Of a stretch of DNA of 38,415 bases, positions 1-38,415 are shown piece after piece. The translations under genes and the position numbers were made by a program. This DNA comes from a virus. The notes under the pieces are model-generated. The model saw only the letters and a program-made list of their open reading frames with translations. It did not search any database and had not been told where the DNA came from. Numbering within the stretch: position 1 is the stretch's first letter; every line of letters starts with the position of its first letter. The stretch lies in IMG/VR virus record IMGVR_UViG_3300027836_000020, positions 1 to 38,415 of that record; one strand, 5' to 3'.

Positions 1-1433
1 ATCTTAATAGGTAAACCACAAAGATTACCCCATATGTCAGGTCTATTGGCGGGGTATCTTTCTGTTGATTCCCAATATCCCATTTCACCTCTGGCAATGA
101 TTAATGAACCATCATCTTGAACTTCTGTTAAATTAGATGCTGTAATTGTTCCTGTATTATAAACCTTATATAAAGGATCTCCAGCAGCATCTAAAACATT
201 ATCACCGTATATAACATCTGTTTCTAAATATGTCCCTGAAGGGGTTGCAAATGGTCTTGGAGCTCTTCCTGGAATATGATAAGAAGAAGATCTTTCTCCT
301 GTATTATAAATCCATCTAATAAAGAATGCATATTGCTCATCTCTTAAAAATCCTAGTTTATTACCACCTAAATGATAGTAACTAGAATCTAATTGATTTG
401 ATACCCAATTAACTTTAATATCATTTGCTAGCGGTTGATAGTTAAAATCAAACTGACTTACAGGTCCTTGTCTAATTAACCAATCATTTACAACATACAT
501 TGCATTTGATTTTTCATAAGCAGGACTTCTTTGAGGAATTGTTTTTAAACTTACAGCAATTAATGCATCATCAATATAATCAATATTAATATCTTGTTGT
601 TGTGTACTATAAATACCTATACGTTTAGCATATATTTGACCTTGATTTCTAATAAGTAATACTAATTCATAATAATCATAATCTTTATCTAAATTAGAAA
701 CTCTAATATTTAATGATCCACCTGTACCAGAATGTGACCATAATGTTTGAATATTTGATATACCAATATAATCTGTAACTTTTTGTTCTGTTTCAACATA
801 AGCAATAAATGCTTGATATGCACCATTCTGTAACATACCACCATCTATTGATTTAGTTAAACTAACACAAGGAGTATCAACTAAAGGTGCTAATCTTATT
901 TTTTCACAATTTAAATCTGTTGTATCAGCATATACAATACACGGATCACCAGGCGCTGATGTTATAGTTTTAATCCAAGGTACTTTATCAATATTTAATG
1001 TACGTGATGGATTATTTCCATCATCCCAATATACCTGCCAAGTACAATCAAAGTTTTCTTTAGATGCACCTATTATTAAATTCTTTCTATTAAAATTTAA
1101 ACAAGGATCATTTACTATAATTTCATATTTACATAAACTATCATCAAATCTTCCTATTTCTGAATTTACATCATCAGTAGAATAGACCACCCATTGATCA
1201 CCATATCTATGTATAGCACCAATAATTGTATATGGTATAACACCACATTGTAAATTTGATGGTTCATTACCAATTATACCAAGATCACCATCAGTAGAAT
1301 TATTTGTAGCATTACGTGCATGCCACCAACTTTCTTTTGGTTCCATTGACTGCGTAATATCTTTATTCATTCCTTTTATAAATGAATTAGTATTTACAGA
1401 TGATGTTCCTGGATTATCATTTTGTTGTGCCAT
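1..1433 (-). CDS. Muzzle/tail-stabilisation-type protein, N-terminal part (runs off the left edge)
   Basis: About 477 codons are open from ATG 1433 to the window edge with no stop, so the gene is cut by the boundary. The protein begins MAQQNDNPG and soon shows the segment FIKGMNKDITQSMEPKESWW, followed by short repeated beta-strand units rich in Trp, Tyr and Asp (for example HRYGDQWVVYSTDD), which suggests a beta-propeller. In crAss-like phages a large protein of this kind follows the ring proteins and forms the distal muzzle of the short tail, comparable in role to P22 gp10. It lies 17 nt after the upstream ring-protein gene and is probably co-transcribed with it. The family call rests on motif memory and position; the C-terminal half cannot be seen. 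Confidence 0.6.
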   Translation of the reverse strand, partial: MAQQNDNPGTSSVNTNSFIKGMNKDITQSMEPKESWWHARNATNNSTDGDLGIIGNEPSNLQCGVIPYTIIGAIHRYGDQWVVYSTDDVNSEIGRFDDSLCKYEIIVNDPCLNFNRKNLIIGASKENFDCTWQVYWDDGNNPSRTLNIDKVPWIKTITSAPGDPCIVYADTTDLNCEKIRLAPLVDTPCVSLTKSIDGGMLQNGAYQAFIAYVETEQKVTDYIGISNIQTLWSHSGTGGSLNIRVSNLDKDYDYYELVLLIRNQGQIYAKRIGIYSTQQQDINIDYIDDALIAVSLKTIPQRSPAYEKSNAMYVVNDWLIRQGPVSQFDFNYQPLANDIKVNWVSNQLDSSYYHLGGNKLGFLRDEQYAFFIRWIYNTGERSSSYHIPGRAPRPFATPSGTYLETDVIYGDNVLDAAGDPLYKVYNTGTITASNLTEVQDDGSLIIARGEMGYWESTERYPANRPDIWGNLCGLPIK

Positions 1434-1450
1434 AATAATTTAATTCTTTA

Positions 1451-2392
1451 TTAATGTGTAGGATTAATAATACTACTTGATGTATTAATTCCTGTATGTA
1501 GTCTTGGATTATGAGGAGCATAACTAAGAAACATATTATAATAATTATGATATTGAGCTCTTCTATTCATTGTAAAAACTTTTTGCATTTCAGCAAAATC
1601 AGGTGTATTTACAAATGATAAAGCATTATTTCTTGCAGGTCTTAAACGTGCTTCAATTAATTGCAATTGAGGAGTTACTTGTTCTCCTTGCCAAATCATG
1701 TTTTCCAATATTCTTTGTTTTAAAGCATATTCATAATACTCATTACAAAGTGGTTGATCAAGAACTAATAAATCACCATTAGGTGATTCCATTGCCCCTT
1801 GATAACTTATATATACTCTACCACTAGGAAAATTAGTAATTAAAAAACCATCAACTATTTGTGCAATGTCTGGTGCTTGTGCAGCTAACTCAGGACAAAA
1901 ACAACTTTGTTGATTGATATCTTGAATCTTTAATTGTGACCAAGTACTATAAGTTCTATATTGAGTTGGAGAAATTCTTTGAATTATTTGATAACTACGT
2001 TCATCATTACATGTTTTAATTACACATGCATCAATACAATCTTGTCCTGTACTGCAAACAGCAACTTCTCCTGGTGCAGGTACATAAGGTACATCATTAA
2101 ATGTTTCAACATGTGTGCCTGATGGCATTGATGCATTAACTTTATATTCACCACAAAGAAATGCATAATTGATATATGCAAAATCTCTAGGTAATTGAGC
2201 TCTACCATGTTCAACATCAATTATTGTTTCTTTAGTTCTATGTATTTTTAAACCTAATTCATAATTAATTCTAGTAGCAACTTTAATTAATTGTTGTGGT
2301 TCAATCATTCCTTCTAATGAATAAGATGCAAAATCAACTGCAACATCTTCATATAATTGACTGAATGTTCTATATTTATGTGATACTCCCAT
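1451..2392 (-). CDS. Tail ring/adaptor-type protein (313 aa)
   Basis: A 313-aa protein with a helical N-terminal part (residues about 8-55) followed by HGRAQLPRDFAYINYAFLC, a pattern typical of crAss-like connector/ring proteins that sit between portal and tail. The middle is Cys-containing beta-rich sequence, and the C-terminal third is helical (YYEYALKQRILENMIWQGE) with a His/Asn/Tyr-rich tail. The ATG overlaps the stop of the upstream gene by one base (TAATG), so translation is probably coupled. Expected role: oligomeric ring of the neck/tail in the virion. The exact ring position cannot be assigned from sequence alone. Confidence 0.55.
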   Translation of the reverse strand: MGVSHKYRTFSQLYEDVAVDFASYSLEGMIEPQQLIKVATRINYELGLKIHRTKETIIDVEHGRAQLPRDFAYINYAFLCGEYKVNASMPSGTHVETFNDVPYVPAPGEVAVCSTGQDCIDACVIKTCNDERSYQIIQRISPTQYRTYSTWSQLKIQDINQQSCFCPELAAQAPDIAQIVDGFLITNFPSGRVYISYQGAMESPNGDLLVLDQPLCNEYYEYALKQRILENMIWQGEQVTPQLQLIEARLRPARNNALSFVNTPDFAEMQKVFTMNRRAQYHNYYNMFLSYAPHNPRLHTGINTSSSIINPTH

Positions 2393-3069
2393 TATCTATT
2401 TATATTTTGTTTATTATCTAAATCATCACTTGGTACTTTCATTGTATTCATCATAGTGTTTATGATTTGAGATTCAATCTCAGCAAACATAGCTTCAGGT
2501 ATATAAATTGGTTGCTTGTATCTTGGGGTACAATCATCTTTTGTATCACAATTCCATTTTGTAATATCATCATTAAATACTCCCTCAACTCTAATAGCAT
2601 CCCATTCAAGATTAGGAGAATAAACATAACCATCTATCCACCAAAAATATTTTGTTTTATTATATTTAAAAGATGTTGTTTTAGTCATTGCTGTATATAC
2701 TCCAGGATATGTAGCTTGAAGTTCTGTTGAACCATCTATTGAAGTTATAGTACGTATAAGAGGTCCCCAATAACCTTCAATCATAGAAGGTAATTTAAGT
2801 TTTGTACGTTTGATTGTACAACCACTTGTAATACCAGAACAACCGGCTTCTACTTTATCTACATCAATCATTTCAACATATGGAAGAACCTTCCATACAG
2901 AGTTGAACTTCATTAATTTGTTTAATGAATCTTGTCTTCTCATTAAAACTTGAGCATACTTTTCTATTAAACTATAAATATATCTATCTGTTACAAAAGA
3001 ATCTTGTACCTCAGCTTTTACTTGACCTCTTATTCTTGATATTGCTTCTGCTATTATTATCTGTGACAT
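2392..3069 (-). CDS. Tail ring/adaptor-type protein (225 aa)
   Basis: A 225-aa protein opening with a helical region (EAISRIRGQVKAEVQDSF, then a YIYSLIEKYAQVLMRRQDS helix), followed by a beta-rich middle with Cys pairs and many aromatics (KYFWWIDGYVY) and a final helix (EAMFAEIESQIINTMMNTM). This helix-beta-helix layout and its place directly before another ring-type gene match the crAss-like neck/tail ring proteins. It is coupled to the next gene by a TAATG overlap and preceded at 5 nt by the 188-aa gene. Virion location is inferred; no enzymatic motif is visible. Confidence 0.5.
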   Translation of the reverse strand: MSQIIIAEAISRIRGQVKAEVQDSFVTDRYIYSLIEKYAQVLMRRQDSLNKLMKFNSVWKVLPYVEMIDVDKVEAGCSGITSGCTIKRTKLKLPSMIEGYWGPLIRTITSIDGSTELQATYPGVYTAMTKTTSFKYNKTKYFWWIDGYVYSPNLEWDAIRVEGVFNDDITKWNCDTKDDCTPRYKQPIYIPEAMFAEIESQIINTMMNTMKVPSDDLDNKQNINR

Positions 3070-3074
3070 CTTGT

Positions 3075-3641
3075 TTATGTTTCAAATTCATTATAAAACT
3101 CTAATTCTTTTTTGGTTTCTTCACTATTAGCATCATATAAATGAGCTACTCTATATTTGTTTTTCATTACAACATATTTGGTCCAATCTACCGGGTAAGT
3201 TTTAGCTACTGACCTTTTAAAATCCCTACATGCTACAAACCGCCATAACTCTCTATTTTTAAATCTATATTTTGTTGACCAGTTAGTATAAAATATTTTA
3301 CCCAAATTACCATCAGTTTCCCAATTTTTATTTTGTAATACTTTACCATATTGTTGAGACAATGCATAATTTGTATTTACCGTTTTAGATGAAGAACATG
3401 TTCCAATAAATAAATATCCTAATGAATCAGGTAACTCTACACCATCTCTATTTTTAATTACTGCCTGCCATAAATTTATATTATAAAGCTTTATTATTTT
3501 TTTTAATTTATCATTATCAATATTAGAATACAAAGGTTTTTTTTCTTTAAACTCTTTTATTGTCTCTTCATTTAATATACCCAATCTTTTCTCTCTGTAT
3601 CTTGGTGCTTTTAAATCTGGTTTTTTAAAATTATTTATCAT
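3075..3641 (-). CDS. Conserved late protein of unknown function (188 aa)
   Basis: I recognise the sequence style as one seen next to tail genes in crAss-like phages but cannot assign a function. The first 35 residues (KKPDLKAPRYREKRLGILNE) resemble the N-terminus of the neighbouring metallophosphoesterase, suggesting a shared docking or DNA-binding-like module. The remainder is basic and aromatic-rich, with VACRDFKRSVAKTYPVDWTK near residues 135-155 and a hydrophobic core around LGYLFIGTC (residues 74-82). It is the first gene after the terminator at 3663-3698 and leads the operon into the ring proteins. No catalytic motif is evident. Confidence 0.6.
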   Translation of the reverse strand: MINNFKKPDLKAPRYREKRLGILNEETIKEFKEKKPLYSNIDNDKLKKIIKLYNINLWQAVIKNRDGVELPDSLGYLFIGTCSSSKTVNTNYALSQQYGKVLQNKNWETDGNLGKIFYTNWSTKYRFKNRELWRFVACRDFKRSVAKTYPVDWTKYVVMKNKYRVAHLYDANSEETKKELEFYNEFET

Positions 3642-3662
3642 ATAGTTACATTTATAATTTAC

Positions 3663-3698
3663 AAAAAAAAGACCACTTAATGAAATTAAGTTGCCTCT
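3663..3698 (-). terminator. Intrinsic terminator after the metallophosphoesterase gene
   Basis: Read on the minus strand, a stem ACTTAAT/ATTAAGT with a 3-nt loop, extended by an outer AGA/TCT after a small internal loop, is followed directly by a run of eight T. It begins next to the stop codon at 3699. The stem is AT-rich, so strength is probably moderate. Confidence 0.65.
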
Positions 3699-4901
3699 TT
3701 ATATTGATTGATAGGTTAATTCACAAATATTTCCTAAAATTGAGTCTTGTAATTCTAATTTTCCAGATCTTCTGTTACCAATATATTTATTACTGTAATG
3801 ATAGTAATCTGTTTTACCTAAACTAGGAAGTGTCTTTTCAATAAAACCTGCTGTCTCATTAGATGTCATATATTCTACTTTTCTGTCAGTATGTATATGA
3901 CCTTTATATAAAGTTCTGTTTATTGTATCACCCCATTGCTTAGGATATTCTGATGCATATATTAAAGGATTATTTTTACTTGTTTTATCTCCGTGTTCAA
4001 ATGCATTAAAGTTATTACCCCATACATGTACTTTTCTTTCTTCATACTTTATATCCCAGACTATATCTCCTTCATTATAAATAGATTTAGATAAAGCATG
4101 TACTAAATGGTAAGAAGATAATCTATCATGATTACCCGGTACATATACTACTATAAGTTTTTCACAGTATTGTTTTATATAACCTATAGCCCAATGCATT
4201 GCATCAAAAGCTTGCATATAAGCATCTGTTGCAGACATACAATTATCAAGAGGAGTTCCACTTGTTGTTGTACCAGCAAAAGTATCCATATTGATTAAGT
4301 CACCACCTACCACAAAGTATAATACTTTAATGTTATGTGATGCTACACCTCTTGTCAATAAATTTTTTATTGTATTTTCAAAATCTTTATCAACAGTTTC
4401 ATTTCCTTGTTTTCCAAAATGAATATCTTGTAAAGATATTATTCCACATACATCTTCTTTACTAGAGTCATGGGCTTTATTTATAGTAGTGGTTTTGTAA
4501 AGCTTTGGTTGCCAATTGTTTAAAAGATTAATTAATAAATCTTCTTTAGTATTTTCTTTAATTTTAGTTATTAAAGCTGAAACTCTCCAATGGTCTCCCA
4601 TTTGTTTATTCCAATATTGTGATAACTTCCAAACTTTTGTATCAATTTTTAAAAGTTTAATTATCTCTTCTGGTGTTTTTGGTTCATAAGTAAAAGAACC
4701 TGAAATTGTTGATTGACCTTTTTCTAAATCTACAGACTCAGTTATTTTAGAATCTTTTTTATGTACTGCTTTAAATTTATTTAGAACTTGTCCTTTAACT
4801 TTAATATATTCTTCTTCTGATATTCCTAATCTTGATGCACAATAAAGAGGTGATTTTTTCCATTTTAATGACTCAAGTATTTTATTTTTTAAATAACTCA
4901 T
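3699..4901 (-). CDS. Calcineurin-like metallophosphoesterase with N-terminal helical domain (400 aa)
   Basis: The five signature blocks of the calcineurin-like phosphoesterase fold appear in order: D159-x-H161 (LQDIHFG), GGD199-201, GNHD256-259, H303 (FEHGD) and GHIH334-337. These bind two metal ions in the family. Residues 1-150 are a separate, mainly helical, basic region beginning with a possible helix-turn-helix (LYCASRLGISEEEYIKVKG). Family members act on phosphodiesters or phosphoproteins; the substrate here is unknown, and a nuclease-like role on DNA or RNA is one possibility. The gene is set apart by terminators on both sides (4964-4994 upstream, 3663-3698 downstream), so it is probably its own transcription unit inside the late module. 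Confidence 0.85.
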   Translation of the reverse strand: MSYLKNKILESLKWKKSPLYCASRLGISEEEYIKVKGQVLNKFKAVHKKDSKITESVDLEKGQSTISGSFTYEPKTPEEIIKLLKIDTKVWKLSQYWNKQMGDHWRVSALITKIKENTKEDLLINLLNNWQPKLYKTTTINKAHDSSKEDVCGIISLQDIHFGKQGNETVDKDFENTIKNLLTRGVASHNIKVLYFVVGGDLINMDTFAGTTTSGTPLDNCMSATDAYMQAFDAMHWAIGYIKQYCEKLIVVYVPGNHDRLSSYHLVHALSKSIYNEGDIVWDIKYEERKVHVWGNNFNAFEHGDKTSKNNPLIYASEYPKQWGDTINRTLYKGHIHTDRKVEYMTSNETAGFIEKTLPSLGKTDYYHYSNKYIGNRRSGKLELQDSILGNICELTYQSI

Positions 4902-4963
4902 AGAATCTTTTTTAAAATTAATATGTAAATATAAAATTTTTTTTGTAAAATTAAGGTTTTCTT

Positions 4964-4994
4964 AAAAAAAAGAGGCTGAGTTACCCCAGCCTCT
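4964..4994 (-). terminator. Strong intrinsic terminator after the Cys-rich fibre-region gene
   Basis: On the minus strand an 8-bp stem AGAGGCTG/CAGCCTCT with a 9-nt loop (GGGGTAACT) is followed by a run of T. It lies about 50 nt past the stop of the 186-aa gene and before the metallophosphoesterase leader. Confidence 0.85.
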
Positions 4995-5046
4995 CAACTC
5001 CTGTGACAGAAAACCAACAAACTATCACTCTTGTTGTTTTTTTATA

Positions 5047-5607
5047 TTATAATGCTGTTGTAGAAAATAATATTTCTATTGGTTTACATGATCCTGAATT
5101 ACCAACACTTACTACTTTTACTTTATATGCTGTACTAGCTAAAAGATTTGTTATTGTATAATTAAATATAGTTGGTACAATTGGCACTGGATTAGCTAAA
5201 ACCCATGAGCCAGGAGCAATTTGTGTATTATAATAAATATTAACACCTGTGCTTCCACTCCAAGTTCCATTCCATAATACTGATGCTGTACCACTTGTAA
5301 TAACACCTGCGTATACATTAAATGGATCATGTTGTATATCATTAGATGTACAAGCACCTAAGCCGTTAGATAGTATCATAGCAAATTTTTGTATAATAGA
5401 ATCAAGTCTTTCACCTTTGGTTATTTGTAATAAAGTTCCAGGAGCACCTATTTGAAAAGATGTTCCACAATAACTAACACATTCTGCACATTGTACATCA
5501 TCACATCTTTCACTACCAACACTGCAGTCAGTATATGTACAAGGATTAGTTAATGCTGTATCAGCACAACCACATTCACCACTACAATTTGAACAATTAC
5601 ATCCCAT
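5047..5607 (-). CDS. Cys-rich virion-type protein with fibronectin-like C-terminus (186 aa)
   Basis: The first 50 residues are packed with cysteines (MGCNCSNCSGECGCAD, then several further Cys), like a small metal-binding or disulfide knot. Residues about 60-85 form a helix (QITKGERLDSIIQKFAMIL). Residues 95-186 look like one fibronectin type III-like beta sandwich (WNGTWSGSTGVNIYYNT ... NYTITNLLASTAYKVKVVS). It is the last gene before a strong terminator and sits 18 nt after the 744-aa vWA protein, with which it shares the Cys-rich style and FN3-like domain. Most likely part of the tail appendage; receptor or carbohydrate binding is inference. Confidence 0.55.
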   Translation of the reverse strand: MGCNCSNCSGECGCADTALTNPCTYTDCSVGSERCDDVQCAECVSYCGTSFQIGAPGTLLQITKGERLDSIIQKFAMILSNGLGACTSNDIQHDPFNVYAGVITSGTASVLWNGTWSGSTGVNIYYNTQIAPGSWVLANPVPIVPTIFNYTITNLLASTAYKVKVVSVGNSGSCKPIEILFSTTAL

Positions 5608-5625
5608 TTTTATATTTTATTTTAA

Positions 5626-7860
5626 TTATAATGTTGAACAACTACTAGTAATTAATGAATTTACTGCTGCTGTTGTATACTCTACATCCCAGTTACCACC
5701 AGTTGCTGTAGCAAATGATCTCCAAGGATAGATTGTTGGACCTCCTACTGGAGTATAAGTTGCACTTGTTCCTGCACCTAATACAAAACATTTAATACCT
5801 GCTAATAAACAAGTTTGAGCTAATGAGTTTAATCTTGCTACATCTGTATTATTGAAATTATCATCATTTCCACTTGATAATGACTCAGTATAAATTATTA
5901 CATATTTAGCAACTCCACTTCTAAATGCTCCAGCAAAGTCATTTGATTCAACAACAAAACCAATAGCCATATCAGTAGGTTGAGGAGTATTAACACCACT
6001 TCCAATTGGCCAAAATGTAGGAGCAGCACCTGTATCAATTTTATTTAATTGAGTTGTAAATGATGTTGAATTATTTGTAGCCATCATTTCTACAGCTGTA
6101 ATAAATTGCCATGTACTACCAATACCTGTATTTACAACTTTTTGAGCAGTTGGTAAAGCTACATAATCTACTGAAGTAGAGTAAGATGCTGTAGAACTAG
6201 CCCATTCATCTGCTAAAACTAAACCTAATCTATAATCATTACTTCCAGCTTCTGTTTGTATTGTACTTATAGTAGATGCAATACCTAGTTTAATAGTATC
6301 AATAGTTGGACTCATTCTAGATGTATAGTCTAATACAAATACTACATCTAATCCATCAACACATGGAGCTGAAGCAGTGTTTGTTGTAAATGTTACATTA
6401 TTAATTGTACAAACTTTTGTTTGACCACCTACTTGAATTGTTACTCTAGTTATATATAATGTACTTGGAATTAATCCTGTAAAGGCATGTGTTACTGTAA
6501 CACCTGGTGAATTTTGTGTATATGTATCTACAATAATATTTGTTGTAGAATTAATAATATCTATAATATAAACTGGTGTTAGACCTAAAGCATTTGTAAA
6601 TGTAACAGTAGCTCCTGTTGATGTAATTAAACTCATAACGGGTGATGGACAAGGAATAACCCCCGCAATTGATTTTACTATTGTATCATTACATGTATTT
6701 TCACCATCTGTAACACAAAATGCTACAGAAGTAGTTAATGGAGCATAAGTATTTAAAGTTGATAATCCTATAGTAACACCTCCTGCAGAATTTTGTAAAG
6801 CTGCAACACTCACTGTATTAGTAATTGTAACATTGTTACTATCTGTAATAGTAACAATTGTACTACCTGCGCAATCATTATATATTGCTGGTATAACACA
6901 ACCATTTCCATTTGTATTTTGAAAATTAAAATTAAGAGCTCCTATTGTACCTGTACCAGTTAATACATTTGTTACACTATAACCAAAAGATATACCATCA
7001 CATCCTGAAGGACAACAAGTAGTTTGAATATTTGAAATAGCAGTATACATATCACATAACACAGCCCATATATTTTGTGTGCTTTGTGCTAAATTAATTG
7101 GACTATTATTCCATCCGGTTATTGAACCATATGATACTGCTGAATTAGATAATGAAGGTGTAGTTGATAATATGCAAGAACCTTGGCTAATAGCTAAATT
7201 GATTGCGGAAGGTAAACCTACTGCTGTTTCTAATGCACAAAATCTTACTTCTAAAGCAAGTAATAAAACAGATACATCTGTTAATACTCCTACATTAATA
7301 ATACATGTAGGAACTACTTTTTTCTCAACAACATTTCCACTACATGGTAAAACACATCCTTCTAAAACTGTTATTCTAGTATTATAATTACTTAATGTTG
7401 TATTAATATAAACTATTGAGGTAAGTATATCACAAACTTTATTGGCAATAAGAGTTGTAAATAAATCTAAACGTAATTCTGTTACTGGATTTCCTGATGG
7501 ATCATTATAAACTAAACATGCAGGCAAAGTCATTATAGGTAATGTAAAGCCCGGTCTATTTGTATTTGTATTTAATTCACATATTGCAATAACCATTTGT
7601 TGTAAAACAGGAACTAACGTAGTAGGTGTAGTACCAGGAATATTAAGACATGATAAATCTAAACCTGCTAAACTTGGATTAGAAGTAACCCCCTCTGTAA
7701 TTAAGTCACATACTAAAGTAGCTAATTTAGCTGTTACATCACTAATTGTATCTCCATTACAAAGATTTATACAACTAATATCAGGACCTTGCCAAATAAC
7801 GCAGTTAGATGAAATACTATCACAGCCATTTGTTGTATTACTTGAATTTGTTGGTATCAT
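5626..7860 (-). CDS. Large appendage protein with FN3-like and von Willebrand factor A domains (744 aa)
   Basis: Residues 1-300 contain Cys-bearing repeats of one type (ISCINLCNGDTISDVTAKLA; LDLSCLNIPG; further Cys-flanked helices), a style seen in crAss-like tail fibres. Residues about 404-495 look like a fibronectin type III unit (LIPSTLYITRVTIQVGGQTK). Residues 503-744 form a vWA-like domain: DVVFVLDYTSRMS carries the first metal-site motif in altered form (D511, T513, Arg at 515 where Ser is usual), PTDMAIGF supplies a Thr-containing second segment, and KYVIIYTES matches a later core strand. vWA domains usually mediate adhesion. Role in host attachment is inferred from the domains and from the fibre-gene neighbourhood. 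The leader carries the recurring late motif at 7898-7924. Confidence 0.65.
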   Translation of the reverse strand: MIPTNSSNTTNGCDSISSNCVIWQGPDISCINLCNGDTISDVTAKLATLVCDLITEGVTSNPSLAGLDLSCLNIPGTTPTTLVPVLQQMVIAICELNTNTNRPGFTLPIMTLPACLVYNDPSGNPVTELRLDLFTTLIANKVCDILTSIVYINTTLSNYNTRITVLEGCVLPCSGNVVEKKVVPTCIINVGVLTDVSVLLLALEVRFCALETAVGLPSAINLAISQGSCILSTTPSLSNSAVSYGSITGWNNSPINLAQSTQNIWAVLCDMYTAISNIQTTCCPSGCDGISFGYSVTNVLTGTGTIGALNFNFQNTNGNGCVIPAIYNDCAGSTIVTITDSNNVTITNTVSVAALQNSAGGVTIGLSTLNTYAPLTTSVAFCVTDGENTCNDTIVKSIAGVIPCPSPVMSLITSTGATVTFTNALGLTPVYIIDIINSTTNIIVDTYTQNSPGVTVTHAFTGLIPSTLYITRVTIQVGGQTKVCTINNVTFTTNTASAPCVDGLDVVFVLDYTSRMSPTIDTIKLGIASTISTIQTEAGSNDYRLGLVLADEWASSTASYSTSVDYVALPTAQKVVNTGIGSTWQFITAVEMMATNNSTSFTTQLNKIDTGAAPTFWPIGSGVNTPQPTDMAIGFVVESNDFAGAFRSGVAKYVIIYTESLSSGNDDNFNNTDVARLNSLAQTCLLAGIKCFVLGAGTSATYTPVGGPTIYPWRSFATATGGNWDVEYTTAAVNSLITSSCSTL

Positions 7861-7897
7861 AAATATTTTTTATTATAATGTAATATTCTATTGCAAT

Positions 7898-7924
7898 CTA
7901 TACAATTATAATATACAAAAAATT
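7898..7924 (-). promoter_or_regulatory. Candidate late promoter motif upstream of the vWA gene
   Basis: Minus-strand AATTTTTTGTATATTATAA followed by TTGTATAG, 38-64 nt before the ATG at 7860. Closely similar elements precede the genes starting at 14068 and 15660, with weaker matches before those at 21170 and 33469. Function as a promoter is inferred from recurrence and position only. Confidence 0.35.
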
Positions 7925-7988
7925 TTATAACCAAACAAGAAAAGTTCAGTTATAAAATTTTTTATAAAAATATTATTATGTAAAAATA

Positions 7989-8246
7989 TTATCCTAATGG
8001 ATTTTCAGAAGGATCTTCTATTGGTGAAATTGAACCATCAATTAAATTGACATTAACTTTACCATACTTTTCTTCTAATATTTTTGCAACTGCATCAAAT
8101 TCTACTTTAACTTTAGAATATTCAGCAAACATTGCTTGTTTAGCTAATTCAGCATTACCTAAATTTAAAGTAATATTATTAAGTTTTTGTTGAACTTCAA
8201 CTAAACCCTCTAATTCTTCTTTTGTAAGTTTAACAGTCTCTCCCAT
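7989..8246 (-). CDS. Small coiled-coil protein in the fibre cluster (85 aa)
   Basis: A mostly helical protein: residues 5-60 have heptad-like spacing (LTKEELEGLVEVQQKLNNIT ... KVEFDAVAKILEEKYG), followed by KVNVNLIDGSISPIEDP, a Gly/Pro turn and a short acidic end. Small proteins with a long coiled coil ending in a YGxxNVNLxxG-like segment are common beside virion genes in phages of this kind, but their job is not known to me. It could be a fibre chaperone or minor virion component. It sits between the type IX secretion substrate and the vWA protein, with a 56-nt leader containing TATATTTG, which fits the Bacteroidota -7 consensus TAnnTTTG. Confidence 0.6.
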   Translation of the reverse strand: MGETVKLTKEELEGLVEVQQKLNNITLNLGNAELAKQAMFAEYSKVKVEFDAVAKILEEKYGKVNVNLIDGSISPIEDPSENPLG

Positions 8247-8302
8247 TTTTATTGGTTTTTAAATTGATTTACAAATATATAAATAATTTATTTACATACT
8301 CT

Positions 8303-9976
8303 TTATTTTATAAATTTTATACTTTTACAATTTGCACACATAAAGTCTATGATATATATTCCTTTTGATAAGTTACTTACATCTAATTGAATCTCATTAC
8401 AGTCAGCTATAATTATTCTTCCTAAAGAATCTATGATGTTATATCTTGAAGATATTTCACCCTCTATGTATAAAATATCTTTTACAGGATTAGGGAATAC
8501 AAACAAACCTTGATGTGTTAGTTCTTCAGTTTCCAATGTAGTTTGATAAACTAATATAAATCTGTTGTTAAAAGTTCCTATTTCTGTATTAAAAGTATAA
8601 GGTGTTTCCAAGTTATGGAATGTGCCAAATTCAGAATCAAACAACATTAAATTATAACCCTCAAAGTTTGTGAATCCATCTAATGATAAAGTGAAGTTAC
8701 CAGAAACATTTGCTTTATATCCTAACTGAATGACATCATTATTATCAAAAGCACCCCTAGATTCAATCTTATAGTTATTCTCATTTACTGTATATAGACT
8801 AATCCAAGTATTTCTATTTCCATTTTCTTCATCATATCTGTAATCATTTGCAAGTGATGTGTTACTTCTGTAATCTATTAAGACTTCTGAATACTGTTGC
8901 TCATAAGTTAAAGCAATCCAATACTGTTTTAATTCTTCTGTTCTATGAAAATCTTCATTAGAATAACCCTCATTTCTTAAAGAGTTATTAAAGGTAAATA
9001 CACCAGGATTCAATGCTCTAACCATAAATCCTTGACAAGATGCTATATATCTAGTTGGTCTATCACTATTTGTAACTGATTTTGTTCCTCCAGTTAAATT
9101 TAATCTAGAGTAATCATTGCTTGTAAAGTTTAAAGTGTTTATACCAGAATTGCTTGGAGAGATTGCAGTTGTATGTGTCCAAAAATATAATGTACCTGAA
9201 ATATCAGGATTTGCGTTTATAGTATTGTCTGAAAAGCAAGAACTTAAATAAGGGTTTCCTATAAGATTAAAATCATCTGCATTACTTAATGGATTACCAC
9301 TCATAACTAAAGGAACTGTAATTATACCATTGTTAGGCAATCCTGTAAAGGTAGTAGAGTAAACAGTTGGTGTTGTTACATCACTTGATGCTTTAGCTGC
9401 AAATCCTACACCTGGAACCATTATGTCTGTTTGTACCATTGGTTGCCAAGCATCACCATCATCATCTTGACCATCAGGAAGTGCATTGATATAAGTTCCA
9501 TTGTATGTAGTTTCTACATCAATAAAATTACTTGTATTAAACTTAAATATTCTATCTGTTACCCAAGTGCTAAAGCTTGAACCTAATATACTGCTTACCA
9601 TTGGACTTGACCAATAAGTATAGTCATCATCAATCATTGGTGTAGTATTTCTAATACAGAATATTGTTCCTGTGCCACTAACTGTTCCTGAATCATTTAC
9701 CTGTATAAAAGAAGCACTGTCTGATAAACCTAAAGTTCCATTAATAGTTAAATTATTAGTTGCAGATACATATAAGAAAGGAGCTATTGTTAACATAGCA
9801 CCAGATTCAATAACGAGATTATAGCATTTAAAACTAACTCCATTGTAATTTCCTTGAAGTGTAGCATCTATGAACTCATTAGGAGCTCCCAATGACCAAG
9901 TAGTACCATTCCAAACAGTTTGAGAATTACTATTAAACCCAATAAATAAAACTAGCAATAAAATTAATTTTTTCAT
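8303..9976 (-). CDS. Secreted type IX secretion system substrate carried by the phage (557 aa)
   Basis: The N-terminus MKKLILLLVLFIGFNSNSQ is a clear Sec signal peptide of flavobacterial style. The last 67 residues (491-557) form a type A sorting domain: FPNPVKDILYIEG, then YNIIDSLGRII, then LSKGIYIIDF and a Lys-rich end KSIKFIK, the pattern that directs proteins through the type IX secretion system to the outer surface. The body is beta-rich: an early strand-repeat region, a YTYWSSPM segment near residue 120 and FNLIGNPYLSS near residue 240, as in flavobacterial surface proteins. No protease or glycosidase motif is seen. It lies 19 nt downstream of a small fibre-partner gene with the same A-rich leader style, so it is a working part of the late operon. 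Probably acquired from a host; cell-surface modification during infection is inference. Confidence 0.85.
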   Translation of the reverse strand: MKKLILLLVLFIGFNSNSQTVWNGTTWSLGAPNEFIDATLQGNYNGVSFKCYNLVIESGAMLTIAPFLYVSATNNLTINGTLGLSDSASFIQVNDSGTVSGTGTIFCIRNTTPMIDDDYTYWSSPMVSSILGSSFSTWVTDRIFKFNTSNFIDVETTYNGTYINALPDGQDDDGDAWQPMVQTDIMVPGVGFAAKASSDVTTPTVYSTTFTGLPNNGIITVPLVMSGNPLSNADDFNLIGNPYLSSCFSDNTINANPDISGTLYFWTHTTAISPSNSGINTLNFTSNDYSRLNLTGGTKSVTNSDRPTRYIASCQGFMVRALNPGVFTFNNSLRNEGYSNEDFHRTEELKQYWIALTYEQQYSEVLIDYRSNTSLANDYRYDEENGNRNTWISLYTVNENNYKIESRGAFDNNDVIQLGYKANVSGNFTLSLDGFTNFEGYNLMLFDSEFGTFHNLETPYTFNTEIGTFNNRFILVYQTTLETEELTHQGLFVFPNPVKDILYIEGEISSRYNIIDSLGRIIIADCNEIQLDVSNLSKGIYIIDFMCANCKSIKFIK

Positions 9977-9995
9977 TTTATTATTATTTTAAAAA

Positions 9996-10169
9996 TTATA
10001 GTTCTCTATTATCTATTTCTTCTTGAGTAAAAAATTCTCTGTTATATACAGTACCATTTGCTATTAAATAGGCTCTGTATAATTCAAATGTAGGTTCACC
10101 ATCTTCCATAATCACAATCTCATTGAGATCGTTAAATATTATACTATCTGATGTTAAATAATAAGTCAT
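9996..10169 (-). CDS. Small acidic fibre-associated protein (57 aa)
   Basis: ATG 10169 lies one base after the stop of the 848-aa fibre gene, and the frame runs 57 codons to TAA at 9996. The protein (MTYYLTSDSIIFNDLNEIVI, then an acidic helix FFTQEEIDNREL) resembles small proteins coded directly after fibre genes in marine and freshwater phages. The tight coupling suggests it helps fold, trimerise or attach the fibre. No domain is recognised; the role is inference from position. Confidence 0.65.
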   Translation of the reverse strand: MTYYLTSDSIIFNDLNEIVIMEDGEPTFELYRAYLIANGTVYNREFFTQEEIDNREL

Positions 10170-10170
10170 A

Positions 10171-12717
10171 TTAAGTAAATTTAGTTAGTTGCATTCCTCC
10201 AAAATCTAAAGCACATATTGCTGAATTGGCATTGTTACTACATCCTGCTGACATTGTTAGCAATGTTGAAGCTGCTATTAAATTAGTACTTACTGTTCCA
10301 GTAACTGTATCTCCGGTATTTAATCTTTTCAATGTATATTTAATATTTCCACTTACTGTTTCTATAGTGGCATAGTACATATCTGTAGAAACTGTATTAG
10401 CAGGAAAAAGAGCACCTAAATCTATTGAAGTTGCTGTTCCTGTTGCATCATTGTGAATGAATTGCCAGTTAGTATTTCCATCTATTCTAGCAAAGGCTGC
10501 ACAATTTATAAATGTAGTAGGATCAACATTTGTTACGCTAAAATTTGCTGTAAATACCCCCATAGAATATCTTACATTTGTATTTGCTGCGCCTGTTGAA
10601 GCACCCATTTTAAATGTTAATTTAAACCCTGAATTTATAGTAAAATAACCTGTTAGTTGTCTTATATTAGATACAGCTGCTGCAACAGCTGTAGTTTCTA
10701 AAGCAGTTCTTGTTGTTCTTGTAAATAGATTAGTATCGGCAATAGTTCTTGTACTTGGTCCATTACCAAAAACTAAAGCAGCTCCTACAACATTATTTGT
10801 TGATGCAGCACCATTATTAGGCATATTAATACACATGTCTGATAATAAAAAATCATTAGATTTATTATTCCAAGTTGTAGAAGACGCTATTCTTGCATCA
10901 GCAAGTGTACCTGCCCATGTTAATGTATGTGTAGTTCCTGAAGAAACTATAGTGACATTAGTGTCATTAACAAATGTTTGTGCAGCTCCTGTAAGACTAT
11001 TAAGAGCAGTGATACCTGTTCCAGCCATTATACCTGACTGCTGTGTAACTGTTAATACAACAGATGCTGTAGATGGAGGGGGACTTCCTGCAGGTTCAAA
11101 TGAAATAAATACAGATGTATCTTGTGTGCTCCATACAAACTCATAATAATCTCCTGCAACAGGATCAAGAAGAAAGTTCCATGAAGGAAGTGTGTGACCA
11201 TCAAAAGCTCCATGTTTTTTAGGAACTAATACAACCCCTGCTGAACCTGCAACATCAACACCATTCTTTCTAAGCCAAATGGTAACGTCGTGTTCATTTG
11301 CTGTTGGGTTTCTAAACTGTGCACTCCATTGAATATTATATATTCCTGTATTTGCTATTGTAACTCTCGATCCACTAACTACAGTGACACCATTTGATAA
11401 GTCAGTTACACCTAACAGCATTGGATAGCCTGTGTTAATTACAGCAGCAAATTGGTCTGTTACATCAGAAAATGCTCCATAATATCCTGTTGGTGTTGCA
11501 GCAGTATTAGTTCCCCATTTTAATCCTGTAGTTGCTGTACTATCAGCTATTAATACTTGTGTATCAAGTCCTACTGGTAATCTTACATCAACTGTACTAA
11601 ATGTATATAAATCTCCTTTAGTAGTAAGAGGAGATGATGATGTAGCTATTGTCCAACTTCTATCAGCAGTTAAGTCATAACCAATTCCATTAATAGTTAA
11701 TGTTCTTGCATTTGTTACAGGTGTATATCCTAAAGCAGTAGTTACATCTAATGATGTAATAGAAGTTAAATATGTATTAGTATCTAAAGTAAATGTTCCT
11801 ATAGCAGTCATTTTTACAAATGATGTAGAAGCATAACTAAGTGCAGATAAAGATGTTAAATTAACAGAACCTGCTTGTTTACTATTCCAATTAGTTGCTG
11901 ATGTTATTCTACTATCTGCAAGAGTGCCCGTCCAACCAAGTGTTAAAGAAGTTGCCTGTAACAATGCTGTAGCGGGAGTACCCCCCAATGTTAATGTAAC
12001 ATTTGTATCATCCGTTTTTGTCAGAGCTGCTGGTGTTACAGAAGGGATTGCTGGTTTATTAAGAATCTGATTGTTACCACTTGTTGAGTTCCAATCTGCA
12101 GGTTGTTGAACAAGAGGAAATCCTGCTCCAAGATTAACCCAATATAATGTACTTGTTGGTAACAATGAATCATTATTAGCAATACATCTATATACATTTC
12201 CAAGATACCAAACAAGATCTCCTATTATATATTGATTATTAGTTGCAGTTAAATGATCAGTTGTAAATGGTAAAGCTGAAAGCAGACTTACTGGAGGATT
12301 TACAATAGTTGACCAATTATAAGGTACACCATCTATAGTAAGTGTATCAATATCAATTTGAAGATTATTTGAAGCATTTAAGTTATCTACAATTCTAATA
12401 GTAGGAAAAGCACTATCATTTAAGAATAATGTTCTATTATTAGTAAAATTAGTAGATTGAATAGATGCATTACCTATACCGCCAAAATTAGAAATAGTAT
12501 TACCAGAATCAACAACTTGTTGTAATGTTGATGCTGTTCCAGTTCCTGAAGTAATAGATACCCATGCCGCTAAAGTTTTTAATCTTAATTTACTAATATT
12601 AGTGTTATAGTAAATTTGTCCTGTAGTTGAAACAATAGGATCAGCATTTAAATTTTGAATTACTGCATGTTGTAATTCATTCTGATTTAAGTCTACATCA
12701 GTTAAAAATTTACCCAT
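10171..12717 (-). CDS. Modular tail fibre / receptor-binding protein (848 aa)
   Basis: The N-terminus (FLTDVDLNQNELQHAVIQNL, then GQIYYNT) is the virion-attachment style of many phage fibres. Residues 160-195 read like a family 5/12 carbohydrate-binding module (IIGDLVWYLGNVYRCIANND ... LYW). Residues 208-225 hold a fibre spacer (DWNSTSGNNQILNKPAIP). Repeats around WTGTLADSRI (residue about 262) and WAGTLADARI (about 602) flank residues 411-562, a C1q/jelly-roll-like domain common in environmental phage fibres (IANTGIYNIQWSAQF; IWLRKNGVDV; DYYEFVWS). The final 230 residues are a separate beta-rich tip and the best candidate for host specificity. Trimer formation and glycan binding are inferred from family resemblance. 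Confidence 0.8.
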   Translation of the reverse strand: MGKFLTDVDLNQNELQHAVIQNLNADPIVSTTGQIYYNTNISKLRLKTLAAWVSITSGTGTASTLQQVVDSGNTISNFGGIGNASIQSTNFTNNRTLFLNDSAFPTIRIVDNLNASNNLQIDIDTLTIDGVPYNWSTIVNPPVSLLSALPFTTDHLTATNNQYIIGDLVWYLGNVYRCIANNDSLLPTSTLYWVNLGAGFPLVQQPADWNSTSGNNQILNKPAIPSVTPAALTKTDDTNVTLTLGGTPATALLQATSLTLGWTGTLADSRITSATNWNSKQAGSVNLTSLSALSYASTSFVKMTAIGTFTLDTNTYLTSITSLDVTTALGYTPVTNARTLTINGIGYDLTADRSWTIATSSSPLTTKGDLYTFSTVDVRLPVGLDTQVLIADSTATTGLKWGTNTAATPTGYYGAFSDVTDQFAAVINTGYPMLLGVTDLSNGVTVVSGSRVTIANTGIYNIQWSAQFRNPTANEHDVTIWLRKNGVDVAGSAGVVLVPKKHGAFDGHTLPSWNFLLDPVAGDYYEFVWSTQDTSVFISFEPAGSPPPSTASVVLTVTQQSGIMAGTGITALNSLTGAAQTFVNDTNVTIVSSGTTHTLTWAGTLADARIASSTTWNNKSNDFLLSDMCINMPNNGAASTNNVVGAALVFGNGPSTRTIADTNLFTRTTRTALETTAVAAAVSNIRQLTGYFTINSGFKLTFKMGASTGAANTNVRYSMGVFTANFSVTNVDPTTFINCAAFARIDGNTNWQFIHNDATGTATSIDLGALFPANTVSTDMYYATIETVSGNIKYTLKRLNTGDTVTGTVSTNLIAASTLLTMSAGCSNNANSAICALDFGGMQLTKFT

Positions 12718-12733
12718 TGTTTTTTAATTATTT

Positions 12734-13234
12734 TTAATTCAAATATGCATATCCTGCAAATGCTGAATTAAATGTTATTGTTAACATGTTAGCATTATTA
12801 TATACTATATTACCAACAACAACTTGATTTAAGGTATCTACTACGGTTACTGATGGAAAACGTCCTAAATTATGAATTATAACCCAAACAGTTAATGGAA
12901 CATATTGAGTATGTATATAAGTTCCTGTTTTACATAATAATGCTTCTAAATCTATTATTGTACAAACATTACTTGGAGTTTCTGGACAAGACATACTTGC
13001 TGCCTCATTAACTTTTATTAATGGTTCAATAAAAATACCTGATATACCACTGTCAATAATTATTTTATTAGATGCACTATTTTGCCAATCACATAAATAT
13101 TTATTTAAAGCAGCTGATTCAAAATCAACATAACAACAAGGTTCAATACCAAATTTAATTTCTTTAAAATTTGTGTATGCCTGTACTGCAAAATTTTGTT
13201 CAGTTTTAATTCTTTTAATAAGTGATTGCTCCAT
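12734..13234 (-). CDS. Short fibre/appendage protein (166 aa)
   Basis: Residues 1-100 are specific to this protein, with several Cys and a helix-forming start (MEQSLIKRIKTEQNFAVQAY). Residues about 105-166 form a recognisable small beta module found at the ends of many phage fibre and head-decoration proteins: WVIIHNLGRFPSVTVVDTLN, then VVVGNIVYNNANMLTITF and a hydrophobic AGYAYLN end. It sits 16 nt before the large fibre gene and may be an adaptor or a head fibre. The exact place in the virion is not known. Confidence 0.6.
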   Translation of the reverse strand: MEQSLIKRIKTEQNFAVQAYTNFKEIKFGIEPCCYVDFESAALNKYLCDWQNSASNKIIIDSGISGIFIEPLIKVNEAASMSCPETPSNVCTIIDLEALLCKTGTYIHTQYVPLTVWVIIHNLGRFPSVTVVDTLNQVVVGNIVYNNANMLTITFNSAFAGYAYLN

Positions 13235-13236
13235 AT

Positions 13237-13440
13237 TTATTTATCTCTTAAATCTCTAATTTGTTGAGCAGCTAATTCTAAATTTAAATCTCTTATAGAT
13301 AATTCTTGTGTAGGTGCTTTACCACTTAATCTTTTATTAGTCCATTCGTGTACACATGTTTTACATATGACGGTTCCTTGATCATCAAATGCTTTTTGAC
13401 ATCCACATGTAAATGTTTTGTTACAATTTGCACAATTCAT
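13237..13440 (-). CDS. Small zinc-ribbon-like protein (67 aa)
   Basis: Cysteines at C3, C6, C12, C14, C26 and C29 (MNCANCNKTFTCGC ... VICKTCVHEW) give CxxC pairs of a zinc ribbon. The second half is a helical tail (SIRDLNLELAAQQIRDLRDK) suited to coiled-coil pairing. The stop is 2 nt before the next ATG. Position among virion genes suggests a structural or assembly helper; no function is recognised. Confidence 0.65.
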   Translation of the reverse strand: MNCANCNKTFTCGCQKAFDDQGTVICKTCVHEWTNKRLSGKAPTQELSIRDLNLELAAQQIRDLRDK

Positions 13441-13495
13441 ATTAATTTATTTTTGGTTTATTTAAATATTTATGATATACTTTTAGTATATACTA

Positions 13496-14068
13496 TTAGT
13501 ATTGATATGTACGTGAACCACAATTTCCAGATGGACAAATTATTCTATTTAATCTATCTTTTGCAAAATTATATAATTGCATACCTTGTGCAGCAGATTG
13601 ACCATATTCTACATTAGCTACAGCAGCATCAATCATAATTTTAATATATGTCATTTCATTTAATAATTCCTGTTTATATGTTTCCGGTTGACAGGCTTGA
13701 ATATTTAAATCACATAATACCTCATAGTATTTTGTCATTAATTTAGTTATTCTTAAATGATTATATTCAACATAAACTTTTAAATTAGGTGAAACACTAT
13801 ATCTAAAAATATAAATACCATCAGGAATTTCTTGTTGATTAGTTCCACAATTAAGTTTTTGTATTGCAAGTGCACATGCTGTTAAGCACATATCAAAACC
13901 GTTTGTTACTTTAAGTAATACAGGAACAGTAAATCCAGGAAGTGTGATTAATAATTCTTCACAATCAACAGCAATTTCTGAAGAATACTGACTAGTATCT
14001 TTAATACATAAAAGATTACAGTTAGATACTGTTGGTATTTCTAAACTTAATATATGTTTGTCAGCCAT
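13496..14068 (-). CDS. Conserved virion-type protein of unknown function (190 aa)
   Basis: A 190-aa protein with a beta-rich, Cys-containing first half (ILSLEIPTVSNCNLLCIKDT; LPGFTVPVLLKV) and a helical second half (TYKQELLNEMTYIKIMIDAA), ending in CPSGNCGSRTYQY. Proteins with this layout follow the abundant virion protein in crAss-like genomes and are probably virion components, but I cannot name the role. It is the first gene after the terminator at 14123-14158 and has a copy of the late motif in its leader. Confidence 0.55.
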   Translation of the reverse strand: MADKHILSLEIPTVSNCNLLCIKDTSQYSSEIAVDCEELLITLPGFTVPVLLKVTNGFDMCLTACALAIQKLNCGTNQQEIPDGIYIFRYSVSPNLKVYVEYNHLRITKLMTKYYEVLCDLNIQACQPETYKQELLNEMTYIKIMIDAAVANVEYGQSAAQGMQLYNFAKDRLNRIICPSGNCGSRTYQY

Positions 14069-14092
14069 TTTGATATTTATTTTAATACACTT

Positions 14093-14115
14093 ATATATAC
14101 AATATACAAAAAATT
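14093..14115 (-). promoter_or_regulatory. Candidate late promoter motif upstream of the 190-aa gene
   Basis: Minus strand AATTTTTTGTATATTG followed by TATATAT, 25-47 nt before ATG 14068 and just downstream of a terminator. Fifteen bases (AATTTTTTGTATATT) match the copy at 7898-7924 exactly. Confidence 0.35.
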
Positions 14116-14122
14116 GTTTAAA

Positions 14123-14158
14123 TAAAAAAAAGAGTAGGAGTTTTTATACCCCTACTCT
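14123..14158 (-). terminator. Strong intrinsic terminator after the 487-aa virion protein
   Basis: On the minus strand AGAGTAGG pairs with CCTACTCT (8 bp, 12-nt loop) and is followed by a run of eight T. It lies between the stop at 14197 and the next leader. Confidence 0.85.
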
Positions 14159-14196
14159 TAATTTTTAAATAAAATAACCTTTATCAGGTCTAGATT

Positions 14197-15660
14197 CTAC
14201 CAGTATGAATTAGTCTCTAATGCAATGTTATTACCTGCAGTATTTGCTAAAGCAACTACTTTGTTAACTAAAGCTAATACATTTGTGTTAGCAGTTGTAT
14301 CAGAACATTTCACATATATTTGGTAAACATATTGATCATTATCAAAAACACCAGATGGGTTATTGAATCTTGGAACAGTATGTTGAATATAATATGCTTT
14401 ATAAGTAACAGTTCTATCAACAGCAGCTAAGATTTCATCTGACATTTCAATCTCTCTGATTCTTGCACTATCTGCATTCCCTTGGTTAAATGGAGATTGT
14501 CTGTATCTTTCAGATAAGATTAAATCTCTAACTACATTTTCACCTTGAGTTTGTTGCATTTGACCAGGAGTGCTTGTAGCAACACCACAATCATTACATG
14601 GATTTCCAGTTTCATCTAAGATAGAAGCAATAATAACCACAGGCTCAGCGTTAAAATGATCTCTAGTATCAAATGAACAGTTACCAAATTTAGTATCAAC
14701 ATAAGCACCTACAAAATTAACTGTAGCAGTAACTTTAGTTGTACCATTAGGATCAGTTGAAGGAACATAATTTCCAGAACCAGCAGTACCTAAAGCTTGA
14801 GCAATAGTATATACAGATTGTACATCTACAGTAGCAGTAGTTGCAGTAACTACAACACTACCTGTAGTAAGAACTGTAATTGTTAAAGTTCCGGCAGTAC
14901 CACCAGCAACTGTTAATACATCACCTACAGTATATCCAGCTCCACGTGCAGCAATGCTATAAGTAGCAATAGCTCCAGAAGATACAGTTAAAATATTAAT
15001 TTTAAATCCAGTTCCAGTACCACCTGTAGTAGCAACATTATTACCAGCAGAATATCCAGAACCACCAGCTAATGTAGCAGTTTGAACACCGTTAACATCA
15101 CCTTCAGCAATAAATGGTTGAATTAATGGATTAGCAAGAACCATTTGAGCCATAGTTGCAACAACTAATGCAGGATCTAAAAATTCTTGTCCATCAATAC
15201 AACAAATGTTAGCTGAATCACCAATTGCATAAGCATTGTGATTTAAGAAACGCAATGCAGGAGAACCTTTAATATCAAGTCTCATGAATTGTGTTTTTCC
15301 ACAAGGAGCACAATCAGATCCTAATGATAAAGATGCAGTAGATTGTACAGCTGATAAACAGTTAGTAACCCAAACTCTTGAAATATATTTTGGATTAATA
15401 CCTTTTGATTTAACAGATTCTTTGTAACCTCCATGACCAGGATTGTTTCCAATAGCATCTTTAGTGTAATAGCTACCTTGTACAAGGTATGCTAATGAAT
15501 TTGCAGGTAAAGTACCTCCTGAAATAGCAATTGTTTGCCAAGTAGAATCAGTAACTATACCTAATTGCCCAGCAGTTAATGCTGAAGTTGCTACACTAGC
15601 AGATGCTTGTGTTGAAGTAGCAACAAACGTTTTGTAAAACGCATGATTAAAATAAGCCAT
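14197..15660 (-). CDS. Abundant virion protein with glycine-rich repeat insertion (487 aa)
   Basis: Residues 1-185 and 285-487 read as one conserved core with Cys pairs (CAPCGKTQF; NICCIDGQEF; NPCNDCG), and residues about 190-280 are an insertion of Gly/Thr/Val repeats (GGSGYSAGNNVATTGGTGTG; RGAGYTVGDVLTVAGGTAG). The GxGYxxGD repeat occurs in many phage surface proteins and forms beta-strand stacks. The core's place two genes before the fibres and its own flanking terminator suggest a high-copy head or sheath-like component; an auxiliary capsid protein is my best guess. Stop is TAG. Its own late-type motif lies upstream at 15705-15731. Confidence 0.6.
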   Translation of the reverse strand: MAYFNHAFYKTFVATSTQASASVATSALTAGQLGIVTDSTWQTIAISGGTLPANSLAYLVQGSYYTKDAIGNNPGHGGYKESVKSKGINPKYISRVWVTNCLSAVQSTASLSLGSDCAPCGKTQFMRLDIKGSPALRFLNHNAYAIGDSANICCIDGQEFLDPALVVATMAQMVLANPLIQPFIAEGDVNGVQTATLAGGSGYSAGNNVATTGGTGTGFKINILTVSSGAIATYSIAARGAGYTVGDVLTVAGGTAGTLTITVLTTGSVVVTATTATVDVQSVYTIAQALGTAGSGNYVPSTDPNGTTKVTATVNFVGAYVDTKFGNCSFDTRDHFNAEPVVIIASILDETGNPCNDCGVATSTPGQMQQTQGENVVRDLILSERYRQSPFNQGNADSARIREIEMSDEILAAVDRTVTYKAYYIQHTVPRFNNPSGVFDNDQYVYQIYVKCSDTTANTNVLALVNKVVALANTAGNNIALETNSYW

Positions 15661-15704
15661 AATTTTTGTTTTTTGTTGTTAATAAATATATAAATTTGTA
15701 CTAC

Positions 15705-15731
15705 ATGTACAGTTATAATATAAGAAAAATT
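15705..15731 (-). promoter_or_regulatory. Candidate late promoter motif upstream of the 487-aa gene
   Basis: Minus strand AATTTTTCTTATATTATAAC followed by TGTACA, 45-71 nt before ATG 15660. It aligns well with the copy at 7898-7924 (shared TATATTATAAYTGTA). Confidence 0.35.
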
Positions 15732-15744
15732 ATTTAAATTCCTA

Positions 15745-16275
15745 TCATGATAAGAAAATTAATTTATATTTTGTTGAATTAATTGAATCTTTAACTAGAT
15801 CAAGATTATTTACAATTTCTGAATAAGGCATCATACCTTGTAATTTGTTAACAGTATTGTATAAATCTCTCAAATAACCTACACCATCTGCTACAGTATC
15901 TAAAGTTCTAATTGGTGTATCTTTATATGATAAAAGTTTTTCAGCAACACCTTGATATCCTTCTACTAAAGTATCTGCATGATTATGTAAACCTTCATAA
16001 AATTCACCTAGAGCTTTATGTGCTGAAAAAGAACCTTCTCCTGTAACTCTTAAATGAAGTCTATGAAAACTAATTGCAGCATTCATCATTTCTGTTGCTA
16101 AACTTGCAGTCATAGTATCTAAAGAACTTCCACCAACACCGGTATCTGGTACAGGTTTAGCTATAACATACTCTTCTTCTTCATCTTCTTTTTCTTCAAC
16201 TTTTGCAGACTGTGGTCTACTAAGTGTTTTACTTGGTATAGTATTTATCTTTAATGATCTTGTTTTATTTTCCAT
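15745..16275 (-). CDS. Helical virion-associated protein with Dps/ferritin-like segment (176 aa)
   Basis: Residues 1-45 are a charged, probably disordered tail (KVEEKEDEEEEYVIAKPVPD). Residues 55-176 are all-helical and include a segment with Dps/ferritin spacing of His and acidic residues (SFHRLHLRVTGEGSFSAHKA, then LGEFYEGLHNHADTLVEGYQ). Ferritin-like proteins of this size occur in phage structural clusters; iron binding here is not shown and some ligands may be missing. It overlaps neither neighbour (2-nt gap upstream) and belongs to the head/neck gene run after the capsid gene. Confidence 0.5.
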   Translation of the reverse strand: MENKTRSLKINTIPSKTLSRPQSAKVEEKEDEEEEYVIAKPVPDTGVGGSSLDTMTASLATEMMNAAISFHRLHLRVTGEGSFSAHKALGEFYEGLHNHADTLVEGYQGVAEKLLSYKDTPIRTLDTVADGVGYLRDLYNTVNKLQGMMPYSEIVNNLDLVKDSINSTKYKLIFLS

Positions 16276-16277
16276 AA

Positions 16278-16985
16278 CTAGTTATTTCTTTCAGCAGAAC
16301 CTTGGCCCCTTTGTTGTTGATAAATATTCTCAATATCTCCTGCAATAAGTGATGCTGTATCATCTAATAATACTTCAACAAGATCATCTTTAAATTCACA
16401 TGGCACATTAGTTGTACTAACTATTCCAGTATATGGATCTACACATCCTTGTATTTGTATATATGTAGGTTTTTGATAGTATGTTAATACAGGATTTACA
16501 ATATTAAAATCTTTGTTTTTATAAATTCTAATTTTATTACCTAAAAATGTACAAAATGTTTCACCCCATTCAAAACTTGGATCTTTTAAAGGATCTCTTA
16601 ATAAAAGAGATACATTAGCTTCTTCTGCTAAATAAACTGTCATTGATCTAGGATCAAGACAACATTCACTTGTAGCATTAGCACTTATTCTTTTAAATTC
16701 TAAATAAGTATTTACAGGAAAATTATTTGTTTCAAAGTATTGATCAGTTACAACTCCCGTCAAAGATAATTCTCTTAACAGGGGTTGTAAATCATCAACT
16801 CTTCTTTTAGACATTTCATCACCCTCTTTGTACATATTACCACCATGCAAATTTCTTCTGCACCAATCTAATTGTACCTTATTAAATGCTTCAACAAACT
16901 GCCAACATTCTATGTTATCATAGTCTTGACTGTCAAGTTTATTCAACCTTTGTTTTAATTTAATTAAGAGAGTGCTATTATCCAT
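16278..16985 (-). CDS. Head-tail ring/adaptor-type protein (235 aa)
   Basis: The N-terminal 50 residues are helical (LLIKLKQRLNKLDSQDYDNI, then CWQFVEAFNKVQLDWCRRNL), followed by beta-rich sequence (NTYLEFKRISANATSECCLD; GNKIRIYKNKDF; VLTYYQKPTYIQ) and a C-terminal helix (FKDDLVEVLLDDTASLIAGD). This is the connector-protein layout found below the portal in podovirus-like crAss virions. Expected to form the first ring under the portal; the exact ring is not assignable. It follows the 338-aa gene by 10 nt. Confidence 0.55.
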   Translation of the reverse strand: MDNSTLLIKLKQRLNKLDSQDYDNIECWQFVEAFNKVQLDWCRRNLHGGNMYKEGDEMSKRRVDDLQPLLRELSLTGVVTDQYFETNNFPVNTYLEFKRISANATSECCLDPRSMTVYLAEEANVSLLLRDPLKDPSFEWGETFCTFLGNKIRIYKNKDFNIVNPVLTYYQKPTYIQIQGCVDPYTGIVSTTNVPCEFKDDLVEVLLDDTASLIAGDIENIYQQQRGQGSAERNN

Positions 16986-16995
16986 CTTTTATATT

Positions 16996-18012
16996 TTAAG
17001 AGTTCCAGTATGGTTCTACTTTATTAAGTAATGACATTAATGTTTCTTCATTCTCTGGATTTTTTAAAAATTCCAAACATTCAGATGGAGATTTACCTAA
17101 TCTAATTCCACTATCAATTGGCTCAATCCAACCTCCTGCTTTAGTAGTAATAAATCTATAATATAAAGAGTCTTTAATTAAAGCTCTTATTTTTAATTCT
17201 TCCATTGATAATCCGGATACTTCTAAAAATTGTGAAGCTGCTCTTTTCTTAGAAGACTCAGCACCATTACCATGAATATACTCATCCATGTTTTCATAAA
17301 GAATATCATTAGGTGTATTTTTAACATACTGTACACTATCAGCATCACAGATTTTAGCAACATACATTAATTTTGAAGCATTAGTATCATACATTTTCTG
17401 TAATTCAACTAAAGCTCTATTTTTTAATTTACTAAGTTCTGTTCTAGTACTTAATGTTTCTTCTTGTGTATCAAGATAAAATTTAGGTGGATTACCTGAT
17501 TCTCTTGCTTCTCTTAATGATTTTGCTACAATAGAAAATCCTCCCGCATATATAGCATGTAATTTAATCAAGTCATAAGGATCTTTATCTGGATCTAAAA
17601 ATACAGGATCATTACCACATCTTAAACTAATCTTATCCCAAAATTTTGAATTATCAGGTTTCATTACTGTAAGCTTATTCCAAAATTCTTTATCTTCTAC
17701 ATCAACAACATTAGATGCTAATTCAGCTTCTAATTGTGCAACAACTTTTCTAATTTCTTTTGCCTTTGCTATTTTTTCTTTTGGAGGTAACATTTTTACA
17801 TCAGGAGCAAATTCATTTAATCCTGTAACATAACGTTTAACACCATTCATTTCTAAACAAGCTAATGTTTCTTCATGAAATACTCCATCATGCAAAGCTA
17901 ATCCATAATGCTCTAAACCCATATTCTCTTTTGAAGAATTAAAATAAGGACGTATAGCAATGTTTTGATTTTTTGTTTGCTGATACTTTTCTACAATTGT
18001 GTAATCATTCAT
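16996..18012 (-). CDS. Conserved crAss-like protein directly after the capsid gene (338 aa)
   Basis: A mainly helical protein containing AIRPYFNSSKENMGLEHYGL near the start, a coiled-coil stretch (KAKEIRKVVAQLEAELASN, residues about 83-101), a KLHAIYAGGFSIVAKSLREA core, and an end helix ECLEFLKNPENEETLMSLL. I recognise it as the usual neighbour of the capsid gene in these phages, but its function is unknown; packaged internal protein or assembly factor are both possible. A 140-nt leader after the capsid terminator, with a perfect 16-bp palindrome, suggests separate transcription. Confidence 0.6.
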   Translation of the reverse strand: MNDYTIVEKYQQTKNQNIAIRPYFNSSKENMGLEHYGLALHDGVFHEETLACLEMNGVKRYVTGLNEFAPDVKMLPPKEKIAKAKEIRKVVAQLEAELASNVVDVEDKEFWNKLTVMKPDNSKFWDKISLRCGNDPVFLDPDKDPYDLIKLHAIYAGGFSIVAKSLREARESGNPPKFYLDTQEETLSTRTELSKLKNRALVELQKMYDTNASKLMYVAKICDADSVQYVKNTPNDILYENMDEYIHGNGAESSKKRAASQFLEVSGLSMEELKIRALIKDSLYYRFITTKAGGWIEPIDSGIRLGKSPSECLEFLKNPENEETLMSLLNKVEPYWNS

Positions 18013-18057
18013 AATTTGGTTTTGTTAAAATTTAATAATTGTTCTCATTTGTCAAAA

Positions 18058-18073
18058 GTACATAATTATGTAC
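18058..18073. promoter_or_regulatory. Perfect 16-bp palindrome in the 338-aa gene leader (operator candidate)
   Basis: GTACATAATTATGTAC is fully self-complementary, 46-61 nt before ATG 18012. A related partial palindrome (GTACTACATGTAC) lies at 15698-15710 before the 487-aa gene. Dimeric regulator binding is inference. Confidence 0.35.
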
Positions 18074-18154
18074 AATTTATTATTATTAATATTTCTAAAG
18101 TAAGGATTTATTCTTACTCTAGTTTATTTGACATATGCAGTATAAACAACTTTT

Positions 18155-18197
18155 AAAAAAAGACCTGGGTGCTGTTCTTATGAGAAGCAACCCAGGT
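18155..18197 (-). terminator. Strong intrinsic terminator after the major capsid gene
   Basis: On the minus strand ACCTGGGT pairs with ACCCAGGT, extended inward by GCT/AGC past one unpaired base, and a run of seven T follows. It starts 13 nt past the capsid stop codon and is the most GC-rich stem in the late module. Confidence 0.9.
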
Positions 18198-18210
18198 ACA
18201 TTTTTATTTT

Positions 18211-19827
18211 CTAGAATGATCCACCAGTGATTGGATTTCTCATAACTATTTTTAAAACTTTAGTTGGATCCTTAACCCAAATAGCAGGCATAGTTTGTGA
18301 CATCATTACACGGTATCCATTGAAGTTACCAGTAGATGCAAAACCTTGAGTTCTTCCCATGTAATCCATAGTTCCATTTTGGTAGAACCATTTCAATTGA
18401 TTATCCCAAGATAATTTCAATAAATGGATGTTATCATTTCCTTCATCTGTTACGTCAAAGATAATGAAGCTATAAGAACTTAATGGACGGCCATCAATTA
18501 ATGGATTCTCAATATCATTAGTATTCAAGTTATCAAACGCAGGGTTCAATACAAACTTAACATTAGCTAAGAAAGGAATAGTAAATGAAGTGTAAGCAAA
18601 TCCATAATCTAGATCCATACCTTTACCTGTAACAGCTCCAATCTCACTAGCATTTTGTACTAAACCAGAACCATATACTTCATCAGCAATAGCTTTGTTG
18701 ATCAATTGCATACCACCAATACCTGTTTGAACAACAAGTGATCTTTGAGGATCTGGACCTTTGAACTCAACTTTACCTTGGTAGAAGTTATATAATTCAG
18801 ATTTAAACATATCAAGTGTGAAAGAAGACTTGTTATAAACTCTTTTGAATGAGTTATCCAACTGCGCCCATAATCCCACAGATAATCTAATATCATCTGG
18901 ACCATCTTGTTTGATTCTACCACCTTTACCCCACATCAAGTAAGTTTCAATATCTGAAGCAATTTTTGATAAGTGAGCAGCTTCCATGTTAGTAATAAAT
19001 GTTCTAGTAAGAGATCCATTTTCAAATGCTTCTCTTGCACCAGCTTTACCCATGTTAGCAATTAATCCTTCAATACTAGGTACAGCTGGATCATTGTTAG
19101 CTCCAAAGTTTCTCCAGATTTCAGTTACAGGTACAGTACCATCTGCATTCAAACCACCTTTGATCATAAGATCAGCACGGCTAGAAATAGAATAATGTAC
19201 ATGTGCTTCAGCTCCTCCTACAAAGTTGTAGAACTCACGGAAACCAGAACCTGTTTCAATGTCAGAGAATCTTTCTCCGTACTCACCTCTTGCAGAACCT
19301 TTTCTGAAGAACTTAGTACCTTTAGCTAAATACTTATTATCTAAGCTAGCTACATTGTTGTTATTTACTAATTGAACAGTATAGATAAAACCGTCACCAG
19401 CAGGAATGATATCATCAGCTGTAATGTAAAGTTCTAATCCATTGTATTTGTCATAAGTGATAATATCACCATGTCCAAATGTTCTTTTAGAAATTTTAAT
19501 TTTGAATGTTGTACCATCTACACCTTTAGTAGCATTAGCTGGTTCAATATCTGCCACAATATATGGAAGATCTTGTGCAATTGGAGTTTGCCATTTGTAC
19601 TCACCACGTGCATTATCTACCATGATAGTATTCTTTCCACCAAATGATGCCATTTGATAAAGCGGCATTTCAACTTTTTGAGTCATTGCCCATAAATCAA
19701 TTGGTCCCATATCCATAGGTTCTGCTGAACCTAGCATCTGAGTCAAGTGATAAGAATCAACATGAGAACTTGCTTTGTAGCTTGTATCTCTTAGGAAAAT
19801 TCCGTTGTTTAAAACTGGAGTTGCCAT
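18211..19827 (-). CDS. Major capsid protein, HK97 fold (538 aa)
   Basis: The protein begins MATPVLNNGIFLRDTSYKAS and contains segments I recognise from crAss-like capsid proteins: MGPIDLWAMTQKVEMPLYQM near residue 40, RGEYKWQTPIAQDLPYIVAD near residue 73, and FREFYNFVGGAEAHVHYSIS in the middle. Gene order (portal, acidic protein, this gene) and length fit. It forms the icosahedral shell. The gene looks less AT-rich than its neighbours, as expected for a very highly expressed product, and is followed by the strongest terminator of the module. The stop is TAG, so this phage does not reassign TAG in late genes. Confidence 0.92.
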   Translation of the reverse strand: MATPVLNNGIFLRDTSYKASSHVDSYHLTQMLGSAEPMDMGPIDLWAMTQKVEMPLYQMASFGGKNTIMVDNARGEYKWQTPIAQDLPYIVADIEPANATKGVDGTTFKIKISKRTFGHGDIITYDKYNGLELYITADDIIPAGDGFIYTVQLVNNNNVASLDNKYLAKGTKFFRKGSARGEYGERFSDIETGSGFREFYNFVGGAEAHVHYSISSRADLMIKGGLNADGTVPVTEIWRNFGANNDPAVPSIEGLIANMGKAGAREAFENGSLTRTFITNMEAAHLSKIASDIETYLMWGKGGRIKQDGPDDIRLSVGLWAQLDNSFKRVYNKSSFTLDMFKSELYNFYQGKVEFKGPDPQRSLVVQTGIGGMQLINKAIADEVYGSGLVQNASEIGAVTGKGMDLDYGFAYTSFTIPFLANVKFVLNPAFDNLNTNDIENPLIDGRPLSSYSFIIFDVTDEGNDNIHLLKLSWDNQLKWFYQNGTMDYMGRTQGFASTGNFNGYRVMMSQTMPAIWVKDPTKVLKIVMRNPITGGSF

Positions 19828-19871
19828 AATTTTACTTGTTTTTAATTATTAATTGTTTATATATTTGATTG

Positions 19872-21170
19872 TTAAATCCTTTTGAAAATGTTGTTGGTTC
19901 TTGGCAATTTTTTTGTTGGTTGTTTTCTTGTCTCTTCATCTCTATCTTGAATACCAAGAGATGTTGAGCTATGATTACCTTGTTCTGTTTTTAATTTTCT
20001 TACTGTTTGTTCAATGCTTTGTTGAGCTCCTTTATCCATGATCTTTGCTTTATATCCTTGTGGATCTTGCAATAACCATAATGCTTCTGATATTAATGCA
20101 TAATTTGGTTCTACAAATTGATACTTCTCTAATAAGTGTCCTAATAGATTTGTATTTCTACCACTTACTGAAGGATAACTTGGTTGAACTAAACCATTAT
20201 ACAACATTGCTTGAGTCTTTCTATCTACTTTAATATCTCCAAGATTACCATCTTTTAAAGTATCATATACATTTTGCATATAAGCTTTAGATGCTTGCTC
20301 TTGTTGTTTTTGTTTTATTTGTTGCTCTTGTACTTTTCTGATAACAATTTGTTCTGCCATCTTATCTAACTTTGGTTTAAACTTAGCAGCTTGTTGTTCA
20401 AGTTTTCCTAAATCTTTCCAAATTTCAATCTCCTCATCAATTTCTTCAGAAGTACCATAACCGGTAGCATTTAAATATTCTTTAATAATGATTTCCTGAT
20501 CTCTTTCAGATTTTACATCTAAGTCTTTAGTTTCTTCTACTTGACCTAATGTAGAAAATAAACCTTTTAAATCAGTACCACCATCTGCTACATATCTTGC
20601 AGCAATTTGTAACTCTTCAGGTAAGCTGGCAAAAAACTGTTTAGGTGTTTCACGTCTTACTTGATTAGCTTTTTCTTCTAAATTAGCTTCAATTAATTCT
20701 TCCCAATCTTTTGCTGTATATTCATCAAATGATTTTTCATCATCAAACGGAACTAATTTATCTTCTTTAATCATTTTTGAAAAAACATCTGAAATTCCAG
20801 AAATAGATTTTCTTCCTCTAGTTTCTTTTCTTTCATCTTCTTCATCATCACCTAAACTATCAAGGATGCTTTTACCATCTTCTTTACTTGCTTTAGGTGT
20901 AATGTCATCATCATCATCTGCAAGAAGATCTCCATTTGATGTTGTTGTTTTACCTTTATCAGTTAAATCATCTGCATCATCTGCATCTGGATCAGCAAAT
21001 GAAAAATCTGCTTTTTTATTTATTCCTGAAAAAATGTTGTTTGTAGTTTTAGAATCTTTTCCAGATGGCAAAGTCATATCATCACCACTAGGTGCTGCAT
21101 TGAATATTGTATCTAAATCAATATCTAAAGTTTCTACGTTACTACTCATAGTGTTGTTTTTGGTATTCAT
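19872..21170 (-). CDS. Acidic, coiled-coil protein between portal and capsid: putative scaffold/internal protein (432 aa)
   Basis: Residues 1-120 are disordered and very acidic (ADPDADDADDLTDKG; LLADDDDDITPKASKEDG; GDDEEDERKETRGRKS). Residues about 140-330 are helical, with a long Gln/Lys coiled coil (RKVQEQQIKQKQQEQASKAY), and the end is basic (RKQPTKKLPRTNNIFKRI). Charge asymmetry, coiled coil and position between portal and capsid genes are typical of scaffolding proteins; a packaged cargo protein is the alternative. It has a 127-nt leader with a weak late-motif match. Confidence 0.6.
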   Translation of the reverse strand: MNTKNNTMSSNVETLDIDLDTIFNAAPSGDDMTLPSGKDSKTTNNIFSGINKKADFSFADPDADDADDLTDKGKTTTSNGDLLADDDDDITPKASKEDGKSILDSLGDDEEDERKETRGRKSISGISDVFSKMIKEDKLVPFDDEKSFDEYTAKDWEELIEANLEEKANQVRRETPKQFFASLPEELQIAARYVADGGTDLKGLFSTLGQVEETKDLDVKSERDQEIIIKEYLNATGYGTSEEIDEEIEIWKDLGKLEQQAAKFKPKLDKMAEQIVIRKVQEQQIKQKQQEQASKAYMQNVYDTLKDGNLGDIKVDRKTQAMLYNGLVQPSYPSVSGRNTNLLGHLLEKYQFVEPNYALISEALWLLQDPQGYKAKIMDKGAQQSIEQTVRKLKTEQGNHSSTSLGIQDRDEETRKQPTKKLPRTNNIFKRI

Positions 21171-21243
21171 CTTAATGTTGGTTTAATAATTAATACTTAT
21201 ATCAATAATATAATAAATCTTTATTTAGTTTATACTATATTAA

Positions 21244-21264
21244 ACTTATTATATTTGAAAAATT
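21244..21264 (-). promoter_or_regulatory. Weak copy of the late leader motif upstream of the putative scaffold gene
   Basis: Minus strand CAATTTTTCAAATATAATAAG, 74-94 nt before ATG 21170. It shares the AATTTTT and ATAtTA-like parts with the copies at 7898 and 15705 but diverges in between. Confidence 0.25.
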
Positions 21265-21297
21265 GTAAAGTTTCTTGCAGTATATAGCTAACATAAA

Positions 21298-24045
21298 TTA
21301 TTTATCTTTAGGTTTTTTAACATCATATTTATTTTTATTCTGTATGGCTATATTTAATTGATTATTTGATATTTGTGTTTGTGCTGCAATTCTTTCTCTT
21401 TCAACTTGAAGTTTCTGAGATTCTGTAGATGACTTGCTTACCATTTCCTCACGTTTCATATTCATTTGTTCTCTATATTGAGTTGTTTGTTGAATATCTT
21501 TTAGTGCATCTTGATAATCATTTATCTCATTTTTGTTTACATCAACACCAGCTCCATATCCAGCAGCTCTAATTTCAGCAATTGTAATATCATTCTGTCT
21601 ATCTTTTTCAGCTTCTTGTTGTTCTAATTGAGCTTTCATTTGAGCATCTTGCGCCTGTGCTTGTAACTGTTGTTCTTGCATCTGACGTTGTTGTTGCATT
21701 TCCTCTTGTCTTTGAGCTGTAATTCTTGCTTCAGAATCTTTTAAGATATCTGTTACTTCACTAATAGAATCTGCTTTAACAATATTTCCAAGTTCATATA
21801 TACTAGCACCAGTTGTATTATTAGTTAATGCCATTTGTTTTAACTGCTCAAGAATAGCTCTATGATTTGTTTTAGTTGTAGCATATACATTGAAATCTCT
21901 CATTAAAAGATCTGTACCATTAATTGTAAAGTTTACCTTTTCTGCTTCAGTAGATATATAACTTAATCTTACACTTGGATTTGTACTATAATAATACTGA
22001 GCTAAGTCTGTTCTCATCTGATGTACTCTTGGCATAAGCTGATCTGAATGCTGTACAAAATAAATTTCTGTTTGAGCATATGATTGTTGCATAGCATTCA
22101 TTACTCCAGTAGCTGTTTCTGCCGCAATAGCACCACCTAATCTTTGAGGGTTAATACCTATTGCATCAAAACATTGTTGTTTAAAATAATTAGCTAATTG
22201 TATTCTACTCATTAATCTACCAGTTTGCTCCATGTTTAGAGTCTGATAGTGTTGGAAGTTTACAGCATTTTCTGTATTAGTAATTGATGTATCAAGAGGA
22301 AGCATTTGGAAATCCTTCATTGCTACATATGCTTTAGCATAATTATTTTTACCCCAATCTTCTCCCATAGAGTGACGTGGTAATGCATTCTGATCAAACA
22401 TAATTACTGTACCTAATTCATCAATTAAAATATCAGCAATTTGATTATTAACCATGTTATATCCAACTTGATATGCTTTCATTAAATCTACTAAAGAAGT
22501 AGATCTAGTATTTCTATCAGAGAATACTCTTCCTTCTACAGGCAACTTACATCCATATAATGAATTATTACCTTTAAATTGAAATGGTAATCTTCCCGGT
22601 TTAGTTCTATTAATACCTAAGTATATTGGATTTATTTCACTACTTGTTGAACTTCTCCACATTGCAGGTATATTAGGCCCTACTTTTACACCACCCCAGA
22701 TTTCATTAATCCAAATCCAATCAAGATGTTCTCCTTGTAATAATGTATCCTTAGATTTATTTTTAAATATTGATGTATCATAAATAGCTTTTTCTGTTAC
22801 CTTAAATGTTTCATCAACTATTTCTTGAGTTACTTCACCATCAAATTCTATTTTAGTAAGATGACCAATTTTTCTTTGAGTCTTCCAATAAATTGTAGAA
22901 ACTCTCATTAAGTTACCATCACCAAAATAAGCTAAGTCTTCACTTTGACTTAAAATTTGTGTTAAAATATCACCACCTCTAGCAGGATCTGCCATGTAGT
23001 TACTTGTATATTGTCTATATGCTAAACCTGGTGCATTAGTATTCCAAGCATGTGATCTTGTTGCATCATAATAAGCACCATCATTTTGATATCCATTAAC
23101 TTGATATTGAGCAGATCTTGCCGGATAAATTCTTTGTAATGATTCCAATTGTTCTTGACTCATCAAATATCCATACTTATCTACAACATCAGCTACTGTC
23201 ATTAAATCAATCTTACCAACATATGCTGAATCAGAAATATATCTTTGATCTGGAGACTTTTGATAGAATGTCAAAACAGGATTCCATAATTCAATATCAT
23301 AATCATCTTCTAACATACGGAAATGCCAGAACTCTCTATCAGCAATAAGCATATCTCTAAAGCCTCTTTCTTCAAGCTCTTGCATTTTAAATCTTTCTTC
23401 ATCAACATTTAATTGATGAGTAGCCCATTCTTCAACAGAACTTCTATATGACTTACTAAAAAAGTCTTCAATTTCAGGTAATGATTTAAGATTTTGTGGA
23501 GCAAGTTGTTGCTGTGCTTCTTCAGATGATGGATCCATTCCCATTTGAATCATTTTTTCTGTCAACTTTCTTTCAGCATCAGCAAGTAAAGCTTCTTCAA
23601 CTTGCATTCTTTTTTGCTCAAGCATTTCATTATATGATCTATCATCAACTGCTCTGAATTGTACCTTATTGTATCTTTTGGAAAACTCCCCACTTAATAC
23701 ATTAATTACATTTGGAATAATAGGGTAAAATTTAAGTTCTAAAGCTGAATCATTTTCTTTAGTTAAAACATCCATTAAATCTTTATAGTCATTATCAGGT
23801 TCAACTATATAATCTGTTTTATCTATAATTCCTTTAGCTAATTTATAATTTTTTAAAAGTCTTCTGGCATTAAGTTTTAAAAATTGAATACCTTGATCTT
23901 CTAACCAATCTAAATTCCATGCTGCCCAATCATCTGTTTTTTCACTATAAGGTAAAAATTGAATAGGTTGTGTTAAACTAGAAAAGGTAGGTCCTTCTGT
24001 TTTTTTTGCACCGGCTTTTAACTGCATTGCATTAAGTACTTTCAT
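21298..24045 (-). CDS. Portal protein (915 aa)
   Basis: This long protein directly follows the terminase and precedes the scaffold and capsid genes, the fixed place of the portal. The N-terminal half is the crown/wing type sequence (ADRKF-free but with REFWHFRMLEDDYDIELWNP near residue 240), and the middle has ANYFKQQCFDAIGINPQRLG followed by GGAIAAETATGVMNAMQQSY, a segment typical of portal stem helices. Residues about 755-915 are a Gln/Glu-rich coiled coil (EEMQQQRQMQEQQLQAQAQD) that would form an extended barrel into the capsid. It forms the twelve-subunit DNA channel at one vertex. Confidence 0.88.
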   Translation of the reverse strand: MKVLNAMQLKAGAKKTEGPTFSSLTQPIQFLPYSEKTDDWAAWNLDWLEDQGIQFLKLNARRLLKNYKLAKGIIDKTDYIVEPDNDYKDLMDVLTKENDSALELKFYPIIPNVINVLSGEFSKRYNKVQFRAVDDRSYNEMLEQKRMQVEEALLADAERKLTEKMIQMGMDPSSEEAQQQLAPQNLKSLPEIEDFFSKSYRSSVEEWATHQLNVDEERFKMQELEERGFRDMLIADREFWHFRMLEDDYDIELWNPVLTFYQKSPDQRYISDSAYVGKIDLMTVADVVDKYGYLMSQEQLESLQRIYPARSAQYQVNGYQNDGAYYDATRSHAWNTNAPGLAYRQYTSNYMADPARGGDILTQILSQSEDLAYFGDGNLMRVSTIYWKTQRKIGHLTKIEFDGEVTQEIVDETFKVTEKAIYDTSIFKNKSKDTLLQGEHLDWIWINEIWGGVKVGPNIPAMWRSSTSSEINPIYLGINRTKPGRLPFQFKGNNSLYGCKLPVEGRVFSDRNTRSTSLVDLMKAYQVGYNMVNNQIADILIDELGTVIMFDQNALPRHSMGEDWGKNNYAKAYVAMKDFQMLPLDTSITNTENAVNFQHYQTLNMEQTGRLMSRIQLANYFKQQCFDAIGINPQRLGGAIAAETATGVMNAMQQSYAQTEIYFVQHSDQLMPRVHQMRTDLAQYYYSTNPSVRLSYISTEAEKVNFTINGTDLLMRDFNVYATTKTNHRAILEQLKQMALTNNTTGASIYELGNIVKADSISEVTDILKDSEARITAQRQEEMQQQRQMQEQQLQAQAQDAQMKAQLEQQEAEKDRQNDITIAEIRAAGYGAGVDVNKNEINDYQDALKDIQQTTQYREQMNMKREEMVSKSSTESQKLQVERERIAAQTQISNNQLNIAIQNKNKYDVKKPKDK

Positions 24046-24066
24046 TCTAAATTTAATTTAGTTAAT

Positions 24067-26283
24067 TTATTTATAATTTTTGAAGCCTGATCTTTTTATT
24101 GTATTTCCAGTATTGTTTCCACTACGTCCAATATTTTTAAACGGACTATACTTTAATTTATACAAATTTTCTGGATTTACCAAAGATTTTTCTTCTGATT
24201 CACGTCTTTTTGAAAAACCTCTATTAGATTGTTGTATTTTTACAAAAGCTACTAATGCTCCAAATGCAACAAGTCTATCTACGTTAAGTCCAGGATAGTA
24301 AGCTAACATTTCTTTTATAAGCATTCCATCAGGTATTCTTTCAACACCTAATGTTTGATTTGTAACAACACCACCAACATCAGTTTCTTCATCTATGACT
24401 TCTCTTAAAAACTCAATTGCATATGATATCAAATGGCTTTTAAATAATGTACCTGTATTCTTCCATCCATACTCTTGATAAACAGTATTGTTTGAACCAA
24501 GATCTTTTAAGAATAAAATTTGTTGTTTAGGTACTAAATATCTTTGTTTCTTTCTAGCAATCATATGTTGTATAAACAAAGATATATTATTCTCAACTAT
24601 AGTCCAGGCATTGTACCATTCTATAATTAATTCTAATCTTTCATGTGTTTTATTTATATCATCAAACCTACCACACCATGATGCCACAATTTTATCTTTC
24701 TCTAAAAATTGTTCTACATCTCCAGATATCATAGTTCTTGTAACCTCTGTTGCATTCTTATAAACAAAAATACTACATAAGGAATCTGATGTAGTAGTCT
24801 TACCTTCTGATACGGGGTCAATAGAGGCATAATAAGCTCCAAACTCAGGATTCTTGACAGGACGTTCCCAAACAATAATACTTCCCGTCTTATCCACTTG
24901 TTTTTTGTCTACAGGAAATCTGCTGATTGGAAGTTTATTTGTTCTTTTAGCAAAGATTCCTTTTTCATCTCTATCTAATTCAATTAGTTCATAAGGATAT
25001 GTTTTCTCTTCAATTCTTTTTTGTTGCCTAGATAGTATACCTTGTGGAAATACAGATGCTTTTCTATATGCAAATGCTTCTGCAATATTCAAAGGTTTCT
25101 GAGATATTCTTAATTGAAACTGTTCACCATTTAATTCATTCTTCCATCTTTCTCTTTCTTCAGCAATTGCTTGTTCAGCTTCTTTTACTAAAGAGTTTCC
25201 ATAGTCATCAATAAATGGTGGCATTGACCATTGTTCTGGTATAAATAAACCAGCCATACCTATTGTACCATCTGCATCAATAAGATCAGTCTCAACAGCA
25301 TATATATCATTTGCTACTGGATTAGTAATCATTTCTTTCAAAGGGTTGCATTGTTCTAAATCTCCCACTGATCCTGCAGCAATAAACATACCTGTAGTAA
25401 TCATACCTGAAGACATTGCAGGACGTAAGTACTCATATGTCTCAGACATCTTTGGAGCAATACCGGCTTCTTCATGAAAGAAAATTGAACATGGTCCCCC
25501 TACTCCAGTAGTTGCATTCTTTTCAAATGAACCCCCTTGTATTTTTGATTTTAAACCTCTTGCTGTTTTTCTATTACCAATTCTAACTTCAATTTGCTGT
25601 TGCCATAATAAAACCTTTTCTGGATTACTAGGTCTATACCAAGCAGTATGCTCATTTAAGAATGTTTTGTATTCATCTAAAAACTTCCATGATCCTTTAT
25701 CATTTATAAAATCTTTAAGTGATGCACCAATCTTACAGATACTTCCTTCCTCAAACCAATAGGTATTAATAATTTTACCCATGTGAAAGTATGAAGATGC
25801 TATCTGACGTTTCTTTAATATAGCTGAATGTTTGTAATGTAGTTCTGCAAGTTGTTCATATAAAGCCATATGATACTGAGCATCCCTCACTTTAGCAAAA
25901 CCATATTTTTTTTCTTCTTTATCAAAGATTGGAAGAAAGTTTAACCACATGTAGTAGTCTCTGGTTAAATACCAGCTTTTATTTCCATCATTATAAATAA
26001 CTCCCTCTCTACATTTATTTTTTTGGTCTTCCCAATATTGAGTAAAATCTTTAGACCTAAATGGTTTATTACAATAAAATCCCTGTTCATTAAATATTTG
26101 AGCTTGTTCATTAAACTTAAAAGAAAGTTCATTAAACTCATAATGACCAGGGACGTTAAATATACTTAAAACATAATCTATAAAATCTTGTCTAGTTTCA
26201 AATTCTGTAGTTGTCCAAGAATTATTTTTATATGTTGGTATAGTTTTATACATATTTAAATTTAGCATATACATCACCTTCAT
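24067..26283 (-). CDS. terL: Terminase large subunit (738 aa)
   Basis: The ATPase half shows a degenerate Walker A (KKRQIASSY, residues 158-165), Walker B ending in acidic residues (CSIFFHEEAG, about 265-274) and a coupling motif (IAAGSVGD, 301-308). The RNase H-like nuclease half has D489 (YYASIDPVSEG), E564 (TIVENN) and D669 (LNVDRLVAFG) as candidate metal ligands. It cuts concatemeric DNA and drives it through the portal. Four in-frame ATGs occur at 26283, 26274, 26268 and 26253; the first overlaps the co-chaperonin gene by 38 nt, while the last overlaps by 8 nt and has a more A-rich leader, so the true protein may be 728 aa. Portal follows by 21 nt. Confidence 0.92.
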   Translation of the reverse strand: MKVMYMLNLNMYKTIPTYKNNSWTTTEFETRQDFIDYVLSIFNVPGHYEFNELSFKFNEQAQIFNEQGFYCNKPFRSKDFTQYWEDQKNKCREGVIYNDGNKSWYLTRDYYMWLNFLPIFDKEEKKYGFAKVRDAQYHMALYEQLAELHYKHSAILKKRQIASSYFHMGKIINTYWFEEGSICKIGASLKDFINDKGSWKFLDEYKTFLNEHTAWYRPSNPEKVLLWQQQIEVRIGNRKTARGLKSKIQGGSFEKNATTGVGGPCSIFFHEEAGIAPKMSETYEYLRPAMSSGMITTGMFIAAGSVGDLEQCNPLKEMITNPVANDIYAVETDLIDADGTIGMAGLFIPEQWSMPPFIDDYGNSLVKEAEQAIAEERERWKNELNGEQFQLRISQKPLNIAEAFAYRKASVFPQGILSRQQKRIEEKTYPYELIELDRDEKGIFAKRTNKLPISRFPVDKKQVDKTGSIIVWERPVKNPEFGAYYASIDPVSEGKTTTSDSLCSIFVYKNATEVTRTMISGDVEQFLEKDKIVASWCGRFDDINKTHERLELIIEWYNAWTIVENNISLFIQHMIARKKQRYLVPKQQILFLKDLGSNNTVYQEYGWKNTGTLFKSHLISYAIEFLREVIDEETDVGGVVTNQTLGVERIPDGMLIKEMLAYYPGLNVDRLVAFGALVAFVKIQQSNRGFSKRRESEEKSLVNPENLYKLKYSPFKNIGRSGNNTGNTIKRSGFKNYK

Positions 26284-26524
26284 GGATCAGTAAATGTTCT
26301 TCTTCATCATGCATCATTTTTGTTGGTAAACAATGCTCACTATATTGAATCTCATCTCCAATTTTAATTTCTGTAATACCCTCACCTATAGCAACAACAG
26401 TACCTTTATTTTCAACTTTTTGTGCTGCTTCAGGTATAATAATATTTGTATTCTTATAAAATGTTTCAGCTTTCTTTTGCTTAATCAATAATTTTTTTCC
26501 TATTGGAATTACTTGTTGTATCAT
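26246..26524 (-). CDS. GroES-like co-chaperonin (92 aa)
   Basis: The length and order of segments fit the Cpn10 family: IPIGKKLLIKQKKAE (first strand), a mobile loop with hydrophobic NIIIPE matching the IVL contact triplet of GroES, NKGTVVAIGEGITEIKIGDE (the G-x-V-x-x-x-G-x-G core), and EEEHLLIHEGDVYAKFKYV, the closing strands. Such a protein caps the host chaperonin to fold large phage proteins, as T4 gp31 does for its capsid protein. It lies just before terminase and overlaps its longest frame, so it is made with the packaging and capsid genes. Capsid folding as the target is inference. Confidence 0.8.
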   Translation of the reverse strand: MIQQVIPIGKKLLIKQKKAETFYKNTNIIIPEAAQKVENKGTVVAIGEGITEIKIGDEIQYSEHCLPTKMMHDEEEHLLIHEGDVYAKFKYV

Positions 26525-26545
26525 TTTTTTGATTTTAATGGTTTA

Positions 26546-27064
26546 TTATATTTGGTCATAAGCTAATCCGGCTCCACCACGTACAGAACTTTCTTGTTCT
26601 TGTTTCATATCAACAAAGGCACCTTTGTATGATTGTCTAATTTGTTCAAATTTAGCAGCAGCATTTACCATAGAATTAATGTTTCCATCTCTACCATGTT
26701 CAATAGCAGTTACTTCCATGTATTTAGCTAATCTGTCAAGCATTGACTTAATACCTTTGTAAGCTCTAAAGGTAGGTGTTTCATATAACTTATAACACAT
26801 ATCTAATGCATATCTTATTTTAGGATCTTCTGGTGAATCTTCTAATTGAACTTCTTCAATAATAATATCTTCTTTTTCATGTTCTGGCATATTAAAAAAA
26901 GGATTCATATCTGGATTAGGACAACTCATATAGAATATATACTGGTAAATTTTTAAATAACTATCAGGATAATTTTCCATAATAGCATTTAAAAAAGGTA
27001 AAGCATAACAATGTTCTGATGGAATTACTTTACTGTTCTGGATGTCAAATAGTCTTATTAACAT
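26546..27064 (-). CDS. Conserved protein before the co-chaperonin/terminase pair (172 aa)
   Basis: Mostly helical, with an acidic middle (EHEKEDIIIEEVQLEDSPED) and a helical C-terminal half (LYETPTFRAYKGIKSMLDRL; MVNAAAKFEQIRQSYKGAFV), ending in a flexible Gly tail. It occurs in this position in crAss-like genomes as far as I recall. A small-terminase-like or packaging role is possible from position and helix content, but no DNA-binding motif is clear. Two bases separate it from the gene before it. Confidence 0.55.
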   Translation of the reverse strand: MLIRLFDIQNSKVIPSEHCYALPFLNAIMENYPDSYLKIYQYIFYMSCPNPDMNPFFNMPEHEKEDIIIEEVQLEDSPEDPKIRYALDMCYKLYETPTFRAYKGIKSMLDRLAKYMEVTAIEHGRDGNINSMVNAAAKFEQIRQSYKGAFVDMKQEQESSVRGGAGLAYDQI

Positions 27065-27066
27065 AA

Positions 27067-27321
27067 TTAAAGTATTAGTGCTGCTACTGATGCATATGAA
27101 TCTGAACTAAAAAAAGTAAGAGCATTCATTAAAGATACTTGTATTGCTCCTGGTACATATTTAGATGTTGTATTATCCCATGCATTTGCTACAGATACAA
27201 TTTTAGTTGAATCTATATCTATTGGAGAAGCACTATCAGTATTCCAATATAAACCTGCTGGTTGTCCTTGGGGTCCTTTTGCTTGTATTAATTGTATTTG
27301 TGTAAGTGTTATGCTTGCCAT
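27067..27321 (-). CDS. Small beta-rich protein of unknown function (84 aa)
   Basis: The start is taken as ATG 27321 (MASITLTQIQLIQAKGPQGQ) behind an A-rich leader, rather than a TTG 27 nt further upstream that lies inside the preceding gene. The protein contains GLYWNTDSASPIDIDSTKIV and YVPGAIQVSLMNALTFFSSD. No family is recognised. The beta-rich, Ser/Thr-rich style is like minor virion proteins. Confidence 0.6.
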   Translation of the reverse strand: MASITLTQIQLIQAKGPQGQPAGLYWNTDSASPIDIDSTKIVSVANAWDNTTSKYVPGAIQVSLMNALTFFSSDSYASVAALIL

Positions 27322-27325
27322 AATT

Positions 27326-27490
27326 TTATTTATTTTGATTTTTAACAATTTTTACCCAGCTTTTTGCAGATGCTTTCATATGCTTTATTAAACTTTCTTT
27401 TTCTTCAATAGATGCATTAGCTTTACCAGTTGCATATGCATTATCAATAGCTTGAAAATACTCTTTTAGACTAAATATTTTTTCTTCCAT
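27326..27490 (-). CDS. Small helical protein (54 aa)
   Basis: ATG 27490 to TAA 27326 encodes a 54-aa, lysine-rich helical protein (MEEKIFSLKEYFQAIDNAYA ... ASAKSWVKIVKNQNK). It fits exactly between its neighbours with gaps of 5 and 4 nt and has the usual A-rich leader, which supports a real gene despite its size. Function unknown. Confidence 0.65.
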   Translation of the reverse strand: MEEKIFSLKEYFQAIDNAYATGKANASIEEKESLIKHMKASAKSWVKIVKNQNK

Positions 27491-27495
27491 AATTT

Positions 27496-28308
27496 TTATT
27501 TATTATCTTTTAACCACATTATTAATGAATTGACCTCATCTTTTAAATATGGCACTTCATACATTTTTATTTCATCCAAAATTGGTTCTCCGTTGTAATG
27601 TTCATTAATTGGATATCCATTTTCATCTTCACCTATCTGCTTAAACTTAACATGTTGAATAGTAAGTTTACCAATCTTTAAAGAAGGATTATGCTTTTTA
27701 ATAATATACGCATAAATACTGAGCTGTAAACTATAATGATTTAAATTACAATCATCTAAATGATTAACTGGTTTAAACATTTTACTTGTTATACCTTCCC
27801 AATTAGTATATCCTTTTTCTTTAATTTCTTTATTGGTTTTATAATCATTGATGTTAATATAACCATCTACAATTTCTACAACATCTGCTTGTCCACAAAG
27901 ACCAACAGATTTTAAATAAACTAAATGTTCAGGATAAACACCATCAGATAACTTTTGATCTGGTGCTAATTTTATACCATTCTCATTTATAAGAGGTTTA
28001 ATAATTGGTACTTCAGTTCCACCACGCTCAATTGTTTTAAAATCAAGCATATCTGATTCTCTTTGATTATGATAAAAGTTACCTAGATTAATAGCTCTTT
28101 CTGTTTCATTATCCCAAGCTTGTAATATTTGATCAACAGTCATACCATACCACTTAGAATTTTTATTCTTTGCTGATTTTTTAGCCTGTCCTTCTTTATC
28201 AAACTTAGGTTTAAGTTTACCAACTAATGAAGTAACACTTAACCATTCAATGTTATCTTCCTCTATACTTTCATAAGTATGTCCATCTTCTTTAAATATA
28301 ATAGCCAT
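27496..28308 (-). CDS. PD-(D/E)XK nuclease, RecB/Cas4-like (270 aa)
   Basis: The motifs of the RecB/AddB/Cas4 type are visible in order: H80 (LGNFYHNQRE), E127 (VYPEHLVY), D142 (LCGQADVVEIVDGY), D155-x-K157 (NINDYKTNK) and a Q195xxxY199 helix (LQLSIYAYI). These bind metal and cut DNA in the family. No iron-sulfur cysteine set is seen. Nucleases of this kind occur in crAss-like structural modules and may trim or resolve packaging DNA. The ATG overlaps the upstream stop (TAATG). Confidence 0.8.
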   Translation of the reverse strand: MAIIFKEDGHTYESIEEDNIEWLSVTSLVGKLKPKFDKEGQAKKSAKNKNSKWYGMTVDQILQAWDNETERAINLGNFYHNQRESDMLDFKTIERGGTEVPIIKPLINENGIKLAPDQKLSDGVYPEHLVYLKSVGLCGQADVVEIVDGYININDYKTNKEIKEKGYTNWEGITSKMFKPVNHLDDCNLNHYSLQLSIYAYIIKKHNPSLKIGKLTIQHVKFKQIGEDENGYPINEHYNGEPILDEIKMYEVPYLKDEVNSLIMWLKDNK

Positions 28309-28574
28309 TATTTAACTTTTAAAAGTTCATTTGCACCTGCAGTTATTCCCGTAGTTGTTGCTCTCATAGGATCATCAGTTGTTGTAGAAATGTAATATGG
28401 ATTTGTTGTTCCCATATTTTGAAATTTATGGTAAGGTTGAAATTCTTGATTAGTGTTTTTAACTTGATTATCAAACATATTAGCTTTAAGTTCAGTTTGT
28501 AAAAGAACTGTTGCTGTTTCCATGGTGATCATATTATGTTCTAAAAGATCTTTAACTATTTGCGTTACTGTCAT
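28308..28574 (-). CDS. Small protein of unknown function before the nuclease (88 aa)
   Basis: A helical N-terminus (VTQIVKDLLEHNMITMETAT) is followed by polar, Tyr/Thr-rich sequence (YYISTTTDDPMRATTTGITA). It is translationally coupled to the nuclease gene by a one-base overlap and separated from the zinc-ribbon gene by 4 nt. A regulator or partner of the nuclease is possible; nothing more can be read. Confidence 0.6.
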   Translation of the reverse strand: MTVTQIVKDLLEHNMITMETATVLLQTELKANMFDNQVKNTNQEFQPYHKFQNMGTTNPYYISTTTDDPMRATTTGITAGANELLKVK

Positions 28575-28578
28575 AATA

Positions 28579-28899
28579 TTAGTTTTTAATTTGTTGATTA
28601 ATTTTTTCTTCTAATTCTTCACTTACTACAGCATCCCAAAATCCTTTAGGACAAGAAGTTGATAATGATCTAACTTTAAATGCAAGACTACATCCACAAT
28701 CTGAACAACAAGGCTGTGTACCTGAAGCAATACAATGATCACCGGCAGCATCAAATAAAGAACACTTAATACATATCTGAAATCTATCTGTAGCAACAGC
28801 TTCAATATGTTCTTTCTTAAATATGTTATTCTTAATGCCTTCTACTATTTTATCAGCATTTTTAAATACTGACAAATATTTTTTCCATTTTCCTTCCAT
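28579..28899 (-). CDS. Zinc-ribbon protein (106 aa)
   Basis: Residues 42-85 carry CIKCSLFDAAGDHC and CCSDCGCSLAFKVRS followed by a further Cys (STSCPKGFW), enough for one or two zinc sites. A basic helical region precedes it (FKNADKIVEGIKNNIFKKEH). Such proteins bind nucleic acids or mediate assembly; it sits between the IHF-like and nuclease genes, consistent with DNA handling. Function is otherwise unknown. Confidence 0.65.
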   Translation of the reverse strand: MEGKWKKYLSVFKNADKIVEGIKNNIFKKEHIEAVATDRFQICIKCSLFDAAGDHCIASGTQPCCSDCGCSLAFKVRSLSTSCPKGFWDAVVSEELEEKINQQIKN

Positions 28900-28909
28900 A
28901 TTGTAAAAT

Positions 28910-29263
28910 TTATTTTGCTTTAAACTCTTTTTTACTCAGTATGTCAGCTTCCATTTGTTCTAATGCTTTAGACATTTGTTCAATATTATTCTGTATACTT
29001 TCACTTTGAGCATAACCATTGTATGTTCTTTTAGCTAAATTACCAAGTGTACTTTTATTCTTTTTAATTGAGTTTTCTAATTTAGTTTTTCTCAAATAAA
29101 AGGTTCCTAATCCATCTACATTTATTCTTGGATATTCTAGTGCTGATAACTTTTTTCTTAACTTAGCATAGTAAAATGCTATAAAGTCATCTACTACTTG
29201 AGGATGTACACCAACTTCTTCAGCTATACCAGCTTTAAAATCTTTATGCTTCTTGGGATTCAC
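28910..29263 (-). CDS. IHF/HU-like DNA-binding protein (117 aa)
   Basis: Residues 1-75 match the HU/IHF fold: an N-terminal helix pair (FKAGIAEEVGVHPQVVDDFI, then FYYAKLRKKLSALEYPRINV) and DGLGTFYLRKT, the family GxGTFxxRxR-type strand. The usual DNA-wrapping arm is replaced by a long basic helix (RTYNGYAQSESIQNNIEQMS). IHF-like genes are a known part of the crAss-like structural module. It probably bends DNA during packaging or is packaged itself. The ATG lies 20 nt inside the upstream gene. Confidence 0.78.
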   Translation of the reverse strand: MNPKKHKDFKAGIAEEVGVHPQVVDDFIAFYYAKLRKKLSALEYPRINVDGLGTFYLRKTKLENSIKKNKSTLGNLAKRTYNGYAQSESIQNNIEQMSKALEQMEADILSKKEFKAK

Positions 29264-29615
29264 GGCCTAATATTTTATAATCTAATAAAACCAAACCATC
29301 TATTTGAACATTAATGTTTTTATTGATAGAAATAGTTTTTTTATTTACACCATTTTTAACAATTAACTTTTTCTTTTCTGCTTTTGCCAAAGCATTTCTA
29401 GCTGATTGTGGACTTTTAAATATTTTTTGTTCAGTTAAAAATATACAAAATTTAGTTAATTCAACTTTTGGTTGTTTAGATAATTCCATTAAACATTTGA
29501 GATCTGAATTACTAATTAAAATATTTTCAAAAAAACAATATGTAAGTATCTGATACTTAATGGTTTCATTAATATCTACTTGTAATTTTAAATCTACTTT
29601 ATTTACTATAGCCAT
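29244..29615 (-). CDS. Winged-helix-like small protein (123 aa)
   Basis: The order of helices and strands (YQILTYCFFENILISNSDLK; VELTKFCIFLTEQKIFKSPQ; SARNALAKAEKKKLIVKNGV) resembles a winged helix with a basic recognition helix and a following beta hairpin (KKTISINKNINVQ). This suggests DNA binding, but the match is by eye. It is coupled to the endolysin stop (TAATG) and overlaps the IHF-like gene by 20 nt, so all three are co-translated. Confidence 0.6.
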   Translation of the reverse strand: MAIVNKVDLKLQVDINETIKYQILTYCFFENILISNSDLKCLMELSKQPKVELTKFCIFLTEQKIFKSPQSARNALAKAEKKKLIVKNGVNKKTISINKNINVQIDGLVLLDYKILGRESQEA

Positions 29616-30538
29616 TATTTTAAACTCATTATCATATCAACTAAATCAGGATGAGGATAACAATCAAGTTTATCCTTTCTCACATTGGTATGTGTTAATA
29701 ATCCTTTAATCTTACCACTAGCAGCATCTTCATTATAATCAAATCCTTTAGTTGGTCCATATTTTTGTATTAGTTGTTTTAAACCCAACCTTACATCAAT
29801 ACTATCTCTTTCAGCAACATATTTAATCCATTTTTCAGTTTCTTTAATTTGTTTCTCTGAATATGCATGCCAATTTAAAAATCCTTTAAAGGCTTCTTTC
29901 AATGTTGTTACTTCATCTGGATGAGCCACAGTTCCTACATAGGTTTTATAATCTTTAGTAAGTTGACCCATATTACAAATTTCTAAACCTACAGAGTGTC
30001 TATTCATCCAACCGGATTTAGTTAAACCTAAATGCCAACCTTGGTTTCCTGTTGGAAAAGCTTGAACCATTTGACCATCATATTTAGCATCTCCAGTAGT
30101 ATGATTTTTACCACCTAAAACAAACTCAGTTCCAATAGCTCCTCTATCATCTTTATTCCACATATCAACACAAGCATATGGATTATTATTTCCAGCTGTA
30201 TGATGTAAAAATATATATTCATTTTTAATAGGCCCTTTGATATATTCTTTAGGAGATAAGTAATGTTTATGAATTATTTGATCAAAGTTAGTTTTGAAGT
30301 ATTGTCCATATATATCAGTATCTTCATCAATAGCTTCTTGTAATGTAGGCACTTTATTGAATAACAATGTCCACATATCTGAGTCTACTATTCCTGTAAT
30401 TGGTAAGTTATTAGATAGTTGAAATCTAATTACAGCTTTTTCTGTTGCAGGTCCAAACTGTGCATCCTGTTTTAATAGGAGTTTGGATTGAAGGGTCTGG
30501 ACATCTGGTCCAGAATCCCCTCTTTTTAACATCTTCAT
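29615..30538 (-). CDS. Endolysin: peptidoglycan-binding domain plus N-acetylmuramoyl-L-alanine amidase (307 aa)
   Basis: Residues 4-60 are a PG_binding_1 domain (LKRGDSGPDVQTLQSKLLLK, then FGPATEKAVIRFQLSNNLPI). Residues 100-300 are an Amidase_2 domain: H112/H113 (YIFLHHTAG), E186 (HSVGLEICN) and H283 with D292 (LTHTNVRKDKLD) are the likely zinc and catalytic residues. The enzyme cleaves the bond between muramic acid and the stem peptide to release virions. No signal peptide is seen, so it depends on a holin or spanin not evident nearby. The gene lies 3 nt after the 102-aa gene. Confidence 0.9.
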   Translation of the reverse strand: MKMLKRGDSGPDVQTLQSKLLLKQDAQFGPATEKAVIRFQLSNNLPITGIVDSDMWTLLFNKVPTLQEAIDEDTDIYGQYFKTNFDQIIHKHYLSPKEYIKGPIKNEYIFLHHTAGNNNPYACVDMWNKDDRGAIGTEFVLGGKNHTTGDAKYDGQMVQAFPTGNQGWHLGLTKSGWMNRHSVGLEICNMGQLTKDYKTYVGTVAHPDEVTTLKEAFKGFLNWHAYSEKQIKETEKWIKYVAERDSIDVRLGLKQLIQKYGPTKGFDYNEDAASGKIKGLLTHTNVRKDKLDCYPHPDLVDMIMSLK

Positions 30539-30541
30539 AGT

Positions 30542-30850
30542 TTAGTCTATTTGTGATGCTGCATTTTCCATTGCTTCTTTAAAAGCTCTTGCTTCTTCTG
30601 AATCAACTGGTACTTGCCCGCCTTCTTTTTGAGAAGCATATGCCTGTGCCATATACATTTGAGCCTGTAATCTTTCAGCTCTTGATTTCTCAATAGTAGC
30701 CAAAAGCATTTCATACTCTGCTTGTACTTCTAAATGTGGGATGTTGTCTTTGTAAAATGCACTGATTTCTTCTCTACGTGCATTCAATTCTTCTTTACTT
30801 AGAATTGGTTCTTTCTCATCTAAAGGATTGTTGGTTTTAGTGTTTGCCAT
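30542..30850 (-). CDS. Helical protein of unknown function before the endolysin (102 aa)
   Basis: The start is set at ATG 30850 (MANTKTNNPLDEKEPILSKE) with leader AAAAAATTAAAA; a TTG 24 nt upstream is less likely. The protein is almost entirely helical and charged (EELNARREEISAFYKDN; LLATIEKSRAERLQAQMYMA). There is no transmembrane segment, so it is not a holin. A conserved structural or assembly role is possible. Confidence 0.65.
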   Translation of the reverse strand: MANTKTNNPLDEKEPILSKEELNARREEISAFYKDNIPHLEVQAEYEMLLATIEKSRAERLQAQMYMAQAYASQKEGGQVPVDSEEARAFKEAMENAASQID

Positions 30851-30927
30851 TTTTAATTTTTTTAAGTTAAACAATATACTACAAATATATAATAATAGTT
30901 TAAATAAAAAAAGTTTATAAGTTTATT

Positions 30928-31188
30928 TTAAGGTATTCTATTCTTTTCTAATAAAACAATTACGCTTTTTAGTTGTGACGCTTTATGAAAGGTTATGTTT
31001 CCCTCAAGAATATCAACGGTCCATTTACCCTTTTTAGCTTCATCTGAATCACTATCACAAGACAAGAAATCAATTTGACCTATATTTTTAGCATAGTAGT
31101 ACCATGGCTCATCAGATCCACTTGACTCAGGTGTTTCATCAACACGTTCAAACCCTAACTTTATTAAATCAATTTCTCTCATAGACAT
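30928..31188 (-). CDS. Acidic protein of unknown function (86 aa)
   Basis: An 86-aa acidic protein (MREIDLIKLGFERVDETPES; QIDFLSCDSDSDEAKKGKWT; KASQLKSVIVLLEKNRIP) with a mixed alpha/beta look. It is preceded at 31 nt by the tiny basic gene ending at 31220. No family is recognised. Confidence 0.55.
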   Translation of the reverse strand: MSMREIDLIKLGFERVDETPESSGSDEPWYYYAKNIGQIDFLSCDSDSDEAKKGKWTVDILEGNITFHKASQLKSVIVLLEKNRIP

Positions 31189-31219
31189 TAATCATACTCC
31201 TTTAATAGGAAGATTGGTA

Positions 31220-31327
31220 TTACTTCTTTTTAGTCTTCTTGTGGGCACTATCTTTCATAATCTTCCCGTCTGGCATCTTATGATATCCTTTAGGAATGAC
31301 TACCTTTTTTTTGTCTGTCTTCTTCAT
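31220..31327 (-). CDS. Tiny lysine-rich basic protein (35 aa)
   Basis: ATG 31327 lies 2 nt after the stop of the 134-aa gene, and the frame ends at TAA 31220. The product (MKKTDKKKVVIPKGYHKMPD, ending HKKTKKK) is more than one third lysine. Sequence style and position match the other basic proteins of this cluster, which supports a real gene; it could bind packaged DNA. Confidence 0.6.
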   Translation of the reverse strand: MKKTDKKKVVIPKGYHKMPDGKIMKDSAHKKTKKK

Positions 31328-31329
31328 GA

Positions 31330-31734
31330 CTAGCATTTCTTACCTTTCATAGCCCCACTCATTTTAGCTTTACCTACAGCACCACCATTTTTTAAGTTTA
31401 ATTTTCTTTTAATTGTCTCAGCTGTTTCTTTTACTTTTTTGACAATATTAATATCTTTTTGTTTTGGATTATCTCTTTCTGTAGCTCCTCCAAAAGTAGA
31501 AACATATTGACCTATAGCTTTTATAGCATCCATTCCTGTTTTTTTCTTTGGTTCACCACCAACTTCTGCTTTACCTATAGCACCACCCATTTTCATTTTA
31601 GGATCAGTAGAACCACCATGCTTTTTGTAACCCATTTTGTTTCTTACTTTTGTAGGAAGTTTAGCTAATCCTTTTTTACCAGCAGGTACATCTTTCATTG
31701 CACCACCCATTGACATTTTTTTTACAGTTTTCAT
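31330..31734 (-). CDS. Gly/Lys-rich basic protein with MGGA repeats (134 aa)
   Basis: Short repeats recur: MSMGGAMKDV, MKMGGAIGKAEVGG, NGGAVGKAKMSGAMKG. The rest is basic, with one predicted helix (MDAIKAIGQYVSTFG). Similar low-complexity basic proteins occur in virions of large phages and are thought to neutralise DNA or ride inside the capsid. It precedes the 35-aa basic gene by 2 nt and follows the DUF5872-like gene by 17 nt. Function is inferred from composition only. Confidence 0.6.
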   Translation of the reverse strand: MKTVKKMSMGGAMKDVPAGKKGLAKLPTKVRNKMGYKKHGGSTDPKMKMGGAIGKAEVGGEPKKKTGMDAIKAIGQYVSTFGGATERDNPKQKDINIVKKVKETAETIKRKLNLKNGGAVGKAKMSGAMKGKKC

Positions 31735-31751
31735 AATTTTAAGTTTTAAAG

Positions 31752-31988
31752 TTATCTATATTTTGCAGCTTTCTTAGCCACTGATTTAGGTTGTTTTACA
31801 AATTGTTTTCCTTTAGCATTACCTTCAGCTTTAGCTTTATTAGTGGCTGCTTTTTCAGAAGGGCTTAATGCATCCCATGCAGCAGATGGCAAATACCTTT
31901 TCTTTCCTTTAGAAGGTTTACCATCTGAGGTTTTCCATTTCTCATTACCCCATTTCTTTAAAGACTGTTGTGATTTAGCTAGTGCCAT
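31752..31988 (-). CDS. DUF5872-like basic protein (78 aa)
   Basis: The sequence matches the pattern I associate with DUF5872: ALAKSQQSLKKWGNEKWKTS at the start, KGKKRYLPSAAWDALSPSE in the middle, then GNAKGKQFVKQPKSVAKK. The domain is found in phages and large eukaryotic viruses and has no known activity; charge suggests nucleic-acid binding. It overlaps the 58-aa gene by one base (TAATG). Confidence 0.7.
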   Translation of the reverse strand: MALAKSQQSLKKWGNEKWKTSDGKPSKGKKRYLPSAAWDALSPSEKAATNKAKAEGNAKGKQFVKQPKSVAKKAAKYR

Positions 31989-32164
31989 TACTTGTATCCT
32001 CCTCCTGCTTTTTTATATTGAACAGCAAGCAGTTGAGCTTTTCTGGCTGACCACTCTCCAGGATCACCACCTTTAGTACCAGCTTTAATCTTATTAAAAA
32101 GATTCTTACGCATACCGGGTTTAGTATAGTTACCTGCAGCGTTTACCTTAGATTTAGCTTTCAT
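31988..32164 (-). CDS. Small basic protein, Gly-rich end (58 aa)
   Basis: ATG 32164 to TAA 31988 gives MKAKSKVNAAGNYTKPGMRK, then GTKGGDPGEWSARKAQLLAV and a KKAGGGYK end. This family of about 60 residues commonly accompanies DUF5872-like proteins in phages and giant viruses. It is 10 nt after the 246-aa gene and coupled to the next gene. Its role is unknown; packaging or virion DNA binding is inferred. Confidence 0.75.
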   Translation of the reverse strand: MKAKSKVNAAGNYTKPGMRKNLFNKIKAGTKGGDPGEWSARKAQLLAVQYKKAGGGYK

Positions 32165-32174
32165 GTTTTATATA

Positions 32175-32915
32175 TTAGTTATAAACTCTTATCTCTATAC
32201 AAATAGCACTATTTAAAATATCATCTGCAAATATTTGAGGGTCTGATAATGTTCTTAAACTAACTACTAATTCATTATCTTTATAAAAAAAATATCCATA
32301 TTGATTTTCAAAAGATTCTCCACCTGATCCTATTATTCTATTAAAAACAGGAGTTCCAAAATTTGCTCCATTTATAAATGTCTTACTCTCCATAAATAAA
32401 TTATTAGAGTTTAATGGATATTTTCCAACACTATCATAAGTAAACCAAACATTCCCAATAGTATTTTCTAATATTATTGCTATTGGAGCACCCTCATTGT
32501 ATGCTAATATACTTGGATTAGTACCCCAATTATTAGGGTTAGCTCCTGTTGCTATAAAATAAGTTCCTGATAAATTATTAGGAGCACCTACATTTGTAAA
32601 GTCAGATTCTACACTAGGATTGTTAATCAAATAAGTTGCACCTATTGTTAAGTCTCCTGTATCAACTACTACTACGTTATCACCACCACTCTGTGATACT
32701 ATAGCTGTAAACACTTTATATTTAGGAGGTTCTATACTAGCTAGTACATGTCTTTTTATTCCACCAACAGTAAGTAAACTTGCTTCCATTTTAGGTTGTG
32801 GTTTCAACCTTTCATTTGCATTACCGTATGCTGCTGATATAATATAGTCATTATCTGATGGACTTTTGATTTTACGTTTGGTAATCAAACCCATAATATC
32901 TTGTAATGTAGTCAT
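32175..32915 (-). CDS. Virion-type protein, paralogue of the next upstream gene (246 aa)
   Basis: Residues 1-58 (LQDIMGLITKRKIKSPSDND; LKPQPKMEASLLTVGGIKRH) and the last residues (EIRVYN) match the 172-aa protein encoded at 32951-33469, while the middle is longer and different. The middle includes KVFTAIVSQSGGDNVVVVDT and AIILENTIGNVWFTYDSVGK, a beta-rich module seen at the ends of environmental phage fibre-like proteins. A virion surface or fibre-like role is likely. No enzymatic motif is present. Confidence 0.55.
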   Translation of the reverse strand: MTTLQDIMGLITKRKIKSPSDNDYIISAAYGNANERLKPQPKMEASLLTVGGIKRHVLASIEPPKYKVFTAIVSQSGGDNVVVVDTGDLTIGATYLINNPSVESDFTNVGAPNNLSGTYFIATGANPNNWGTNPSILAYNEGAPIAIILENTIGNVWFTYDSVGKYPLNSNNLFMESKTFINGANFGTPVFNRIIGSGGESFENQYGYFFYKDNELVVSLRTLSDPQIFADDILNSAICIEIRVYN

Positions 32916-32950
32916 AGTTTTATTTTTTAGTTGTTGTGTTTTTAAAGGCT

Positions 32951-33469
32951 TTAATTATAAACTCTAATTTCTACTGTAACTAAAGCCATTAGTCCATTAG
33001 CAGAAACACCAGACCTATTATAAGAAAATAAACCTATAGTCTCCTCACCGGCTATAGTTGTTCCTAAAAAAACATTATCTGAAGTTTTTCTTCCAGGACT
33101 AACCATAATAACTGTCTTCCCTGAAGTAAATTTATTACTAGTAGTTTTGATACTGTAATCTCCTACACCATTATATTCATAAGTAACTGGAGCTCCAATA
33201 GTATTTTCTAATAAAGTGTCTACAGCAGGAGCATTAGTTGCTGATTGTGAAATAATAGCCACATAACTTTTGTATGTAGCAGATGTTGGAGTTTGTTCTA
33301 CATATTTTTTTAATGCTGCCAAATTAATTAAATTTGCTTGCATTTTTGGTTGAGGTTTTAGCATTTCTTGCGCATCAGTGTAAGATGCAACTACCAAATA
33401 ATCTTTATCTGTGGGAAGTTTAATTTTACGTTTAGTAATTAATCCCATGATGTCTTGTAATATATTCAT
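32951..33469 (-). CDS. First gene of the leftward late module, virion-type protein (172 aa)
   Basis: Residues 1-57 (LQDIMGLITKRKIKLPTDKD; LKPQPKMQANLINLAALKKY) are shared with the 246-aa protein; the rest contains YKSYVAIISQSATNAPAVDT and LENTIGAPVTYEYNGVGDY and ends VEIRVYN. It is a tandem paralogue with conserved ends and variable centre. It opens the leftward transcription unit, directly next to the divergent control region. Confidence 0.55.
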   Translation of the reverse strand: MNILQDIMGLITKRKIKLPTDKDYLVVASYTDAQEMLKPQPKMQANLINLAALKKYVEQTPTSATYKSYVAIISQSATNAPAVDTLLENTIGAPVTYEYNGVGDYSIKTTSNKFTSGKTVIMVSPGRKTSDNVFLGTTIAGEETIGLFSYNRSGVSANGLMALVTVEIRVYN

Positions 33470-33499
33470 TTTATTTTTATTTAGTTATCCTTCTATAAG

Positions 33500-33516
33500 A
33501 GTAATATACAAATTTC
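33500..33516 (-). promoter_or_regulatory. Partial late leader motif at the head of the leftward module
   Basis: Minus strand reads AGAAATTTGTATATTAC, sharing TTTGTATATTA with the copies at 7898 and 14093, about 31-47 nt before ATG 33469. It is the natural place for the main late promoter. No experimental support. Confidence 0.3.
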
Positions 33517-33623
33517 TTTTGTAAAGATAAAATAAAATTCACACAACCTAATCACGGTAACTCAAAAAAATTTTTTGTCCCCAAAAAAATAACTTGTTTT
33601 ATTTCAATAGTTTTTATAAATGT

Positions 33624-33706
33624 TATGTATTTTGCAATGTGTGTACCAAAAATTGTGTGTGTTAAAATGTTGGTACAAATATTATATATGTTGCAATGGT
33701 GGTACC
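33624..33706. repeat. Three phased direct repeats (about 30-bp spacing)
   Basis: The sequences CAATGTGTGTACC (33635-33647), AAATGTTGGTACA (33665-33677) and CAATGGTGGTACC (33694-33706) share an AATGkkkGTAC core with starts 30 and 29 bp apart, close to three helical turns. The outer two also share the preceding TTTGC/TTGC and an AT-rich flank. Confidence 0.55.
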
Positions 33707-33719
33707 TACTACCAAACTT

Positions 33720-33738
33720 CTCCCCAGCTAATTTTTGC
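33720..33738 (+). promoter_or_regulatory. Upstream box shared by the two 109-aa paralogue genes (copy 1)
   Basis: CTCCCCAGCTAATTTTTGC matches 35059-35077 at 18 of 19 positions. It lies 53 nt before ATG 33792. It could be a phage-specific promoter element or part of a conserved leader RNA. Confidence 0.4.
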
Positions 33739-33791
33739 GGTGAGGGTACCCCCGCGTCTGTGGTATCCAAAATATAATAAAATACAATATT

Positions 33792-34121
33792 ATGAGTGTT
33801 TTCTTCAGAAAATTGAGAATCAATGAGTCTACTGGAACAGCAACTATCATTGCTACAGACAGACCAATCACCAGCAAAAGTACTACACTTGCTGGACTGA
33901 ACGTGGGAACACGTACACAAGGTAGTGTAAACTTTGGTGTCTTAAGCCTTATTGACCCTGAAACTAATCAGGTAATGAAAGCTAGTCATCCAACTATTCT
34001 GGCCTTGCAAAAGAAACTGAATGCTGGTGATGAAATGCCAGGATTCCAATTGAGTAGCAACCCTGTGGTTGATATTCAAACTGGTGAGCTAACAACCCTA
34101 ATGTGGATTGAAGCTATCTAA
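33792..34121 (+). CDS. First rightward gene, small conserved protein, paralogue A (109 aa)
   Basis: The protein (MSVFFRKLRINESTGTATII; NAGDEMPGFQLSSNPVVDIQ; ends LMWIEAI) is beta-rich and closely related over its full length to that at 35111-35440, with the VLSLIDPETNxVMKA and KKLNAGDEMPGF segments unchanged. The gene looks less AT-rich than its surroundings, which suggests high expression. Being the first gene right of the control region makes an early role likely. Function is unknown; a small beta-barrel nucleic-acid-binding protein is one possibility. Confidence 0.7.
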   Translation: MSVFFRKLRINESTGTATIIATDRPITSKSTTLAGLNVGTRTQGSVNFGVLSLIDPETNQVMKASHPTILALQKKLNAGDEMPGFQLSSNPVVDIQTGELTTLMWIEAI

Positions 34122-34131
34122 CATCAGTACA

Positions 34132-34160
34132 AGAGGGGAGTGTAACAACTCCTCTCTTTA
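34132..34160 (+). terminator. Hairpin after paralogue A (terminator or processing site)
   Basis: GAGGGGAGT pairs with ACTCCTCTC (9 bp with one G-U) around a 6-nt loop and is followed by TTTA. It starts 11 nt after the stop. The T run is short, so efficiency is uncertain. Confidence 0.55.
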
Positions 34161-34176
34161 ACTAACAGATGAGTGT

Positions 34177-34214
34177 GACTAGCTTAAGGCGTGACTCCTT
34201 GAAATAGTCTTTTT
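34177..34214 (+). terminator. Second hairpin with T run before the 80-aa gene
   Basis: GACTA/TAGTC closes an inner stem AAGG/CCTT, separated by a 4x4 internal loop (GCTT/GAAA), and is followed by five T. Stems are short, so the call is moderate. Together with the hairpin at 34132 it isolates paralogue A's transcript. Confidence 0.45.
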
Positions 34215-34242
34215 AAATATAAATCAAATATAATATAATAAG

Positions 34243-34485
34243 ATGAAAAATATAATAGAAGCTAAGATTAAAGAGACTGAACAAGACTACAATTTAATGG
34301 GTCTATATAGTCATGAAGAATATGTAGGTAGACTAATGGCTCTTAAAGAGCTATTGAACCTATGCAACTTGAGTGAAATGAAAAAGAAACAAGATTGTAA
34401 TATCTTGCGTAAGTTTCAAGAAGCTGAGATAGAAGAGCTATCAGAAGAAGACTATTGGGATGGTGATGCTAGTTGGAATGAATAA
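34243..34485 (+). CDS. Small acidic helical protein (80 aa)
   Basis: A charged helical protein (MKNIIEAKIKETEQDYNLMG, GRLMALKELLNLCNLSEMKK) with a very acidic end (EIEELSEEDYWDGDASWNE). The leader is AT-rich and a hairpin follows the stop. No family recognised; small acidic early proteins often bind host enzymes or mimic DNA, but that is speculation. Confidence 0.6.
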   Translation: MKNIIEAKIKETEQDYNLMGLYSHEEYVGRLMALKELLNLCNLSEMKKKQDCNILRKFQEAEIEELSEEDYWDGDASWNE

Positions 34486-34492
34486 AACTAAC

Positions 34493-34513
34493 AAGGGGTG
34501 TAAAAGCCCCTTT
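34493..34513 (+). terminator. Hairpin after the 80-aa gene
   Basis: AAGGGG/CCCCTT (6 bp) with loop TGTAAAAG, followed by TAAA only. The loop start GTGTAA is shared with the hairpins at 34132 and 34850. A transcript-end or processing signal rather than a classic strong terminator. Confidence 0.5.
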
Positions 34514-34548
34514 AAACTCTTAATTAAATAACTCTTAAATAAAATATT

Positions 34549-34845
34549 ATGGCTTTGCATTTTCAATTATTAGATAAAACAACAGGAGAGGCGCAATCAT
34601 TAAGTAAAGTTGATGATAGAATATGTCTTGAAGTATTCAATTGCACACCACATGAAAAACAATATGGTGGTGAAGTATTTAACTGGTTTGACACCATTGG
34701 TTTTCAACTTGCATCAGGCAAACAGTTGGAAAATGAAGTGTATGAACATTTTAAAAATGCTGAATGGTGGAAGGAAGAACTTCCAATCATAGAACGTGTA
34801 ATTAACTTTCTTCAAGAAAACTACACTACACGTAGTTGGTCTTAA
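34549..34845 (+). CDS. Small protein of unknown function (98 aa)
   Basis: MALHFQLLDKTTGEAQSLSK is followed by DDRICLEVFNCTPHEKQYGG and a helical end (WWKEELPIIERVINFLQENY). The protein is Trp/Phe-rich and soluble, with no signal peptide. Small proteins with a similar start occur in early regions of other environmental phages, but I know no function. A GGGG hairpin with a T-rich tail follows. Confidence 0.6.
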   Translation: MALHFQLLDKTTGEAQSLSKVDDRICLEVFNCTPHEKQYGGEVFNWFDTIGFQLASGKQLENEVYEHFKNAEWWKEELPIIERVINFLQENYTTRSWS

Positions 34846-34849
34846 TAAA

Positions 34850-34877
34850 TAGGGGTGTAAAAACCCCTTTTATTTTT
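34850..34877 (+). terminator. Intrinsic terminator after the 98-aa gene
   Basis: AGGGGT/ACCCCT (6 bp) with loop GTAAAA followed by TTTATTTTT. This is the most convincing classic terminator of the rightward module. Confidence 0.7.
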
Positions 34878-34990
34878 GTCTCCACCGTGTGGAGCAATGG
34901 CATTTTGGTATTGATTATCAAGTAGTTACTAATTAATGTTTTTTTTATCTAAGGTGCACTACGCATAGGTTATTAGCTGTTACCAACTTT

Positions 34991-35070
34991 TCTGCCTACC
35001 AGCTACAACGCATACCTTTCTGCTCTCCAGCTGCTGCGCTGCGCGCAGCTCCTCTCTGCTCCCCAGCTAA
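34991..35070 (+). repeat. GC-rich patch with three direct repeats and a 12-bp palindrome
   Basis: TCTGCCTACCAGCT (34991), TCTGCTCTCCAGCT (35019) and TCTGCTCCCCAGCT (35055) are 14-nt near-copies. Between the last two lies the perfect palindrome GCTGCGCGCAGC (35038-35049). The patch is strikingly GC-rich in an AT-rich genome and leads into the shared box of the second paralogue gene. Confidence 0.6.
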
Positions 35071-35077
35071 TTATTGC
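35059..35077 (+). promoter_or_regulatory. Upstream box shared by the two 109-aa paralogue genes (copy 2)
   Basis: CTCCCCAGCTAATTATTGC, 18 of 19 identical to 33720-33738, 33 nt before ATG 35111. Its first half is also the third copy of the TCTGC-CAGCT repeat. Confidence 0.4.
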
Positions 35078-35110
35078 ACTATTGCAATATAATAATAAAT
35101 CAAATTAGTT

Positions 35111-35440
35111 ATGTCAGTATTTTTTAGAAAATTGAGAGTAAATGATAGCACAGGTACTGCTACCATTATTGTAACATCTGCACCTATTGCAAGTAAAATA
35201 GGTACGTTAGCCGGCATCAGTGTTGGAACAAGAACCCAAAACAATATTACATTTGGTGTTCTTAGTCTGATAGATCCAGAGACTAACTTAGTAATGAAAG
35301 CCAATCATCCTACAATTGCACAACTTCAAAAAAAGTTGAACGCAGGAGATGAGATGCCAGGCTTTAAATTATCTAATAATAGAGTAGTTGACCTTGTAAC
35401 AGGGGAAGATACAACACTCTATTGGGTGGAAGCAATGTAG
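35111..35440 (+). CDS. Small conserved protein, paralogue B (109 aa)
   Basis: Same length and same start (MSVFFRKLRVNDSTGTATII) and end pattern (LYWVEAM) as the protein at 33792-34121, with the core FGVLSLIDPETN and LNAGDEMPGFKLS preserved. The two copies differ most at residues about 20-48. The stop is TAG. Keeping two diverged copies, each with the same upstream box, suggests that the product forms hetero-oligomers or that dosage matters. Function unknown. Confidence 0.7.
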   Translation: MSVFFRKLRVNDSTGTATIIVTSAPIASKIGTLAGISVGTRTQNNITFGVLSLIDPETNLVMKANHPTIAQLQKKLNAGDEMPGFKLSNNRVVDLVTGEDTTLYWVEAM

Positions 35441-35446
35441 AATGAT

Positions 35447-35469
35447 AGGGATGGTTACTAATCATCCCT
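35447..35469 (+). terminator. Hairpin after paralogue B
   Basis: AGGGATG/CATCCCT with loop GTTACTAAT, followed by TAACCCTT. Similar place and stem size to the hairpins after the other small genes; the T run is poor. Confidence 0.5.
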
Positions 35470-35728
35470 TAACCCTTGTATTTACTAGCATATTTTATTT
35501 ATTTGTGTGTCTGTAGTTATGTGTGTGATCTTATATACCCAATAACATAACATAAACACAATGATAATTATACTTACTGCTATTATTATATATAGCTAAT
35601 ATTACTACTATTGTTACTCACACATAGTCTTCTTCTTCTCCTATACTATTGTCTTCTCTATCTATAGGATAAGAGCCATATTACCCGGAACAATAAATAA
35701 ATAAATCAATATTAATTAAACAGAAATT
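35470..35728 (+). other. Non-coding stretch with possible long-range stem
   Basis: No gene is supported here. TATGTGTG (35518-35525) can pair with CACACATA (35619-35626) across about 93 nt, enclosing a GCTAT/ATAGC hairpin (near 35579-35596). The sequence is low-complexity, so chance pairing is plausible. A pyrimidine-rich run (TCTTCTTCTTCTCC) follows near 35628, and the leader of the next gene holds TAAATAAATAAATC. Confidence 0.35.
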
Positions 35729-36058
35729 ATGAAATCAATTAACGTATTTGGAATGAAAACCATCTCAGTAAATGGTACAGCTATTAACACTTTTAAAGTT
35801 AGAGTTACAAACAATCAATTTAATCAAAGTGCATTAGCTTCTTTGTCTATGGTAGATAAAGATATTAGAGTAACACCACTCACTACATACAGAAATAATA
35901 ATTTTCAATCCTTAATTGAAATTACTTACACTGGTATGAATTGGGATAAAGACTTTCTTATCTTTAGAACAGTAGGTAAATCTTTAAAAGATATCCAACT
36001 TAATAAACTAAATGAAAGATACTCATGGACCAATGATCCAGAGTATATAGCACTTTAA
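35729..36058 (+). CDS. Small basic protein of unknown function (109 aa)
   Basis: A beta-rich N-terminal half (INVFGMKTISVNGTAINTFK; RVTNNQFNQSALASLSMVDK) and a C-terminal part with MNWDKDFLIFRTVGKSLKDI. Length equals that of the two 109-aa paralogues and the layout is similar, but residues do not clearly align, so kinship is doubtful. It is followed by a structured non-coding element. No function recognised. Confidence 0.6.
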   Translation: MKSINVFGMKTISVNGTAINTFKVRVTNNQFNQSALASLSMVDKDIRVTPLTTYRNNNFQSLIEITYTGMNWDKDFLIFRTVGKSLKDIQLNKLNERYSWTNDPEYIAL

Positions 36059-36062
36059 CAAT

Positions 36063-36148
36063 AAACTTGCTCAGGTATGCTGTTGTCCTATGAAATAATT
36101 AGGTTAACTGTGAAACCGTAAAGATGAAACAGTACTGAGCAAGTTTTT
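36063..36148 (+). ncRNA. Candidate structured RNA element 1, closed by a 14-bp stem
   Basis: AAACTTGCTCAG(G)TA at 36063-36077 pairs with TACTGAGCAAGTTT at 36133-36146 (14 bp, one bulged G), and a T run ends the element. Inside are GTT-gt-CCTA/TAGG-tt-AAC (36082-36108) and a weaker CTGT/ACAG helix (36108-36132), which would make a three-way-junction-like fold. It may be a decorated terminator or a leader RNA for the next gene; no known ribozyme or riboswitch core was recognised. Confidence 0.5.
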
Positions 36149-36167
36149 AAAATAATCTTTTAATATC

Positions 36168-36365
36168 ATGAATGAAACTAAATTAACATACGCACAAATA
36201 GAACTGTTACAATACATATTAAACAAACATATGTTTGATACTTGTACAATGCATTCTAAAGAACATACAGCACTTAAATATAAGCTTATTACAATGAGAG
36301 CTGAAATAGAATATCCTCATTGTAGTATAAATCTTACACCTGAAGAAATAATCAAAACTTTATAA
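36168..36365 (+). CDS. Small helical protein (65 aa)
   Basis: MNETKLTYAQIELLQYILNK followed by CTMHSKEHTALKYKLITMRA and a short acidic end. All-helical, soluble, with a His/Cys-bearing middle that has no full metal motif. It lies between two structured non-coding elements. Function unknown. Confidence 0.6.
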   Translation: MNETKLTYAQIELLQYILNKHMFDTCTMHSKEHTALKYKLITMRAEIEYPHCSINLTPEEIIKTL

Positions 36366-36370
36366 TGGTT

Positions 36371-36545
36371 TATCTGTACCTATAACAAACAGAGATGTAT
36401 TTGCGTGTTTTACAGTTAATAGAAACATTGCAGTAGTGCCTGTAATAGTAGGCGGGTATAACCTGTTGTAATTTGCTGGCTTTGGTATCATGGACTTGCC
36501 TAAGTAGATAAAATCCATTAACCTGAACAAGTTGTTAAACTGTTC
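36371..36545 (+). ncRNA. Candidate structured RNA: run of five hairpins
   Basis: In order: TCTGT/ACAGA (36373-36393), TGC..GTTT/AAAC..GCA (36402-36432), GCCT/AGGC (36438-36453), GGT..ATGGA/TCCAT..ACC (36484-36523) and GAACA/TGTTC (36525-36545). No reading frame of note crosses the region. With the next element it fills a 332-nt gap that is very large for this compact genome. Individual stems are short, so covariation is needed. Confidence 0.4.
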
Positions 36546-36553
36546 TTATTTAT

Positions 36554-36660
36554 ACAATCAACTACCAACATACAATGACTGATTCCAAATGGATATTATT
36601 GTGGTGTAGTTTAGAAGAGCGTTAAAGGATATAACACACGCTATAGTTGATTGTTTTTTT
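36554..36660 (+). ncRNA. Candidate structured RNA element 2, closed by a perfect 11-bp stem with T7 tail
   Basis: ACAATCAACTA (36554-36564) pairs perfectly with TAGTTGATTGT (36644-36654), followed by seven T. Inside are ACAAT/ATTGT (36572-36602) and AGCGT/ACGCT (36618-36642), again giving a three-way junction. The layout copies that of element 1 although the sequences differ. Intrinsic termination at its end is likely; a sensing or RNA-protecting role is inference. Confidence 0.5.
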
Positions 36661-36678
36661 ACAAACAAATTATTAAAC

Positions 36679-36693
36679 CTCTTTAATAACAAA
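36679..36693 (+). repeat. Leader repeat before the 67-aa gene, repeated at 36999-37013
   Basis: CTCTTTAATAACAAA occurs exactly at both places, with similar sequence on its left (TATTAAAC versus TATTTAAT), and ends just before an ATG each time. It looks like a duplicated ribosome-binding leader. Confidence 0.5.
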
Positions 36694-36697
36694 TAAC

Positions 36698-36901
36698 ATG
36701 AACAAAATACTATTTCACTACGAAAGACAATATAATGATGACATCATTCTTATTGCTAACAATCATAAAGATCTTGAAGACTATTTAAAATCTAACTATG
36801 ATTGGTATAACATATCTGTAACTGAAGATTCAGTTTGTATTGTTGAACTACCAGGATATGCTAAAGACTATGTAGAACTGAAATGGGTAAAACATATTTA
36901 G
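36698..36901 (+). CDS. Small protein of unknown function (67 aa)
   Basis: MNKILFHYERQYNDDIILIA, then NHKDLEDYLKSNYDWYNISV and a beta-like end YVELKWVKHI. Compact alpha/beta look, Tyr-rich, no family known to me. It follows structured RNA element 2 and its leader is the first copy of the leader repeat. The stop is TAG. Confidence 0.6.
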   Translation: MNKILFHYERQYNDDIILIANNHKDLEDYLKSNYDWYNISVTEDSVCIVELPGYAKDYVELKWVKHI

Positions 36902-37016
36902 CATCATGTATCACGACAATCCTAAAAATCAAGGAATACAGAATATACTATGGCTTATTGTCATAGTATTTGTATTCTTAATCAAATTATTATTTAATCT
37001 CTTTAATAACAAACAA

Positions 37017-37217
37017 ATGAAATCAACAAAACTTATGTTAGCTGTAATAGCTACACTTCTCATTACATGGATTGTATTGGGAACAATAGGCTGGTGTATG
37101 TCAGACCTATCATTCAAAGAATGTTTAAAGCATGATGCAACGCTATTCATTATGTTAATATTAGGCTGGGTTCCAGCTATTTTTGTAGGCAGTGATATCC
37201 ATGATTTAAATAATTAA
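37017..37217 (+). CDS. Two-helix membrane protein, paralogue 1 (66 aa)
   Basis: The start is placed at ATG 37017 because from there it aligns end to end with the next gene's product (MKSTKLMLAVIATLLITW versus MKRKKVIIACIVTLLLTW) and because the leader repeat ends just before it. The frame is open upstream to ATG 36906, which would add 37 residues with another hydrophobic segment. Two transmembrane helices (about 6-27 and 43-59) share TLLxTW and MLIxGWxPA with the paralogue. Inner-membrane location is expected; superinfection exclusion is one possible job. Confidence 0.6.
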   Translation: MKSTKLMLAVIATLLITWIVLGTIGWCMSDLSFKECLKHDATLFIMLILGWVPAIFVGSDIHDLNN

Positions 37218-37219
37218 TC

Positions 37220-37432
37220 ATGAAAAGAAAAAAAGTCATAATAGCTTGTATAGTTACATTATTACTTACCTGGCTTTCAATAACTACAATTGCTTATATG
37301 TTATCCAGCGTAACAGACTTTACAACCTGTGCTACTAATCATGGTACAATGATGTTTATGTTAATTATTGGTTGGATGCCAGCATTAATAGTATGTTGCG
37401 AATTATATGAAAGATATGAAATTAAAAACTAA
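37220..37432 (+). CDS. Two-helix membrane protein, paralogue 2 (70 aa)
   Basis: Two transmembrane helices (VIIACIVTLLLTWLSITTIA; MFMLIIGWMPALIVCC) joined by a short loop containing DFTTCATNHG, and a charged end (ELYERYEIKN). It follows paralogue 1 by 2 nt and arose by tandem duplication. Both keep a Cys in the loop. No holin features beyond size and helices. Confidence 0.7.
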   Translation: MKRKKVIIACIVTLLLTWLSITTIAYMLSSVTDFTTCATNHGTMMFMLIIGWMPALIVCCELYERYEIKN

Positions 37433-37444
37433 ACCTTAAATAAC

Positions 37445-37729
37445 ATGAACGCAATTATTTTAAACCCAGAATTATTTATTCAGTACAAATCAAAAATTGG
37501 AATAATGCTATATCCAAAAGATAAATCACCTAAAGTGAATTTCTTTGATGGTTATGAGCATCTCAAATTAGACCGTAGTAAAATAGAAACACCATCAATT
37601 GAAAAGATTCAAGAGGCTGTTGTATCTAATGAACATCTAAGAGAACTAGCAGAAGATCATAATCTGGTAGAAATCCATTATAATGATGACAATGAAGATT
37701 ACATGGAGTATTATTCAGCATTTAACTAA
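37445..37729 (+). CDS. Small acidic protein of unknown function (94 aa)
   Basis: MNAIILNPELFIQYKSKIGI, then KVNFFDGYEHLKLDRSKIET, a helix EKIQEAVVSNEHLRELAED and an acidic end (YNDDNEDYMEYYSAFN). It follows the membrane-protein pair by 12 nt with a usual leader, and a hairpin follows its stop. Not recognised. Confidence 0.6.
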   Translation: MNAIILNPELFIQYKSKIGIMLYPKDKSPKVNFFDGYEHLKLDRSKIETPSIEKIQEAVVSNEHLRELAEDHNLVEIHYNDDNEDYMEYYSAFN

Positions 37730-37733
37730 TCAA

Positions 37734-37756
37734 AAGCCTATCATAATGGTAGGCTT
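37734..37756 (+). terminator. Hairpin after the 94-aa gene
   Basis: AAGCCTA/TAGGCTT (7 bp), extended inward by CA/TG across a mismatch, followed by AAATC with no T run. More likely a transcript-stabilising or processing hairpin than a strong terminator. Confidence 0.45.
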
Positions 37757-37777
37757 AAATCAAAAATCACTTTAAAA

Positions 37778-38143
37778 ATGAAAACATTTAAACAAATAAT
37801 TAAGTTTTTAGTTGTAATTGCTGCACCAATAGTAGCAATATTCTTTTATTTATATAATATTAATGAGATATTTACTTTGGAGTTATCTTATATAGTCTTA
37901 TGGCATATATGCATCTTATTCATTTGCTTTAATTCTTTATTTTACTCTTTTCATATGAGTAACACCAAAGTTTTTAAAAGATTTAATATAAGGATAGTAC
38001 CTGCATTTGGTTTAATTATAGGTCATGATGATTCAGGTAGTATACATATATTAATTGCATGTGTTGATATAGAGTTTGATTACATTGGTTTATGTAGTAA
38101 AAAGAAACCAAGATTTAATTTAAACAAAGAAAGTAAATTATAA
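37778..38143 (+). CDS. Small membrane protein with two helices (121 aa)
   Basis: Transmembrane segments at about residues 8-25 (IKFLVVIAAPIVAIFFYLY) and 36-57 (LSYIVLWHICILFICFNSLF), then a third hydrophobic but weaker stretch (RIVPAFGLIIGHDDSGSIHI) and a basic tail (KKKPRFNLNKESKL). Not related by eye to the 66/70-aa pair. Location in the host inner membrane is expected; function unknown. Confidence 0.6.
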   Translation: MKTFKQIIKFLVVIAAPIVAIFFYLYNINEIFTLELSYIVLWHICILFICFNSLFYSFHMSNTKVFKRFNIRIVPAFGLIIGHDDSGSIHILIACVDIEFDYIGLCSKKKPRFNLNKESKL

Positions 38144-38232
38144 ACTATCACAGGTGACACACTAACAGTACCAGTAATATTATATATTATTATACTAGTA
38201 GTTAGGCCTTGTAAAACCATTGAATAACAGTG

Positions 38233-38257
38233 ACTCAGCATATTTTATATGTTGAGT
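38233..38257 (+). terminator. Hairpin before the last gene
   Basis: ACTCAGCATAT pairs with ATATGTTGAGT (11 bp, one G-U) with a 3-nt loop, followed by TGCTTTATT. The 139-nt gap 38144-38282 around it also holds a CTAAC/GTTAG closed AT-rich stem (38161-38205), making another structured interval. Confidence 0.5.
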
Positions 38258-38282
38258 TGCTTTATTCATTTAAAAATTAATC

Positions 38283-38415
38283 ATGGAAACATATAGCATA
38301 TCAAAAGAATTACTCAATAAAATATTCATTGAGTTAATTAACAAAGACAGTATTAAAAATTCTGCAAATAAAGATACTATTACTAATATACTACTTAAAG
38401 ATTTACCAGAACATT
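38283..38415 (+). CDS. Start of a small protein, cut by the right edge
   Basis: ATG 38283 behind a TTTAAAAATTAATC leader opens a frame with no stop for the 44 codons left in the window (METYSISKELLNKIFIELIN, then NKDTITNILLKDLPEH). The visible part is helical and Asn/Lys-rich. It continues the series of small rightward genes. Nothing further can be said. Confidence 0.55.
   Translation, partial: METYSISKELLNKIFIELINKDSIKNSANKDTITNILLKDLPEH

Follow-up and report, generated by a model that had tools for sequence, protein, structure and literature searches.

The window, by which we mean the whole 38,415-base stretch analysed, carries among its phage tail-fibre genes a gene (8303–9976, minus strand, ATG start) whose 557-amino-acid product is strongly predicted to be exported by the type IX secretion system (T9SS) and whose body corresponds to the C-terminal module found in RemA and RemZ, gliding adhesins of Flavobacterium johnsoniae. 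We hold the combination of export design and RemA identity to be close to certain. The T9SS is one of the main systems by which Bacteroidota bring proteins to their outer surface, and their gliding surface is built by it as well. An earlier note on this DNA had proposed a phage T9SS substrate inside a late tail-fibre block, and the proposal is borne out by profile searches, the signal peptide, structure prediction, relatives, purifying selection and a swap of the sorting domain.

Export signals and phage setting of the gene

The 38,415-base IMG/VR record is read here as a fragment of a crAss-like phage because it contains a Crassvirus capsid gene (18211–19827; Crass_capsid, 104 bits), a portal gene (21298–24045; phrog_6547), a large terminase gene (24067–26283; TerL phrog_6681) and ring protein genes (CrAss_Ring_1 at 1451–2392, 35 bits; CrAss_Ring_2 at 2392–3069, 66 bits). 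Its capsid protein shares 22 to 28% identity with those of sequenced phages, including the Cellulophaga phages phi4:1 and phi17:2. An endolysin gene with PG_binding_1 and Amidase_2 domains lies at 29615–30538, and two tandem paralogues (32175–32915 and 32951–33469), which start alike (LQDIMGLITKRKIK), have 73% DNA identity over 188 bases.

The open reading frame was found where it had been placed. Upstream of it on the minus strand lie a tail-fibre gene (10171–12717), whose C-terminal part is common to contigs L003 and L074–L077, and a 57-amino-acid fibre-partner gene (9996–10169), the distance of 19 nt between the latter and the RemA-like gene being as first described. The start codon is preceded by an A/T-rich leader of 22 nt (9977–9998, minus strand), which is common to L002 and L004 and forms the upper edge of an exchanged DNA block. 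Downstream is a helical-looking 85-amino-acid gene (7989–8246, minus strand), and L067 and L075 each have a weakly similar small gene at the equivalent location. Scans for sigma-70 and TTG/TAnnTTTG promoters returned nothing exceeding chance or decisive. Judging only by its position, the RemA-like gene would be expressed together with the virion genes. A strong terminator-like hairpin (14130–14159, minus strand; 12 pairs and a T run) is located upstream of the fibre block, and the C-terminal half of a 744-amino-acid neighbour (5626–7860) gives a weak von Willebrand A match.

The predicted Sec-type signal peptide (residues 1–19, MKKLILLLVLFIGFNSNSQ; 9920–9976, minus strand; cleavage site inferred) consists of KK and a hydrophobic core with a peak hydropathy of 3.46 (10-residue mean). 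The remaining 35 of the 36 minus-strand genes examined do not exceed 1.73, and 8303–9976 is the sole minus-strand gene with a strongly hydrophobic leader, in agreement with the signal peptide first read from the letters. The type A sorting domain recognised at the other end (residues 486–557; 8306–8521, minus strand) passes the curated cut-offs of both TIGR04183 (30.2 bits for residues 493–557, cut-off 23; 32.6 bits in a genome-wide search) and PF18962 (41.5 bits, cut-off 27). Between the two lies the body (residues 20–480; 8537–9919, minus strand), previously described as beta-rich; the AlphaFold model of the whole protein (mean pLDDT 76.8) is indeed mostly strand, and residues 18–345 modeled alone reach a mean pLDDT of 82.9. 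The modeled C-terminal domain (CTD) has seven strands (residues 491–556). When residues 488–557 were compared with T9SS-bound CTDs, the best agreement was with NucA (Z 8.1), RemZ (7.7) and RemA (7.6); structural matches to CTDs, FspA included, range from Z 7.1 to 8.1, a range in which generic Ig-like domains also score.

A RemA/RemZ module without its long N-terminal region

The earlier note had likened the body to host surface proteins without naming them, and the closer identity is with RemA, a gliding adhesin, and RemZ, which is homologous to RemA and is the substrate that was captured inside the T9SS translocon (PMC10994853). Among PDB sequences, a profile built from phage and host copies found RemZ at E 1.5e-144 (residues 575–1113 of 1114) and RemA at E 3e-122 (residues 900–1435 of 1436). 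With the window protein alone, phmmer gave E 1.2e-47 for RemZ and 2.1e-43 for RemA, this single-sequence alignment spanning only residues 882–1413 of the 1436 of RemA. Homology to the F. johnsoniae proteins RemA and RemZ (Fjoh_0803), with PDB entries 8gl6 and 8gl8, covers their C-terminal 535–540 residues, sorting domain included, whereas the N-terminal 570–880 residues that RemA/RemZ have are missing from the window protein, in which nothing but the signal peptide lies upstream of the module. Owing to the missing N-terminal region, we file the protein as RemA-like, not as RemA; it is a RemA-type protein cut down to its C-terminal module. A Foldseek search of the PDB with the module alone returned no match at E < 0.001, and the RemZ structure is well resolved in the CTD only. 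A full-length Foldseek match (E 5e-26, TM 0.46) was obtained with A0A8D9C8P8, a BFVD entry from an uncultured marine phage, which is 18% identical to the window protein and whose annotation lacks a relation to RemA; its name, 'putative hemin binding protein', is probably a misnomer.

NCBIfam places the window tail in type A but gives the RemZ tail its highest score as type C, the class given to most host tails tested. The idea of a simple chimera, type C turned into type A, was considered and softened, as the RemZ tail also passes the type A profile (27.1 bits) and is PorV-carried; a type C tail carried in this way implies that the type C class is PorV-carried and overlaps type A. Lys1110 of RemZ is the single conserved translocon contact, with PorV (PMC10994853). 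Window residue K554 aligns with it in the profile and is invariant in a 14-row alignment, although another alignment, made from the tails only, paired the ends in a different way.

The module is present (E ≤ 1e-20) in 222 of 249 sampled Flavobacterium genomes, the genus being that of F. buctense, and the best identity is 43%. Host copies nearly always lie in much longer proteins, mostly of 800–3000 amino acids, with a few of 570–660.

Relatives, mobility and exchange of the sorting domain

The same gene occurs amid phage genes in virus contigs L003 (90% protein identity), L002 and L004 (80%), the last two being near-identical and counted as one lineage. L003 has the same upstream neighbours as the window, namely the fibre C-terminus and the 57-amino-acid gene. 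Since homologues exist in three other virus contigs, an assembly artefact, which had already been dismissed, is excluded. Despite the ubiquity of the family in Flavobacterium, recent contamination by host DNA, a chimera created in assembly or a captured gene that serves no purpose has a negligible probability in our view: other contigs carry the gene with phage neighbours, the gene is under purifying selection, its G+C matches that of the window, the nearest host copy is 43% identical and host copies are nearly all in much longer proteins.

The dN/dS ratio of the body is about 0.12 (0.044/0.376 between the window and L003, 0.057/0.482 between the window and L002), that of the sorting domain is 0.19 (window and L003), and the predicted signal peptide is 80–95% conserved in L002 and L003. 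The block homologous between the window and L002 extends from 9998 to 8535, that is from 22 nt ahead of the start codon to the sorting-domain border; DNA identity is 88% in the body and drops sharply at about codon 480, to 51% (27% at the protein level) in the sorting domain. The L002 sorting domain scores about 50 bits with TIGR04183, and the tails of both proteins pass the cut-off. In L002 and L004, the sorting domain thus appears to have been exchanged for a very different type A domain. In F. johnsoniae, type A CTDs are sufficient for export and CTD swaps are functional (PMC12618676). Such an exchange of one tag for another of the same class would be hard to explain unless export matters, and selection appears to maintain the export design. 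The same observations bear on the idea of a virion component, a fibre or tail decoration made from a borrowed host module that still bears its signal peptide and sorting domain as mere leftovers. The place of the gene among fibre genes and its beta-rich, fibre-like body would suit it; however, the signal peptide is conserved, the sorting domain is swapped within its class rather than decaying and unrelated phages share the same design, which makes a virion role very unlikely.

A predicted lipoprotein gene, absent from the window, directly follows the RemA-like gene in L003 (9872–10723), L002 (2843–3709) and L004 (5043–5909). The lipoproteins of L003 and L002/L004 are 78% identical, and their starts, CSKETE or CSNETE, resemble the charged signal that directs Bacteroidota lipoproteins to the cell surface (PMC5080379); the L003 lipoprotein matched no family over the cut-off and had close relatives in L002 and L004 only. 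GIY-YIG (SegE-like) endonuclease genes bracket the pair in L002 (402–1028 and 4305–4970) and also in L004, and it is possible that these flanking endonucleases provide a movement route, as a homing cassette.

In L074–L077, the 57-amino-acid partner is 77–96% identical and the fibre tip 56–73% identical, and the partner appears to move between phages along with the fibre tip. The gene order in L067 is fibre, partner-like gene, small leader-bearing ORF, RemA-like gene, 121-amino-acid gene, second fibre-like gene, small helical gene and sheath, the partner-like gene being 24% identical to the 57-amino-acid partner (E 2e-5, small-gene E-values being those of single comparisons at a chosen place). 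L075 and L076 have the order fibre, partner, 121-amino-acid gene (49% identical to its L067 counterpart), small helical gene and a gene resembling a tail sheath. The RemA-like gene lies behind the fibre cassette in the window, L003 and L067, and is absent after the same partner gene in L075–L077. Because these last contigs carry the cassette without it, the RemA-like gene is an optional passenger that sits within or beside a fibre cassette which is itself mobile, and this suggests a link to receptor recognition. This link to the fibre is not universal, as the module stands behind the portal gene in L038 and at other places in L039–L043.

In all, the module occurs in 12 virus contigs: the window, L002–L004 and, as located by scans with family alignments, L038–L044 and L067. 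L038 (70 kb) has crAss-like terminase and portal genes, the module gene starting 7 nt after the latter; L039 (294 kb) has Gp23-type capsid and terminase genes in the same contig, and L040 (177 kb) also encodes Gp23. The others are L041 (69 kb), L042 (146 kb), L043 (141 kb), L044 (56 kb), in which the frame of the module gene is broken around 6309–6339, and L067 (52 kb), from a contractile-tail phage. The tails of L039, L041, L044 and L067 pass TIGR04183, those of L038 and L042/L043 are borderline and that of L040 is unrecognised. DUF4874-DUF4832 heads are fused to the module and sorting domain in L039 (4603–7623), L041 (4489–7647) and L067 (4594–7653), and a Beta-helix/PMP-repeat head stands ahead of the module in L044 (4807–7604).

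In a tree that drew its host sequences from a single genus and a small number of relatives, the window group and L038–L041 form one clade, which holds seven of the nine phage copies tested (support 91/86), and L042/L043 are nested in a different host subfamily. A single origin for all nine copies was rejected (AU test, p 0.003). Given these two results, phages appear to have acquired the module at least twice, and the presence of both crAss-like and large Gp23-type phages in the first clade points to phage-to-phage exchange. A tblastn search of INPHARED gave zero matches for the proteins of the window, L040, L041 and L042, for the CTD of L002 and for the lipoprotein of L003. The capsid control worked, which means that detectable copies are missing from the phage records of that set.

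A possible role at the host surface

Phage T9SS cargo is already known (2019, 2020). Cryophage encodes such cargo, for which superinfection exclusion was already suggested (PMC7468147), and T9SS sorting domains have been reported in crAss-like contigs (PMC6949934). Compared by description only, the Cryophage cargo resembles the window protein in being phage-encoded, in its type A sorting domains and in varying among phage variants, but comprises an endoglucanase, a GH39 and a PA14 protein, none of them described as RemA-like. The crAss-like 'cluster 2' contigs (PMC6949934) likewise have a T9SS sorting domain near structural genes, whereas some of their proteins bear BACON repeats and a relation to RemA is not described. 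The RemA identity, the swapped sorting domain and the recurrence in the fibre slot appear to be new, as they were not found in PMC7468147 or PMC6949934.

As the best explanation overall, we tentatively favour, at somewhat less than an even chance, a phage-adapted short RemA/RemZ surface protein that is exported and competes with or masks host adhesins. During infection, the protein would be made together with the fibre genes, pass the inner membrane via Sec, have its sorting domain captured at SprA/PorV and reach the outer surface or the medium. These export steps are drawn from established T9SS biology, and we judge export through SprA/PorV in infected cells to be highly probable. There, the 'headless' RemA might compete with or mask host RemA-like adhesins, which are candidate phage receptors, and also load the PorV route; infected cells and debris would then adsorb fewer further phages and fewer of the progeny (superinfection exclusion), and gliding would be lost as a side effect. 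Gliding-machinery mutants are phage-resistant, and RemA and SprB have been named as possible receptors (PMC13288928, PMC7345892). A short RemA devoid of the long N-terminal part and encoded beside fibre genes fits such interference, and the fibre-cassette link would fit a blocker matched to the receptor used by that fibre. The proposed outcome has a parallel in the T5 superinfection-exclusion lipoprotein Llp, which keeps later phages from adsorbing at the outer membrane (PMC9586334), but Llp is periplasmic, jams FhuA, has no homology to the window protein and follows a different export route. On the other side, superinfection exclusion would be expected to begin earlier than a late gene position suggests, which counts against this role, and the DUF4874-DUF4832 heads of L039, L041 and L067 imply that the module may serve as a base for display, not as a blocker. 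Receptor interference as the function is, in our view, less likely than not. The full scenario of a mobile 'headless RemA' cassette shared by flavobacterial phages, which would replace or mask the gliding adhesins that act as phage receptors, with T9SS-dependent, fibre-matched superinfection exclusion and interchangeable sorting domains, is rather unlikely to hold in every part.

Nearly as likely as receptor interference, and itself doubtful, is that the exported protein alters host adhesion, aggregation or gliding and aids spread or a carrier state without blocking a receptor. RemA being a gliding adhesin, the other heads (DUF4874-DUF4832, beta-helix) looking like display of varied surface functions and the variable surface cargo suggested in PMC7468147 all argue for it, but the window protein is without the N-terminal 880 residues of RemA, and in a strictly lytic phage a late gene would have little time to act before the cell is lysed. 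The link with RemA makes both the superinfection block and the altered gliding proposed earlier more pointed. Release into the medium, possible for type A CTD proteins (PMC12618676), and the adjoining fibre genes would also agree with a decoy, either soluble or attached to debris, that once released captures tail fibres or inhibitors of host origin and shields progeny; binding of fibres by the module is however hypothetical, and a phage would suffer from a decoy that captured its own fibres at the wrong time, so that we regard a decoy as improbable.

F. johnsoniae is the standard laboratory host, and its remA, porV and sprA mutants and the existing CTD reporters make the question of function directly testable. 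A gene family of phages that couples a gliding-adhesin module of the host to the T9SS would represent a concrete, testable route of cell-surface remodelling by viruses, and the interest of this family is strengthened by the retention of the export tag through recombination and by the recurrence of the module in unrelated phages. Our results suggest that some flavobacterial phages repaint the surface of their host during infection, possibly blocking rival phages.

What the first reader, a model, noticed from the sequence alone, without database searches (positions are those of the whole stretch)
36366..36697. 332-nt gap filled with stems: candidate new structured RNA
In a compact phage genome this gap holds no gene, but it has five successive hairpins and then a three-way-junction-like element closed by a perfect 11-bp stem and T7. 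Such packing is more than expected for ordinary intergenic DNA. No tRNA, group I intron core or known ribozyme motif was recognised.
Basis: partly seen in the sequence, partly recalled or inferred. Interest (0 to 1): 0.68.

Follow-up and report, generated by a model that had tools for sequence, protein, structure and literature searches.

The report
Exchangeable three-stem RNA in crAss-like phages
One third of a gene-free gap in an environmental phage genome encodes a small three-stem RNA that is nearly identical in twelve other, partly very distant phages, so it is a real and probably functional RNA, although nobody yet knows what it does.

Summary
The gap is real, but only its last third holds a demonstrable structure. 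The five hairpins of 36366-36548 are no more stable than shuffled sequence (z 0.03) and have no relatives among 190 loci by DNA or 210 by translation. The terminal three-way junction, 36554-36654 ("element B"), folds better than chance (z -2.8). It recurs in 12 other IMG/VR contigs (13 with the window), found by pattern scans and a covariance model. P1 is 9 conserved bp (11 in some members), P2 is CCA/UGG, P3 is GCRU/AYGC, and the junction strand UAGAAGAGC is invariant. Three base pairs carry compensatory changes. It has no Rfam match and no INPHARED match. Carriers fall into groups whose terminases share only about 26-32% identity, yet the window's B is 97/99 identical to one in a distant group. 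The window's 97%-terminase relative carries the other, short allele. B is therefore an exchanged module with edges at P1. It sits in a variable early-gene region whose non-coding DNA is enriched in long closing stems. Most likely it is a small ncRNA acting in trans; a cis mRNA-end or terminator role is the main rival. Transcription is untested.

The parts
36554..36654 (+). Element B: three-way-junction RNA module, delimited by P1
   Evidence: R1 covariance-model match 36553-36660, 76.4 bits; 12 homologous contigs; z -2.79
36554..36564 (+). P1 5' strand ACAATCAACTA (inner 9 bp conserved)
   Evidence: compensatory C-G to U-A at two pairs in L162
36565..36604 (+). P2: invariant CCA/UGG base with a length-variable apical part (long insert here, shared with L185)
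36605..36618 (+). Junction strand J2/3; with the first two bases of P3 (36619-36620) it holds the block UAGAAGAGC (36612-36620), invariant in all members
   Evidence: alignment A4, invariant columns
36619..36641 (+). P3 hairpin GCGU...ACGC (long-loop allele); GCAU...AUGC in other members, G-U intermediate in L188/L205
   Evidence: pair 69-87 AU:7 GC:3 GU:1
36644..36654 (+). P1 3' strand TAGTTGATTGT
36654..36660 (+). run of seven T after P1; weakly terminator-like, not conserved
   Evidence: sequence; downstream sequences of the members
36366..36550 (+). first part of the gap ('five hairpins'): no excess structure, no relatives found; not part of the element

Best explanation
Element B (36554-36654) is a discrete ~65-105 nt structured non-coding RNA module, expressed with the early gene cluster of crAss-like phages and exchanged between phages as a unit. 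SHOWN: a conserved three-way junction (P1 closing stem, P2 CCA/UGG, P3 GCRU/AYGC) with an invariant single-stranded UAGAAGA next to P3; presence in 13 contigs of deeply different phages; long and short alleles that do not follow the terminase relationships; homology that mostly ends at P1. INFERRED: it is transcribed within the early transcript. P1 protects or defines the ends of a small RNA released by processing, helped by the U-run in some alleles. The invariant UAGAAGA strand plus the P3 loop form the binding surface for a protein or RNA partner in trans, while P2 is a spacer of free length. Allele swapping and the rotating set of other long-stem non-coding modules at this place fit a role in the contest with hosts or rival phages (decoy or regulator) better than housekeeping.
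For: Family: a pattern on the junction and P3 gave 12 true contigs in viral contigs; three other pattern scans of B gave no further true ones. Model R1 scored the members at 73-99 bits (40.9 for the truncated L188 copy, 76.1 for its full copy in L205); the next match, 22.9 bits, lies in an ORF. Structure: 3 of 18 pairs with changes on both sides, covariation score 0.093 against 0.054 in shuffles (0/500 as high) and 0.000-0.073 for slid partners. Indels of 8 nt (P3) and 25-28 nt (P2) speak against a conserved reading frame. Exchange: 8 carriers (G003-G010) have terminases 31-32% identical to the window's, G002 26%, but G001 97%. B core: window/L185 97 of 99, L003/L131 65 of 67. The nearby MKSTKLML gene of the window is 62% identical to group II copies (G004, G006) but 53% to its close relative G001. 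B lies on the strand of neighbouring ORFs in all 13, with different immediate neighbours. Long closing stems (11 bp or more) in non-coding segments: 11 observed, shuffled mean 2.8, maximum 6 (homologous copies counted separately).
Against: No transcript data. Covariation is thin: two of the three covarying pairs rest on one sequence (L162), and most pairs never vary. Control (b) at slide -2 reaches a score of 0.073. No partner is identified. No promoter was shown; in several carriers a GGGC..GCCC hairpin lies a few nt upstream, so B may simply be part of a long mRNA. Single-sequence folds of L003, L184 and L187 prefer another inner pairing, and L162, L200 and L205 have z only -0.45 to -1.5.
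Confidence: 0.55

Rival explanations
1. B is a cis element of the polycistronic early mRNA: an mRNA 3'-end stabiliser, processing site or weak intrinsic terminator between unstable gene cassettes, with no trans function.
For: It always lies between or beside same-strand small ORFs; window, L131, L113 and L162 have all 11 P1 pairs followed by T-rich sequence; other long-stem modules lie in similar gaps.
Against: The U-run is lost in most members. A plain terminator or stabiliser would not need an invariant single-stranded UAGAAGAGC or a conserved P2/P3 junction. Another hairpin (GGGCTCTTCTACGGGCCC type) already stands upstream near the gene end in 10 of 13.
Confidence: 0.27
2. B is a small mobile DNA element (MITE-like) whose P1 is its terminal inverted repeat; the RNA fold is incidental.
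For: Near-identical copies in very distant phages with homology mostly ending at the inverted repeat.
Against: One strong match per record in 12 of 12 carrier records searched, upstream of the same gene neighbourhood in 11 of 13 and on the strand of neighbouring ORFs in 13 of 13; no target-site duplication seen by eye. Compensatory change in P3 and an invariant junction are RNA-type constraints. In L197/L203 exchange carries neighbouring sequence along (94% over ~290 nt), which is plain recombination.
Confidence: 0.08
3. B pairs with a specific RNA through UUAGAAG: the anticodon loop CUUCUAA of tRNA-Arg(UCU), or the loop of the upstream GGGCUCUUCUACGGGCCC hairpin.
For: UUAGAAG is the exact complement of the tRNA-Arg(UCU) loop (sequence; tRNA-like hits of pattern 24). 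The upstream hairpin is complementary in 10 of 13 carriers but its loop reads UUAAUU in two B-less relatives, L206 and L011.
Against: Seven-base matches to one of dozens of anticodon loops are cheap, and several such ideas were tried. The hairpin is missing in window, L113 and L162, where the junction is just as conserved; much of the complementarity lies in its stem.
Confidence: 0.05
4. The conservation merely reflects recent recombination of a neutral spacer.
For: High identity overall; blocks of neighbouring DNA are shared too.
Against: Within B, the loop of P2 and the 5' half of the junction differ freely while P1, the P2 base, UAGAAGAGC and the P3 pairs stay fixed or change in pairs; most flanks do not align.
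Confidence: 0.05

Closest known systems
Large ornate phage/prophage-associated RNAs (GOLLD, ROOL)
   Same: Structured non-coding RNA linked to mobile DNA and of unresolved function (seen only as listing and start of abstract, PMC12286853; the phage link is recalled).
   Different: Those are many hundred nt (recalled); B is 65-105 nt and has no Rfam match.
Phage-encoded tRNA/tmRNA in the same regions
   Same: Small RNAs in the same early region of some carriers: tmRNA in L200, L202, L203, L184, L189.
   Different: B is not a tRNA or tmRNA by ARAGORN or Rfam.
Intrinsic (Rho-independent) terminators
   Same: In the window an inverted repeat followed by seven T.
   Different: The stem is A/T-rich, its loop is a conserved three-way junction of 44-79 nt, and the U-run is not conserved.
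Phage RNA anti-CRISPRs (solitary CRISPR repeats; recalled)
   Same: Small stem-loop RNA in a variable phage region.
   Different: No CRISPR repeat comparison was made here; no resemblance is claimed.

Membership tests
Any Rfam 15 family | covariance-model score at or above gathering threshold | tested here: not met
   0 matches in the window; best below-threshold hit over the gap 15.1 bits against 55 needed; none over B in 10 related stretches
tRNA / tmRNA | ARAGORN cloverleaf or tmRNA model | tested here: not met
   0 genes in the window
Intrinsic terminator | stem plus U-run kept across homologues | tested here: not met
   the outer P1 pair 2-101 is lost in 7 of 11 distinct sequences; U-run absent in most
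Structured ncRNA family (generic) | homologues with compensatory substitutions in a common fold | tested here: met
   3 of 18 pairs changed on both sides, 93.9% of cells paired; modest depth, R-scape not available
Structured ncRNA family (generic) | a discrete transcript | not testable with these tools
   no RNA data
Transposable element (MITE-like) | multiple copies, either orientation, target duplication | tested here: not met
   one strong match per record in 12 of 12 carrier records and same strand as neighbouring ORFs; target duplication looked for by eye only
Protein-coding gene | conserved reading frame | tested here: not met
   indels of 8 and 25-28 nt between members

The most novel reading that the evidence does not exclude
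The early region of these crAss-like phages is an RNA cassette locus: a rotating, horizontally exchanged set of stem-closed small RNAs (B among them), each acting in trans on a host or rival-phage factor, so that phages swap RNA alleles much as they swap anti-defence genes.
Probability: 0.22. Interest if true: 0.78.

Novelty: new variant of a known kind. Interest (0 to 1): 0.46.

Why it matters
It turns an eye-caught 'stem-rich gap' into a defined RNA family with a model, members and alleles. It also shows that crAss-like phages with only about 30% identical terminases share near-identical short RNA modules. If transcribed, it would be a small ncRNA family of crAss-like phages with no Rfam entry, and allele swapping points to a testable role in phage-host or phage-phage conflict.

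Tried and rejected
(1) Whole 332-nt gap as one RNA: rejected by fold statistics and lack of relatives. (2) Upstream homologues through the downstream gene 36698: its relatives L004-L007 lie in unrelated contexts without the element. (3) An 18-nt exact match of the first part to portal-gene DNA of other phages: another reading frame, chance. (4) Open frames in the first part (plus-frame ...NGLSVPITNRDVFACFTVNRN..., minus-strand ORF): no start or no relatives, E 0.087 or worse. (5) Weak model hits L034 (22.9 bits), L162:1703, L183:7486 and others: L034 was read and lies in an ORF, the others scored under 21 bits; all treated as chance. (6) Three genome-contig hits L190-L192: no P1, chance. (7) Four extra pattern hits L193-L196 and the 39 new loci: no structure or no model match. 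(8) Four named phages (Lbo-JY46, phi17:2, Fpv20, csAssE-Sib): no model match at E 1. (9) Paper searches: nothing on such an RNA among the listings; I read listings and starts of abstracts only, no paper was opened.

Full report
WHAT THE WINDOW IS. The 38,415-base window is an IMG/VR virus record. Its terminase, portal and major head protein match PHROG head-and-packaging families. Its terminase is most similar, at low identity (about 25%), to Flavobacterium, Bacteroides and other crAss-like or related phages ('crAss-like' is my reading of these relatives). Structural genes run on the minus strand up to about 33.5 kb; a cluster of small genes, here called early by analogy, runs on the plus strand from 33.8 kb to the end.

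THE OBSERVATION. The gap 36366-36697 holds no convincing gene. Its fold is not unusual as a whole: z -0.39 and -0.43. The five-hairpin part, 36366-36548, has z 0.03, and sliding windows over it range from -0.87 to 0.90. The last part, 36553-36660, has z -2.79. The first part has no DNA relative among 190 loci (only 17-27-nt matches, of which the portal-gene ones were examined and lie in another frame) and no translated relative better than E 0.087 among 210 loci.

THE ELEMENT. In the closest relative with this region (L003, contig IMGVR_UViG_3300027707_000021), the gene homologous to 36168-36365 is followed by a shorter version of the same junction. Pattern scans of viral contigs gave 12 true contigs besides the window: L106 (= L003 = L022), L113, L131, L162, L163, L183, L184, L185, L186, L187, L188 and L189. 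The other stretches matched by the patterns lacked the structure or were not matched by the model: 0 matches at E 1 in 98 loci and 0 in 39. The genome-contig scan gave three hits without P1. A covariance model built from 11 sequences scored the members at 73-99 bits, and 40.9 for the truncated L188 copy, whose full copy in L205 scores 76.1. The next match, 22.9 bits, is inside an ORF.

ANATOMY (window coordinates). P1 36554-36564 with 36644-36654. P2 36565-36567 with 36602-36604, with a long apical insert here. J2/3 36605-36618. P3 36619-36622 with 36638-36641. J3/1 36642-36643. UAGAAGAGC (36612-36620) is invariant in all 13 rows of the alignment. Two alleles exist: the long P3 loop (window, L185, L162, L163, L188) and the short one (the rest). 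In P3 the third pair is A-U in 7, G-C in 3 and G-U in 1 of 11 distinct sequences. In P1 two C-G pairs are U-A in L162. The other pairs do not vary, except the two outermost P1 pairs, which are broken in 5 and 7 of 11. The covariation score is 0.093, shuffled mean 0.054 (0 of 500 as high); slid controls range from 0.000 to 0.073. This supports the fold but is thin, because two of the three covarying pairs rest on one sequence.

EXCHANGE BETWEEN PHAGES. Terminase identity to the window: G001 (L106) 97%; G003-G010 31-32%; G002 (L113) 26%; two short contigs (G011, G012) have no match. The four close relatives without B that I tested, G013-G016, have 96-97%. In those four the model found nothing, apart from a chance-level E 0.41 in G016. 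Yet the window's B core is 97 of 99 identical to that of L185 (G007), and L003's is 65 of 67 identical to that of L131 (G003), while most flanks do not align (exceptions are the 5' flanks of L003/L131 and L131/L184). The window and L003, near-identical in terminase, carry different alleles. The small membrane-protein gene MKSTKLML... follows B within about 280-1130 nt in 11 of the 13 carriers; it was not seen in the stretches read of L188 and L189. The window's copy is more like those of G004 and G006 (62%) than that of G001 (53%). Some exchanges took neighbouring DNA with them (L197/L203, 94% over about 290 nt). Plain recombination in a shared early region is therefore the simplest vehicle, with B as a conserved piece of it.

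SURROUNDINGS. Non-coding segments of 17 such stretches (135 segments, 36.6 kb) contain 11 perfect inverted repeats of 11 bp or more enclosing a long loop; 15 dinucleotide shuffles gave a mean of 2.8, maximum 6; for 12 bp or more, 7 against 0.9, maximum 2 (homologous copies count separately). Examples are B itself, element A at 36063-36146, and modules in L198, L202 and L113. Several carriers encode a tmRNA in the same region, and L205 has a group I intron near a tmRNA-like sequence (my reading). In 10 of 13 carriers a hairpin of the type GGGCUCUUCUACGGGCCC stands upstream of B, complementary to UAGAAG; in two B-less relatives the loop reads UUAAUU. Three carriers without that hairpin keep the same junction, so I give this little weight.

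INTERPRETATION. The conserved core, the free P2 length, the missing reading frame, the single orientation and the compensatory changes speak for an RNA-level function. The lack of a constant neighbour gene speaks against a riboswitch for one gene. The inconstant U-run speaks against a mere terminator. I favour a small trans-acting RNA cut from the early transcript (0.55), with a cis role in mRNA ends as the main rival (0.27). The step from conserved structure to a free RNA and a partner is inference.

NOVELTY. No Rfam family, nothing in 50,697 phage records by blastn (one search gave one chance match, 24 nt, E 4), no model match in four named phages, and nothing in the listings of seven paper searches. 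It is a previously uncatalogued small RNA family, as far as these collections go.

Noticed in passing
window 36063-36146: Element A: 84-nt non-coding module closed by a perfect 12-bp stem followed by a T-run, z -4.6. L015/L017 carry it with a compensatory change in the stem; a stronger fold outlier than the finding itself.
   Followed up: partly
window 38144-38275: Element C: z -4.4; the block CTAACARYACCAGTA...ACTAG is kept, nearly unchanged, in 15 aligned, partly very distant relatives. Possibly a structured leader or a promoter.
   Followed up: partly
window 34121-34215: Non-coding stretch after the first early gene, z -4.35, 96-98% identical over 123 nt in L003, L010 and L026.
   Followed up: no
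window 35661-35697: 30-37-nt block (TCTATAGGATAAGAGCCATATTACCCGG region) conserved in very distant relatives, upstream of the gene at 35729; promoter candidate.
   Followed up: no
L200:2271-2599, L202:11777-12202, L203:11361-11764, L184:2560-2963, L189:4089-4492: tmRNA genes with unusual tag peptides in B-carrying phages; a group I intron at L205:11186-11401.
   Followed up: partly
L003:6930-7065, L200, L184, L186: Another stem-closed conserved module after B (CTCTCATAGTATGGAACATTCCTACTAACACATCTAG[AC]GGACTATGAGAG), shared between the two deep phage groups.
   Followed up: no
window 36681-36700 and 36999-37018; L163 several places: Repeated leader CTTTAATAACAAA just before start codons of small early genes.
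   Followed up: no
window 33792-34121 and 35111-35440: Two paralogous 109-aa proteins (MSVFFRKLR...) of unknown family in the early region.
   Followed up: no
L199:13793-15817 (terminase): The closest named relative of the second B-carrying group is Leptolyngbya phage Lbo-JY46 (41% terminase identity), so some carriers might infect cyanobacteria.
   Followed up: partly
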